Virus record (IMG/VR): IMGVR_UViG_3300031227_000195
Coordinates: 1-35,649 of that record
Length of the DNA stretch: 35,649 nucleotides
Source: a virus
Reading direction: 5' to 3' (one strand)
Shown here: positions 1 through 35,649 of the stretch, in pieces
Numbering within the stretch: the stretch's first letter is position 1
How the letters are laid out: the number at the start of each line of letters is the position of its first letter
Notes under the pieces: generated by a model
What the model was told of the DNA's origin: nothing
The model's database searches: none
The model's input: the letters and a program-made list of their open reading frames with translations, nothing else
Made by a program: the position numbers and the translations under genes

Positions 1-2044
1 ATAATCGGAGACAAGGAATGGTTTTATCAGTTTCCACAACACAACACATACTGACAAAAGTAGCTAATGGTGACACTAATTGATTAAATTCTCCAGCAAT
101 TTCTTTTGAATTTTGGGGTTGAGTGAAATTGCCTTGTTCTTGTAATCTTTTCCATCCATTTAGAGCAAATTCCAATATCTTTCCCTGATTAGCTTCTCTG
201 ATAAGTCTATGTTTCAGCGTAATATCTTCTCGACCAGCAAACGATATATCAAAACCGAGCATAAGTGCCCGTGTTTGAACAGCATTTGCATAATCTGAAA
301 AAGCAGGAAGTTCATTCATGGCTAATGTAAAAGCACCTGGTAATTTATCTGTGATTATGGTTCGTCCTTTGCGGTCGATTGCTAATGAATCATTACCAGT
401 AATCTGTAAGGTTATAGCCAATGCTTTATCCATTATACGTTGATTGCTGGTACGAGCATCACCAATCATAACAGCCTTTTTATGCACCAGATTAGCCAAA
501 CCAAATCGCTCAGCTAAACGAGAAAAAGATGTGCTAACAGAATTATCTGCACCGATTGTATGTGAGAGCACCTCAAGAATAGTCGATTTCCCTGAACGTG
601 GAACTCCTACAAGTAGCATAAATTTTTCATATTCCCGATTCGATGAAAGAACATAACCAAACCATTCGCCGAGTAATTTAATTCTTTCATTATCTCCTCC
701 AAAAACTTCTTGAAGGAATTTATACCATAATTCAGATTTGAGTTCTGGATTATACTTGTATGGAATGTGACTAACATTAAAATAATTCGGCGTAATATCA
801 TAAAATTTATCAGTCGCAATATCAAGTTGACCATTTTTAAACGGTATTAATTCTTTAGCGTTTGATGATTCGGGGTTATATACCCAGCATGGAACTTTTG
901 TAATAAGCGGGGTAACCAATGAAGCAGCAGATAAAATATCACCCATTTTGGGTCTGGTCATTCTGAGTGGTTTGACATCTTTGGAAGAAATAAAATTCTT
1001 TCCTTCAAAGTACGACCACATTGATGCAAAAAGAGTATCTCTGTCAATAATTGTATATTTTGTATCCTGAAAAATATAGTAATCTTCAAGATATTTACAG
1101 AGAAGAACTCTTTCACCATGTGTCCATCTGTTTTCTATCCACTTTCTTGCTAAATAATCAGCACCATCATTGTCAAGAAGCAATTTATTATCTATTGTAG
1201 TCGCATTTTCATTCATCCAGTTAAACAGTTTTTCTTTTGTTAAGTCATAATCCGTTACCCACTCTCGAAGGTCTTTAATTCCTTGAGGGGGTAAAACTTG
1301 CTGAACTACTGGACAGCATCGAGATAGCTTATTAGCCGCCGCCTCCATTCCTTTACGACCGACACCATCCGGGTTGTTATCACCTATCACAATAGCATTT
1401 CTACTATAACATACACCTGGAAGAAGGTCTGTTTTACCCAAAGCAGATGGTCTACCAACGGCTACAAACCCTAATTCCATTGCAGCCAGGACGTCTGTTT
1501 GACCTTCTACTATGATTACGGGATTTTTAGAAGATTCAAGAATATGAGCAGGACTATCATTTATATTGCGGTCAGCATCGAGAACATGTAAATATCCGCA
1601 ATCAGGAAAATGTTTAACCGACCCCTTACTAATTTTTGTACAGATAACAGCCGGTGGATTATAAATGTCAATAGAGGATACCAGACACCATTTAATTCTA
1701 CCACAAATTGGACACGGCAATTTCTGAGTAGTACGAACCCAATGATGTTTACCCGGATAAAATTGAGTTTTTCCCTGATTATAATCCTGATTTACAACAT
1801 AAGTTAGACCGCGTTTGGAACTCTTTATCATTAATTTTGAACCATCTTGATGTCGCTGTAAAAGACCAATAACATTACCTTTGGCATCACGTTCAGGGAA
1901 AATCCAAGATTGGGCATCGGGATTAAATCCGATGCCCAATTTTGCGATAGTAGAAGCTGAGAGACCGAGACTATTCGCTAAGTCATCCAGCATAGCTGGA
2001 AAAACATTCGTTTTATAGACTTCATATAATTCTGGAATATTCAT
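1..2044 (-). CDS. TOPRIM primase / SF3 D5-type helicase (partial, C-terminus off left edge)
   Basis: Open from the ATG at 2044 to the left edge, giving 681 visible residues; the C-terminus is missing. A zinc-finger pair (CPICG...WC, about residues 109-118) is followed by a TOPRIM core (VIIVEGQTDVL near 172-184, then IGDNNPDG near 216-222, with the acidic residues expected for primer synthesis). A helicase domain follows, with Walker A VGVPRSGKST (about 475-485), Walker B-like KAVMIGDA and a late DRKGR/MNELP stretch typical of D5/P4-type SF3 helicases. The expected role is to unwind the phage fork and lay down RNA primers for the family A polymerase encoded at 7863-9806. The start follows CTAAGGGCTGAT. 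It is the most promoter-distal gene of the leftward block. The domain calls are firm; the exact family is inferred. Confidence 0.88.
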   Translation of the reverse strand, partial: MNIPELYEVYKTNVFPAMLDDLANSLGLSASTIAKLGIGFNPDAQSWIFPERDAKGNVIGLLQRHQDGSKLMIKSSKRGLTYVVNQDYNQGKTQFYPGKHHWVRTTQKLPCPICGRIKWCLVSSIDIYNPPAVICTKISKGSVKHFPDCGYLHVLDADRNINDSPAHILESSKNPVIIVEGQTDVLAAMELGFVAVGRPSALGKTDLLPGVCYSRNAIVIGDNNPDGVGRKGMEAAANKLSRCCPVVQQVLPPQGIKDLREWVTDYDLTKEKLFNWMNENATTIDNKLLLDNDGADYLARKWIENRWTHGERVLLCKYLEDYYIFQDTKYTIIDRDTLFASMWSYFEGKNFISSKDVKPLRMTRPKMGDILSAASLVTPLITKVPCWVYNPESSNAKELIPFKNGQLDIATDKFYDITPNYFNVSHIPYKYNPELKSELWYKFLQEVFGGDNERIKLLGEWFGYVLSSNREYEKFMLLVGVPRSGKSTILEVLSHTIGADNSVSTSFSRLAERFGLANLVHKKAVMIGDARTSNQRIMDKALAITLQITGNDSLAIDRKGRTIITDKLPGAFTLAMNELPAFSDYANAVQTRALMLGFDISFAGREDITLKHRLIREANQGKILEFALNGWKRLQEQGNFTQPQNSKEIAGEFNQLVSPLATFVSMCCVVETDKTIPCLRL

Positions 2045-2052
2045 ATCAGCCC

Positions 2053-2844
2053 TTAGAGTATTGCAGTTTTATCCTGACATTTTTCAGCAATAATAGCCCA
2101 TTGTTCCGGGGTAATTTTATCATCAGGTACTTCACCAGCAACTTCTGTGATTGTATCTAACCATATATTACCGAGGTCATCATCGCTCAATCCATCTTTT
2201 TTAGTCATACAAACTACTTCCCAGGCTTTTTCCTCGGTACAACTACTGATTTTTGCTGGCTTAGTCGCTGGTTTGACTGGTTTAGCTGCTGGCTTAGGCA
2301 TTAGATTAACTGGCTTAGTCACTGGCTTAACTGCCGGCTTAGTTACTGGCTTTGGCTTAGTAGCTGCTTTAACTGGTGTTACAACCTTATCCAGGAATTG
2401 AGAATACTGAGCATCAAGTCGTTTGAGGTCAATATCATTCAATTTATTCACACTACGACCAGGTGTAGCATCAGCTTCGTCAATCCAATTAACCTGTAAA
2501 CTTGTGTTATCATTGTATGTGTTTTCTTCAACTCTAAACTGTACTTTAACACCCTGATAATCTCCGTTTGATAATTCAAAGAGAGATGCACCATTCCAGC
2601 CAAACGCCTTTTTAAGCTGGGCAACATTGAAAGTGGGCTTGTTTGTTTTACCAAACAGAATTAGATATGCCGTAATCGCAGGAGCATCCTCACCACCGGC
2701 CAAACTAACCCATACTTTCTCATCAAAATCCCACACTTCTTCTACAACTAATTGTACGACAAATTGAGGAAAACCACCAGATGAAGTGCTGATTCCCCAA
2801 TCACTCGCGTAACCACGATACGTTCCAGTTTCATCTACTAACAT
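2053..2844 (-). CDS. Putative ssDNA-binding protein, DUF669-like, with Lys-Pro linker
   Basis: 263 residues. The N-terminal part (about 1-150) is beta-rich and contains VQFRVEENTYNDN and LQVNWIDEADATPG, a pattern I associate with the DUF669-like ssDNA-binding proteins that accompany RecA-like ATPases in phage replication modules. Residues 157-198 are an unusual linker of repeated K-P/T-K-P units; residues 200-263 form a small acidic, probably helical domain. The start is fixed by AGGAGATTAAAA-ATG. It sits between the primase-helicase and the SEC-C/RecA-like genes, so a role in coating or annealing single strands fits. The family assignment is by resemblance only; it could be another DNA-binding protein. 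Confidence 0.45.
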   Translation of the reverse strand: MLVDETGTYRGYASDWGISTSSGGFPQFVVQLVVEEVWDFDEKVWVSLAGGEDAPAITAYLILFGKTNKPTFNVAQLKKAFGWNGASLFELSNGDYQGVKVQFRVEENTYNDNTSLQVNWIDEADATPGRSVNKLNDIDLKRLDAQYSQFLDKVVTPVKAATKPKPVTKPAVKPVTKPVNLMPKPAAKPVKPATKPAKISSCTEEKAWEVVCMTKKDGLSDDDLGNIWLDTITEVAGEVPDDKITPEQWAIIAEKCQDKTAIL

Positions 2845-2874
2845 TTTTAATCTCCTAAAATTAATTTTTGTTAA

Positions 2875-3051
2875 TTATTTTTTCACCGCAATTCTTATTC
2901 GCAATTCTGGCAAGTAGTATTCTTTTTCGTCAGGTTGTACTTCGATTTCTCCAGTAGTCCATTCCTGTATGTCTTTCATTCTGAGCTTCTCATTACCAGT
3001 TACTTTTTTAGCCTCTGCCAAGACAGCCCGTTCAAGAGTTCGCATACTCAT
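2875..3051 (-). CDS. Small hypothetical protein (58 aa)
   Basis: ATG at 3051, stop TAA at 2875-2877; it starts MSMRTLERAVLAEAKKV and ends LRIRIAVKK. The N-terminal half is a predicted basic helix, the C-terminal half acidic then beta-like (EIEVQPDEKEYYLPELRIRIAV). The ribosome binding site AAGGGG lies just upstream. The first ATG overlaps the stop of a ten-residue upstream frame (ATGA), so translation may be coupled. No family recognised. It lies inside the replication block between the DUF669-like gene and a 65-residue gene. Confidence 0.6.
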   Translation of the reverse strand: MSMRTLERAVLAEAKKVTGNEKLRMKDIQEWTTGEIEVQPDEKEYYLPELRIRIAVKK

Positions 3052-3080
3052 AATTTTTCCCCTTGTTCAAAAATTAACAT
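3048..3080 (-). CDS. Ten-residue leader ORF
   Basis: ATG at 3080 is preceded by the same AGGAGATTAAAA box used by real genes on both sides (2844, 3290). It encodes MLIFEQGEKL and stops at TGA overlapping the next gene's ATG (ATGA). The frame contains the AAGGGG ribosome binding site of the next gene. It could be a translational coupler, a decayed gene, or chance. Length alone gives little support; the perfect initiation box is the main evidence. Confidence 0.3.
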   Translation of the reverse strand: MLIFEQGEKL

Positions 3081-3092
3081 TTTTAATCTCCT

Positions 3093-3290
3093 TTAATCAA
3101 CGTCTATTTCGGATTCATTCAAACAACCCAAGCATACACTTTTGCCATCTATACAACCCATTTGATTTTTACTATTGTGCAACTTATCAAATTTCGTTTT
3201 TGCTTTTTCCCTTGCAGTTTCTTTATTATCTGCATCTACTACAATAGTTACCCAATTTTTAATCACAAAGTTTACTTGAAATTGTGACAT
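3093..3290 (-). CDS. Small protein with C-terminal Cys motif (65 aa)
   Basis: Starts MSQFQVNFVIKNWVTIVVDA, followed by a Lys/Glu-rich helix (ADNKETAREKAKTKF), a strand-helix pattern resembling DpnD/PcfM-like small phage proteins, although I cannot assign it. The C-terminal section has three cysteines (MGCIDGKSVCLGCLNE) that could hold a metal. The start is set by TAGGAGATTAAAA-ATG. This box is contributed by the last codons (Gly-Asp-stop) of the upstream SEC-C gene, so the two are translationally linked. Confidence 0.6.
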   Translation of the reverse strand: MSQFQVNFVIKNWVTIVVDADNKETAREKAKTKFDKLHNSKNQMGCIDGKSVCLGCLNESEIDVD

Positions 3291-3292
3291 TT

Positions 3293-3526
3293 TTAATCTC
3301 CTACTTTACAGTCTTTACAAAATTTATTTTTAGACACTCCATGTTGACAGATGAGTCCTTTTTTAATCTTTTCATCATAAATTAATCTAACCATTGTTTC
3401 ATTTGCTACCCGATTACACACTTCTTGTTTAAGAAAATCCCCATGACAGAATTTATGTTTGAGACCGGACCCACATGGGCATGGCTCATTACGACCCGGT
3501 TTCTTATCATCCTTCAATTTCAGCAT
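3293..3526 (-). CDS. SEC-C motif zinc-binding protein
   Basis: 77 residues. The N-terminal region carries a near-consensus SEC-C motif, [19 protein letters not shown], with metal ligands C16, C18, C27 and H28, as in the SecA C-terminus and many small proteins where it binds zinc and mediates protein contacts. A second cluster, CQHG...CKDC, lies at the C-terminus. It is probably an accessory zinc protein of the replication/recombination block; its partner cannot be read from sequence. The start overlaps the end of the 89-residue upstream gene by 20 bases. Its final GGA GAT TAA forms the ribosome binding site of the next gene. Confidence 0.8.
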
Positions 3527-3776
3527 CTTCTAACTCCAATATTTTATTCTTAACTTTGTTAAATTGTTCGGTACATAAGTGTATTTCATCTTTAAGTAAT
3601 AACGCCACAACTAATAAAATATGTTGACGAGTTGCATTAACGAAAACTGTGCGTGAAGCCATTACATGTGACATAAGAACATATTCGTCATGCCAATGAG
3701 GTTGGGTTATCTGAACCAAATTTGGGTCCAATCCAATTTCTTTAAATAGTTCTGTTATTTGTTCAACGAGTTTCAT
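3507..3776 (-). CDS. Hypothetical protein (89 aa)
   Basis: Mostly helical and acidic. It starts [18 protein letters not shown], has a central [11 protein letters not shown] segment, a hydrophobic helix ([10 protein letters not shown]) and an acidic tail ([11 protein letters not shown]). No family recognised. It overlaps the end of the RecA-like ATPase gene by 14 bases and the start of the SEC-C gene by 20, so it is embedded in the replication operon. The hydrophobic helix could be buried in a helical bundle rather than a membrane segment. Confidence 0.6.
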
Positions 3777-4566
3777 CTAACAACTCCCAAAAACTATTAT
3801 CTTTTTTGGTTGCGAATGAGATTACCTCAGCGTCAAGTGTACGGGATTTAGCAGTATAGTAAACTTGTGGTCGGATAAAGAGGGCACGTTCTGTACTACC
3901 CGTTTTCTTTTCACCTTTCACAAAGGTATTGAGATAATCAATTTTAACTACGTGGTCAGCCCATTCTACATACAAAGTCGCGATGCTGGGTTTCCCGGCA
4001 TAAAGATGCGGAATATCCTTTAAATAATCTTCACCAGATGAATTGGCAACTTTCGTAGAAATTGATTGGGCGATTAAGATAACATCCATTCCACGTCTTA
4101 TCAATTTATCACAGCTTCCGAGTATTAGTCGCATAGCGTCATAAAGATGTCTATAACCTTTATTGTAACCATATCCTTCTAAGTTTTTAACCAGAGAATT
4201 TTTAGGACCAGCAGTAGTTTTAAATATCCAGGGTTCAGCCAAATCTTGCAATTTTGTTACGGTATCGACAACAATCGCTTTGGGAATATCTTTAGAAATA
4301 GCCAGATAGTCCAATATACCAAGCACTTCCTGGAATGTTGTAACATCACTTCCTATTCGCTTTAGCGGTTCATTGGTAACCGGATGACGTAGTTTTCTAC
4401 CACCATCATCAATGCCGATAAAAACTACATCTTCTCGTAAAGCTGCCAATGTAGTTTTGCCCATACCAGATTCACCATAAAGAAGGATTTTTTCACCTTC
4501 TTGTCTACCATCCCAATCCTCAATCGGATAGAGAATTTGTCCTTGTGCTCGTGCCGGTTTTTTCAT
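3763..4566 (-). CDS. RecA-like ATPase, Sak4/AAA_24-like single-strand annealing or recombinase
   Basis: 267 residues. Walker A GESGMGKTT (residues 31-39) and Walker B KAIVVDT (D101), followed by VILIAQS, place it in the phage nucleotide-binding (AAA_24/Sak4-type) branch of RecA-fold ATPases. Such proteins promote strand annealing or pairing together with a phage SSB and a nuclease. The neighbours match: a DUF669-like protein downstream and Cas4-like and VRR-NUC nucleases upstream. The ATG overlaps the upstream stop (ATGA), and the box AGGAGACTAAA is made from the last codons of the upstream gene. Confidence 0.8.
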   Translation of the reverse strand: MKKPARAQGQILYPIEDWDGRQEGEKILLYGESGMGKTTLAALREDVVFIGIDDGGRKLRHPVTNEPLKRIGSDVTTFQEVLGILDYLAISKDIPKAIVVDTVTKLQDLAEPWIFKTTAGPKNSLVKNLEGYGYNKGYRHLYDAMRLILGSCDKLIRRGMDVILIAQSISTKVANSSGEDYLKDIPHLYAGKPSIATLYVEWADHVVKIDYLNTFVKGEKKTGSTERALFIRPQVYYTAKSRTLDAEVISFATKKDNSFWELLDETR

Positions 4567-4733
4567 TTTAGTCTCCTAAATATTCTTGTGACTCTACAAC
4601 TTTTACAGGTTACTTTTTTTCTGTTATTTGTAACTTTAAGTCCAACCAAAAAATCAAAAAAACAATCTGCACCACAGGCAACACGTGAAGTTCTACCATA
4701 ATCAAGTGAAAAATGAACTTTTTTCTTTTTCAT
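4563..4733 (-). CDS. Small HFS...RT / CxxC zinc-type phage protein (56 aa)
   Basis: Starts MKKKKVHFSLDYGRTSRVACG, ends KVTCKSCRVTRIFRRLK. The pattern HFS-x5-RT...ACG...VT...KVTCKxC is one I recognise from short phage proteins of unknown function, where two Cys pairs probably bind zinc. A longer in-frame reading exists, but the ATG at 4733 is preferred because TTGGAGACTAAA lies directly before it and overlaps the upstream TGA. Its own end (AGG AGA CTA AAA TGA) supplies the ribosome binding site and start of the RecA-like gene. Confidence 0.65.
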   Translation of the reverse strand: MKKKKVHFSLDYGRTSRVACGADCFFDFLVGLKVTNNRKKVTCKSCRVTRIFRRLK

Positions 4734-4936
4734 TTTAGTCTCCAATAATTCTTGATACCAATTACTAATAAAATTATTCCCATTATCGTTAATCCAAAAA
4801 GCCCCTTGTAACCACATGCTATGACCTGAAAGACACAGCCCACAGTATATATTAACCAGGCTTTAGGAAATTTTGTAACAAAAGCTAAACCAATGACGAT
4901 ACAGATAGAAGCCAATATGTCAAAAACGACAATCAT
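4730..4936 (-). CDS. Small membrane protein (68 aa)
   Basis: Starts MIVVFDILASICIVIGLAFV; a second hydrophobic stretch (GLTIMGIILLVIGI) lies near the C-terminus, so two to three membrane segments are expected. The ATG at 4936, after TGGAGATTGAA, is preferred over an upstream TTG because it matches the box used by the neighbouring micro-genes. It ends NYWRLK-stop, the same four-residue tail as two of the micro-genes upstream; the tail bases form the next gene's ribosome binding site and ATGA start. Function unknown. Confidence 0.65.
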   Translation of the reverse strand: MIVVFDILASICIVIGLAFVTKFPKAWLIYTVGCVFQVIACGYKGLFGLTIMGIILLVIGIKNYWRLK

Positions 4937-4983
4937 TTCAATCTCCAAATTGAAACCGGCTAAACATATTCTGGATATTTATC

Positions 4984-5049
4984 TTAAAAAAGAAGTTCAA
5001 CAATTATAATAACACAAATAGCAGCTACTATAGCGAGAAAAACAATCAT
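4984..5049 (-). CDS. Micro-protein, single membrane helix (21 aa)
   Basis: The coding frame after TGGAGATTAAA-ATG is MIVFLAIVAAICVIIIVELLF, almost wholly hydrophobic. The start resembles its two upstream neighbours (MITV, MITF). The ribosome binding site is made from the last codons (Gly-Asp-stop) of the upstream micro-gene. It is likely a membrane-inserted peptide. Similar length and composition in four consecutive frames argue against chance. Confidence 0.5.
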   Translation of the reverse strand: MIVFLAIVAAICVIIIVELLF

Positions 5050-5050
5050 T

Positions 5051-5128
5051 TTAATCTCCAAACGCACAAAGAATGATAATAAAAACCACGAAAACATAAA
5101 TAGCAAATATAGCGAGAACAGTAATCAT
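5051..5128 (-). CDS. Micro-protein, single membrane helix (25 aa)
   Basis: ATG at 5128 after TGGAGACTAAA, overlapping the upstream TGA as ATGA. It encodes MITVLAIFAIYVFVVFIII then LCAFGD. One membrane helix is predicted. The final GGA GAT TAA forms the ribosome binding site for the 21-residue gene that begins two bases beyond this stop. Function unknown. Confidence 0.5.
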   Translation of the reverse strand: MITVLAIFAIYVFVVFIIILCAFGD

Positions 5129-5214
5129 TTTAGTCTCCAGATGTTATTTATATAAACAGCATACGCAATGCTTATGAGGGCACAAACAGCTAACACAATG
5201 AGAAAAGTAATCAT
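5125..5214 (-). CDS. Micro-protein, membrane helix with WRLK tail (29 aa)
   Basis: ATG at 5214 after TGGAGATTAAA, in an ATGA overlap with the gene upstream. It encodes MITFLIVLAVCALISIAYAV followed by YINNIWRLK. One membrane helix plus a short basic tail. The tail codons TGG AGA CTA AAA TGA double as the next gene's ribosome binding site and start. Function unknown. Confidence 0.5.
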   Translation of the reverse strand: MITFLIVLAVCALISIAYAVYINNIWRLK

Positions 5215-5306
5215 TTTAATCTCCAGATAATATAGACAAGAGCAAACGCATCGATAATCAGTTTAGTTATCAACCAACTTATTACTATTAAATCTAATTT
5301 AACCAT
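5211..5306 (-). CDS. Micro-protein, membrane helix with WRLK tail (31 aa)
   Basis: ATG at 5306 lies inside the last codons of the Cas4-like nuclease gene in another frame (8-base overlap). No strong Shine-Dalgarno is visible, so translation probably depends on ribosomes finishing the nuclease. It encodes MVKLDLIVISWLITKLIIDA and ends ALVYIIWRLK. It is moderately hydrophobic and first in the four-gene micro-chain. Function unknown. Confidence 0.45.
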   Translation of the reverse strand: MVKLDLIVISWLITKLIIDAFALVYIIWRLK

Positions 5307-6483
5307 ATTTTCTTTTGAAACCTTCTGGAATTTCATCTGATAAAATTATACGCCGTGCATAACAATAATCCAGATATTCACATTTGAAAGTAGCTTCACA
5401 TTGGTCACCATTTCCAAAACACAAATCATTATCACGCATATATTTTATGGTTTTGGCTATGTTGACCAATTCTTGTTCAAACCCATCAATATCATCCTGT
5501 GTACGTGGTATAATTTTACGAGCAAAATGGTTTCCTGGATTCTGTTGAATATCAGTCAGTAATCTTACCCCATACATAGCGGGACTTTCCTTAATGGCGA
5601 ATGTGCCGTCTTTTCTACCCGATGTATACTCAACAGGAGTGCCATTAACATAAACATCGCGTTCTTCTGATGGTACGTCTACACCAGGACCTGTAACATT
5701 AAATTTTTGACCATAATATTCCCCGGTTTCCACAAAATTTTTACTATCACGCTGAGTAAGATTCTTTGGAGCAGTACGCGGCTTATGCCAAACATTATAA
5801 AGTGTCTTGAATACTGTGCCCTTTGGAACCCCCGGTATCCTACCCATTGATGCCAGTCGATTAGCAGCACACAGATAGATTAAAGTTTGAACATCGAGCG
5901 TTAAATTTCCCCAATAAGTTGAATCTGAATCAATCGAACTACCAGTTGATTTATGTTCCATAATACAATAAAAACCACCGGCTTTATCTTTAAATATTCT
6001 ATCTATTTTACCCACGATTACAACTCCAGGTATGGGTTTGCCATTATCGAAAAGTGGAAGTTTGAATTTTATCTCAGTAGCTACAGTTTCATAATTTTTT
6101 TCATCTTCACTAAAATATTCTATATAACCCATTAAGGAAAAGAGTAATCTATTGCGTTCAACCTCAACATCTTCTGGTTCTTTATTAACCGGAGCAGTAT
6201 TATAAACGTAATCGAGATAATTTCTAACCATGTCGAGGTGGGTATCTGGCAGGACACCCCCGTTCATATCACAGACTGGACATTGAAACAGGTCTTTATC
6301 TTTACATTCTGGACATTCTCCACCCGGTTCCCAGGATAGAATTTCAAGAAGTTTGTGCCAGTTTGAGCCTATTCGCAATGATTCAGTTTCTTCTATCCTA
6401 TGTAAACCATAAATGTAATTATACAGGAATCTACGCGGACAGGATTTAAATGCTCGTATTGAACTTGCTGATAACTTAATCAT
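5299..6483 (-). CDS. Cas4/RecB-like PD-(D/E)XK exonuclease with extra zinc ribbon
   Basis: 394 residues. The N-terminal SCPRRF (C15), conserved H43 in GSNWHKLLE, E137, D161 in GKIDR, E176-H-K178 and Q199 reproduce the RecB/Cas4 nuclease core (PDDEXK_1). A cysteine cluster near the C-terminus (CEATFKCEYLDYC), together with C15, could hold an Fe-S cluster as in Cas4/AddB proteins. An extra four-Cys ribbon (C57, C60, C68, C71) is inserted after the first helix. The expected role is DNA end resection feeding the RecA-like ATPase three kilobases downstream. Its ATG shares a base with the stop of the VRR-NUC gene (TAATG). Confidence 0.85.
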   Translation of the reverse strand: MIKLSASSIRAFKSCPRRFLYNYIYGLHRIEETESLRIGSNWHKLLEILSWEPGGECPECKDKDLFQCPVCDMNGGVLPDTHLDMVRNYLDYVYNTAPVNKEPEDVEVERNRLLFSLMGYIEYFSEDEKNYETVATEIKFKLPLFDNGKPIPGVVIVGKIDRIFKDKAGGFYCIMEHKSTGSSIDSDSTYWGNLTLDVQTLIYLCAANRLASMGRIPGVPKGTVFKTLYNVWHKPRTAPKNLTQRDSKNFVETGEYYGQKFNVTGPGVDVPSEERDVYVNGTPVEYTSGRKDGTFAIKESPAMYGVRLLTDIQQNPGNHFARKIIPRTQDDIDGFEQELVNIAKTIKYMRDNDLCFGNGDQCEATFKCEYLDYCYARRIILSDEIPEGFKRKYG

Positions 6484-6932
6484 TATACAATTCCCTTTAA
6501 TAGATATTCGAGTTCTTCATCCCCATGAATTATGAGATATATTCCATTGTTATCGATTATTCTCTGCCTATGTTTTTGTTGAACTTCTGATAATCTGCCG
6601 CCTTTTCCTCTTTTGCACTCGATTTCCAGGTGAATACCGTTTGGAAGTAGACCAATCAAATCACCAGCACCCATAATTCCATAAGTAGCATAACCATATC
6701 CGAAATCTCCTGCACCCACATCATGTCTACGCATGTAGATGTGTTTTTTCTTAAACCATCTTACACAAAGTTCGAGAACATCTGATTCCGGCAAAATCGG
6801 TACGGGAATAACAGGATGAGTAGGGATGCTGCCGTCCTTAGCTCGACTTCGCTTAGGTTTTTTACCTTGTCTAAGACGAATTATCGTATCCGCATAATCT
6901 TCATATATTTTTCGTTTAGGTCTTTTTTTCAT
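6483..6932 (-). CDS. VRR-NUC domain nuclease
   Basis: 149 residues with a very basic N-terminus (MKKRPKRKIYEDYADTII). The C-terminal half fits the VRR-NUC fold: GAGDLIGLLPNG (D91), LEIECKRGKGG (E105-C-K107) and LSEVQQKHR (Gln 118/119), followed by NNGIYLII. This PD-(D/E)XK subfamily is common in phages as a small stand-alone nuclease, probably structure-specific (Holliday junction or flap). It sits between the TopoVIA-like and Cas4-like genes, and its stop overlaps the next start. Confidence 0.85.
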   Translation of the reverse strand: MKKRPKRKIYEDYADTIIRLRQGKKPKRSRAKDGSIPTHPVIPVPILPESDVLELCVRWFKKKHIYMRRHDVGAGDFGYGYATYGIMGAGDLIGLLPNGIHLEIECKRGKGGRLSEVQQKHRQRIIDNNGIYLIIHGDEELEYLLKGIV

Positions 6933-6941
6933 TTCTTGCTT

Positions 6942-7835
6942 TCAAAAATGCAATTTGTCAAAATTATCTGCTATCGATTGAAGTTTTTCACGCTGTTTTT
7001 CTTGTTTATTTACTAAAATCCGTTGCTTTGCTAAATCAGTCAAAGCCTTAATTTCTTTTGTAATAAGGTCATTTATTGTTCGTGGGTCTAATGCGTCCAA
7101 TTCCCAGGAGTCCTCTCCATACAGAGCCGCATAGGAATGGTAACGGCTATCAGTAATTTTAGCTGGATTTGGCGGTGGTTCATATTCCCCGATTTGATTC
7201 ATCGTAAGGGCGATTCTTTTGATTTTAGTGTCAACCCCAAATACTTCATTAAGCCGCTTATCAATATCATTAGTCATATCAATACCCGAAGGGTCATGGT
7301 CACCCAAATGCAAGATTGTTGCCTTTTTGTGGAATTGAGATTGCAATTTGTTTTCAATCCGGCAAGCCGCTCTCCACATTGCCGATTGACTTGTATAACC
7401 TTTGCAGCTAAAATAAGGAACATCAAGTGGTTCGCAAACACGAGCCAATATACCAGCCAATGCTTCTTTTTCAACCCATACTTCAACATAATTATCCTGT
7501 GTTGCTCTTGTGTCTATGGCATAGGAATTTGCTGCCGATTGGATTATTTCTGATGGTTCGTCCCAATGAGAATTAATTTGTATTTTACGGGTTCTATCTA
7601 CAATAGCATCCCAATCTATTGTCCCAGCAAGTCTGCCATCATTAATAACACCGCCAAGCCGTTTGTACTCTTTTTCCTTATTGAGAATGATTCCCCTTGC
7701 TACGAATTGATAATATAATTGCCTTAAAGTTAATTTATAATCTTCCGCGAAATATTCCGTAATAATATCATTTGCCTGTGTAATTAGATTGAGGGTTGCA
7801 GTTCTAAAATTAAATGCTTTATACAAAATCTTCAT
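6942..7835 (-). CDS. Spo11/topoisomerase VI subunit A-like protein with Toprim domain
   Basis: 297 residues. The N-terminal helix-turn-helix region contains LTLRQLYYQFV (R38, Y41, Y42), matching the R-x-(I/L)-Y-Y signature around the catalytic tyrosine of TopoVIA/Spo11. A Toprim domain follows: VWVEKEAL (E122, E124) and HLGDHDPSGIDM (D179, D181), the acidic metal-binding residues. Length is close to a minimal TopoVIA. No GHKL ATPase partner (subunit B) is visible in the window, so it may nick or break DNA alone, or be a repurposed DNA-binding Toprim protein. It lies directly downstream of the DNA polymerase gene. The start follows AAAGGTGGAAAA-ATG. Fold assignment strong, activity inferred. 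Confidence 0.75.
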   Translation of the reverse strand: MKILYKAFNFRTATLNLITQANDIITEYFAEDYKLTLRQLYYQFVARGIILNKEKEYKRLGGVINDGRLAGTIDWDAIVDRTRKIQINSHWDEPSEIIQSAANSYAIDTRATQDNYVEVWVEKEALAGILARVCEPLDVPYFSCKGYTSQSAMWRAACRIENKLQSQFHKKATILHLGDHDPSGIDMTNDIDKRLNEVFGVDTKIKRIALTMNQIGEYEPPPNPAKITDSRYHSYAALYGEDSWELDALDPRTINDLITKEIKALTDLAKQRILVNKQEKQREKLQSIADNFDKLHF

Positions 7836-7862
7836 TTTTCCACCTTTCTATCTTGTGATAAC

Positions 7863-9806
7863 TTATTTCCCATACCTCTCCATAATCTGTGTCTCTGTAT
7901 CAAGGGGTAATCCCAATGCCCAATCCGGTTTAGTACGCATAATGTGAGTCACGCGTTTTGTCGCTACATCAGCCGCTAAATCGGGAACGATACTTACAAC
8001 ATCATCATGTGATGATAAAACAACCCGGTATTGTTTTTCTATTTCCAAAATCCAATGGGCGAGTAGGTCTCTTGATATGGCCTGTACTACATTTTCTGTA
8101 AGAAAACCGCCCCATATATTTTTGTTCCAGCGATATGCCAATCCTTTATCAATCTTGACTATCACATTTCGGTATTGCATTTCTCTGCCTGATGGTAGAA
8201 CCATAAATACAGATGTCCCTTGCCGATAGAATGTTATTCTATCATTAGATATACTAACTATTTCTGATGGATATTTAATGACCCACCTAAAGGCTTTCTC
8301 AATATCTGTCCAAAATTTAGGGATTTTAAAATATGTACGTCGATATGTGTTGATTAGTTTTTTGACAAAATCAAAATCAAATTTACCCGAATCAAAAAAT
8401 GGGCGAAGATTATCATTTTCACGGCATCGTCTATAAAAGGTTAACGCACCCATTCCATATCCACATCCAAGAATTGCATCCTTTCCGAATCCCCTTTCTA
8501 TAGATATTTTATTTTTTATGAATTTTGGTTCATTCCCTTTTGGTTTCCATATTCTATGACCAAACAGGACGGATGCAAACTTGCTATAAATATCCTTACC
8601 AAGAACAAAATCAGTAAGAAGGTCGTCCTCTCCGGCAAGCCAGGCTAAAACCCGTGCCTCTATCTGTGCTGAATCTGATACACAGAACTTGTGGCCTGGT
8701 GGTGGTTCAATAAGCCCCCTGACAGCAGCTATATAAGGGTGTATGGGCTTACCACGACCCTTACCACCGAAATTCTGAGGATTAATACCACCAGTACCCG
8801 AAAACCGCCCCGTGTGCCCACCATTGAATTTAAGAGGTAAGCCTAATCGACCATCCTTACACTGAGCCTGATTGATGAGTTTCTGAACACGCTTGATATG
8901 GAGCGGCCACGATTTAACGGCTTGTCGAGCATGTGCGAGCTTACGTATAATTTCGTCTTTATGAGTTAGAAGATTTTGCATACCCTGGTCAGTCTTTGCA
9001 AACGCCGGAATAGCACCCCGTTTACCTTGTTTCATTGGAACGCGTTCACCTTTCGGTAAAGCAGCTTTGAGAATCTTCAAAAATGATATGTTACCAGAAA
9101 GTTCAGGAATGGTATATCCAAGATTTTCGGTAACATCTTGTCTCTCCTGTTCCATTTTAGCCATAAGTTTTTTAGCTGCCGGGATATTAAGCCGGACTTC
9201 TTTTTTAAGATAAATATCCAGGGTGTGTTTTGCCAGTTCCAATTCGGATTTATAACATTCTTTTTTCGGTAATAAAATTTCAAATAACTGCCATTCATCT
9301 TCAATATCACGTTTATTGTATTCTATCATCGCCTCTTGTTGTTCAGGTGTAAAATCTTTAGCGTGCAATCCCTCGAATTGCATTGTGTCACCTTTAGGTG
9401 GGAGCTTAAATAACTCAGCCAATTTCTTTAGACTATGTTTCATTTGGGCATCCCATATCCGGCTGAGGTCCTCGATGTCGATAACATAAGGTGGAAAGAT
9501 ATCATATCGTTCTGTTAAGATGCTAATATCGAATTTACTATTCTTGACTATAATGGTTACGTTCTCAAAATTTTTACCATATAGTTGTTTGTAGGAACGA
9601 ATCCAATCATCGACATCAAGATATACTGAGGGTGGAATTGTTATCGCATCAGGTGTCGCTATCATATAACCTACACAAATAGATTCAAATCGTTTATCTG
9701 TAATATACTCGATAATCGACATCTTCTTTAAATTATATTCCTTATCAAAGTATGTCTCAAAATCGACCACCATCAATTTTGTAGGCCAGCTATCAGGCAA
9801 ATTCAT
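7863..9806 (-). CDS. Family A DNA polymerase with 3'-5' exonuclease
   Basis: 647 residues. Exonuclease motifs: VVDFETY (D15, E17), KNSKFD (D93) and YNKRDIED (Y163, D167), so proofreading should be active. Polymerase motifs: motif A VSDSAQIEARVLAWLAG (D378), motif B R438-x3-K442-x7-Y450-G, and motif C SSHDDVV (H600, D601). Motif A has Ser-Ala where DYSQIE is usual, and motif C has HDD rather than HDE. TGRFSGTGGINPQNF (332-346) is the conserved palm/thumb signature. It is the replicative polymerase of the module. The ATG overlaps the upstream stop (TAATG). Confidence 0.95.
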   Translation of the reverse strand: MNLPDSWPTKLMVVDFETYFDKEYNLKKMSIIEYITDKRFESICVGYMIATPDAITIPPSVYLDVDDWIRSYKQLYGKNFENVTIIVKNSKFDISILTERYDIFPPYVIDIEDLSRIWDAQMKHSLKKLAELFKLPPKGDTMQFEGLHAKDFTPEQQEAMIEYNKRDIEDEWQLFEILLPKKECYKSELELAKHTLDIYLKKEVRLNIPAAKKLMAKMEQERQDVTENLGYTIPELSGNISFLKILKAALPKGERVPMKQGKRGAIPAFAKTDQGMQNLLTHKDEIIRKLAHARQAVKSWPLHIKRVQKLINQAQCKDGRLGLPLKFNGGHTGRFSGTGGINPQNFGGKGRGKPIHPYIAAVRGLIEPPPGHKFCVSDSAQIEARVLAWLAGEDDLLTDFVLGKDIYSKFASVLFGHRIWKPKGNEPKFIKNKISIERGFGKDAILGCGYGMGALTFYRRCRENDNLRPFFDSGKFDFDFVKKLINTYRRTYFKIPKFWTDIEKAFRWVIKYPSEIVSISNDRITFYRQGTSVFMVLPSGREMQYRNVIVKIDKGLAYRWNKNIWGGFLTENVVQAISRDLLAHWILEIEKQYRVVLSSHDDVVSIVPDLAADVATKRVTHIMRTKPDWALGLPLDTETQIMERYGK

Positions 9807-10186
9807 TATATCTTTTTCCTTAATGTATAACCTTTGTTCGGCTGACCAATTACAGAAAGATTGTTTAATCCAGTTGCGAATATTGCATTTATTTGCTTGC
9901 GACCATATTCAAATTTGACTTCGGCTTCATCATATTTTGGTCCGGTTTTAAGTGCTCGCATTTGGTGGAACCAGTAGAGGATACACTTAATGATGTCATT
10001 CACAATAAGCCATTTATCATTGGAAGCACTGCGATTGTTTATCATAAATTTATCAAGTACAAAACTTCCTTGACGAGTTAAAAATGACAGATAAGAAACA
10101 ATTTTCTGACCTTTCGCAGTAGAACGTCCATACATATCTGCTACTTGAAACATCAAACTACGCAATTCTTTTACTTTGGTTTTCAT
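9806..10186 (-). CDS. Hypothetical protein beside the polymerase (126 aa)
   Basis: Basic protein starting MKTKVKELRSLMFQVADMYG, with WLIVNDIIKCILYWFHQM in the centre and YGRKQINAIFATGLN near the C-terminus. No family recognised; it is not obviously membrane-bound. It overlaps the polymerase start (TAATG), so it is co-translated with it and could be an accessory factor, but nothing in the sequence proves that. The start follows AAAGGGGCAAAA-ATG. Confidence 0.65.
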   Translation of the reverse strand: MKTKVKELRSLMFQVADMYGRSTAKGQKIVSYLSFLTRQGSFVLDKFMINNRSASNDKWLIVNDIIKCILYWFHQMRALKTGPKYDEAEVKFEYGRKQINAIFATGLNNLSVIGQPNKGYTLRKKI

Positions 10187-10205
10187 TTTTGCCCCTTTGT
10201 ATTTT

Positions 10206-10601
10206 TTATATGTATTCTTCTATAATGGTACGAATACCCTCATCCATGTTACACCCATCAGTCCATCTTGATATGGCTTTACATCCTGACTTTAATTCGT
10301 CATAAACATCTTTAGCGAGTATTCCGATAGCAGAGTTTATTATAAAAATAGCTCCTGGATGTAAATCTGATAAACCTTCTATATTACATCTGGTTAAAGA
10401 AACTATATCACAACCCAAACCCATTAGACCACCAACATCTATAAGTATAAAATCAGGATTACCAGTAGCTTGTGCAGCATAACCAGCATTAAGAAAAAAT
10501 TTCGTTGATGCTTTGGGAAAAAATTCTTTTAGAGTTTCTTTTTGATATTCCCAAAGAGATTCATCATCTTCACAAACCCATATTGTTAGTTTCTTTTTTA
10601 T
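10206..10601 (-). CDS. Receiver (CheY)-like protein, probable ATA start
   Basis: Read from 10601 the frame gives KKKLTIWVCEDDESLWE..., GNPDFILIDVGGLMGLGCD... and AIFIINSAIGILAKD. The pattern hydrophobic-E11-D12-D13, then hydrophobic-D55 at the end of strand 3, then a hydrophobic strand ending in Ser is that of response-regulator receiver domains; the usual lysine near strand 5 is not clear. The frame has no ATG, GTG or TTG upstream of residue 60, because a TAA closes it at 10607-10605. An ATA at 10601-10599 sits seven bases after GGAG, the usual box of this genome. It overlaps the zinc-finger gene upstream. Alternatives: start at the ATG at 10424 (72 aa, lacking the acidic pair), or a frameshift. 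Confidence 0.5.
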   Translation of the reverse strand: MKKKLTIWVCEDDESLWEYQKETLKEFFPKASTKFFLNAGYAAQATGNPDFILIDVGGLMGLGCDIVSLTRCNIEGLSDLHPGAIFIINSAIGILAKDVYDELKSGCKAISRWTDGCNMDEGIRTIIEEYI

Positions 10602-10800
10602 TGTTTATCTCCAATTTAGTTAAACCAGTTCCTTTACATGCCGAACATATTCCAGTTTCTATATGCCCTTTATATGACCGTTTTCTAATACCCGTGCCCT
10701 GACATAACGGACACCTATTACCAAAAATATTTATATAATTTTTTCGATACCGTTGATGGTCGGATGTCCGGTTTCTATCACCTTTACCACAATTTGACAT
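10570..10800 (-). CDS. DnaJ-type zinc-finger protein without J domain (76 aa)
   Basis: Starts MSNCGKGDRNRTSDHQRYRK. Two CxxCxGxG units, CPLCQGTG and CSACKGTG, about 22 residues apart, form one zinc site of the DnaJ cysteine-rich type. There is no J domain, so it is a stand-alone zinc-binding or RNA/protein-contact module of a sort common in phages. The ATG at 10800 is chosen over a longer in-frame reading because AGAAGGCAGATA precedes it and it overlaps the upstream stop (TAATG). The last 32 bases overlap the receiver-like frame. Confidence 0.75.
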   Translation of the reverse strand: MSNCGKGDRNRTSDHQRYRKNYINIFGNRCPLCQGTGIRKRSYKGHIETGICSACKGTGLTKLEINNKKETNNMGL

Positions 10801-11039
10801 TATCTGCCTTCTCCAAAAAAGTGTCTGATTAAATAACCAATCAGAACAAGGTCGAAAGCAACAACACCCCCAATATACCAGACAAAAATACCGAGTCCAA
10901 TAGTAATAACCACATCTACCCATCGGGATGTAAAATCTTGGACCTGTTTTGACACTGTTGGTGCTCCAGCAACCCAGAGGCCCAGGTCATAAAGGCCGAC
11001 ACCACATGCTATACCTAAAATTATCCAGGCTAATAACAT
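10800..11039 (-). CDS. Small membrane protein (79 aa)
   Basis: Two predicted membrane helices: LLAWIILGIACGVGLYDLGL at the N-terminus and VVITIGLGIFVWYIGGVVAF/LVLIGYLI in the C-terminal half, ending RHFFGEGR. Two hydrophobic helices and about 80 residues would fit a holin-like protein, but placement within early genes argues against lysis. No family recognised. The stop overlaps the zinc-finger gene's ATG. Confidence 0.6.
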   Translation of the reverse strand: MLLAWIILGIACGVGLYDLGLWVAGAPTVSKQVQDFTSRWVDVVITIGLGIFVWYIGGVVAFDLVLIGYLIRHFFGEGR

Positions 11040-11052
11040 ATCATTTCCCCAA

Positions 11053-11265
11053 TTAAGATGTTGTTGTGTATTCTATAGTAAAATAGAAACACAAAAGGTT
11101 TATAGTAACTTCTCTAAATTTGTTTGTGAGGTCTGGTAATTCAGCAGAATGGATACTTTCACAAGACCACCAGTCAATACTAAGTGGAATAGAAAATTTC
11201 CAACGGGCCAGACCTGTTTGTACTAAAATTTCTGAATTGTCGCGGACTCTATTTAATAATCGCAT
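11053..11265 (-). CDS. Hypothetical protein (70 aa)
   Basis: Starts MRLLNRVRDNSEILVQTGLA and contains IPLSIDWWSCESIHSAELPD. Beta-rich and Trp-containing; nothing in it matches a family I know. The ATG shares its first base with the stop of the upstream membrane-protein gene (TAATG), which supports it as real and co-translated. Confidence 0.5.
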   Translation of the reverse strand: MRLLNRVRDNSEILVQTGLARWKFSIPLSIDWWSCESIHSAELPDLTNKFREVTINLLCFYFTIEYTTTS

Positions 11266-11801
11266 TAGATTTCCTTTTTGGCTTTGAGAGTTGATTTTAT
11301 ATCTTGTACAACTTTTTCGGTTATTTTTGATTGGGGTTCACCCATTAAACGATTTACTGATGCTTTTTCATTTGAATTGAATTTAAATCTTTTAACATTT
11401 TCAACCCCTATAATTATTTCCCGGAGAGCTTTCTTTTTAACCACGATACTTAGTACAATCGCGGCAACAGAACCCAATAATCCCAAAACAGCTATCCAGG
11501 TAGCAAATCGAATGACGGCTAATGACATAAATAGAGCTACACCACAGGCCCCGATAAAAGGTAACCCCATCTTGCTACCATTTAAGAAAGCAAAAAATCC
11601 AACAGCTACGCCAAGAATAGAGATGGTAACAAGCCAATTCGTTCCGCTTATAGCAGTCCACAGGTGTTGCTGAGGTAGAGGTGGGAGTGGGTTGTGTGGA
11701 GCACTCGGTGAGAATTGGCAACCAGAGTAACACAGTAAACCAATAAAAACCAATGTGATTATACAGACTAAGCAAACAACCAAAAAAGTTTTATATACCA
11801 T
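11265..11801 (-). CDS. Membrane protein with lipobox-like N-terminus and proline-rich segment
   Basis: 178 residues. The N-terminus is a long hydrophobic segment (residues 5-25) ending CYSGC (C28), a near-lipobox. A short proline-rich stretch (PSAPHNPLPPLPQQ) follows, then three hydrophobic segments (about 52-72, 77-96, 101-121) and a basic C-terminal cytoplasmic tail (KKKALREIIIGVENVKRFKF). The lipobox plus proline-rich start resembles Rz1-type spanins, but the added membrane segments do not. It is more likely a general envelope protein. The start follows TAGGAGATTTATGAA-ATG. Confidence 0.6.
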   Translation of the reverse strand: MVYKTFLVVCLVCIITLVFIGLLCYSGCQFSPSAPHNPLPPLPQQHLWTAISGTNWLVTISILGVAVGFFAFLNGSKMGLPFIGACGVALFMSLAVIRFATWIAVLGLLGSVAAIVLSIVVKKKALREIIIGVENVKRFKFNSNEKASVNRLMGEPQSKITEKVVQDIKSTLKAKKEI

Positions 11802-11802
11802 T

Positions 11803-11985
11803 TCATAAATCTCCTAAAGCACATAGTGCATCCGAAATTTCATTTATAATGTTCACTTTGGTACCTATTCCAACCTGTTGTGCTCTACAATGTTCTAATT
11901 GTTCCTCGTATCTGTCAATAAGAACCCGCACTAATTCATCAGAACTATAATCATCTACTGTTAAACTCTTTGGTTTCTTTGCCAT
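11803..11985 (-). CDS. Hypothetical protein (60 aa)
   Basis: Starts MAKKPKSLTVDDYSSDELVR and continues with an amphipathic helix (LIDRYEEQLEHC) and a second helix (VNIINEISDALCALGDL). Probably a small helical hairpin. Preceded by GGGGAAAATAAA-ATG, whose GGGGA is the end of the basic 36-residue gene upstream. Function unknown. Confidence 0.55.
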   Translation of the reverse strand: MAKKPKSLTVDDYSSDELVRVLIDRYEEQLEHCRAQQVGIGTKVNIINEISDALCALGDL

Positions 11986-11986
11986 T

Positions 11987-12097
11987 TTATTTTCCCCTAA
12001 ATTTGAAACCTTTTCTTGGTGTTTCTGTTAAACCTTTCTGCAATTTACGTTTTGCCTGTTTACGTTCTCGCCTGTTTGGTTTCTTTTTAGCCGTCAT
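11987..12097 (-). CDS. Small very basic protein (36 aa)
   Basis: MTAKKKPNRRERKQAKRKLQ followed by KGLTETPRKGFKFRGK: about 45 percent Lys/Arg. Likely binds nucleic acid by charge. The ATG overlaps the TGA of the 13-residue frame upstream (ATGA), and its end supplies the ribosome binding site for the next gene. No family recognised. Confidence 0.5.
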   Translation of the reverse strand: MTAKKKPNRRERKQAKRKLQKGLTETPRKGFKFRGK

Positions 12098-12135
12098 TCA
12101 AAATTCCCATCATAATAAGGCTCGCCTTTTCCCAT
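12094..12135 (-). CDS. Thirteen-residue frame duplicating the phosphoesterase C-terminus
   Basis: Starts at the ATG overlapping the phosphoesterase stop (TAATG), encodes MGKGEPYYDGNFE and stops in an ATGA overlap with the next gene. Its sequence parallels the last residues of the phosphoesterase just upstream (GKGEKFYDKKFK), so it may be a tandem duplication of a 39-base tail. It could be a translated coupler or a remnant. Confidence 0.35.
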   Translation of the reverse strand: MGKGEPYYDGNFE

Positions 12136-12833
12136 TACTTGAATTTTTTGTCATAGAACTTTTCCCCTTTTCCTATTGGCATTATCTCGTGGTGGGGTGT
12201 TCCGTCAATTACTACAGCAGCAGAAAGAACAGAACGAATTTTAATACGAAATCCATAAGCAAAAGCCATTGCCTTGTCATTTACTAAACAGCCAGTATCA
12301 AGGCCAAACATTCGCCGTAATGGATTTACGAGCCATTTAACCCCACCAGCACTATGATGATGGCCTACAACACAACTTAATCCCATTTTACGAACAAGAT
12401 TAAAAGCAGGATACATCCCTGAACCGCAGCCGTCACCGTGAGAATAATAGACATCATCATATATAAAATCATCAGCCCAATGCCATTTTGGTGTGTGCCA
12501 AATATCTTTATAATCTCGTAAAAACCGAGCAGGTATGTTGACACTTTCGGCAAGACGAATTACACGCCGGTCGTGGTTACCAAGTACCACATCTGCTTCT
12601 GGAAAAGCCTTATTCCATTTTTGTATGGCTTCATAAGCTATCTCAAATTCATCCTTTGGGCCGGGCATTTCTGGATGGTGGGCGTGAAAACTTATGCTGT
12701 GCCAATCACAAAGGTCTCCAATAAAAATTGTGTGGTTGGTCTTATACTTTCGTCTCAAATCTCGACAAAAATCCAATGCACCTTTGCGAGAAGATGGTTC
12801 GTGAAGGTCTGAAATTACAAGTATTCTCGACAT
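12135..12833 (-). CDS. Calcineurin-like metallophosphoesterase
   Basis: 232 residues with the full metallophosphoesterase motif set: SDLH (D9, H11), FIGDLCDWH (D40), LGNHD (N86, H87, D88), SHGDG (H132) and VVGHHH (H158-H160). All dinuclear metal ligands appear present, so a phosphodiesterase or phosphatase activity is expected; the substrate cannot be read (nucleotides or DNA ends are possible). It is adjacent to an HAD phosphatase and nucleotide-chemistry genes. The start follows AGGAGTTAAA-ATG, the AGGAG being the end of the preceding gene. Confidence 0.9.
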   Translation of the reverse strand: MSRILVISDLHEPSSRKGALDFCRDLRRKYKTNHTIFIGDLCDWHSISFHAHHPEMPGPKDEFEIAYEAIQKWNKAFPEADVVLGNHDRRVIRLAESVNIPARFLRDYKDIWHTPKWHWADDFIYDDVYYSHGDGCGSGMYPAFNLVRKMGLSCVVGHHHSAGGVKWLVNPLRRMFGLDTGCLVNDKAMAFAYGFRIKIRSVLSAAVVIDGTPHHEIMPIGKGEKFYDKKFK

Positions 12834-12834
12834 T

Positions 12835-13062
12835 TTAACTCCTATGTGAACTAAATATATCCGTTAGTTTGTCCCAATATGCTACATAATGTCTACTTCT
12901 TACAACCTTTAAATCATTATAAAAGGCTTTTAATAGCGGAAAATTATCGCTAAACGGTATATAATTTGCAAACGTAAATAATCGGTCAATTTCATCTTGT
13001 GTTTCTAATATAATTTGAACCTCTGTTGTTTCGACCTTTTTTGATATGTGTGTTATTATCAT
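12835..13062 (-). CDS. LETQDEI-family small protein, copy 1 (75 aa)
   Basis: Starts MIITHISKKVETTEVQIILE and contains ETQDEIDRLFTFANYIPFSD. It is a paralogue of the 69-residue protein at 15141-15350: both have a beta strand, LETQDEI, a Phe-rich segment, a PLLKAFYNDL/PLIRTLYKAL helix and a Tyr-Trp near the C-terminus. Function unknown. The ATG overlaps the HAD gene's stop (ATGA). Confidence 0.65.
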   Translation of the reverse strand: MIITHISKKVETTEVQIILETQDEIDRLFTFANYIPFSDNFPLLKAFYNDLKVVRSRHYVAYWDKLTDIFSSHRS

Positions 13063-13427
13063 TTTAATCCCCTTTCAATAGCTTCTTTAGCAGTTTTCAA
13101 CCAATCCCCGTGATGTCCAACTCCCCTATCATCTATATAGACAGCAGCAAATGGTTTATCACATTTTAATTCAATTCTATCGTATGGTAAATTGTATTTT
13201 AGCATGTAATCCACAATTCTACGAGTATGATGCCAACGACTTTCACAACCCCAATTACGATTTATACTAACAGAATGAATCACTATTTCAAAACCAGCAT
13301 CACGAAGCATTTGGAGTCCTTCTTTAACGTGTAGCTCTGGTGGTCCAGAATCGGGAAATGCCATCCCACAGATAGTGCCATCAAAATCTACAATAGCTCG
13401 TTTAGGATGTGGTCGTTTATTTGCCAT
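13059..13427 (-). CDS. HAD-superfamily phosphatase
   Basis: 122 residues. Motif I VDFDGTI (nucleophile D14, acid D16), a motif II serine in IHSVS (about S52/S54), and motif III-IV CDKPFAAVYIDDR (K91, D99, D100). No large cap domain, so substrates could be bulky, as in 3'-phosphatase-like or small phage HAD proteins. Likely dephosphorylates nucleotides or DNA ends. It overlaps the deoxyribosyltransferase-like gene by 11 bases and the LETQDEI gene by ATGA. Confidence 0.85.
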   Translation of the reverse strand: MANKRPHPKRAIVDFDGTICGMAFPDSGPPELHVKEGLQMLRDAGFEIVIHSVSINRNWGCESRWHHTRRIVDYMLKYNLPYDRIELKCDKPFAAVYIDDRGVGHHGDWLKTAKEAIERGLK

Positions 13428-13845
13428 CTAATAATCCTTTAATAAATTCTATCTCATCAAACAACCCATTATTAGCATCCTTCCAGATAATATACCGTTT
13501 ATCGTGGTCAACAGCATAGTCTCGTTCAATTTGCATACCACGACTAAATGTACCTTCGTAATTGAAAAAGATAACCAAATCAGAAGTTTCAATTATTTCA
13601 CAATCAACGGCTAAAATTTGTTTTTCAGTAAGATATTTAAGTTGAAAAGCAACCGATATAAAAACTTCTAAATCCCAGGCTGCTGGATTATGAAACTCAA
13701 TATCTGGAAACCGTTCTCGAAGTTTATTAACAAACACTGTTGCTTTTTGACAGTTTTCTTGTACTATTTTAGTGGCTTCTGGTGTACCATAAGTCTCCGG
13801 TGTCACCTGTAAACCTCTAATCGGGCATGAGATATAAACTTTCAT
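13417..13845 (-). CDS. Nucleoside 2-deoxyribosyltransferase-like protein
   Basis: 142 residues. Starts MKVYISCPIRG, the glycine-containing first strand-loop of this Rossmann-like family. ETSDLVIFFNYEGTFSRGMQ then E107 in MQIERDYA matches the conserved acidic nucleophile segment. These enzymes exchange bases on deoxyribose or hydrolyse nucleotides; in phages they are linked to modified-base metabolism or nucleotide salvage. The start overlaps the upstream Nmad1-like stop (ATGA). Confidence 0.78.
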   Translation of the reverse strand: MKVYISCPIRGLQVTPETYGTPEATKIVQENCQKATVFVNKLRERFPDIEFHNPAAWDLEVFISVAFQLKYLTEKQILAVDCEIIETSDLVIFFNYEGTFSRGMQIERDYAVDHDKRYIIWKDANNGLFDEIEFIKGLLDGK

Positions 13846-14174
13846 TTTGATTTCTCCTTTTTAGTTTCTTCTTCATAAAGAAGAATTGCTAAGAGGCTAT
13901 AGACCGCATTATCTAATAGCGTATCTACAACCGATTCACCCTTAACGAGCAATGTTCCACTCTTAACAAATTCTTCAAGCCGACTCCATTTATCTTGAAG
14001 CCTAATAATCACAGCTATAAATGGTGAAATATCAATTCGTTCAGAAGCTCGAAGATTTTTCAGTGGATTTGATGTTCCAGCATAATCGTGATTCTTACGA
14101 GAATGTAAATCAGCCATTTGTTCGAGCAATTTATAAAATCCTGGATGTCCATATTGTTTTTTTTCTACGTCCAT
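13842..14174 (-). CDS. Nmad1/DUF1599-like nucleotide-modification-associated protein
   Basis: 110 residues from the ATG at 14174 (preceded by GGATAGTTAAA). Contains GHPGFYKLLEQMADLHSRKN then HDYAGTSNPLKNLRASE, and a later DKWSRLEEF...GESVVDTLLDNAVYSLLA. This all-helical pattern, with HDYAG and D-x3-D positions, is that of DUF1599, described as nucleotide modification associated domain 1 in phages. A longer in-frame reading (from 14201) exists but lacks a good ribosome binding site. Role inferred from family and neighbours. Confidence 0.72.
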   Translation of the reverse strand: MDVEKKQYGHPGFYKLLEQMADLHSRKNHDYAGTSNPLKNLRASERIDISPFIAVIIRLQDKWSRLEEFVKSGTLLVKGESVVDTLLDNAVYSLLAILLYEEETKKEKSK

Positions 14175-14175
14175 T

Positions 14176-14409
14176 TTAACTATCCTTTCGTACTTTAACA
14201 AATCCGTAAATATCTGTTTCGATACCCAAATCTAATGAAAAATGTGGTGCGAGCATAATACCGTGTTCATCTATACGTAATATTGCTCCCGCTACTTGTC
14301 TATCACCAGATTCATCAACCACATAAATAACTACTCCATCGTTCCGTGTTTGACACTCAATACGAATAGGTACGTTTTCTTTATCTTTATATAATTTTAC
14401 TTTTCTCAT
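14176..14409 (-). CDS. Tandem-module protein A, copy 2 (77 aa)
   Basis: Starts MRKVKLYKDKENVPIRIECQ and contains VVDESGDRQVAGAILRIDEH. Beta-rich; ends YGFVKVRKDS. It is nearly the same as the protein at 14659-14892 and more distantly like the B proteins (VVVNEKGKT...GFLLNL). Function unknown. Preceded by GGAGGTTTAAA-ATG. Confidence 0.7.
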   Translation of the reverse strand: MRKVKLYKDKENVPIRIECQTRNDGVVIYVVDESGDRQVAGAILRIDEHGIMLAPHFSLDLGIETDIYGFVKVRKDS

Positions 14410-14410
14410 T

Positions 14411-14656
14411 TTAAACCTCCACTATAGCGACTTGAGTGTCTTTGTCAAGTGGCAAATTAAAAAATCGATTAACATTACTATACAGATAGACACCGTTAGA
14501 ACTCAAATTTAACAAAAAACCACTACTTATTGTTTTGCCCTTTTCATTAACTACAACTAAATCTACACCTGTTCTTTCCATTACTGTATTTGGTATTAGT
14601 GTCACTTTAAGGACTTCTTTCGGACTGGTACAAGGTTCGTATATTTCTATTTTCAT
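14411..14656 (-). CDS. Tandem-module protein B, copy 2 (81 aa)
   Basis: Starts MKIEIYEPCTSPKEVLKVTL and contains GVDLVVVNEKGKTISSGFLL then NLSSNGVYLYS. Beta-rich. It is the duplicate of the protein at 14894-15139, identical over the central NEKGKT...VYLYS region. No family recognised. Two bases separate its ATG from the stop of the A copy upstream. Confidence 0.7.
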   Translation of the reverse strand: MKIEIYEPCTSPKEVLKVTLIPNTVMERTGVDLVVVNEKGKTISSGFLLNLSSNGVYLYSNVNRFFNLPLDKDTQVAIVEV

Positions 14657-14658
14657 CT

Positions 14659-14892
14659 TTAACCCTTCTTTCGTACTTTAACATAACCAAATTCGTCTGT
14701 TTCGATGCCCAAATCTAATGAAAAATGTGGTAAAAGCCAAACTCCGTGTTCATCTATATTCAACAATGTTCCATCTGTGGGTCTATCACCAGATTCATCA
14801 ACTGTGTAAACACATGCCCCATTACCCCGTGTCTGACATTCAATACGAATGGGTATATTTTTTTTATCTCCGTGCAATTTTACTTTTCTCAT
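14659..14892 (-). CDS. Tandem-module protein A, copy 1 (77 aa)
   Basis: Starts MRKVKLHGDKKNIPIRIECQ, contains VDESGDRPTDGTLLNIDEHG and HFSLDLGIETDEFGYVKVRK. Same length as copy 2 with scattered substitutions, so the duplication is not brand new. Preceded by GTGGAGATTTAGA-ATG. Function unknown. Confidence 0.7.
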   Translation of the reverse strand: MRKVKLHGDKKNIPIRIECQTRGNGACVYTVDESGDRPTDGTLLNIDEHGVWLLPHFSLDLGIETDEFGYVKVRKKG

Positions 14893-14893
14893 T

Positions 14894-15139
14894 CTAAATC
14901 TCCACTATATCAACTCGACTAATTTCGTCAAGTGGTAATCCAAAAAATTGGTTAATACTGCTATACAGATAGACACCGTTAGAACTCAAATTTAACAAAA
15001 AACCACTACTTATTGTTTTGCCCTTTTCATTAACTACAACTAAATCAACGCCCGTTCTTCCTGTCACTGTAGTTGGTATTAGCATTACTTTGAGAACTTC
15101 TTCTGAACTGGTACAAGGTTCGTATGTCTCTATTTTCAT
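14894..15139 (-). CDS. Tandem-module protein B, copy 1 (81 aa)
   Basis: The ATG at 15139 is chosen over 15157 because AGGAGAGTTAAG precedes it and the length then equals copy 2. Starts MKIETYEPCTSSEEVLKVML; the central GVDLVVVNEKGKTISSGFLL is shared with copy 2. It follows a LETQDEI-family gene. Function unknown. Confidence 0.7.
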   Translation of the reverse strand: MKIETYEPCTSSEEVLKVMLIPTTVTGRTGVDLVVVNEKGKTISSGFLLNLSSNGVYLYSSINQFFGLPLDEISRVDIVEI

Positions 15140-15140
15140 C

Positions 15141-15350
15141 TTAACTCTCCTGTTCATTAAGAAAACGCATTAGTTTCCAGTATTTTTCATTATCAATACT
15201 ACATTTAGTCGTTAGAGCTTTATAAAGTGTTCGGATAAGCGGAGATGCGTCTCCGAGATTCGCGTGATATGTAAACACAAACAACTCATTGATTTCATCT
15301 TGTGTTTCTAATTGGATATTAACCATAACTGGTGCTGATGTTATCTTCAT
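15141..15350 (-). CDS. LETQDEI-family small protein, copy 2 (69 aa)
   Basis: Starts MKITSAPVMVNIQLETQDEI and contains SPLIRTLYKALTTK. Paralogue of 12835-13062, with the same strand, LETQDEI, helix and Tyr-Trp order. It is separated from its sister by the nucleotide genes and the A-B duplication. Preceded by GGGGAATTAAA-ATG, a box formed by the end of the DUF6899-like gene. Function unknown. Confidence 0.65.
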   Translation of the reverse strand: MKITSAPVMVNIQLETQDEINELFVFTYHANLGDASPLIRTLYKALTTKCSIDNEKYWKLMRFLNEQES

Positions 15351-15351
15351 T

Positions 15352-15639
15352 TTAATTCCCCTTATCTAATCCACTTATCGGGCCATTTTCTCGCATTTTC
15401 TCTCGCTCGTAGGGCAACAGCACCGTCTCAACAAAGGATGCTTTCACACATTCGAGAACACCGATTACCTGATTGAGAAGTGCATAGTTTACGAGGACTT
15501 TATTAGTGACGTATTTGTGTACGATATGGGTTAAAAGAAAATTTAATTCACCGGGTGTTAAAGCAGGAATTATGCCAACTATATCTGATGATAGACATTG
15601 CATTACCAATTCTCTTTGATACTCTTTAATATACGGCAT
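15352..15639 (-). CDS. DUF6899-like small phage protein
   Basis: 95 residues. MPYIKEYQREL, ...LTPGELNFLLTHIVHKYV, ...LNQVIGVLECVKASF and LPYEREKMRENG follow the pattern of a widespread phage family that starts MPYI and ends pYE-x-K-x2-NGD. The usual YRR after VK-x-EF is altered here (SFVETV), and the C-terminal NGDVY is NGPIS. Role unknown in all members I know of. Preceded by AAAGGAGATTTAAA-ATG. Confidence 0.65.
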   Translation of the reverse strand: MPYIKEYQRELVMQCLSSDIVGIIPALTPGELNFLLTHIVHKYVTNKVLVNYALLNQVIGVLECVKASFVETVLLPYEREKMRENGPISGLDKGN

Positions 15640-15657
15640 TTTAAATCTCCTTTGAAA

Positions 15658-15730
15658 AGGCCGGGCTGTGAATCGTCGCTTGCTTTATAAGATTGTTTTA
15701 TTTGAAGTCGTGTTCACAGCACATCGGCCT
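15658..15730 (-). ncRNA. Long stem-loop in the intergenic leader
   Basis: Arms AGGCCG (15658-15663) / CGGCCT (15725-15730) and GCTGTGAA (15665-15672) / TTCACAGC (15713-15720) form a 6-bp plus 8-bp stem with a 1-by-4 internal loop and a 40-base apical loop. It fills the 92-base gap between two minus-strand genes, upstream of the DUF6899-like gene. It could be an RNA processing, stability or regulatory element; it is not a tRNA. No U-run follows on either strand. Confidence 0.45.
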
Positions 15731-15731
15731 A

Positions 15732-15947
15732 CTAAAATTTATAAATTATTTTATCTGAGTCCCGTTTCTCATCAAATGAAACTGTTGAGATTGGAGTTGA
15801 CGGAAATAAAGATGGAAATTTTTTCTTTAACAATTCTAATACTCTATTAACATTTGCTGTTGATTGTCCAGTTTTTTTTGCAATTTCTTTAGCGGTAAGT
15901 TTCGCAGTCCAGAGTTTGTATATGGTTGTCCAATTTTTTAGGTTCAT
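15732..15947 (-). CDS. Small helix-turn-helix DNA-binding protein (71 aa)
   Basis: MNLKNWTTIYKLWTAKLTAK then EIAKKTGQSTANVNRVLELL reads as a typical helix-turn-helix (KLTAKEIAKKTGQSTANVNRV), followed by a basic stretch and a short tail. It is a candidate small transcription regulator or a DNA-binding partner of the adjoining endonuclease. The ATG shares a base with the endonuclease VII-like stop (TAATG). One of few regulator candidates in the window. Confidence 0.6.
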   Translation of the reverse strand: MNLKNWTTIYKLWTAKLTAKEIAKKTGQSTANVNRVLELLKKKFPSLFPSTPISTVSFDEKRDSDKIIYKF

Positions 15948-16363
15948 TATCTAACAACTCCGTTCTTTTTTAGGTATTTAATCGCTTCTTTGTGATATTC
16001 TGCGTTTTCTATCGCAGCTAAAGCGACATTGCATTTACAGCAAAGCAAACCTCTGATTTTTCCAGTTTCGTGATTGTGGTCAATAAAGGCCCTGCTAATT
16101 ATAAATTCCTTATTACAAATAGCACAACGACCTTTTTGTTTTACAAACAACCACAATTTATCTTCAATAGTTATACCGTATGTATATTTGAGTTGTCTAT
16201 TTGCACAACCAATTTTACCTTTAGGAGATTTTTGATACTCTTTACTCTGTTCATCTTGACATTTTTTACACAAATATTGAAAACCATCCTTATTACTTTT
16301 GTGTCGATGAAAATATTCAGGAGTAGCCGGGAACTCTTTTTTACATTTGGTACAAGTTTTCAT
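15947..16363 (-). CDS. Endonuclease VII-like HNH nuclease
   Basis: 138 residues. N-terminal zinc site CTKCKKEF...LCKKC (C4, C7, C32, C35), then YGITIEDKLWLFVKQKGRCA (C80, C83), FIDHNHETGKIRGLLC (D95, H96, H98) and CCKCNVALAAIEN. This is the recombination endonuclease VII pattern (T4 gp49-like), used for Holliday-junction resolution or, in many phages, by free-standing homing endonucleases. It sits among unrelated small genes, so a mobile homing role is possible. Confidence 0.85.
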   Translation of the reverse strand: MKTCTKCKKEFPATPEYFHRHKSNKDGFQYLCKKCQDEQSKEYQKSPKGKIGCANRQLKYTYGITIEDKLWLFVKQKGRCAICNKEFIISRAFIDHNHETGKIRGLLCCKCNVALAAIENAEYHKEAIKYLKKNGVVR

Positions 16364-16496
16364 TATATTTGATAACTCCTACAAAAAATAACGTCCTCCG
16401 TATAGAGGGCAATTTACTATGATTTTCTTTTTTTTTAATCATTATAACCTTTACAGTTATTACAATCAACGAACTTTTTGTTACAGATTGTGCCGG

Positions 16497-17114
16497 TTAT
16501 GGCTTGTATAGAGCCTGTTTAGCAAGGGCGATAAGCCGTCTGTTATTTATCCTACAATTAGCAGCAGCAGAAGTGGCATAAGGATAAGGGTCATTAGCAG
16601 TAGCATCGACGGCATCAGCAGCAGCAAAAGTAACATCGGCAGCATCAGTAGCAACAGTAACGGCAGCAGCATAATCAGTGTTAATAGCAGCAAGAGTAAC
16701 ATTAGCAGTACCATAGCTTCTGTCTTTTCCCGATAACCAATTATCTGCCCATTCATTCCATTTTTTGTCTTTGTAGATTTGTTTAACACATAGAATACCA
16801 AACGCTATCCGTTGATTTGTGGTAATCTCTGGTGGAGAAATTTCCTCGACCAATCTCATTTGAGTAAAGCCGAATTTAGTTCCACCACCAGACAGCTTTT
16901 TACCCCGGACATTAACCCGGAACATCCGAGGATTTACGATAGTGGCGTGTATCGGGTTAAATAATACAGCAAGCAAAGGATGACTATAACAATGTAGCCA
17001 ACTGTTATTACAAAGTCGTTTATGTTTACCATCTGTCTTAACCCATTTGCCGAGCGTCCATTGGAATCCACGAAAAGTCTGCATTTTTTGATTTGTTAGT
17101 TTATAGTACGACAT
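16497..17114 (-). CDS. Ala-rich DUF7666-like phage protein
   Basis: 205 residues from the ATG at 17114 (AAGGAGACTTAAA-ATG). The first half (MQTFRGFQWTLGKWVKTDGK, LCNNSWLHCYSHPL) resembles small phage proteins of the DUF7666 type: GFQ..G, C...GxHxC-like, then V-x-GK. The C-terminal third is Ala/Thr/Asp-rich (AAAVTVATDAADVTFAAADA), built of GCN-rich codons, followed by CRINNRRLIALAKQAL. A longer in-frame reading adds a membrane-like N-terminus but has no good ribosome binding site. Function unknown. Confidence 0.55.
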   Translation of the reverse strand: MSYYKLTNQKMQTFRGFQWTLGKWVKTDGKHKRLCNNSWLHCYSHPLLAVLFNPIHATIVNPRMFRVNVRGKKLSGGGTKFGFTQMRLVEEISPPEITTNQRIAFGILCVKQIYKDKKWNEWADNWLSGKDRSYGTANVTLAAINTDYAAAVTVATDAADVTFAAADAVDATANDPYPYATSAAANCRINNRRLIALAKQALYKP

Positions 17115-17115
17115 T

Positions 17116-17274
17116 TTAAGTCTCCTTATAATCCTTGAATAGTTTATTCCGAAGTCGATTGTAATGCTCAACATTAAAACAATTATGCCTATCCAAATCG
17201 CTAATCGTAATATCAACTAAACCAAAAAGCTCATCAATTAGTTTCGACATTTCCGATTCAAGTGGTTTTTTCAT
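17116..17274 (-). CDS. Small hypothetical protein (52 aa)
   Basis: Starts MKKPLESEMSKLIDELFGLV, ends NRLRNKLFKDYKET. Helical and acidic then basic. The ATG overlaps the TGA of the upstream membrane gene (ATGA), and its last codons (AAG GAG ACT TAA) make the ribosome binding site for the DUF7666-like gene. No family recognised. Confidence 0.55.
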   Translation of the reverse strand: MKKPLESEMSKLIDELFGLVDITISDLDRHNCFNVEHYNRLRNKLFKDYKET

Positions 17275-17435
17275 TTTTTACCCCTAAAATGTGTGTCTCC
17301 GAATATCAAAAAATAAGCGAAAACAATTATAATTAAAACTGTAACCCATTGAGGTTTATCTATAAAAATACTTGCCGTAAGCCACCCTATTGATACGCCC
17401 CACAATCTGTTTCCAAATGCTTGTAGCCGATTCAT
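17271..17435 (-). CDS. Small membrane protein (54 aa)
   Basis: Starts MNRLQAFGNRLWGVSIGWLT; the second half (WVTVLIIIVFAYFLIFGD) is a membrane helix. Preceded by TAGGAGACTAAA-ATG. Same coupling style as the micro-gene chain at 5.0-5.3 kb. Function unknown. Confidence 0.55.
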   Translation of the reverse strand: MNRLQAFGNRLWGVSIGWLTASIFIDKPQWVTVLIIIVFAYFLIFGDTHFRGKK

Positions 17436-17444
17436 TTTAGTCTC

Positions 17445-17633
17445 CTAACTTTTTACTCTACCGTTCCACAAATTTTTTAGTTCTGTTGCTAATACCGCTA
17501 ATTGATTATCGTCCAGACCCGGAATACCGTAAAGTTCAATTACAGGATATTGGTCGGCATCATAAAGTCGCACACAACCCTCGATTGTTTCGTTGACCAA
17601 ACCTTCTCGAATTTCACCAATGATTTTTATCAT
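17445..17633 (-). CDS. Small hypothetical protein (62 aa)
   Basis: MIKIIGEIREGLVNETIEGC..., central YPVIELYGIPGLDDNQLAVL, end NLWNGRVKS. Mixed alpha/beta, acidic. Preceded by AAAAGGAGATAGAAA-ATG, a box shared with 18009, 18965 and 19677. No family recognised. Confidence 0.55.
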   Translation of the reverse strand: MIKIIGEIREGLVNETIEGCVRLYDADQYPVIELYGIPGLDDNQLAVLATELKNLWNGRVKS

Positions 17634-17658
17634 TTTCTATCTCCTTTTAATATGCGTG

Positions 17659-18009
17659 TTATGGATTAACAGCAAGAGCAGTTTTACAGTTTCCACACAC
17701 GACTACCTCTGTAACTTCAATCTCTTTGTTTAGTCGGTTACAAATAGGGCACGTCCATTCGTATTCTGATACGAGCAAGTTAACATTCATCATTCTCATT
17801 CTACTTGCACTTTGGCCGTACCAATTACAGCGACTACACTCAGACAAAATTTCTCCTGTTTTAGTATCTCTTTCAGTATGGGCCACACTACCACAGAGTG
17901 GGCACTTAATCCAATCAAACGAGCTATACAAAATTTCACCTGTCCCATTATCTTGTTCTTTGTGAGCTATAAAATTACTGCAAAACGGGCACTTAATCCA
18001 ATCAGTCAT
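17659..18009 (-). CDS. Multi zinc-ribbon protein with internal duplication
   Basis: 116 residues. Two similar units start DWIKCPFCSNFIAHKEQDNG and DWIKCPLCGSVAHTERDTKT, each ending TGEIL; CSRC follows the second. A third ribbon (WTCPICN...VVCGNC) closes the protein. At least four CxxC knuckles, so probably two or three zinc sites. Likely a nucleic-acid or protein adaptor. The ATG overlaps the upstream TGA (ATGA) after AAAGGAGATAGAAA. Confidence 0.65.
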   Translation of the reverse strand: MTDWIKCPFCSNFIAHKEQDNGTGEILYSSFDWIKCPLCGSVAHTERDTKTGEILSECSRCNWYGQSASRMRMMNVNLLVSEYEWTCPICNRLNKEIEVTEVVVCGNCKTALAVNP

Positions 18010-18218
18010 TTTCTATCTCCTTTTAATATATGGTTCCTTTTGTATTGTTTACCAAAAAAGACGTTAAACGCTAATGTGTAGAATGATTCGAATATAAACT
18101 CAACCGGGTTCGGAGAATTAAACTCGACTAACAACTCTTTGCCCTTTCGTAAAGCCTGATTATCCTTATACAATCTTACATTATTAGACAATGTTGTCAA
18201 TAATTGTAGTTTGGTCAT
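18006..18218 (-). CDS. Small hypothetical protein (70 aa)
   Basis: Starts MTKLQLLTTLSNNVRLYKDN, ends NHILKGDRK. Contains FIFESFYTLAFNVFFGKQYK, an aromatic-rich segment. The ATG at 18218 is preferred over 18224 because it overlaps the upstream stop (ATGA) and sits eight bases from GGGAG. Its end, GGA GAT AGA AAA TGA, forms the next gene's ribosome binding site and start. Function unknown. Confidence 0.55.
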   Translation of the reverse strand: MTKLQLLTTLSNNVRLYKDNQALRKGKELLVEFNSPNPVEFIFESFYTLAFNVFFGKQYKRNHILKGDRK

Positions 18219-18826
18219 TCCCATATCTCCCTTAATTCGTCACTAAACATATCCGGTTTCCCGGTAAGCCACGATTCAAAATACAAAACTTTCAAATCTT
18301 CTTGATGGATTTGCTCTTTGGCGTGTTCATAGCAATCTTCACAGGCAAAGTCATAACCTAAATACTCGATTATGGCCTTATCATCAATGTGTATTATCTG
18401 GTCCTCACCAACAAACTCCTCACAGCACGAACAAAATCCTATGTTGTAACATTCGTCGCAATAAATATCGTCCTCACTACAGGGAGTATACTCATCCACG
18501 ATAAATTTACAACCACAACCAAAGCAGAACAACTCAAGCTCATAATCAAGCTCAGTGTTCAAACAACGGGCAATAGCCAAAACGATATAAACATTGTAAT
18601 TTTTCTGAAATTGCTTTATCTGTTCGTCATTAGTTAGGTCAATTAGCTCGGCACTTTTTTCTGATGTTTCGGCTAATTCCAGAGCTTCTCTTTCATTAGT
18701 AACTCCGTCTGCACCGCTCGAAAAGAGGTTGTGCCACACACCATTTTGACTCCAGCAACACCAATTCCACTCCCAAAAATTTCCCGGATAACAACCGCCT
18801 TGATACATCAATAATTTATTCCTCAT
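18215..18826 (-). CDS. Cys-rich phage protein of unknown function
   Basis: 203 residues. N-terminus MRNKLLMYQGGCYPGNFWEW then NWCCW; this YQGGCYxGxFWEWN opening recurs in phage/plasmid proteins I have seen but whose role is not known. The centre carries many Cys (CFGCGCKF, CDECYNIGFCSCCEEF, FACEDC), enough for two or three zinc sites; the C-terminus is acidic. Preceded by GAAAGGATAGAAA-ATG. Confidence 0.65.
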   Translation of the reverse strand: MRNKLLMYQGGCYPGNFWEWNWCCWSQNGVWHNLFSSGADGVTNEREALELAETSEKSAELIDLTNDEQIKQFQKNYNVYIVLAIARCLNTELDYELELFCFGCGCKFIVDEYTPCSEDDIYCDECYNIGFCSCCEEFVGEDQIIHIDDKAIIEYLGYDFACEDCYEHAKEQIHQEDLKVLYFESWLTGKPDMFSDELREIWE

Positions 18827-18965
18827 TTTCTATCCTTTCATAATTTTCGCAGGGTAACTCATTTCCATCGACTTGATAGTCATACGGATAGCCAGAACAC
18901 GGTCTATCAGTGTATTCGCCATCATCAAATTTTTTACATTGTAAACAATAATCCCACATTCTCAT
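18816..18965 (-). CDS. Small Cys protein (49 aa)
   Basis: MRMWDYCLQCKKFDDGEYTD, later RPCSGYPYDYQVDG and LPCENYER: a CxxC plus two single Cys, probably one zinc site. Preceded by TAGGAGATAGAAA-ATG. Overlaps the start of the 203-residue Cys-rich gene by 11 bases, so it is co-translated. Function unknown. Confidence 0.5.
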   Translation of the reverse strand: MRMWDYCLQCKKFDDGEYTDRPCSGYPYDYQVDGNELPCENYERIENEE

Positions 18966-18992
18966 TTTCTATCTCCTAAACAATAAACCATA

Positions 18993-19202
18993 TTATTCGT
19001 AACCAGCATAACCTTTAGGGCGGTACTTTGTATCAAATAGTTTAACCCGCCCATCTGTTAATTTATTGAGCTTTTTAATCTCTGCTGGAGTTAATAGTAA
19101 AAATGTTCGAGGTATTCCATCATTAGGAAATATCTCATTATCAAGATTAACCTGTTTGTATCGTTGTGAAAATGATAAGTATTTAGCCATTTCATTCGTC
19201 AT
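18993..19202 (-). CDS. Small hypothetical protein (69 aa)
   Basis: From the ATG at 19202 (TAGGAGATGGAAA-ATG): MTNEMAKYLSFSQRYKQVNL, then FLLLTPAEIKKLNKLTDG and LFDTKYRPKGYAGYE. The upstream in-frame ATG (19229) is rejected because it lacks this box. No family recognised. Confidence 0.55.
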   Translation of the reverse strand: MTNEMAKYLSFSQRYKQVNLDNEIFPNDGIPRTFLLLTPAEIKKLNKLTDGRVKLFDTKYRPKGYAGYE

Positions 19203-19218
19203 TTTCCATCTCCTATTC

Positions 19219-19677
19219 TTAACTTTCAATCTCTCTTATCTGTTGCCACAGTTTTTTGTTATATACCTTGTCAAACTTCATTTCGGGCGAAAAACTGCGT
19301 CCACCACCACTACACTGAAAAACAGGATAATCTTCTTCGGTCAATTCCGGTTCCGCTTCTCTAATTAAATCCCAATACTCATATCCGCTAAAATCAAAAA
19401 CGGCTTCGTCACCGTCAAAAGCTAAAACTTGTTCAGCATAGTCTTTAAGAGATTGAGTTGTTGCTCCTGCTTCAACGGCCATTCGCCAATTTTCCTCGAA
19501 AAGCTCTGTCACATTTTCCGGGTCTGTTTGTTGTTCATACTCGGCTTTCGATACTGGTATCAAAACTGTTGCAACAGCCCCTTTGAAATCTTCACCATTC
19601 CGAAAAAGATAATCGCAAACGTAATACTCATCATCAATACGACCGACTAACTGTTTAACATCTGTTTGAGTTCTCAT
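19219..19677 (-). CDS. Acidic hypothetical protein (152 aa)
   Basis: Starts MRTQTDVKQLVGRIDDEYYV; strongly acidic in the second half (DFSGYEYWDLIREAEPELTE) and ends NKKLWQQIREIES. No known motif. Acidic phage early proteins of this size are often inhibitors or DNA mimics, but nothing specific supports that here. Preceded by CAGGAGATAGAAA-ATG, formed by the end of the 49-residue gene upstream (ATGA overlap). Confidence 0.55.
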   Translation of the reverse strand: MRTQTDVKQLVGRIDDEYYVCDYLFRNGEDFKGAVATVLIPVSKAEYEQQTDPENVTELFEENWRMAVEAGATTQSLKDYAEQVLAFDGDEAVFDFSGYEYWDLIREAEPELTEEDYPVFQCSGGGRSFSPEMKFDKVYNKKLWQQIREIES

Positions 19678-19823
19678 TTTCTATCTCCTGTATTTTGCGA
19701 AACTTTTTTAATCTCTAATTCGGGATTTAATTCCTTAGACACTTGTATAGCTTCTCTTTTTGAATTTACTCCAGTAACTTGTCTATCCGTGCCGTTTTTA
19801 TATTCTACATTCCACACGCTCAT
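19674..19823 (-). CDS. Small hypothetical protein (49 aa)
   Basis: MSVWNVEYKNGTDRQVTGVN, then SKREAIQVSKELNPELEIKK and VSQNTGDRK. A beta hairpin followed by a helix, like DpnD-type small domains. Ends GDRK-stop, the same coupling tail as the gene at 18006. Preceded by GGGAGATAAAAA-ATG. Function unknown. Confidence 0.5.
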   Translation of the reverse strand: MSVWNVEYKNGTDRQVTGVNSKREAIQVSKELNPELEIKKVSQNTGDRK

Positions 19824-19836
19824 TTTTTATCTCCCT

Positions 19837-20016
19837 TCATTTATGACATATACCAGCATCTATTAAGTTTTTGGCCCTGCGTCCGAACCAGCCTTGCAGT
19901 TTCCACGCCAACCCGGTGTCAATAAGATGTTGCCACGCTTCTATGTGTTTGGCTTCTGTTAAATTTTCGCTACCATCAAAACCCTCTGCGATTGATACTG
20001 CTTCATAGCTTGTCAT
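19837..20016 (-). CDS. DUF7417-like small phage protein, copy 1 (59 aa)
   Basis: MTSYEAVSIAEGFDGSENLT, then HIEAWQHLIDTGLAWKLQGW and FGRRAKNLIDAG. The pattern AWQHLIDTG..W.LQG.FGR.A..LI..G is one I recognise from many phage genomes, without known role. The ATG at 20016 is preferred over 20022 because it is seven bases from GGGAG. A diverged paralogue lies at 22804-22977. Confidence 0.6.
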   Translation of the reverse strand: MTSYEAVSIAEGFDGSENLTEAKHIEAWQHLIDTGLAWKLQGWFGRRAKNLIDAGICHK

Positions 20017-20050
20017 TTTCATTCTCCCTTTGCATTATATCATATTAGTT

Positions 20051-20482
20051 TCACGCTGTCAAGACTAATTTTAAGCCCAACAGCATTAGTGTTATTCGTC
20101 CAAAATCAAAAAGGACCAAACGCCCGTCATTCGTCCAGCCGACATTGGACAATAATTCAAGAATACAAGGCGATTGATGTATATCAAGGGCATCTACAAG
20201 CATATCAATTTCGTTTTGTGAAACAGATTCGTCCGGTGTGACACGCTCGACATAATAACCGCATCGGCCATCAATTTCGATAACACCGCTCAAAACTTCT
20301 GGAGCAAGGCCCTGTTCTGCAAAAAAAGCATTGGTATCGACAATTCTCTGAACATCTTCAAAAGTATATTCCCTCTGTTCGCCGTATTGCTCTATAAAAT
20401 AGAGCTTAAACACCACGTTTGGATTTTCAGTTTCGTAAACTTCACATTCCATCCCGTGACCGATAATGTTTTTCAACATCAT
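20051..20482 (-). CDS. Miniature protein-kinase-like protein
   Basis: 143 residues. IIGHGMECEVYE (G8, G10) looks like a kinase glycine loop, NVVFKLY supplies the strand-3 lysine (K26), GYYVERV (E79) the hinge, and NVGWTNDGRLVLFDFG (N113, D126, F127, G128) the metal-binding Asn and DFG. The HRD motif and most of the C-lobe are missing, so this is about half a normal kinase. It may be an active mini-kinase, a pseudokinase or a nucleotide-binding fragment. The gene overlaps its upstream neighbour by ATGA. Confidence 0.55.
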   Translation of the reverse strand: MMLKNIIGHGMECEVYETENPNVVFKLYFIEQYGEQREYTFEDVQRIVDTNAFFAEQGLAPEVLSGVIEIDGRCGYYVERVTPDESVSQNEIDMLVDALDIHQSPCILELLSNVGWTNDGRLVLFDFGRITLMLLGLKLVLTA

Positions 20483-20667
20483 ATTATCTCCGAAAAAGTT
20501 TTGCCCCGGCTCGGATGTTGATGTACTCCCCTGTCCAGCCAGTTTTTTATCCTTGCGTCGAGCAATAATAACACTTTAGGCGAAACACGGGTGCAATCCC
20601 AGCCGGGCCGGTGTGTTTTAACACGCTTAAGAATATATGCTTTTGTCGCTTTTTTATTGAGTAACAT
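20479..20667 (-). CDS. Small basic conserved phage protein (62 aa)
   Basis: MLLNKKATKAYILKRVKTHR, then PGWDCTRVSPKVLLLLDARI and HQHPSRGKTFSEII. The order RPGWDCTRVS ... LDARI ... HPSRGKTF recurs in phage early proteins with no known role; the helix after RVS followed by a short second helix is faintly histone-fold-like. Rich in Lys/Arg, so nucleic-acid binding is plausible. Confidence 0.6.
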   Translation of the reverse strand: MLLNKKATKAYILKRVKTHRPGWDCTRVSPKVLLLLDARIKNWLDRGVHQHPSRGKTFSEII

Positions 20668-20676
20668 AATCTTTTT

Positions 20677-21141
20677 TTAATCCCTTTCTATTGGTAAAGC
20701 AGCGACTTTATCAATTCCCCATAAAGTTAACGCCATTGGCAATGTCACACCTAAGCCTTTCGTTCCATCACACAACAGTTTGCCCTTAATCGGGTGCGGC
20801 GGATAACCGACATCAAGTATAAATTTTGATGTAATAGTCATTGTACCTTTGTAGTTATATTTATATAGTGGAATACCGTTACCTTTCGGCCAGACAACGC
20901 CCCACTTATCAATACACATCGGCCCTGCTTTTTTAATACCACCAAACAAGTCATTAAGCATTGCCGGTATCTGATACTGCTCCGACAACACTTCTCCTGT
21001 AACCGGGTGCGGATAACCGCCATATAAACTTTCAGGGTCTGCGTCCTGTAATGTTAAGTTAACATCAAGCGATTTATAGAGTTTGCCCATCGCTTTAGTC
21101 GATAATTCAGTAGCTATTTTATGTGCATTAGTGATTTTCAT
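20677..21141 (-). CDS. Hypothetical protein (154 aa)
   Basis: MKITNAHKIATELSTKAMGK, a central LYGGYPHPVTGEVLSEQYQI and a later VGYPPHPIKGKLLCDGTKGL. The two GYP-HP segments, about 80 residues apart, hint at an internal repeat. Mixed alpha/beta; no family recognised. Overlaps the upstream gene by ATGA. Confidence 0.55.
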   Translation of the reverse strand: MKITNAHKIATELSTKAMGKLYKSLDVNLTLQDADPESLYGGYPHPVTGEVLSEQYQIPAMLNDLFGGIKKAGPMCIDKWGVVWPKGNGIPLYKYNYKGTMTITSKFILDVGYPPHPIKGKLLCDGTKGLGVTLPMALTLWGIDKVAALPIERD

Positions 21142-21389
21142 TTCGTATTCTCCAGAGTTAAAAGATACTCTGTCAATTCAGCTATGCTCACAAACGTCCG
21201 TTTGCCGACTATCATTCTTACCACAACATCTGATATTTGGGCAACTGAAAGTCCATAGCGTTTTTGAAACACCTGTTTAATAGTTTCATAATCCAATACA
21301 GCATTTGTTTTTTCAGGGAACACCGTTTGTTCGTTTGTCTTTAACTGGTGATAAGCCCGTAGCTGTTGTAATAATTCTGTTCGTTTCAT
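21138..21389 (-). CDS. Hypothetical helical protein (83 aa)
   Basis: MKRTELLQQLRAYHQLKTNE, then YETIKQVFQKRYGLSVAQIS and IVGKRTFVSIAELTEYLLTL. Possibly a winged or simple HTH (ETIKQVFQKRYGLSVAQISD) but not diagnostic. Both ends overlap neighbours by ATGA. Function unknown. Confidence 0.5.
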   Translation of the reverse strand: MKRTELLQQLRAYHQLKTNEQTVFPEKTNAVLDYETIKQVFQKRYGLSVAQISDVVVRMIVGKRTFVSIAELTEYLLTLENTK

Positions 21390-21673
21390 ATCGATAAGCT
21401 CCTAAATGGTCTTGTAAACTTGTAATCTGTATTGTTGTTGTGTATCAAAACAAAATAGTCGTCCTGTCGCAGGAACCGCCGAGCAAGTCGCTGCTGAACA
21501 GTAGTCAAGGGCCGACAATGTTCAATAGCAAAAACTTCTCTATTGGTCTTAATACGAACACCACCATTAAGGAATTTCGATAATGGCTGTTTGAACACTT
21601 GCCGGCATTTGCGTATATGCTCCACGCCGATACATTCGACAATTCGTCCAGTTTTACTGATTAAGCAATTCAT
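21386..21673 (-). CDS. Basic hypothetical protein (95 aa)
   Basis: MNCLISKTGRIVECIGVEHI, ...KCRQVFKQPLSKFLNGGVRI, ...RPLTTVQQRLARRFLRQDDY. Rich in Arg/Lys; RPLT..Q followed by an aromatic patch resembles a small RNA/DNA-contacting protein but I cannot name it. The ATG overlaps the stop of the membrane micro-gene upstream (TAATG). Confidence 0.5.
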   Translation of the reverse strand: MNCLISKTGRIVECIGVEHIRKCRQVFKQPLSKFLNGGVRIKTNREVFAIEHCRPLTTVQQRLARRFLRQDDYFVLIHNNNTDYKFTRPFRSLSI

Positions 21674-21771
21674 TAGTTTTTTCCTTTATAATAACACACA
21701 ACAAAGACTATGATAATTATTCCGATATACATCGCAACCAAAAATTCACTATGTAACAGATAGTTTATCAT
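21673..21771 (-). CDS. Micro-protein, single membrane helix (32 aa)
   Basis: MINYLLHSEFLVAMYIGIII then IVFVVCYYKGKN. One hydrophobic helix with a basic end. The start has only a moderate purine stretch (AGAAGATTGAACA), and the stop overlaps the next gene's ATG. Similar in character to the micro-genes at 5.0-5.3 and 22.6-22.8 kb. Confidence 0.45.
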   Translation of the reverse strand: MINYLLHSEFLVAMYIGIIIIVFVVCYYKGKN

Positions 21772-21782
21772 TGTTCAATCTT

Positions 21783-21920
21783 CTAATTGTTAGCAATAGC
21801 ATCAGCAGCATCACCGGCAGCAATAGCAGCAGCAAGGGCAGCAGCAGCAACAGCAGCAGCTTTTTCGGCAGCAAGGGCAACATCGTTAATAGCAATAATG
21901 AGTTTTTTGTTTGCATTCAT
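21783..21920 (-). CDS. Alanine-rich micro-protein (45 aa)
   Basis: MNANKKLIIAINDVALAAEK then AAAVAAAALAAAIAAGDAAD. About half of the residues are Ala, from GCT/GCC repeats. It would be one long helix, possibly membrane-associated. Preceded by AAAGGAACGAAA-ATG and the first gene downstream of the promoter at 21962-21989. Function unknown. Confidence 0.5.
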   Translation of the reverse strand: MNANKKLIIAINDVALAAEKAAAVAAAALAAAIAAGDAADAIANN

Positions 21921-21961
21921 TTTCGTTCCTTTTTATAAAATTCAGTTAACTTGCTATATAT

Positions 21962-21989
21962 AGTATAGCACACTTTGTCGGCAAGTCAA
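21962..21989 (-). promoter_or_regulatory. Leftward sigma70-like promoter 3
   Basis: TTGACT (21989-21984) and TATACT (21967-21962) separated by 16 bases; the predicted start is near 21955, 35 bases before the ATG at 21920. TGCTATA (21952-21958) and TATAGCA (21964-21970) form a 5-base-spaced palindrome across the -10, a likely operator. Confidence 0.75.
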
Positions 21990-21998
21990 GTAGTTTTT

Positions 21999-22181
21999 CT
22001 AATATCCTGCATTATAACGGCAATGGTCGGAGCAGTGGTCCGGGCCGGGCTGATAACCGTTAACAAGTAAGCCACCACAGTATTGACAGCGATTTTTTGG
22101 TATATCACTATCAATCAAAACTTTCGGGCCGTTCCACTTGCCGGTTTTAACCCATATATCATACGTCTTTTGGTAATTCAT
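21999..22181 (-). CDS. Small zinc-finger protein (60 aa)
   Basis: MNYQKTYDIWVKTGKWNGPK, then CQYCGGLLVNGYQPG and HCSDHCRYN. Four Cys (CxxC...C-x3-C with His) predict one zinc site. Preceded by TTGGAGGTAAAATAACA-ATG. Function unknown; the pattern looks like small phage zinc proteins. Confidence 0.6.
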   Translation of the reverse strand: MNYQKTYDIWVKTGKWNGPKVLIDSDIPKNRCQYCGGLLVNGYQPGPDHCSDHCRYNAGY

Positions 22182-22183
22182 TG

Positions 22184-22354
22184 TTATTTTACCTCCAACA
22201 TATTGGCAATATCTTTTGGTGGTTTGTTCTCCGGCTTATTTTCTAATTGATATGCGGGACATTCATTGCCAGACTTGCCATTATAGCAATAGTCGAAACT
22301 GATACTGCAATTCGGACACTTTTTACAGCAATAAATAAAACCATCATAATTCAT
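22184..22354 (-). CDS. Small Cys-rich protein (56 aa)
   Basis: MNYDGFIYCCKKCPNCSISF, then DYCYNGKSGNECPAYQ. Six or seven Cys in the first 40 residues, probably one or two zinc sites, followed by a polar tail (ENKPENKPPKDIANMLEVK). Preceded by GGGGATTGAAAA-ATG. Begins MNY like its downstream neighbour. Function unknown. Confidence 0.55.
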   Translation of the reverse strand: MNYDGFIYCCKKCPNCSISFDYCYNGKSGNECPAYQLENKPENKPPKDIANMLEVK

Positions 22355-22379
22355 TTTTCAATCCCCTAATAAATGTTAG

Positions 22380-22550
22380 TTAACTTATATGTTTGTTTAA
22401 CTTTGCAAGATATTCGTCATCTGAAAGTATGTTAACCCGGTGCCAATCGTGGAGTAGTTGAAACGTCGATATTTTCAATCTGTTCTTGACCGGTGTTGGT
22501 GCTTTTGTTAGAGCAATAAATCGTGATTCGGCTTTTTCTATTGCTATCAT
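22380..22550 (-). CDS. Small hypothetical protein (56 aa)
   Basis: MIAIEKAESRFIALTKAPTP, then VKNRLKISTFQLLHDWHRVN and SDDEYLAKLNKHIS. Basic, helical. The start is set by AAGGAATGAACG-ATG; a shorter frame from 22557 is less likely. First gene after the promoter at 22593-22621. Function unknown. Confidence 0.5.
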   Translation of the reverse strand: MIAIEKAESRFIALTKAPTPVKNRLKISTFQLLHDWHRVNILSDDEYLAKLNKHIS

Positions 22551-22592
22551 CGTTCATTCCTTTCAATAAATGTTAGTCAACTTGCTATATAC

Positions 22593-22621
22593 AGTATAGC
22601 ATACGTTTCCCGGTAAGTCAA
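22593..22621 (-). promoter_or_regulatory. Leftward sigma70-like promoter 2
   Basis: TTGACT (22621-22616) and TATACT (22598-22593) with a 17-base spacer; the predicted start is near 22585, 35 bases before the ATG at 22550. TGCTATA (22583-22589) and TATAGCA (22595-22601) form the same palindrome as at promoter 3. Confidence 0.75.
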
Positions 22622-22629
22622 GTATTTTT

Positions 22630-22686
22630 TTAACAAAGGACCAGAAAATAAATCAGTATAGTCAATACGTATATTTCCCGTTCCAT
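22630..22686 (-). CDS. Micro-protein, single membrane helix (18 aa)
   Basis: MEREIYVLTILIYFLVLC after AAAGGGCTTAAA-ATG. Very short but with a good ribosome binding site and a full hydrophobic helix. Its stop overlies the edge of promoter 2. Function unknown. Confidence 0.4.
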   Translation of the reverse strand: MEREIYVLTILIYFLVLC

Positions 22687-22697
22687 TTTAAGCCCTT

Positions 22698-22769
22698 TCA
22701 ACAATGTTTCCGATAGAACATACGAACATACAATACGAAAATCAAGAGTAGTGCAATAGGTTCTATCAT
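22698..22769 (-). CDS. Micro-protein, single membrane helix (23 aa)
   Basis: Starts MIEPIALLLIFVLYVRMFYR, ends KHC. The ATG at 22769 is placed seven bases after AAGGA; another ATG lies six bases upstream. Hydrophobic helix then a basic end. Function unknown. Confidence 0.4.
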   Translation of the reverse strand: MIEPIALLLIFVLYVRMFYRKHC

Positions 22770-22803
22770 TTTCATTCCTTTCAATAAATATTGGTCAAAA
22801 CTG

Positions 22804-22977
22804 TTATCTATGACACAACCCAACAGCTACGAATTTTTTGGCAACTTCTTGAACAAAGTGTGCCAGTTCCCAAACAACACCATTATCGACAAGGTGTTGC
22901 CACGCATCGGCCTGTTCGTCTTGTGTTGCGTGTTTACCATAACCCACTACGACTTTAAGAGCTTGTTCGTCTGTCAT
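22804..22977 (-). CDS. DUF7417-like small phage protein, copy 2 (57 aa)
   Basis: MTDEQALKVVVGYGKHATQD, then AWQHLVDNGVVWELAHFVQE and KKFVAVGLCHR. Diverged paralogue of 19837-20016: AWQHL-x-D-x-G, W-x-L and a final G-x-CH are kept, but LQGWFGR is replaced. First gene from promoter 1. The start follows AAGGAAATGAAA-ATG. Confidence 0.6.
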   Translation of the reverse strand: MTDEQALKVVVGYGKHATQDEQADAWQHLVDNGVVWELAHFVQEVAKKFVAVGLCHR

Positions 22978-23026
22978 TTTCATTTCCTTAATAAGTGTTA
23001 GTCGGAACGCCCGACTTGATATACAT

Positions 23027-23054
23027 AGTATAGATTATCCTGTCGGTAAGTCAA
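23027..23054 (-). promoter_or_regulatory. Leftward sigma70-like promoter 1
   Basis: TTGACT (23054-23049) and TATACT (23032-23027) with a 16-base spacer; the predicted start is near 23019, 36 bases before the ATG at 22983. The -10 palindrome is imperfect here (TGATATA / TATAGAT). Probably the first promoter of the early operon. Confidence 0.75.
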
Positions 23055-23081
23055 GTGAAAAATGCCCGGAAAGCAAACTAT

Positions 23082-23108
23082 CTGGTTATACTGGTTGTAC
23101 TGGTTGTA
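23082..23108. repeat. Three tandem 9-mers CTGGTTRTA
   Basis: CTGGTTATA, CTGGTTGTA and CTGGTTGTA lie head to tail. Degenerate units at the same 9-bp period recur at 23163-23207 (CTGGCTGTA, CTGGTCATA, CTGGTTATT). Confidence 0.7.
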
Positions 23109-23265
23109 AGGACAGGGTATAGTAGAAGGCCCTTAACCGAAAATAGCCACACCACGACTTATCTGGCTGTAACAGTTGTGCTGGTCATAAGGATAGTGCT
23201 GGTTATTTCGCAGAGGTCGTGGTGCAAATAGGATTGTACTGGTTGTGTTAATTGTGGGAGTTGTA

Positions 23266-23645
23266 GTGTTCTATACTCCGGGCTTAGGCGACAAGTTGTA
23301 TAGAACACACTTAAACAATTATGATATAAAGAGTTAAGTGAGTATTAGTGGTGTTTACTGTTCTATATGCAAAATGCAATATGGAACACTTAAGTACTGA
23401 TGGTATAGGTGGTTATGACTACTGTTCTATATGTTCTATATAAAAAGCAAGTCAATAGTGTATAGGATATGCTATATATATGAGTATATGCTGTATTGTA
23501 TAGAATATGCGTATATATTTATATGCGTGTAGGGAGCGGTATAGCAAAAGTGTATAGAACATATAGAACAGCTACGGTAAGTTCTTATGGGAGCAGGAGT
23601 TAAGTGTTCTATACAGTATAGAACAAATATGGAACAGTATAGAAC
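23266..23645. repeat. GTTCTATA / TATAGAAC iteron array
   Basis: Ten exact copies: GTTCTATA at 23268, 23360, 23424, 23433 and 23606; TATAGAAC at 23299, 23553, 23562, 23617 and 23638. Variants TATGGAAC at 23380 and 23628, TATAGAAT at 23499. Pairs are 9 bases apart (23424/23433, 23553/23562), or face each other as palindromes (23606-23624, 9-bp arms with one spacer base; 23266-23308, 11-bp arms). Likely binding sites for a replication initiator or regulator. Confidence 0.75.
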
Positions 23646-23751
23646 AGCACAAAATGAACGTGCGTTCCAGGGCTGTTGTCGGTGGAAGTCCCGGACACAC
23701 CAAATAGGACCGTTAACCGCATCACCACATCCCGATTAAGCCAACCAGCGA

Positions 23752-23779
23752 TTGACTACGGCCATAAGTTGACTATGTT
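23752..23779 (+). promoter_or_regulatory. Weak candidate rightward promoter
   Basis: TTGACT (23752-23757), 16 bases, TATGTT (23774-23779). The -10 matches only four of six positions and the first rightward gene starts 300 bases later, so this is tentative. I saw no better promoter before 24085. Confidence 0.2.
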
Positions 23780-24084
23780 AGTGGTAAACATCCCCATATT
23801 TGTTTTAGGCCCTTAGGATTGACGTCAAGGCCCTTGCCGGTGTTCCCTACCTTTACCCACCCGTGCCACCCACGAGAAGTAGGACCCGGAAGTCCGCCAA
23901 CCCCCTAATGGGAACACGCAGACGGCCTTCCCCGGCCAGACATCCCTGTAATCGTTGTAATCGTTATAACTAACATCCCCATTCCCAAATTTTTTGGAAA
24001 ATTTTTTAGGGATATTGCCAAATACTATAGTAAATTGCCCCCTATATAGAGAGACCTACTTTTCTTTCAAAGGATAGTGCTATT

Positions 24085-24630
24085 TTGAGTTGGTTACAGC
24101 AATTAATCGACTGTCTATTTTCCTTTGTTCCACGAATCTGGCTTGTCAATCCTGACGAGGCCGGCGTGCGTATTACTTTAGGGTCTCGCGTCTATCCCAC
24201 ATCCCCCGGTTGGTACTTCTACTGGCCGTTAATACAGGAGTGCATCAAGTTAACGGTTACAGTGCAGGTTAAAGACCTTAGGGCACAAAGCCTGACCACG
24301 AAGGATGGCAAAAATATAATCATCTCTGGAGCAGTTCAATATAAAATCACAGATGCGGGCAAGGCTTTGCTGAATGTCCAGAATTTTGACGAAACTCTGC
24401 AAATCCTGACGACGGGGAGTATTAGCGATTTTATCAGTGATAAGGATTATGCAGATTGTGAGGATATTACTGCCTTTGAGGATGTTCTACTTCGCAAGAT
24501 ACGGGAGACAGCTTCCGGTTTCGGTTTGAAGATTATGAGAGTGTTCATTACGGATTTTTGCCAGTCTAAAACCTATCGCATTGTGGGGATTATGAACAAT
24601 GAAAACTTGCAGCATGAGGAGAGTCGATGA
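24085..24630 (+). CDS. SPFH/band-7 (stomatin/HflK-like) protein
   Basis: 181 residues from a TTG start after AAAGGATAG. A hydrophobic N-terminus (MSWLQQLIDCLFSFVPRIWL) is followed by VNPDEAGVRITLGSR, SPGWYFYWPLI, SLTTKDGKNIIISGAVQYKI and an Ile/Leu-rich helical end, the order of the SPFH domain of stomatins and HflK/C. Such proteins oligomerise at membranes and regulate proteases. First gene of the rightward block; a membrane-anchored serine protease lies 0.7 kb downstream. It is shorter than bacterial homologues and lacks their long coiled coil. Confidence 0.8.
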   Translation: MSWLQQLIDCLFSFVPRIWLVNPDEAGVRITLGSRVYPTSPGWYFYWPLIQECIKLTVTVQVKDLRAQSLTTKDGKNIIISGAVQYKITDAGKALLNVQNFDETLQILTTGSISDFISDKDYADCEDITAFEDVLLRKIRETASGFGLKIMRVFITDFCQSKTYRIVGIMNNENLQHEESR

Positions 24631-24764
24631 TACCTGATGAGATATTAGAGCAGTTTGCTTATGACGTTGATACTTACGGATGGGACAACATTGATGGTTG
24701 GGACCTTAACGAGGATGGTAATGTGGATATAATTTTAACAGAGGAGTTTCTTAATGGAGAATGA
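24627..24764 (+). CDS. Acidic micro-protein with EF-hand/dockerin-like loop (45 aa)
   Basis: MIPDEILEQFAYDVDTYGWD, then DLNEDGNVDIILTEEF. The D-x-N-x-D-G-x-V-D spacing matches a calcium-binding EF-hand or dockerin loop, although the usual position-12 Glu is shifted by two. ATGA overlap with the SPFH gene; ribosome binding site GAGGAG. Likely translated with it. Confidence 0.5.
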   Translation: MIPDEILEQFAYDVDTYGWDNIDGWDLNEDGNVDIILTEEFLNGE

Positions 24765-24942
24765 CCGAATAGAAGCGAATCGAATATATGATAGTTTCTC
24801 GGCGGAGAAAAGGAACATGAGCAGGAGAAACTTCGTTCAACAGTACCTGGCTTTACTTAGCCCCGCCGGGATACAGAGAGACTTATCGCGGATACAACAG
24901 GGCAGGGAGAACCAGAGGCAGATTGACAGTGCTATTACATAA
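24754..24942 (+). CDS. Small helical protein (62 aa)
   Basis: MENDRIEANRIYDSFSAEKR, then NMSRRNFVQQYLALLSPAGI and REN.QRQIDSA. Charged, helical. Starts inside the EF-hand gene (AGGAGTTTCTTA-ATG). No family recognised. Confidence 0.55.
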   Translation: MENDRIEANRIYDSFSAEKRNMSRRNFVQQYLALLSPAGIQRDLSRIQQGRENQRQIDSAIT

Positions 24943-25018
24943 AGTTTTAGCGATTACCGTAATTATTTACTGTGTATATAGGTTGTATAAAATACTTAGG
25001 AGATTGAGAAATGAATAA
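24929..25018 (+). CDS. Micro-protein, membrane helix with basic tail (29 aa)
   Basis: GTG start: MLLHKVLAITVIIYCVYRLY then KILRRLRNE. One hydrophobic helix followed by a basic tail. The tail codons (AGG AGA TTG AGA AAT GAA) contain the ribosome binding site and ATG of the next gene, the same arrangement as the leftward micro-genes. The ribosome binding site for the GTG is weak. Confidence 0.4.
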   Translation: MLLHKVLAITVIIYCVYRLYKILRRLRNE

Positions 25019-25361
25019 CACATATTCAACTGATAATGTTGGAAATCGTGTTCCACCGCATCCGAACTTATCCGACCCGGTACTGGCAACAGGACAGGAA
25101 TTGACTAATGGAACAGCAGACACTGATACAGAGGCAACAGTAGTAGCTGGTGCTTCCTATGCTCTGACGGCTGTGTTGACAGGTGGTTTCGCTCTTGGTT
25201 TGGCTGATGCTTCTATTGACGCGAATAAGATATGGGCTTGTGCTTTATATCAGACCATCATAATCAAGATTCCAAATGATTATACAGGCACGCTTCATTA
25301 TATTGCCGATACAACAAGTTCGATAGGACGTCTACGAAGGATAGCAATGCCGGGAGACTAA
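25011..25361 (+). CDS. Hypothetical protein, possibly structural (116 aa)
   Basis: MNNTYSTDNVGNRVPPHPNL, then ATVVAGASYALTAVLTGGFA and IIIKIPNDYTGTLHYIADTT. Beta-rich, Gly/Ala/Thr-rich, like small virion proteins. Start from AGGAGATTGAGAA-ATG. No family recognised; it sits between the micro-gene and the protease. Confidence 0.55.
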   Translation: MNNTYSTDNVGNRVPPHPNLSDPVLATGQELTNGTADTDTEATVVAGASYALTAVLTGGFALGLADASIDANKIWACALYQTIIIKIPNDYTGTLHYIADTTSSIGRLRRIAMPGD

Positions 25362-25362
25362 A

Positions 25363-26049
25363 ATGAGAACCAAAATAGCAATATTGTTAATAGCAATTTG
25401 TTTCTGTGTTATTTCTTTTAGAATTTGTCATTTCAATAGAGCTAATTACGTAGCAAGGAAATGTTCACCATCAGTAGCTTATGTAGAGCTTTATGTAAGT
25501 GATTACAAGATAGGTTCAGCCAGTGGGTTCCTGGTAGCAAAAGGCATACTTATGACTGCTGCACATGTTACAGAACATGCCGATAGAATTGATATTTATT
25601 TTGCAGATAGTAATGAGCCATATAGGTCTGTTGATATTATTACTCCAGATTGTAATGATGACCTCGGTTTTGTAATTTTCAATGCCGATGTTAATTGCCC
25701 GGCTACATTGAAATTTGATAATGATATACCTTATCTCGGTATGGATGTGATTACCATTGGTTCACCGCTTGGTAGGGAACAGTTTAACACAATTTCCAAA
25801 GGAATTTTATCTGGTATAGACCGGAATTTTTGGGATTATGGGAATCCAGTATATCAGATTGATGCCCCAACTACTTTCGGCAATAGCGGTTGTCCAGTTT
25901 TTGATGGCGAGGGTGAGGTTATGGGGATGGTTATATCCGGTTATGATAACGGTGATATTTGTTTTTGTGTAACATCAATGACATTGGAGAGAGAGTTTAG
26001 TAAATTTAAAAATGGTCTAAAAAGGGTAGAATCATGGGAGATAAAATAG
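25363..26049 (+). CDS. Membrane-anchored trypsin-like (HtrA-type) serine protease
   Basis: 228 residues. An N-terminal signal/anchor (ILLIAICFCVISF) is followed by a chymotrypsin-fold protease: GSASGFLVAKGILMTAAHV (H68), CNDDLGFVIF (D99/D100) and TFGNSGCPVF (S175 with oxyanion Gly). No PDZ domain. The catalytic triad is complete, so it should be active outside the cytoplasm or at the membrane. Roles could include host envelope modification, exclusion or lysis; phage prohead proteases are usually of other folds. The SPFH gene lies just upstream. Confidence 0.85.
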   Translation: MRTKIAILLIAICFCVISFRICHFNRANYVARKCSPSVAYVELYVSDYKIGSASGFLVAKGILMTAAHVTEHADRIDIYFADSNEPYRSVDIITPDCNDDLGFVIFNADVNCPATLKFDNDIPYLGMDVITIGSPLGREQFNTISKGILSGIDRNFWDYGNPVYQIDAPTTFGNSGCPVFDGEGEVMGMVISGYDNGDICFCVTSMTLEREFSKFKNGLKRVESWEIK

Positions 26050-26225
26050 AAGGTTACGATAAATACGAGATAGAAAATGCTGCGAGAACAATAATTGACG
26101 CAAGGAAAATTATAAACGATAACAAACGCTTTCCCGTAGTTCAAAGAGAATTAATGCGTCAGGCTAAAGCAGCCAAAGAAGCGGCATTAGAGACTAAAGT
26201 TGGTAAGAAATTGAGGGCATTATGA
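26034..26225 (+). CDS. Small basic helical protein (63 aa)
   Basis: MGDKIEGYDKYEIENAARTI, then RKIINDNKRFPVVQRELMRQ and AKAAKEAALETKVGKKLRAL. All helical. Such short genes commonly precede the small terminase in phages. It starts within the last codons of the protease gene. ATGA overlap with the next gene. Confidence 0.6.
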   Translation: MGDKIEGYDKYEIENAARTIIDARKIINDNKRFPVVQRELMRQAKAAKEAALETKVGKKLRAL

Positions 26226-26572
26226 AAAAATCAAAAGGAATAAGTAAATCAGCAGCCGGCCTGATGCTTAGTCGATTTTTACGTAGTATAGCTGAGGAAA
26301 AAACTGAGCTTATTCGTGACCCGGATGGTGGAGACAAAATCTCAACTAAAGCTGAGGCATTAGCACGTTTGATTTGGAAACATGCTCTTGGATATTCAGA
26401 ACTTACAAAAGCAGGTTTAACTGTAACCTATAGACCTGATAAATCAATGATTGCTATGCTGTATAATAGATTAGAAGGTAAAATACCTGATGCCCCGCGT
26501 AATAAGGCTAATACACAGGATGTTGCGGATAAAGTTTCTGAACTTGGTGTTCAGAGAATTAATAATGTTTAA
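26222..26572 (+). CDS. Probable terminase small subunit
   Basis: 116 residues. MKKSKGISKSAAGLMLSRFL, ...DKISTKAEALARLIWKHALG and SMIAMLYNRLEGKIPDAP. The helical pattern ending A-x3-Y-x-R-x-E-G-x-I-P is typical of small terminases and related packaging DNA-binding proteins, and the next gene is the large terminase. Overlaps that gene by eight bases. Call rests mainly on position. Confidence 0.55.
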   Translation: MKKSKGISKSAAGLMLSRFLRSIAEEKTELIRDPDGGDKISTKAEALARLIWKHALGYSELTKAGLTVTYRPDKSMIAMLYNRLEGKIPDAPRNKANTQDVADKVSELGVQRINNV

Positions 26573-28496
26573 TAAGCAAACGATAAATGTCGCTGTAAAA
26601 CCAGAGTTAGCTACTCCATTTCCTAATATACCGGAAAAGTGGAAGGACCCGATAACAGGAATTTACGTACCGAAATTTGTCGGCCCTAATTTGGAATGGC
26701 GTGGAAAACTATTAAAAAAGGCAAGAAATGACCCTATTTTACAAAGAGATTTGATTGCGGCATCAAAAGAATCAATGTTGTTTTGGATTAATACATTTGC
26801 TTTTACCTACCACCAGCATGATATTAATGAAGATGGGCATACTTCGACATGTTTGCGTCCACATTGGCCGTTTATAACCTGGGATGTTCAGGATGATACG
26901 TTTCTTGAGATTAAAAATGCTGTAGAAACGGGATATGATTTAGGTATTAGAAAATCACGGCAAATGGGTGCATCCTGGATGTGTATAACAGCATTTCATT
27001 GGTTCTGGTTATTTGTAAATGAGAGTAAATTACTTGAGATGTCACGTGTTCGAGAATATGTGGACCAACCGGGCAATATGAAAAGTTTGTTTCAGAAACA
27101 TGACTATATTAATAGATTTTTACCAGAGTGGATGAGACCGCCCACTTGTATGCCCGGTGAAAAAGGTCGAACACGCATGCACATGCACAATTCATGTAAT
27201 AATAGTACGATTGATGGCGAATCTACTACTCAACATGCTGGTTCCGGTGATACTCGAAAAGCCATATTGCTTGATGAATTTTCTAAAGTGGAAAACGCGT
27301 CCGCAATGAGGTCAGCTACGGCTGATGTCGCACCTTGTAGAATTGTGAATAGTACCCCAGCAGGTGCTGGTACTGAATATAGTAGATGGATGCGTTCAGG
27401 TAAAATTAAAGTAATAGTTTTGCCGTTTTGGGAACATCCTGAAAAAGGTAGGGGTCGTTATATTAACGAAGTTAAAAAAGGTAAATATGAGATTCGTTCA
27501 CCCTGGTATGATAGGGAAGATGAGCGGCGTACTTCCAAACAAATGGCCCAGGAAGTTCTAATGCAGGATATTCAATCTGGTGATGTGTTCTTTGATATTG
27601 ATTTGCTCGATAATCATAAAGCATTGTTTGGTAAGAAACCCCAGCATAGTTTTAATATCGGAATTAAAAAAACAATATTTGATGAGCAAATTGCGGCCCA
27701 TATAAAGAGTCGAGACCAAGAAGCCTATTATCTAAAACGAGAAAAAGTTAATCCATTAAGAATATGGGTTAAACTTTTTAATAAGAGACCTGACCAAACT
27801 AAGAGTTATGTTTTTGGTATCGACCTTTCTAAAGGTCAAGGGGCTTCTAATTCAGTAATTTCTATTAGATGTAGAGAAACAAATGATAAAATTGCTGAAT
27901 GGGCTGATGCTAATGTACCACCCTATGAAATAGCGAGGACGGTTGTGGCTCTTGCATTATGGTGTGGTGGTAAACCCCCACGCAAATTACCATTTATTAA
28001 ATGGGAAATGAATGGTCCCGGTTGGGATTTTGGTCGTATGATTGTTCAGCGTTATCATTATCCTTATTATTTTCGACAAACAAGTGAAGGAACAGTTAGA
28101 GATAAACAAACTAAAAAATATGGATGGCATAGTGGTAGAGAATCTAAAAAATTATTGCTTGACCAATACCATCGGTTACTTGCTACAGGTAAATTTATTA
28201 ATCATTCGATTGAAGCACTTGATGAAGCAATATTTTATATTTATTTTCCTGATGGTTCAATCGGCCCGGCTTCTTTAACAGAGGAAAACAAAGGAGCTAA
28301 AAAGACACATGGCGATAGAGTTATTGCTGATGCCCTGTGTGCTGAGGATTGTATAGTTAAACCATCTGAAAAAACGCTGATATATTCTGCGGATTCAGTT
28401 GGTCAGCGTAAAATAAATTATCTCGCCAAAAAGAAGCGAGCAAAAAGCCAACAGACAAGTTGGAAAAGACCATTTAATTTTATTGGGATGAATTGA
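26565..28496 (+). CDS. Terminase large subunit
   Basis: 643 residues from the ATG at 26565 (a longer in-frame start at 26490 only duplicates the previous gene). Walker A variant GIRKSRQMGASW (about 128-138), Walker B KAILLDEF (D237, E238), and RNase H-like nuclease motifs VFGIDLSKGQG (D420), KWEMNGPG and GDRVIADAL. It drives DNA packaging into proheads and cuts the concatemer. Stop and portal start overlap (TGATG). Confidence 0.92.
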   Translation: MFNKQTINVAVKPELATPFPNIPEKWKDPITGIYVPKFVGPNLEWRGKLLKKARNDPILQRDLIAASKESMLFWINTFAFTYHQHDINEDGHTSTCLRPHWPFITWDVQDDTFLEIKNAVETGYDLGIRKSRQMGASWMCITAFHWFWLFVNESKLLEMSRVREYVDQPGNMKSLFQKHDYINRFLPEWMRPPTCMPGEKGRTRMHMHNSCNNSTIDGESTTQHAGSGDTRKAILLDEFSKVENASAMRSATADVAPCRIVNSTPAGAGTEYSRWMRSGKIKVIVLPFWEHPEKGRGRYINEVKKGKYEIRSPWYDREDERRTSKQMAQEVLMQDIQSGDVFFDIDLLDNHKALFGKKPQHSFNIGIKKTIFDEQIAAHIKSRDQEAYYLKREKVNPLRIWVKLFNKRPDQTKSYVFGIDLSKGQGASNSVISIRCRETNDKIAEWADANVPPYEIARTVVALALWCGGKPPRKLPFIKWEMNGPGWDFGRMIVQRYHYPYYFRQTSEGTVRDKQTKKYGWHSGRESKKLLLDQYHRLLATGKFINHSIEALDEAIFYIYFPDGSIGPASLTEENKGAKKTHGDRVIADALCAEDCIVKPSEKTLIYSADSVGQRKINYLAKKKRAKSQQTSWKRPFNFIGMN

Positions 28497-30250
28497 TGGA
28501 TATTACTCCACAAAAAATTCAAAATGTAGTTAAAGACGGCTTTGATAGACTTAAACGGTATCGTGCGGCAAGGGCATTATTTCTAAAAGAATATGTAGGT
28601 AGATACTATCAACGTGATGCTGGTATGACTGGAGATGAACCTATAAATCTTTTGTTTCATGCAGTTAGGACACTTGTACCTAATATTGTAATGAAAGAAC
28701 CGTTTAATGAAATATCTACTGAGATAGTTTCACAGCGACCGTATGCTGAATTACTGAGTATGGGTATTAACAAAATCCAACATGATTTGGAAATAAAGGA
28801 TAAACTTCGAGCATGGATTGTTGATGCTATATTTGCAATGGGAATTATGAAAGTAGGTTTGTGTGGTTCTAATACGACCATTGAATATGGTGATAACAGA
28901 ATCGACCCAGGTGAAATTTATATAGAAACAGTTGATTTGGATAATTTTGTTTTCGACCCAACTTGTACTGATATTGATAAGAGTAATTTTATCGGTGATA
29001 GAATTACAATTCCTCGACAAGTTTTACTTGAATCTGGTATTTATAACAAAGAATTAGTTATGCGACTTCCATCAATTTCACAAATAGTCGATACTAATGA
29101 AGCCAAAAATATTTCGAGAAAAAATGCGGGTTCTAATCAATTTAATAACTTACAGGATATGGTGCATGTAGTTTCACTATATATACCCAAAGCAAATGCG
29201 TTGGTTACTATTCCTGACCCCCGCGAAACAGTATTTAGTGATTATCTGGCAGTTCAAGATTATTATGGTCCTGATACTGGACCTTATCATATTTTATCAT
29301 TAACACCTAAAGTACCTAATAATCCTTATCCGGTTGCCCCGGTTAGTATTTGGTATGACCTTCATCTTATGGCAAATCAGATGTTTACAAAATCAATGGA
29401 ACAAGCATCTCGTCAAAAAGATGTCGCCATATGTGACCCATCAGCTATTGATGAAGGAAATACACTTCGAGAGGCTTCGGATGGTGATATGGTTTGGGGT
29501 AATCCTGATTCAGTTAAAGTCATAAGTTACGGTGGACAGAACCGCGATAACGCTGCTATGATTCAACAGCTTCATACCTGGTTCAATTATATAGCTGGAA
29601 ACCCTGACCAGTTGGCCGGATTGAGTTCAGATGCTGATACTGCCACCCAATCTGCAATTCTTGAATCCAATTCACGTGTGAGTATTAGAGATATTCAAGG
29701 TATTACACGTGATAGAGCGGCTGATATAGCCCGTGATATAGCGTGGTACTTACATACTGACCCATTAATAGACATACCATTGGCAAAACGCAAACCAGGT
29801 GGTGAATTTATCCAAATGAGATTAACACCTGAACAACGTCGAGGTGATTTTTTAGATTATACATTTAGAATTAAAGCTAAATCAATGACTCGAATGGACC
29901 CGATATTACGGTCCAAACGCATAGTTGATTTTGCTACAAATATTATTCCTCGTCTGACCCAGGCAGCACAAATGGCAATGATGATGGGAGTACCATTTAA
30001 TTTGCCAAGAGCTATAACAAGAATAGCAGATGAATTAGATATAACCGAACCTGTAGAGGATTGGTTTGATGACCCGGAATTTATGCAAAGACTACAGTTA
30101 CGAATGGCTATGGGTCCGCAACCAGCAGGTAAAGCATCTCCGCAACAGGAAAAAGGTTTTTCTTCAACGAGAAAACCGAGAGATGAAACTAAACAACAGC
30201 AACAGGAAATACCAGCAGAGAATCAGAGTGCAATGAAAGGATTGTATTAA
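28496..30250 (+). CDS. Portal protein
   Basis: 584 residues from the ATG at 28496 (the TTG at 28493 is less likely). Contains MMDITP..., a central PVSIWYDLHLMANQMFTKSM, GGQNRDNAAMIQQLHTWFNY, GNPDQLAGLSSDADTATQSA and SKRIVDFATNIIPRL, characteristic of podovirus-like portals, plus a Gln-rich C-terminus. Directly follows the large terminase. Forms the vertex channel for DNA. Confidence 0.8.
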   Translation: MDITPQKIQNVVKDGFDRLKRYRAARALFLKEYVGRYYQRDAGMTGDEPINLLFHAVRTLVPNIVMKEPFNEISTEIVSQRPYAELLSMGINKIQHDLEIKDKLRAWIVDAIFAMGIMKVGLCGSNTTIEYGDNRIDPGEIYIETVDLDNFVFDPTCTDIDKSNFIGDRITIPRQVLLESGIYNKELVMRLPSISQIVDTNEAKNISRKNAGSNQFNNLQDMVHVVSLYIPKANALVTIPDPRETVFSDYLAVQDYYGPDTGPYHILSLTPKVPNNPYPVAPVSIWYDLHLMANQMFTKSMEQASRQKDVAICDPSAIDEGNTLREASDGDMVWGNPDSVKVISYGGQNRDNAAMIQQLHTWFNYIAGNPDQLAGLSSDADTATQSAILESNSRVSIRDIQGITRDRAADIARDIAWYLHTDPLIDIPLAKRKPGGEFIQMRLTPEQRRGDFLDYTFRIKAKSMTRMDPILRSKRIVDFATNIIPRLTQAAQMAMMMGVPFNLPRAITRIADELDITEPVEDWFDDPEFMQRLQLRMAMGPQPAGKASPQQEKGFSSTRKPRDETKQQQQEIPAENQSAMKGLY

Positions 30251-30251
30251 T

Positions 30252-30437
30252 ATGCCGGCTATTAGCAAAGCACAACAGGCTGCTGCGGGAATAGCTCTGG
30301 CAGCCAAAAGAGGTAAGATACCGATAAGTAAGTTACGGGGTGCTGCATTGGGAATGTATAAAAGTATGTCTGCTTCAAAACTGGAACATTTTGCGGAAAC
30401 GGAAACCAAAAATCTTCCCAAACATTCAAGGAAATAA
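30252..30437 (+). CDS. DUF3008-like small protein
   Basis: 61 residues: MPAISKAQQAAAGIALAAKR, then SMSASKLEHFAETETKNLPK. The pattern MPA-SKAQQ...A..G.I...L...A..M......FA.T..K.LP is that of DUF3008, a short protein often near phage portal genes, role unknown. Follows the portal by one base. Confidence 0.75.
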   Translation: MPAISKAQQAAAGIALAAKRGKIPISKLRGAALGMYKSMSASKLEHFAETETKNLPKHSRK

Positions 30438-30438
30438 T

Positions 30439-30792
30439 ATGCCATTATATGAATTTCAATGTCCGAAATGTGGTAAAATAGCCGGAGAAGTTAGACCGAT
30501 GAACGATAGTTCACTTTCAATGATGTGTCCTACTTGCAATATACCCATGCACAGAAAGTATGATTTTCATACTGGCAATAGAGAATATGGACAGACTCGA
30601 TTTTCCAATTCATTGGCGATAAATCCGAGTCAGATTGCAGAACATAAGAAACTGTTTCCTGATATTAGAGTTGATAGTTCCGGGAGACCCGGATTTGATA
30701 ATTATAAACAGCATGATGATTATTTGAAGAAAACAGGATTTGTAAAAATGCCTCAGAAAACAAGACCTAAAAAAAGAAGAAGTATGGTTTAA
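30439..30792 (+). CDS. FmdB-type zinc-ribbon protein
   Basis: 117 residues from the ATG at 30439 (the longer reading from 30340 overlaps DUF3008 in another frame). MPLYEFQCPKCGKI and MMCPTCNIPMHRKY form a zinc ribbon of the FmdB family. The second half (FSNSLAINPSQI, SSGRPGFDNYKQHDDYLKKT) is the tail seen in phage versions. Role unknown, always near head genes in my experience. Confidence 0.78.
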   Translation: MPLYEFQCPKCGKIAGEVRPMNDSSLSMMCPTCNIPMHRKYDFHTGNREYGQTRFSNSLAINPSQIAEHKKLFPDIRVDSSGRPGFDNYKQHDDYLKKTGFVKMPQKTRPKKRRSMV

Positions 30793-30850
30793 CAATCAAA
30801 AGTAATTTACCCCGGTTGTATACCGGCAATTTATTTTAAGGAAAAGTATA

Positions 30851-32032
30851 ATGGCAGAGAAAAAGACAGAATTAGAACAGGACGTTTCACAGATTAAGAC
30901 GGATGAAGGAACAGAACAGGATACGGCGATTGTCGATGCGAAGGCGGATGAAATCGCAGAGAAGGAAGCAATAGTTCTTTCTGATAAAGAACTTGAGAAA
31001 ACAGTTGCAAAAAATTTAGAAAAGACTTTTGGCGAAGAAGATGATTCTACTCCTAAATTGGATGAATCTACCTCTGAATTGGATGAGTCTACCTCTGAAC
31101 AGGTAAAGAAACCTGAACAGGTGAAAAAACCTGAACAGGCAACTGAGGAACCTGAACAGACAGAGGAATCCGAACAGACAGAAAAATCCAAAGAATCTGA
31201 AAGCGAAGGTAAAAAATCAGAACTGCCCGATGCCTATTATCGAGCGGCAGTTCACCAGGGATGGAAACCGGAAGATGTTAAGGAGTTTTTTGATGCTGAC
31301 CCTGATAAAGCAACAAGGACATTTCAGAATATTTACAATAGTACCAATCGGTTATCTAAAGAATTTGCTCAACTTGGTAGAACTGTTAAAGAACAGGCAG
31401 AACAGAAACAACAGGCAGAACAGAATCAACAGAGTACCGATACAGGATTTGCTGGTGTAGATATTCAGAAACTAAAGACTGAATATCCAGATGACCCGTT
31501 AATAGATACGGTTATTGCCCCGCTTAATGCAGCATTGATTAAGATGGACAAAAGGGTGTCTGAACAGATTCAGTCGCAGGTTCAGCAACAGTCGCAATCA
31601 CAGCAACAGAATACGAACACACAGATGGAACGTACCATCATGAAGTTTTTTGATGATGGTGAGTTGGACAATTATTCCACTATTTATGGTAAATTGGAAA
31701 AAGAGCAAACTTGGGATGATTTGACAATTCGTCAGCAACAAAAACGATGGGATGTTCTTAATATGGCTGACCAGATTATCAATGGTGCGACTGTACAAGG
31801 TAAAACAATGGAAGTTGGAGAAGCCCTTAATCTTTCACATTTAATTACCACAGAGGATGTTCGCGAACAAGCTGTTAGAAAAGATATTATGAAAAAGGTT
31901 GTAAAAAAGAGTAAGAGTCTTACCCTTAAACCTAATAATGATACCAGTGTGACTGCCCAAACAGGTGGTAAACCATCTAACACTGACCTTGAAAAACGAA
32001 CATCGCAAAGATTAACCAAAGTTTTTGGATAA
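30851..32032 (+). CDS. Scaffold-like acidic protein
   Basis: 393 residues. The first 125 residues are acidic and repetitive (LDESTSELDESTSEQ, then KKPEQVKKPEQ and EPEQTEESEQTEKS). Then ELPDAYYRAAVHQGWKPEDV, a Gln-rich coiled region (QAEQKQQAEQNQQ, SQVQQQSQSQQQNTN) and a basic C-terminus. Composition, length and position immediately before the capsid gene fit a scaffolding protein. Confidence 0.7.
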   Translation: MAEKKTELEQDVSQIKTDEGTEQDTAIVDAKADEIAEKEAIVLSDKELEKTVAKNLEKTFGEEDDSTPKLDESTSELDESTSEQVKKPEQVKKPEQATEEPEQTEESEQTEKSKESESEGKKSELPDAYYRAAVHQGWKPEDVKEFFDADPDKATRTFQNIYNSTNRLSKEFAQLGRTVKEQAEQKQQAEQNQQSTDTGFAGVDIQKLKTEYPDDPLIDTVIAPLNAALIKMDKRVSEQIQSQVQQQSQSQQQNTNTQMERTIMKFFDDGELDNYSTIYGKLEKEQTWDDLTIRQQQKRWDVLNMADQIINGATVQGKTMEVGEALNLSHLITTEDVREQAVRKDIMKKVVKKSKSLTLKPNNDTSVTAQTGGKPSNTDLEKRTSQRLTKVFG

Positions 32033-32052
32033 GCAAATAAGGAGAATTTAAA

Positions 32053-33159
32053 ATGGGTGTTAAAAACGCTGCCCTTGCTGATTTAATTTCGACTACTCTT
32101 GAAGATTTACCAGAACAGTATTTTGAAGTTACCTGGGACCATCCTGATTATGAGTTTTGTCGTATTTACCAGCAAGAACGATTGGAAGTTGATGGCGGAA
32201 CCAGTATTAAGCGTAAACTAATGCTTGATGATTCTGGTAATGCTAAGTATCGTAGACTTTATGACGTCGATACTCCTACTGTCGGCGAGGTAATGAAAAC
32301 TATTGATGTGCCCTGGACACAAATTGGTACTAATTATTCCTGGGATAAATTGGAAATCCTGCGTAATAGAAGTGACGCCAAAGGTTTTATCAAACTGATG
32401 ACGGTCAGACGTATTGATGGTCTGTGGTCACTTGCTAATCTAATTGAAGAAAGAGCCTGGAAAACACCATCAGATTCTGCTGATGACCTTTATCCTTATG
32501 GCGTTCCATATTATCTTAATGCGATTGACGCAGATAGTTCGGATACAGCCGGATTTGTTGGTCAGACGATTAGATTCCAAGATGGTAATACTTCCAAAGT
32601 TTGTGCTGGTCTTGATGCTGAGGCGAATCCACGTTGGAAAAATTATGCTGCTACTTACAGTGCAGTTGATAATGCTTTACTAACGACTTTCCGCATAGCA
32701 TTTATGAAAACAAAGTTCAAAGCTCCGCTTATAGTCAATGACCCAGCACAAAAGAATCAAGGGGCCAAACGAATTTACACTAATGCCAAAATTAGTGCTG
32801 CATTGATGGATTTGGCTGACCAGCGTGATGACAGACACGTTGGTAAAGATGTACTCGGTAATCTTCGTGTTGATGATGGTGGTCTTTGTTCCATAAATAG
32901 ACTACCTGTTGTTTACATTGACCAGCTTGATGACGTCACTGACCCCGAAACCGGGGACGAGATGGACCCGATTTATTGCATAGATTTTCGTAAGTTTATT
33001 CCTGTGGTTCAAACAGATTACTGGATGGTCGAAGGCGAACCTATGACTGACAGAACACAGCATACGACTTTCACAGTTTATCTGGATGGTTCACATAACA
33101 ATCTGTGTACTAATCGAAGAACGGCTGGTTTTGTAATGCACAAGGCATTAACCGCTTAA
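32053..33159 (+). CDS. Probable major capsid protein
   Basis: 368 residues. MGVKNAALADLISTTLEDLP, ...VGEVMKTIDVPWTQIGTNYS, ...SWDKLEILRNRSDAKGFIKL and a C-terminal VDIQTDYWMVEGE-like end. Follows the scaffold-like gene with a strong ribosome binding site (AAGGAGAATTTAAA). The order and size suggest the HK97-fold capsid, but I see no unambiguous motif. Confidence 0.7.
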   Translation: MGVKNAALADLISTTLEDLPEQYFEVTWDHPDYEFCRIYQQERLEVDGGTSIKRKLMLDDSGNAKYRRLYDVDTPTVGEVMKTIDVPWTQIGTNYSWDKLEILRNRSDAKGFIKLMTVRRIDGLWSLANLIEERAWKTPSDSADDLYPYGVPYYLNAIDADSSDTAGFVGQTIRFQDGNTSKVCAGLDAEANPRWKNYAATYSAVDNALLTTFRIAFMKTKFKAPLIVNDPAQKNQGAKRIYTNAKISAALMDLADQRDDRHVGKDVLGNLRVDDGGLCSINRLPVVYIDQLDDVTDPETGDEMDPIYCIDFRKFIPVVQTDYWMVEGEPMTDRTQHTTFTVYLDGSHNNLCTNRRTAGFVMHKALTA

Positions 33160-33190
33160 TCATTAACCTTTTACAAAAGGAGAAATTAAA

Positions 33191-33994
33191 ATGGCAAAAG
33201 GAAAAGCTAAGACCAATTACCTTCACCGAGAAGGCGTAGTTGGTCATGATGTTGCTCCTGACTATGGATTTCTTTACCAGACTTCTTTAGTCAAAGACCC
33301 GAAATGGAATATCGGTGATAGAGTAGTGCTTGGTGATGGTCGTGAATTTAAATATGGGAAATCTTATAACGCTTTATCTGCTACACGTGGTTGTGAGATT
33401 TTTGTGCTTGGAGTTAACAGTTATTCTGTGTTAGGGGCCACAACTGCTAAAGGTGGAAAAACTCTTTCAGTGGCTGCTGTAGCACATGATGTATTAGCCG
33501 AAGATGAGTTGCGTGGTGGATATGCTTTGATTTATGGTTCAGATGGTGATGATACCGATACTCAATTTAGGGGTATTATTGGTAATGACGTTTCTGCTGA
33601 TGCTGCTGCTTTTAAAATTTATCTGGATGCAGGATTAGTTAAAGAAGTAACAGTAGCTAATTATTGTGAAATATTTCAGAACCCATTTGCGGCGTTGCGT
33701 TTATCTACAACGACAGTGGAGGATTTTCCAAAAGCAGGTGTTCCTGCTGTAGAAGTTAGTGCAGGTGACATGTATTTTTGGTTCCAATTTAGAGGTCCAA
33801 TTTGGCTTCCCCCGCAAGCTGGACTTATTGATGAACAAATTGGTGCTATGTGGAGACATGATGGTAGTCTTGGTGATATAAGTACAACACTATCTGCTAC
33901 TGCATGTATTGCCGAAGCTATGACACAATATGCTGGTCATAGACTTATAGGTGATAGGGATGGTAACGGCCCACTGTTTAATTTACAGGGTTAA
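33191..33994 (+). CDS. Head-associated protein, possibly decoration (267 aa)
   Basis: MAKGKAKTNYLHREGVVGHD, ...GDRVVLGDGREFKYGKSYNA, ...FGLIRPPQAGLIDEQ-like WLPPQAGLIDEQIGAMWRHD. Beta-rich and Gly/Ala-rich. Follows the capsid gene with ribosome binding site AAAAGGAGAAATTAAA. Probably capsid decoration or a second head protein; the name is by position. Confidence 0.55.
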   Translation: MAKGKAKTNYLHREGVVGHDVAPDYGFLYQTSLVKDPKWNIGDRVVLGDGREFKYGKSYNALSATRGCEIFVLGVNSYSVLGATTAKGGKTLSVAAVAHDVLAEDELRGGYALIYGSDGDDTDTQFRGIIGNDVSADAAAFKIYLDAGLVKEVTVANYCEIFQNPFAALRLSTTTVEDFPKAGVPAVEVSAGDMYFWFQFRGPIWLPPQAGLIDEQIGAMWRHDGSLGDISTTLSATACIAEAMTQYAGHRLIGDRDGNGPLFNLQG

Positions 33995-34010
33995 TTAGTT
34001 TAATTGTTGT

Positions 34011-34036
34011 CTTGGGTAGTATATATACTACCCAAG
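34011..34036 (+). terminator. Perfect 13-bp-arm palindrome after the head genes
   Basis: CTTGGGTAGTATA (34011-34023) faces TATACTACCCAAG (34024-34036) with no loop bases; A-T pairs extend it outward by two to three bases. The first rightward gene ended 17 bases before. No U-run follows (ATAACATTTTG), so it may stabilise the capsid mRNA or act in both directions rather than be a classic terminator. Confidence 0.5.
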
Positions 34037-34061
34037 ATAACATTTTGAAGAAAGGAATAAA

Positions 34062-34217
34062 ATGAAATTAAAAATAGCAAAGGTGATTGTACAGGAAGCG
34101 AGATATGTAGAAGCTCAGAGAGTAATTGCCGAGGCCGAAGCTATTGAGGCTCAGAAAGCAATTATTGAAGCCGAAGCTATTGATGAACCTGTTGATGAAT
34201 TGGAGATTGGAGATTAA
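34062..34217 (+). CDS. Small acidic helical protein with 12-residue repeat (51 aa)
   Basis: MKLKIAKVIVQEARYVEAQR; EAQRVIAEAEAI and EAQKAIIEAEAI are two copies of a 12-residue unit, followed by DEPVDELEIGD. Predicted long helix. Preceded by AGAAAGGAATAAA-ATG; its end (GGA GAT TAA) is the ribosome binding site of the next gene. Function unknown. Confidence 0.55.
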   Translation: MKLKIAKVIVQEARYVEAQRVIAEAEAIEAQKAIIEAEAIDEPVDELEIGD

Positions 34218-34218
34218 A

Positions 34219-34398
34219 ATGTATAGTAATGTAGAATTTGATGTTTCGCCTGGACAAATACTGTTTGCTACTAAAGTTGATGGTGATAGGATTACACTTA
34301 AACATCTTGAGCTTACTGCTGACCAGGCTGCTGCAATAGCTTATCTCATCAACTCACCCGACCCGTTGAAAATAGAGATTAAAAAGGATATAGAATAA
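34219..34398 (+). CDS. Small hypothetical virion-region protein (59 aa)
   Basis: MYSNVEFDVSPGQILFATKV, then DRITLKHLELTADQAAAIAY and PLKIEIKKDIE. Beta-helix pattern. A longer in-frame reading (34126) merely extends into the previous gene. Coupled to it through GGAGATTAAA-ATG. Function unknown. Confidence 0.55.
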   Translation: MYSNVEFDVSPGQILFATKVDGDRITLKHLELTADQAAAIAYLINSPDPLKIEIKKDIE

Positions 34399-35649
34399 TG
34401 GCCGAGCCTACAAGTGCATTAACCTATTACGATTTGATTCTAAAAGTTGCTATAACTGCTGGATTAGCATATTATGGTGCTGCCGGCAATGAAGGGGCTA
34501 TGATTCCTATAGACGCACATGATTTAGACCTGTGCAAACAAATTGTCAATGACGGCATTAAAATGTTTATAGCAAATCCACCACCCAATGGTTGGCGATG
34601 GATGCGTAGAACAATGTCTGTAGTCCTTGCTCATGCCTATACTGGAACAGCAGAAGCAGGAACCACCACGAGTTTAACCGATAGTACAATCGCTACGACG
34701 TATGATGACGATTTTTTCAACACTTATGTTCTAAAGATAACTGACGGTACGGGTAAAGACGAAACAGCTACAGTCACTGATTATGATGGTACACTTGGAA
34801 AGTTCACCTTTACTGGTGGTCTATCTGGTGATAGTACGCCGGATACTACAAGTAAATACAGTATAATAAGGTCCACCGATGTTATAGATGAAGATGCGGC
34901 CAGATATTTGTTGGCCGAGAACTTTGGTGGAGAAGTAAATGGTGAGATTTCCTACGCGGCAAATACTAATCACGGTTCTGTAATAGATTGGTGTGATGAG
35001 AGTGTCATTAGAGCAAAACGAGCAATCAGTGTTTCAACTGGTTATCCGACTTTAGCTGCTATAAGGCCGTATCAGCCCACAGGTAGTGCTCTTATGGCTA
35101 CAAGACAATGGGAACTAATCGTAGACCCGCAGCCATCAGCAGTCGATACTATTGAATTTCCGTATACATTATTTTTTAATAAACTGAGACTTGAAGCTGG
35201 ATTAGCGACTAATGGTGCTGCTGCTGCTGTCAGTGATAGCAGTTTAGCTAATATTTATCCTGATGACTCTTTTAAAGATTGGAAAATAACTATAATTAGT
35301 GGAACTGGTAAAGGAGCGACGGCTATTATAACCAGTTATGTAGGTGCTGATGGTGAATTTTTTGTTGATGATTGGCTTTATTCAGATGATACAGCAGCAG
35401 CAGTTAATCCTGCATCTGGTAGTGCTTATTATTTAGAGCCAACAACTAATTTACATCCTGCTGGGTTTAGGTTTGATGAGGTTATTGTAGCTGCTTGTTT
35501 GGCTAAGGCTGAACAATTAATCGAGGACGTTACTACTGGTTTTTATCAAATCTATATGCAAAAAGAATTACCAATAGCATATAGAGCGGACACAAGAAGT
35601 GCTTCAAAAAATATGGGTCCGATGTCGGATGGTAAGAGAATTTACCGTG
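34398..35649 (+). CDS. Probable head-tail adaptor protein (partial at right edge)
   Basis: 417 visible residues; the C-terminus is cut. MAEPTSALTYYDLILKVAIT, a FIANPPPNGWRWMRRTMSV segment and a later FDEVIVAACLAKAEQLIEDV resemble adaptor proteins that bind the portal. Two similar inserted beta domains, one around residues 90-160 (LTDSTIATTYDDDFFNTYVL...GTGKDETATVTDYDG) and one around 275-350 (VSDSSLANIYPDDSFKDWKI...GTGKGATAIITSYVG), suggest an internal duplication. The ATG shares a base with the previous stop (TAATG). Confidence 0.6.
   Translation, partial: MAEPTSALTYYDLILKVAITAGLAYYGAAGNEGAMIPIDAHDLDLCKQIVNDGIKMFIANPPPNGWRWMRRTMSVVLAHAYTGTAEAGTTTSLTDSTIATTYDDDFFNTYVLKITDGTGKDETATVTDYDGTLGKFTFTGGLSGDSTPDTTSKYSIIRSTDVIDEDAARYLLAENFGGEVNGEISYAANTNHGSVIDWCDESVIRAKRAISVSTGYPTLAAIRPYQPTGSALMATRQWELIVDPQPSAVDTIEFPYTLFFNKLRLEAGLATNGAAAAVSDSSLANIYPDDSFKDWKITIISGTGKGATAIITSYVGADGEFFVDDWLYSDDTAAAVNPASGSAYYLEPTTNLHPAGFRFDEVIVAACLAKAEQLIEDVTTGFYQIYMQKELPIAYRADTRSASKNMGPMSDGKRIYR

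Follow-up and report, generated by a model that had tools for sequence, protein, structure and literature searches.

What does a gene for a Spo11- or topoisomerase VI A-like protein do in the replication module of a virus when no B subunit lies beside it? The question is raised by one reading frame of the window analysed here, an IMG/VR record taken in full (35,649 bases) that is classed as linear, is possibly a fragment and carries terminase and portal genes. The frame begins with ATG, fills exactly the interval given for it in Table 1, and had been described in an earlier note, made from the bare letters, as a Spo11/topoisomerase VI A-like gene beside a DNA polymerase. The neighbour is indeed a family-A DNA polymerase gene, adjacent and co-directional, which lies directly upstream in transcription across a gap of 27 nt; downstream on the same minus strand follow a small endonuclease-like gene, a PD-(D/E)XK exonuclease gene and, further on, a Sak4-like gene. 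Taken as a whole, the observations are probably best explained by a stand-alone relative of Top6A and Spo11 that would use a partner-free tyrosyl mechanism.

Table 1. Coordinates of the Mini-A gene, its domains and predicted catalytic codons, and neighbouring genes in the window
Feature	Position	Strand	Basis
Mini-A protein, 297 aa, predicted Top6A/Spo11-like DNA transesterase without B subunit	6942..7835	-	PHROG 6247; identity to phage NP1 protein; AlphaFold2 model
Winged-helix domain, residues 11-82, carries LRQLYY	7590..7805	-	Modelled alone; best VIA match Top6A 1d3y
R38 codon, matching M. mazei Top6A R102 in its RxxxY spacing	7722..7724	-	Conserved 182/182
Y42 codon, predicted nucleophile	7710..7712	-	182/182 relatives with the position; hhalign onto second Y of archaeal Top6A LRE[LI]YY
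Toprim domain, residues 114-265	7041..7496	-	VIA match Top6A 1d3y, Z 11.4, rmsd 3.0 over 141 residues
E122 codon, predicted first Toprim metal ligand	7470..7472	-	Conserved 183/183
D179-H180-D181 codons, predicted Toprim DxD metal ligands	7293..7301	-	Both aspartates 183/183; aligned to Top6A D-x-D-P
Family-A DNA polymerase with 3'-5' exonuclease domain	7863..9806	-	PF00476 E 1.7e-17; PF01612; PHROG 17 E 1.9e-84
Small endonuclease-like protein, next gene downstream of Mini-A	6483..6932	-	PHROG 93 E 2e-7
RecB/Cas4-type PD-(D/E)XK exonuclease	5299..6483	-	PF12705 E 7.9e-22; PHROG 1218 E 3e-33
Sak4-like ssDNA-annealing ATPase	3763..4566	-	PF13479 E 8.7e-20; PHROG 124 E 7.3e-22

Elsewhere in the window, a 2.4-kb stretch with small ORFs only and no Rfam match (21674-24084) divides the minus-strand early genes from the plus-strand structural genes, and within this gene-poor interval, with the divergent gene blocks on either side, a 43-base repeat is present in three diverged copies (21949-21991, 22580-22622 and 23014-23056); the first copy, read on the minus strand, resembles a strong sigma-70 promoter (TTGACT, 16 bases, TATACT). 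Near the start of the structural block are an SPFH/Band-7 protein (24085-24630, PF01145, E 3.7e-23) and a trypsin-like protease (25363-26049, PF13365). At 14185-15142 a 483-base two-gene unit is tandemly duplicated, with ~81% matching, and encodes small proteins of 77 aa and 81/87 aa, each twice.

Membership of the Mini-A family

PHROG 6247 ('DNA topoisomerase') matches the whole of the window protein (E 7e-106), and a protein of Pseudomonas phage NP1 is 48% identical to it over 292 aa. The NP1 protein serves as the example of Mini-A in a review that presents the family as truncated Top6A homologues of archaeoviruses and bacteriophages (PMC7614492); Mini-A goes back to Takahashi et al. 2020, as cited in PMC8185306, and is further described in PMC7614492 and PMC11302465. 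Relatives were found in 70 phage records, in 47 plasmid records, mostly of Streptomyces, and at 182 further loci from viral contigs and from bacterial and archaeal genome contigs of many phyla. One of the plasmid proteins, from an 8.8-kb archaeal plasmid, was deposited as 'Topo Mini-A' and is 31% identical to the window protein over 268 columns. With the PHROG match and the phage, plasmid and further-locus matches together, the identification is far beyond chance, and the window protein almost certainly belongs to Mini-A. No family was assigned to it by Pfam, NCBIfam or PADLOC; the Pfam family most often matched by Mini-A members is TP6A_N, weakly so (8 of 61, best E 0.0012).

Compared with the Mini-A proteins already known, the window protein is a direct homologue, virus-encoded, with a Top6A-like winged helix and Toprim and no B subunit, and it shows no difference of substance; it is an ordinary member on a virus contig. 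As described for the family, the gene is carried by mobile elements, here a virus, with homologues in phages and plasmids. Mini-A is a named and described family, so that this gene adds one member and no new principle. The archaeal proteins were called uncharacterised in a 2021 review (PMC8185306), and the literature searched contained no activity assay for Mini-A.

The plasmid members (loci L214-L219) include diverged proteins of Streptomyces, Rubrobacter and archaeal plasmids, at 28-31% identity, and one at 51% from a 15-kb Paenibacillus plasmid; all are annotated as hypothetical only, except the archaeal one. Some relatives are interrupted: the matched stretches of two genome-contig relatives (L120:2164-3057 and L147:10001-10876) contain one in-frame stop each, and the match in RDJL Phi 1 spans two annotated genes, which may reflect decayed copies, split genes or sequencing errors.

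Predicted fold and catalytic residues

An AlphaFold2 model of the window protein, built with 61 relatives, has a mean pLDDT of 91.9 and consists of a winged helix and a Toprim domain. Among the PDB fold matches, only A subunits of topoisomerase VI fall below E 0.001 (1d3y, 3.4e-5; 9o0g, 1.3e-4); a fold search of BFVD gave one weak, unnamed match only. A sequence search of the PDB returned no real relative, the match to 7apx (E 0.004) being short and to a different kind of protein. In the VIA alignments of the Toprim domain, 1d3y is followed by the MksG nuclease (8b7f, Z 10.9), and Spo11 (8uru) reaches Z 9.3.

Because the Toprim domain dominates the VIA match list of the full-length model, the first 112 residues were modelled alone. 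Residues 11-82 align with residues 72-143 of 1d3y (69 residues, Z 7.7, rmsd 2.3), VIA gives other winged helices scores of 6 to 7, and Foldseek with this domain alone gave nothing significant, Top6A heading the list at a best E of 2.3. The model thus points to an N-terminal winged helix for which Top6A is favoured, narrowly, over other winged helices. The comparison with TopoVIA that the earlier note had proposed bears its reading out, in that the domain is predicted to be a winged helix and, of all solved structures, most closely resembles the catalytic winged helix of Top6A. The two aligned ranges are equal in length, which places Y42 on position 103 of the Methanocaldococcus jannaschii protein, its catalytic tyrosine; this agrees with the claim, drawn from a motif, that the second tyrosine of LRQLYY occupies the catalytic position of Spo11 and TopoVIA. 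The corresponding residue of M. mazei Top6A is Y106, and its spacing from R102 is the same as that of Y42 from R38 (PMC13040014).

Conservation was read from an alignment of 183 sequences, 182 of which reach the R38 and Y42 positions. The LRQLYY motif starts at residue 37, so its tyrosines are Y41 and Y42; Y41 may be F in relatives, while Y42 is kept in every sequence that reaches it. Its loss in relatives had been named beforehand as grounds for abandoning the idea. All four acidic residues proposed for the Toprim domain are where the earlier note put them, and E122, D179 and D181 are indeed conserved; the exception is E124, a position held by D in 135 sequences, E in 39 and Q in nine. E118 is conserved in most phage members (177/183) and is V in NP1. 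Even the plasmid members at 28-31% identity retain R38, Q39, Y42, E122, D179 and D181. This catalytic set is the one used by Top6A and Spo11 (PMC13040014, PMC12203943), and conservation indicates that Mini-A possesses both the catalytic tyrosine and the Toprim metal ligands expected of a Spo11 relative.

Considering the sequence link to Top6A itself, a TP6A_N search of the genomes of 19 Mini-A loci found no Top6A-type gene, and archaeal Top6A sequences were for this reason taken from a wider sample. The Mini-A profile matches that of 30 archaeal Top6A proteins weakly in hhalign (P ~0.001, probability ~20%), and within this weak overall match the aligned pairs are collinear, viz. LTLRQLYY with STLRELYY, the glutamate of VEK with that of IET, and DHDP with DGDP. 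No equivalent of the Top6A clasp glutamate (E342 in M. mazei) is conserved across all Mini-A proteins. The candidate E245 (in WELDAL) is E in phage members and Q in plasmid members, and the equivalence is not claimed on that account.

The retained tyrosine bears directly on the chemistry. JetD and MksG, of the Wadjet and MksBEFG systems, are nucleases with a Top6A-like Toprim and act as dimers, and the second rank of MksG among the Toprim matches would suit a hydrolytic nuclease of this kind in place of a tyrosyl transesterase. In MksG, however, the 5Y-CAP domain lacks a tyrosine, and glutamates have been proposed to serve in JetD (PMC10123090), whereas the winged helix of Mini-A always keeps Y42, for which reason tyrosyl chemistry and not hydrolysis is expected of Mini-A. 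PADLOC, moreover, matched neither Mini-A nor five tested genes of the window to its Wadjet models, and no defence model was matched; a JetD-like hydrolase is the least probable of the readings weighed here. Tyrosyl cleavage, by contrast, is very likely the chemistry of Mini-A.

Absence of a B subunit

That no TopoVIB partner could be seen had already been remarked for the window, where absence is weak evidence because the contig may be a fragment; the support comes from family-wide searches. Searches with the GHKL models PF13589 and PF02518 covered 50 viral records (49 related viral contigs besides the window) and 14 phage genomes whose records describe them as complete, and gave no hit over cut-off. 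PF13589 gave none in five Mini-A plasmids, and each search returned a positive result for all 14 control genomes. The absence of a GHKL partner therefore holds at the level of the family.

One sub-threshold exception was followed up. At locus L046 (7765-9231) a GHKL-like ATPase of 488 aa with an HExxH-type C-terminal tail lies 770 bp upstream of Mini-A, as would be expected if Mini-A were one part of a split type IIB topoisomerase whose ATPase is divergent or comes from the host. This gene has no homologue in the other 182 loci and its relatives, found only on one 21-kb contig and in a 485-kb phage genome, are without Mini-A, so that its position is judged coincidental. The tyrosine of Mini-A, in addition, lies ~60 residues nearer the N-terminus than that of Top6A, from which it follows that the N-terminal region bearing the Top6A latch (residues 44-67 in M. 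mazei, PMC13040014) is missing. A split enzyme is, on these grounds, highly improbable.

Set against the known type IIB enzymes, Mini-A shares with the topoisomerase VI A subunit the RxxYY winged helix and the Toprim E/DxD residues, and this subunit is the best solved match for both domains; it differs in being shorter before the tyrosine, in being hardly detectable by sequence and in the lack, in viral records and phage genomes, of the B subunit with a GHKL ATPase that topoisomerase VI possesses. Topoisomerase VIII is likewise a type IIB relative carried by mobile elements, and some of its members act without ATP, that of M. marina relaxing DNA in this way (PMC7614492), yet it combines A and B parts, usually in one homodimeric protein, whereas Mini-A is the A part only, a winged helix and a Toprim in 297 aa. 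Spo11 has the same two domains and catalytic set, and mouse SPO11 alone cuts DNA, becomes linked to the 5' ends and reseals nicks (PMC11922746); Mini-A differs from it as a viral or plasmid gene with no TOPOVIBL-like partner, whose breaks are only predicted.

From these comparisons Mini-A is most likely a 5'-tyrosyl DNA transesterase that needs Mg but no partner, forms a dimer on DNA, and nicks or breaks the DNA and reseals it in replication or recombination. Two copies would meet on DNA, and Y42 of each winged helix would attack the backbone at the Toprim Mg site of its partner (E122, D179 and D181), leaving a 5'-phosphotyrosyl link. As there is no GHKL subunit, ATP-driven strand passage would not be expected and the action would be independent of ATP.

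Genomic surroundings and probable role

Across 14 phages the surroundings of Mini-A are varied and often contain DNA-metabolism genes. Among relatives, the genes met repeatedly beside Mini-A are those for integrase, helicase, polymerase, ParB-like, exonuclease and Sak4 proteins, which is a measure of recurrence and not of enrichment; they were considered as partners, and none is constant. A family-A polymerase is encoded in 11 of the 14 phage genomes (ten strongly), and in RDJL Phi 2 Mini-A adjoins the DNA polymerase; in NP1 one small gene separates Mini-A from an ATP-dependent ligase gene. The plasmids of 8.8 kb (archaeal) and 15 kb (Paenibacillus), on the other hand, have no polymerase among their annotated genes, which indicates that Mini-A is not tied to a phage replisome. 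With neighbours varying so widely, genomic context fixes no pathway.

The role that we tentatively favour over the others is that of a replication swivel, in which Mini-A would mainly make transient nicks or breaks, allow the DNA to swivel and reseal it, relieving torsion on the replicating element.

The same chemistry could also yield breaks that persist and are passed on to the neighbouring exonuclease and Sak4, and Mini-A may then be a programmed break-maker, introducing Spo11-like double-strand breaks into phage or host DNA that are processed by the RecB-like exonuclease and Sak4 and start recombination-dependent replication. The gene order downstream of Mini-A in the window, all on one strand, would fit such a pathway, as would that of NP1, where Mini-A is directly followed by Sak4 and, 2 kb further, by a Cas4-type exonuclease, and that of Fizzles, where a Cas4-type exonuclease abuts Mini-A and a recombinase lies 2.5 kb away; SPO11 alone, moreover, makes double-strand breaks in vitro (PMC11922746). 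A strong Sak4 match is found, however, in only two of the 14 phage genomes and a PDDEXK_1 protein in seven, in a count that left out other recombinases, an additional nuclease would be required to process the covalently blocked 5' end, and some small plasmids that carry Mini-A have no annotated recombinase. We regard lasting breaks as unlikely to be the main role, and quite unlikely the more specific case of a phage-encoded, partner-free Spo11 whose programmed, protein-linked breaks launch recombination-dependent phage replication.

The small plasmids, together with the proximity to phage polymerases, would accord with an initiator-like protein that nicks the origin of its own element to start replication or transfer, a reading in line with the 'nick-maker' of the earlier note, and a tyrosine linked to the 5' end would leave a 3'-OH primer. 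Topoisomerase VI folds are not known to act as initiators, however, and we consider origin nicking improbable as the function of Mini-A. The swivel remains our preferred reading.

Should the programmed breaks prove real, Mini-A would provide a viral counterpart of the initiation of meiotic recombination. Whichever role applies, the family has a wide distribution, from phages and plasmids to genome contigs of bacteria and archaea, and keeps the full catalytic set of Top6A and Spo11 with no partner. Since work published in 2025 showed that mouse SPO11 cuts DNA without its partners, a small relative that is naturally partner-free would offer a convenient test of how this fold controls cutting and resealing by itself, and it is in the biochemistry of the Mini-A family, rather than in the copy found in this window, that the interest lies.

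Follow-up and report, generated by a model that had tools for sequence, protein, structure and literature searches.

Short repeated DNA words are known from phages and their satellites in several arrangements. Lambdoid origins contain an AT-rich unwinding element beside the iterons, with type-specific words in different phages, and mycobacteriophage stoperators are many copies of a short asymmetric word that differs between phages and is dispersed over the genome. In phage P4, the winged helix of the alpha protein binds the origin repeats, after which unwinding and priming follow (PMC4234260). In P4, a single ori unit lies about 5 kb from crr, which consists of two units in direct repeat and adjoins the alpha gene; the annotated type-1 iterons (TGTTCACC) are located at offsets 0, 10, 53-, 75, 86 and 96 in ori and at offsets 0, 9, 52-, 70 and 84 in each of the crr units, the minus sign denoting an opposed iteron. 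PICI origins always comprise two sets of iterons that flank an AT-rich region (PMC6092414), and the iterons of SaPI are recognized by the C-terminal domain of Rep (PMC7581432). According to the 2018 study of PICI origins, no other known bacterial replicon has such a two-sided iteron organization (PMC6092414).

Here, we report the analysis of an iteron array that is very probably the replication origin, of the phage P4 alpha type, of an uncultivated phage. The window, that is, the whole stretch of 35,649 nucleotides that was analyzed, is an IMG/VR record without end repeats and is incomplete. The array consists of the following elements.

23267 to 23646, both strands: iteron array with ten exact copies of TGTTCTATA
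23267, 23359, 23423, 23432 and 23605, plus strand: starts of exact TGTTCTATA copies
23299, 23553, 23562, 23617 and 23638, minus strand: starts of exact TGTTCTATA copies
23267 to 23307: outermost left iterons, at 23267 (plus) and 23299 (minus)
23359 to 23440, minus strand: left iteron unit, with the tandem pair 23423/23432, the opposed iteron 23380 and a further iteron at 23359
23441 to 23552, between the tandem pairs: AT-rich centre of 112 nt, candidate unwinding element
23553 to 23646, plus strand: right iteron unit, with the pair 23553/23562, the opposed iteron 23605 and then iterons at 23617, 23628 and 23638
23598 to 23606, plus strand, direct reading: AGTTAAGTG, directly 5' of the opposed iteron of the right unit

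The initial annotation described five forward and five reverse copies of an 8-mer at a density far beyond chance, and a count over the whole window bears this out exactly: there are ten exact copies of GTTCTATA, five per strand, all within 23268-23645, compared with 1.65 expected by chance per window, and none of 100 shuffles reached ten, which rules out chance clustering. A T precedes GTTCTATA in 10 of 10 copies, so the repeat unit is the 9-mer TGTTCTATA. The array also includes one-mismatch copies, TATGGAACA, at 23380 and 23628 and a near copy, TATAGAATA, at 23499. A search for further copies in the other 35.1 kb of the contig recovered a single exact instance of the 8-mer core TGTTCTAT; the TGTTCTATA word is thus confined to the array, with 12 to 13 sites at one place. 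The 9-bp spacings noted earlier are present at 23424/23433 and 23553/23562, whereas the palindrome centres of 1 and 21 bases hold only with GTTCTATAC arms and become 3 (23614-23616) and 23 bases for the 9-mer TGTTCTATA. No DNA similarity of the array region to deposited phages was found, and the 18-mer formed by two tandem words was detected in only two viral contigs, which look unrelated. Searched as a possible RNA element, the region had no Rfam match, and the predicted folding of 23660-24000 was no better than that of shuffled sequences.

The array consists of two halves that are mirror images of each other around 23441-23552. In each half, two tandem iterons spaced by 9 bp are followed by an opposed iteron 43 bp farther out and then by further iterons; read outward from the centre, the offsets are 0, 9, 52- and 73, followed by two more iterons, on the left, and 0, 9, 52-, 64, 75 and 85 on the right. 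The 112-nt centre is 69% A+T, and only 0.03% of the 80-bp positions in the contig are as weak as its least stable 80 bp. This arrangement closely matches the type-1 unit geometry of P4 ori and crr, in which iterons of 8-9 bp occur in both orientations: two in tandem are spaced by 9-10 bp, an opposed one lies 52-53 bp from where the tandem begins, and the next ones follow in steps of 10-11 bp. The main departure of the right half from P4 ori is a single spacer that is off by about one helical turn, and in a related contig, L038, the offsets of the right half are 0, 8, 52-, 73, 84 and 95. An AGTTAA-type motif precedes the opposed iteron in both systems, as AGTTAAAG in P4 ori and as AGTTAAGTG in the right unit of the window. 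There are also clear differences from P4. The words TGTTCACC and TGTTCTATA share only TGTTC, and the direction of the word within the layout is reversed in the window. Instead of separate ori and crr units, the two units of the window form one inverted repeat around the AT-rich centre, approximately 21 kb from the primase gene, in a phage genome of roughly 50 kb that encodes a family A polymerase of its own; no separate crr was found besides the ori, the incomplete 35.6-kb contig containing one word cluster only.

In overall organization, as described for PICI and SaPI origins (Rep or Pri-Rep), the window likewise has two iteron sets flanking an AT-rich region, and the PICI systems, too, have an SF3-type initiator whose C-terminal domain recognizes iterons that differ between elements (PMC6092414, PMC7581432). 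However, PICIs are satellite islands with the origin immediately 3' of rep, whereas in the window the primase gene (2-2044) is remote from the array (23267-23646), which is located in the divergent gap of a phage that encodes a capsid and a terminase of its own. In lambda, the initiator (the O protein) is no helicase-primase, and its own gene contains the iterons, which are direct repeats; the presence of iterons as such is common to lambdoid origins and the window (PMC11447400). The array shares with stoperators the many copies of a short, asymmetric, phage-specific word; the sites in the window, however, are confined to one 380-bp place.

The genomic context of the array is defined by the following features.

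2 to 2044, minus strand: SF3 primase-helicase (Toprim, D5_N, DUF5906, TIGR01613), the proposed initiator, with its 3' end cut by the contig end
7863 to 9806, minus strand: family A DNA polymerase of the leftward replication module
15732 to 15947, minus strand: short HTH protein, the rival candidate for binding the word
23027 to 23054, minus strand: consensus-only promoter match, TTGACT-N16-TATACT, that borders the gap on the left and would serve the leftward replication operon
24085 to 24630, plus strand: Band 7/SPFH protein, the first rightward gene past the gap and a synteny anchor in some relatives
26595 to 28496, plus strand: terminase large subunit (ORF start 26490, homology from about 26595), a synteny anchor for finding relatives

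As the initial annotation stated, the array sits where genes diverge: the gap 22984-24084 contains no plausible gene, and genes run away from it on both sides. The leftward genes to its left encode replication proteins, namely, the SF3 primase-helicase, an exonuclease, a TopoVI-like Toprim protein, a Sak4-like protein and the family A polymerase, and the rightward genes to its right encode the Band 7 protein, a DegP/HtrA-like protease, terminase, portal and a presumed capsid protein. GC skew does change sign at the gap, but this check is confounded by gene direction: transcription switches direction at the same place, so the skew is not independent evidence of an origin. Given the location of the array 2-3 kb upstream of terL, and given that two related contigs (L009 and L010) begin shortly downstream of the gap, the array could conceivably be a site of packaging (pac/cos) or of partition close to the terminase genes. 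Other contigs, however, run through the gap, a packaging site would require neither a weak centre nor P4-type spacing, and no ParA/ParB-type gene was recognized among the proteins searched; we consider this explanation highly improbable.

The noncoding gap also contains a second 9-bp-periodic repeat (CTGGTTGTA-like) at 23077-23265, with TGTAATCGT at 23947-23969 on the right side, so that the array is flanked by it. P4 ori likewise has a second repeat class, the 10-bp type-2 repeats, beside the type-1 iterons.

The Toprim-SF3 primase-helicase encoded at 2-2044 on the minus strand is likely to be the initiator. It scores 151 bits against TIGR01613 ('phage/plasmid primase, P4 family'), above the cutoff of 108.7, which places it in the same NCBI family as the P4 primase, and the primase is encoded by all long contigs whose arrays were scored. 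By sequence, the closest protein of solved structure, identified with the homologue from the related contig G023, is 7ola ('DNA primase'), which we take to be the SaPI5 primase-helicase. The window protein ends just before the C-terminal DNA-binding domain, which was read in relatives only, and the winged-helix step is accordingly a prediction for the window. In the relatives, conservation within the primase is lowest in the domain that follows the SF3 core (approximately 26-31% versus approximately 50% in the core), as expected if this domain reads a word that changes among relatives. The profile of this domain matches RFX winged-helix DNA-binding domains in the PDB (RFX5, E 1.4e-6), and the AlphaFold model of the domain from a relative (pLDDT 88) resembles, in a fold search, both the RFX-DNA structure 1DP7 (Z 10.7) and 1KA8, the origin-binding domain of P4 (Z 8.7, 84 of 100 residues). 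The origin-binding-domain fold thus appears to be shared with P4, as read in relatives, although the alignment of the domain profile with the single P4 alpha sequence was not significant. The fold search ranks RFX domains above the P4 domain; since RFX is a eukaryotic factor, we read this match as indicative of the common winged-helix fold rather than of function.

The initial annotation left open whether the array is an origin or a regulator-binding region. The mirror symmetry at a weak stretch, the P4 geometry, the P4-family SF3 primase and the layout kept in relatives all point to an origin, and regulation is less likely to be the main role. We infer that the primase binds the 9-mers, that the centre is where melting begins and that forks leave it in both directions. 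Under this scenario, the Toprim-SF3 primase-helicase would bind the 9-mers via its C-terminal winged-helix domain, and a hexamer would assemble on each iteron unit; the AT-rich centre would then melt between the loaded units, and two helicases would move outwards, producing two forks, both of which would be extended by the phage's own primase and family A polymerase. It is possible, if on balance unlikely, that primase binding at the origin has a second role, repressing the adjacent leftward promoter. Such autoregulation would fit the location of the array directly behind the promoter-like site and the presence of the primase gene on the same strand as the leftward genes, but the outermost iteron is about 210 bp away from that site.

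Searches with the terminase and the Band 7 protein led to over 90 related viral loci and, in MAGs, to two contigs; both of the latter were examined, together with 27 viral contigs 32-51 kb long. These relatives were found by terminase and Band 7 alignments; a search of viral contigs with the polymerase alone found none. Portal, capsid, polymerase, exonuclease, Sak4 and metallophosphoesterase genes are common to many of them, and in a large share, one short word is clustered in both orientations 3-6 kb upstream of the terminase. About 18 related uncultivated phages have an array in the corresponding position; its layout is often that of the window, its word usually another. The words include the following, plus others.

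TGTTCTATG in L111; TGTTCCC in L108; TGTCCATA in G023; TGTCCC in G006; TGTGCTAT in G017
TGCACA in G015 and G022; TGGYRTAG in G012; TRCCATAG in L112; ATGAACGA in L038; CCTATGTT in G013
TCTAGGTA in G027; TTAGTTAT in G004; ATGCCACA in L088; GTCCACAC in L090

The recurring layout is a tandem pair, an AT-rich centre of approximately 90-140 nt and a mirrored pair. A quartet of the form WW-centre-rcWrcW, with at most two mismatches, is present in 6 of 36 contigs compared with 1 of 720 shuffles. The words and regions for the 19 scored arrays were chosen after inspection. Opposed iterons at 43-46 bp make up 21 pairs versus 8.9 expected (p ~0.0007), and there are 11 P4-like units versus 3.2 expected under a gap-permuting null with a maximum of 11 in 2000; this null gives a weaker result than a uniform one because the 43-46-bp gaps are retained in the permutation. 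In most of 18 arrays tested for stability, the centre is the weakest or among the few weakest places of its own contig (exceptions are L111, G022 and G015). Arrays are weak or irregular in five relatives (G011, G016, G024, G010 and G019), and no clear array was seen in several of the contigs inspected (for example, G002, G007, G008 and G014). Judging by these sequence comparisons, the architecture of the array appears to outlive its sequence.

Correlations of word similarity with protein identity, which covered the primase winged helix and N-terminus, the HTH protein, terminase, portal and polymerase, did not discriminate between the candidate binders of the word. The partial correlation is weak, at 0.24, for the winged helix (p 0.006, resting partly on one near-identical pair), 0.23 for the primase N-terminus (p 0.014), 0.24 for the HTH protein (p 0.034) and 0.19 for the portal (p 0.035); because the portal and the primase N-terminus also reach p <0.05, the winged helix is not singled out. 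The short HTH protein at 15732-15947, proposed earlier as a binder, belongs to a family found in most array-bearing relatives. If a regulator of this family bound the 9-mers, the array would be an operator region, a switch for leftward early and rightward late transcription, consistent with its position between divergent operons with a promoter-like site at the left edge, with the HTH-word correlation (p 0.03) and with the similar place of the HTH gene in most relatives, where the first recognition helix varies on a conserved scaffold. The pair G004 and G017, whose terminases are 88% identical and whose words are TTAGTTATT and TGTGCTATT, respectively, differs in the HTH helix as well as in the word but has nearly the same primase recognition helix, and we retain the HTH protein as a rival because this pattern of change favours it. 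Nevertheless, the family was not found in the array-bearing G010, G011, G015 and G016 (some of these contigs are incomplete), and an operator would explain neither why the halves mirror each other at the weakest DNA, nor the spacing shared with the P4 origin, nor the 12 to 13 sites at one place. We therefore regard the operator explanation as improbable, and the primase-helicase, which the initial annotation did not name, as the better candidate for the initiator.

Returning to the origin interpretation, we tentatively suggest, with somewhat less than even confidence, that the origin of this phage family has mechanics that stay fixed: P4-type units, mirrored at a melting centre, would form a scaffold in which words are exchanged faster than the terminase diverges, as in G004 and G017. 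If so, origin and initiator would define mutually exclusive specificity groups, deciding which phages can co-replicate and which can be parasitized by satellites with matching origins. P4-type modules have precedents, as do two-sided iteron origins, which in 2018 were said to occur in PICIs only (PMC6092414). The open-access papers searched contained no example of their combination as in the window, with inverted P4-type units at a melting centre, a distant initiator gene, a changing word on a recurring scaffold and a phage of roughly 50 kb that encodes its own polymerase. The array offers a concrete, testable origin for a widespread phage group without a close cultured relative, and suggests that a layout known mainly from satellites (P4 and PICIs) is used by phages with their own capsid, terminase and polymerase genes. 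The approximately 18 phages with related layouts but different words constitute a natural experiment on change of initiator specificity.

Several other features of these genomes were observed. An element, CCCCCGGGTAGTACCCTTGACC, with the 11-bp palindrome GGGTAGTACCC, is conserved in about 12 relatives approximately 300-900 bp to the right of the array (positions relative to terL are, for example, G006, -5950; G007, -3970; G009, -3453; L061, -2548) and may be a rightward promoter or operator; the window has no exact copy, the nearest sequence being AGTAGGACCC at 23878. In many relatives (for example, G004, G018, G019 and G026), genes are preceded by clustered or scattered copies of another word, GTCCGATAA/TTATCGGAC; the 9-mer is present in 26 of 52 upstream regions, and the word is absent from the window. 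The two MAG contigs, L111 (JAKOVB010000086) and L112 (VRUG01000020), are binned in MAGs labelled Pseudomonadota and Planctomycetota, respectively; possible misbinning makes the hosts uncertain. At 14176-15157, the window contains a 483-bp tandem duplication, about 81% identical, that includes two pairs of small paralogous genes. Finally, the family A polymerase appears as two separate same-strand matches in G007, G010, G017 and G023, with about 1.1 kb between them in G007, which suggests split or interrupted polymerase genes.

Follow-up and report, generated by a model that had tools for sequence, protein, structure and literature searches.

A partly conserved pre-terminase block encoding a probably exported HtrA-type serine protease and an optional SPFH protein in a phage lineage

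An accessory block in the late operon, located before the terminase genes, usually encodes an HtrA/DegS-type serine protease and optionally an SPFH (Band 7) protein in the uncultured lineage of tailed phages described here, and we tentatively favour the reading, with confidence falling a little short of even, that this block acts on the host envelope. The window, that is, the whole stretch of DNA that was analysed, is a single IMG/VR virus record of 35,649 bases. On the basis of gene calls and of the Pfam and PHROG matches in the window, the genes on the + strand from position 24085 onwards constitute a late operon, in the order SPFH, 45-aa acidic peptide, p62, p116, protease, 63-aa gene, small terminase, large terminase, portal, scaffold-like protein and capsid (Table 1). 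A preliminary description had combined the SPFH protein, an EF-hand-like peptide, a one-helix membrane peptide and a trypsin-like protease into a single module, possibly forming a membrane-bound protease device. All four are located where they had been described, and two genes of the interval 24085-26049 which had not been listed, p62 and p116, are its conserved genes in relatives. The late, putatively envelope-acting protease block with an optional SPFH protein is real and conserved in part, and the four-gene device under SPFH control is partly supported.

Table 1. Features of the window in and ahead of the late operon (locus counts refer to the 86 loci defined in the text)
Feature	Coordinates	Strand	Basis
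Array, 10 copies of TGTTCTATA / TATAGAACA	23267..23646	.	intergenic, ahead of late operon
SPFH (Band 7) protein, single domain, without C-terminal coiled coil	24085..24630	+	PF01145 3.7e-23
45-aa acidic peptide, half EF-hand-like loop	24627..24764	+	sequence; without Pfam or PHROG match
p62, small conserved block protein	24754..24942	+	homologues in 40/86 loci after iteration
Candidate 31-aa one-helix membrane peptide	24923..25018	+	hydropathy 1.94 over 19 residues
p116, all-beta (jelly-roll / double-stranded beta-helix-like)	25011..25361	+	homologues in 38/86 loci; model pLDDT 92.5
Membrane-anchored HtrA/DegS-like serine protease without PDZ	25363..26049	+	PF13365 2.3e-19; HTRA2 2.8e-11
Probable small terminase subunit	26222..26572	+	position and conservation: homologues in 72/86 loci directly upstream of TerL
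Large terminase subunit	26565..28496	+	phrog_2 6.5e-11; ORF open from 26490
Portal protein, SU10-like	28493..30250	+	PF23899 1.8e-9
Major capsid protein; query for collecting the lineage	32053..33159	+	phrog_9953 0.003

The candidate small terminase received no name in a Pfam scan, and the large terminase (TerL) probably starts at 26565 rather than 26490, since its homologues align only from residue 36 onwards. Ahead of the operon, TGTTCTATA occurs in ten exact copies in both orientations, all inside 380 bp, against 0.49 expected in the whole window, and 0 of 100 shuffles reach ten copies; the array represents possible operator sites or replication iterons.

The lineage of the window was reached by searches with TerL and the capsid protein, and not with the SPFH protein, for which searches of viral contigs led to other phage groups. 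Five closer relatives were recovered with TerL, all with the protease, which is encoded by the ORF directly before the small terminase in four and by a contig-edge fragment in L019. The capsid search returned 123 relatives, of which 80 were kept (capsid identity 59-78%), and 86 loci were analysed, L017-L021 and the window included. One further relative, L109 (VRUG01000020.1; 47,236 bp), was found among genome contigs, and the binning of this contig in a Planctomycetota MAG is the sole host hint for the lineage. Neither the SPFH protein of the window nor its capsid protein was matched in the phage collection, which thus yielded no isolate of the lineage. With own-seed models, TerL was identified in 75 of the 86 loci, the protease in 47 and the SPFH protein in 16. 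TerL identity to the window ranges from 47 to 71% (median 53), and over this range the order (SPFH) - p62 - p116 - protease - small terminase - large terminase - portal - scaffold - capsid recurs. The longest records of the lineage span 48-51 kb; those of at least 40 kb (22, all such among the kept loci) were picked by length only. In L021 (3480-5027) the portal gene is broken into three ORFs, by a frameshift or an assembly error.

The protease (228 aa) carries a trypsin-fold Trypsin_2 domain ending at about residue 212, and its nearest solved proteins are HTRA2, HTRA1, DegP and DegS. The full His-Asp-Ser triad and the membrane anchor of the preliminary description both held. H68, D100 and S175 show no substitution across the 47 homologue rows of the alignment (gaps in incomplete rows: H 5, D 3, S 0), and a hydrophobic N-terminal segment is found in all 40 complete copies, with hydropathy above 1.6 over 19 residues in 35/35 aligned copies. 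A lipobox-like motif, scored with our own pattern, ends the anchor instead of a plain helix in six of the 40 (L071, L073, L103, L041, L042 and L043), suggesting a second kind of outer-face anchor. Pfam matched no PDZ domain in the protein, and no PDZ segment is left in the 228 aa; DegS is constitutively active when it lacks its PDZ domain. Judged from its sequence, the enzyme looks catalytically intact and membrane-tethered, and is probably exported.

Among the 75 loci with TerL, 47 encode the protease, in 45 of these with a start within 2.5 kb upstream of TerL; where at least 2.5 kb is available upstream of TerL, it is present in 35 of 52 loci. Its presence in 15 of the 22 records of at least 40 kb, and absence from the other seven, indicates that it is not essential. 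Distances among protease copies track those of TerL (Mantel r 0.50, n=40, p 0.0005), as do distances among SPFH copies (Mantel r 0.70, n=16, p 0.0005), suggesting that both genes are long-term residents of the lineage. The protease has diverged faster than TerL (mean divergence 0.72 vs 0.42), and fast divergence is frequent among host-facing proteins. That it is a prohead maturation enzyme is very improbable: Pfam recognised no other protease in the scaffold-like protein (30851-32032) or in 33191-33994, as this role might lead one to expect, but the membrane anchor is conserved in every complete copy, seven long records lack the gene altogether, and conservation of the capsid protein begins at residue 1, with no sign of a removable N-terminal part.

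The reading we favour is that the usual component of the block would be an HtrA/DegS-type protease that has lost its PDZ regulatory domain, is made together with the packaging genes, and is exported by the Sec route and tethered to the inner membrane. Given its operon it would be produced late in infection, when it most likely cuts host envelope proteins, and this cutting may ease exit, exclude a second phage, or both. The optional second component, the SPFH protein, would sit at the cytoplasmic face of the inner membrane. Its likeliest task there is to organise a membrane patch or to join SPFH rings of the host, and contact with the protease domain is less likely.

The closest neighbour of the protease is p116, not the SPFH protein. 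Homologues of p116 were detected with own-seed models, as were those of p62, for which 20 of the 86 loci were positive before iteration. In 23 of the 28 loci encoding both, p116 ends no more than 17 bp from the protease start or overlaps it. This tight association fits a role in the handling of virion-surface proteins and counts against the envelope reading. The protease could thus be an assembly or quality-control enzyme that processes surface proteins of the phage itself (p116 and the block's variable fibre- or lectin-like proteins), a reading we consider rather unlikely, even with a Laminin_G_3 protein (L020), fibre-like ORFs (L050 and L062) and a GroES-like Cpn10 gene (12 loci) in the same interval. 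Against it, p116 has no visible signal sequence and the protease is anchored for export, so that the two would share a compartment only at lysis, and some loci encode p116 but no protease. The predicted p116 structure is confident and all-beta; it has 12 BFVD matches at E<=0.001, the named ones being uncharacterised phage proteins, and no PDB match at E<=0.001 (best VIA Z 8.0). As the fold search yields only common beta-sandwich folds, no function can be named from it.

Other genes are observed at this position in parts of the lineage. Cpn10 genes lie in the pre-terminase block of L036 (1160-1429), L039 (2025-2321), L034 (2364-2693), L045 (2347-2667) and eight further loci, and three of the four tested score above the Pfam cut-off. 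The fibre-like ORFs of L050 and L062 code for 919 and 1016 aa and have no Pfam match. In L058 (3660-3881), L072 (2901-3155), L109 (3155-3454) and L076 (3356-3523), which lack the protease, a short ORF resembling a membrane protein or lipoprotein occupies its position ahead of the small terminase. HExxH SprT-like proteins are encoded in L058 (98-484), L061 (1972-2328), L072 (605-976) and L104 (1524-1928), all without the trypsin-like protease. A swap of one enzyme for the other was considered and rejected as weak: the SprT-like gene is found in four of 49 records, all of them lacking the protease (p 0.023), and two of the four belong to the same TerL cluster.

The SPFH protein of the window (181 aa) starts at a TTG codon, and its initial MSWL is seen again in L002. 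It scores 82.9 bits with PF01145 (cut-off 23.6), and stomatin is its best PDB match by sequence (4.6e-8). Its model (pLDDT 91.4) has human stomatin as best fold match (E 1.5e-13) and also matches QmcA in QmcA-YbbJ (4.0e-9). In typical SPFH proteins a C-terminal coiled coil forms the cage wall. This coiled coil is absent here, the model showing only a 7-residue helix past the domain, and the 23 aligned copies, at 161-195 aa, each consist of a single domain and end just past it. The N-terminus is amphipathic, and a hydropathy of 1.6 over 19 residues is reached by three of the 23 copies; as so few N-termini are hydrophobic enough for a spanning helix, we consider export less likely than monotopic attachment at the cytoplasmic face.

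Both SPFH and protease genes are present in 14 of the 86 loci with own-seed models, and additionally in the record of L054 by Pfam coordinates. In 13 of the 14 the SPFH gene lies 353-2244 bp upstream of the protease gene, with p116 between them in ten; in L045 the protease comes first and the SPFH gene adjoins it. The SPFH gene is missing from 14 of the 22 records of at least 40 kb, and is thus optional, yet fixed in place. In these 22 records the two genes show no excess of co-occurrence over independence: both are present in six, SPFH alone in two, protease alone in nine and neither in five (Fisher p = 1.0). Counted once per TerL cluster, with a minimum of 3.5 kb upstream, the loci give 11, 1, 11 and 11 (p 0.024); here L076, which has SPFH without protease, is represented by L061. 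A table of 49 records gives 14, 3, 15 and 17 (p 0.031), and is enriched for SPFH because short records already known to hold it were included; all of these p values ignore shared ancestry. The pairing had at one stage been judged unsupported, as none of the first seven records with SPFH relatives encodes a Trypsin_2 protease; this was reversed, those records representing other phage groups. The place of the SPFH and protease genes is conserved; a partnership between the two is at most putative.

These data bear on a true SPFH-controlled protease complex, in which an SPFH ring would gather or gate the protease as a phage counterpart of stomatin-NfeD or HflKC-FtsH. The 14 loci with both genes, 13 with SPFH upstream and one with the genes adjacent, the excess in the TerL-cluster table, uncorrected for shared ancestry, and the pairing of cellular SPFH genes with NfeD or ClpP-type protease genes described in the part of PMC2636767 available to us all point in this direction. 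The lack of an excess in the long records and the likely location of the two proteins on opposite membrane faces speak against it, and we regard it as improbable. Direct contact is doubtful, since of the two only the protease looks exported. Of the SPFH-controlled protease device previously suggested, there thus remains a late block shared by the two genes, which distant relatives keep at one position ahead of the terminase; each gene also occurs on its own, the protease without SPFH in 9/22 and SPFH without the protease in 2/22 of the long records, and direct control is doubtful. An equally low probability attaches to a more elaborate membrane proteolysis platform, in which an SPFH ring and a DegS-like protease, perhaps constitutively active for want of a PDZ domain, would be expressed late with p116 and cut host envelope or signalling proteins.

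In other phage groups the SPFH gene is flanked by the TerL and portal genes, with its start and the TerL stop overlapping and no protease alongside, in L002, L003, L004 and L010, and is found one gene upstream of TerL in L006 and L007. This arrangement would suit an SPFH protein serving head assembly or packaging at the membrane independently of the protease. However, the SPFH gene is away from TerL in L005, L008, L011 and L012, and the 14 long lineage records without it argue in the same direction, so that this role too appears unlikely. No Trypsin_2 protease was found in the first seven of these records, nor in L010 or L012; the record of L011 encodes one (241 aa; 27% identity over 179 residues, 2e-8), about 13 kb from the SPFH gene and away from the terminase.

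The two small peptides fared less well as members of a four-gene module. The start of the 45-aa peptide overlaps the SPFH stop (ATGA) and is preceded by a good ribosome site, suggesting that it is probably a gene. Its EF-hand-like loop DLNEDGNVDIIL retains the D-x-N-x-D-G half, and it is the sole ORF preceded by a Shine-Dalgarno (SD) sequence with this motif among the 426 ORFs of 20-60 aa in the window; position 12 of the 12-residue loop, where an EF-hand has an acidic residue, is Leu and not Glu, and no Pfam or PHROG family was matched. Of the 86 loci, only the window encodes it. The one-helix ORF, which would code for 29 aa from an internal GTG start, is plausible as a gene on weak evidence, being one of six short ORFs with both an SD sequence and a transmembrane (TM) segment among the same 426. 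Such a peptide was not seen in the SPFH-protease interval of the other 13 loci that encode both proteins; an ORF inside p116 of L036 was dismissed as a spurious counterpart. The expected co-occurrence in relatives therefore extends to SPFH and protease and to neither peptide.

Should the envelope reading hold, the protease, with its constant position directly ahead of the terminase, would represent an uncharacterised means by which phages act on the host envelope during late infection. The role of phage SPFH proteins, so far unassigned, would gain a candidate partner and place in a membrane-tethered, probably exported HtrA-type protease. The membrane proteolysis platform, if true, would parallel the stomatin-NfeD and HflKC-FtsH partnerships in a virus, with another protease fold. 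No description of an SPFH-protease block in phages, or of SPFH genes adjoining packaging genes, was found in the open-access literature, which is no proof of absence. Phage SPFH proteins of unassigned function, sharing the SPFH domain with the window protein (as does phrog_200), are reported as Kayvirus MbpS, the Schitoviridae GIB1 lipoprotein, in KPP10-like phages and as AH14b p02 (PMC7150955, PMC13239085, PMC8540360, PMC4936722), with a further mention in PMC13384950; the passages available from these five sources suggest roles in lysogeny control, adsorption or entry, and membrane microdomains. Unlike the window SPFH gene, that of MbpS is described near lysin genes and not packaging genes, and the portions of these descriptions at hand name no protease partner.

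No protease relative was found in viral contigs by single-sequence search, and among the fetched regions of the phage collection only rhizobial phages gave convincing matches. Phages 16-3 (p036, COG0265-type), RHph_X2_25, NV1.1.1 and AP-16-3 encode trypsin-like proteases 29-33% identical to the L055 homologue, with accessory or hypothetical genes as neighbours, and not packaging genes, in the three regions inspected for the four phages, suggesting that the linkage of protease and terminase is not general. A further phage trypsin-like family is phrog_9683. L014, L015, L016 and L113 were rejected as phage loci, their DNA resembling bacterial chromosome or host-type DNA; L015, L016 and L113, filed as phage, contain bacterial chromosome-type genes, e.g. 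degQ, lepA, nadB and ccm genes.

Like DegS and other HtrA proteins, the phage protease consists of one membrane anchor and, after it, a catalytic domain of HtrA type; it differs in lacking PDZ, in being viral and in its fixed place before the terminase genes. In the stomatin-NfeD systems (STOPP; Pyrococcus horikoshii PH1510/PH1511, QmcA-YbbJ), an SPFH gene and a membrane-bound protease or NfeD gene share one operon, according to the accessible parts of PMC2636767, covering NfeD and ClpP-type serine protease genes in bacteria and archaea, and of PMC3795559; the word 'phage' occurs 0 times in the former, as far as its text was available. The phage SPFH protein likewise folds like stomatin and QmcA. 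Its potential partner, however, is of the trypsin/HtrA fold and not ClpP-type, Pfam matching no ClpP or NfeD among the window genes scanned; p116 and p62 usually intervene, the phage SPFH protein has no coiled coil, and the pairing is optional.
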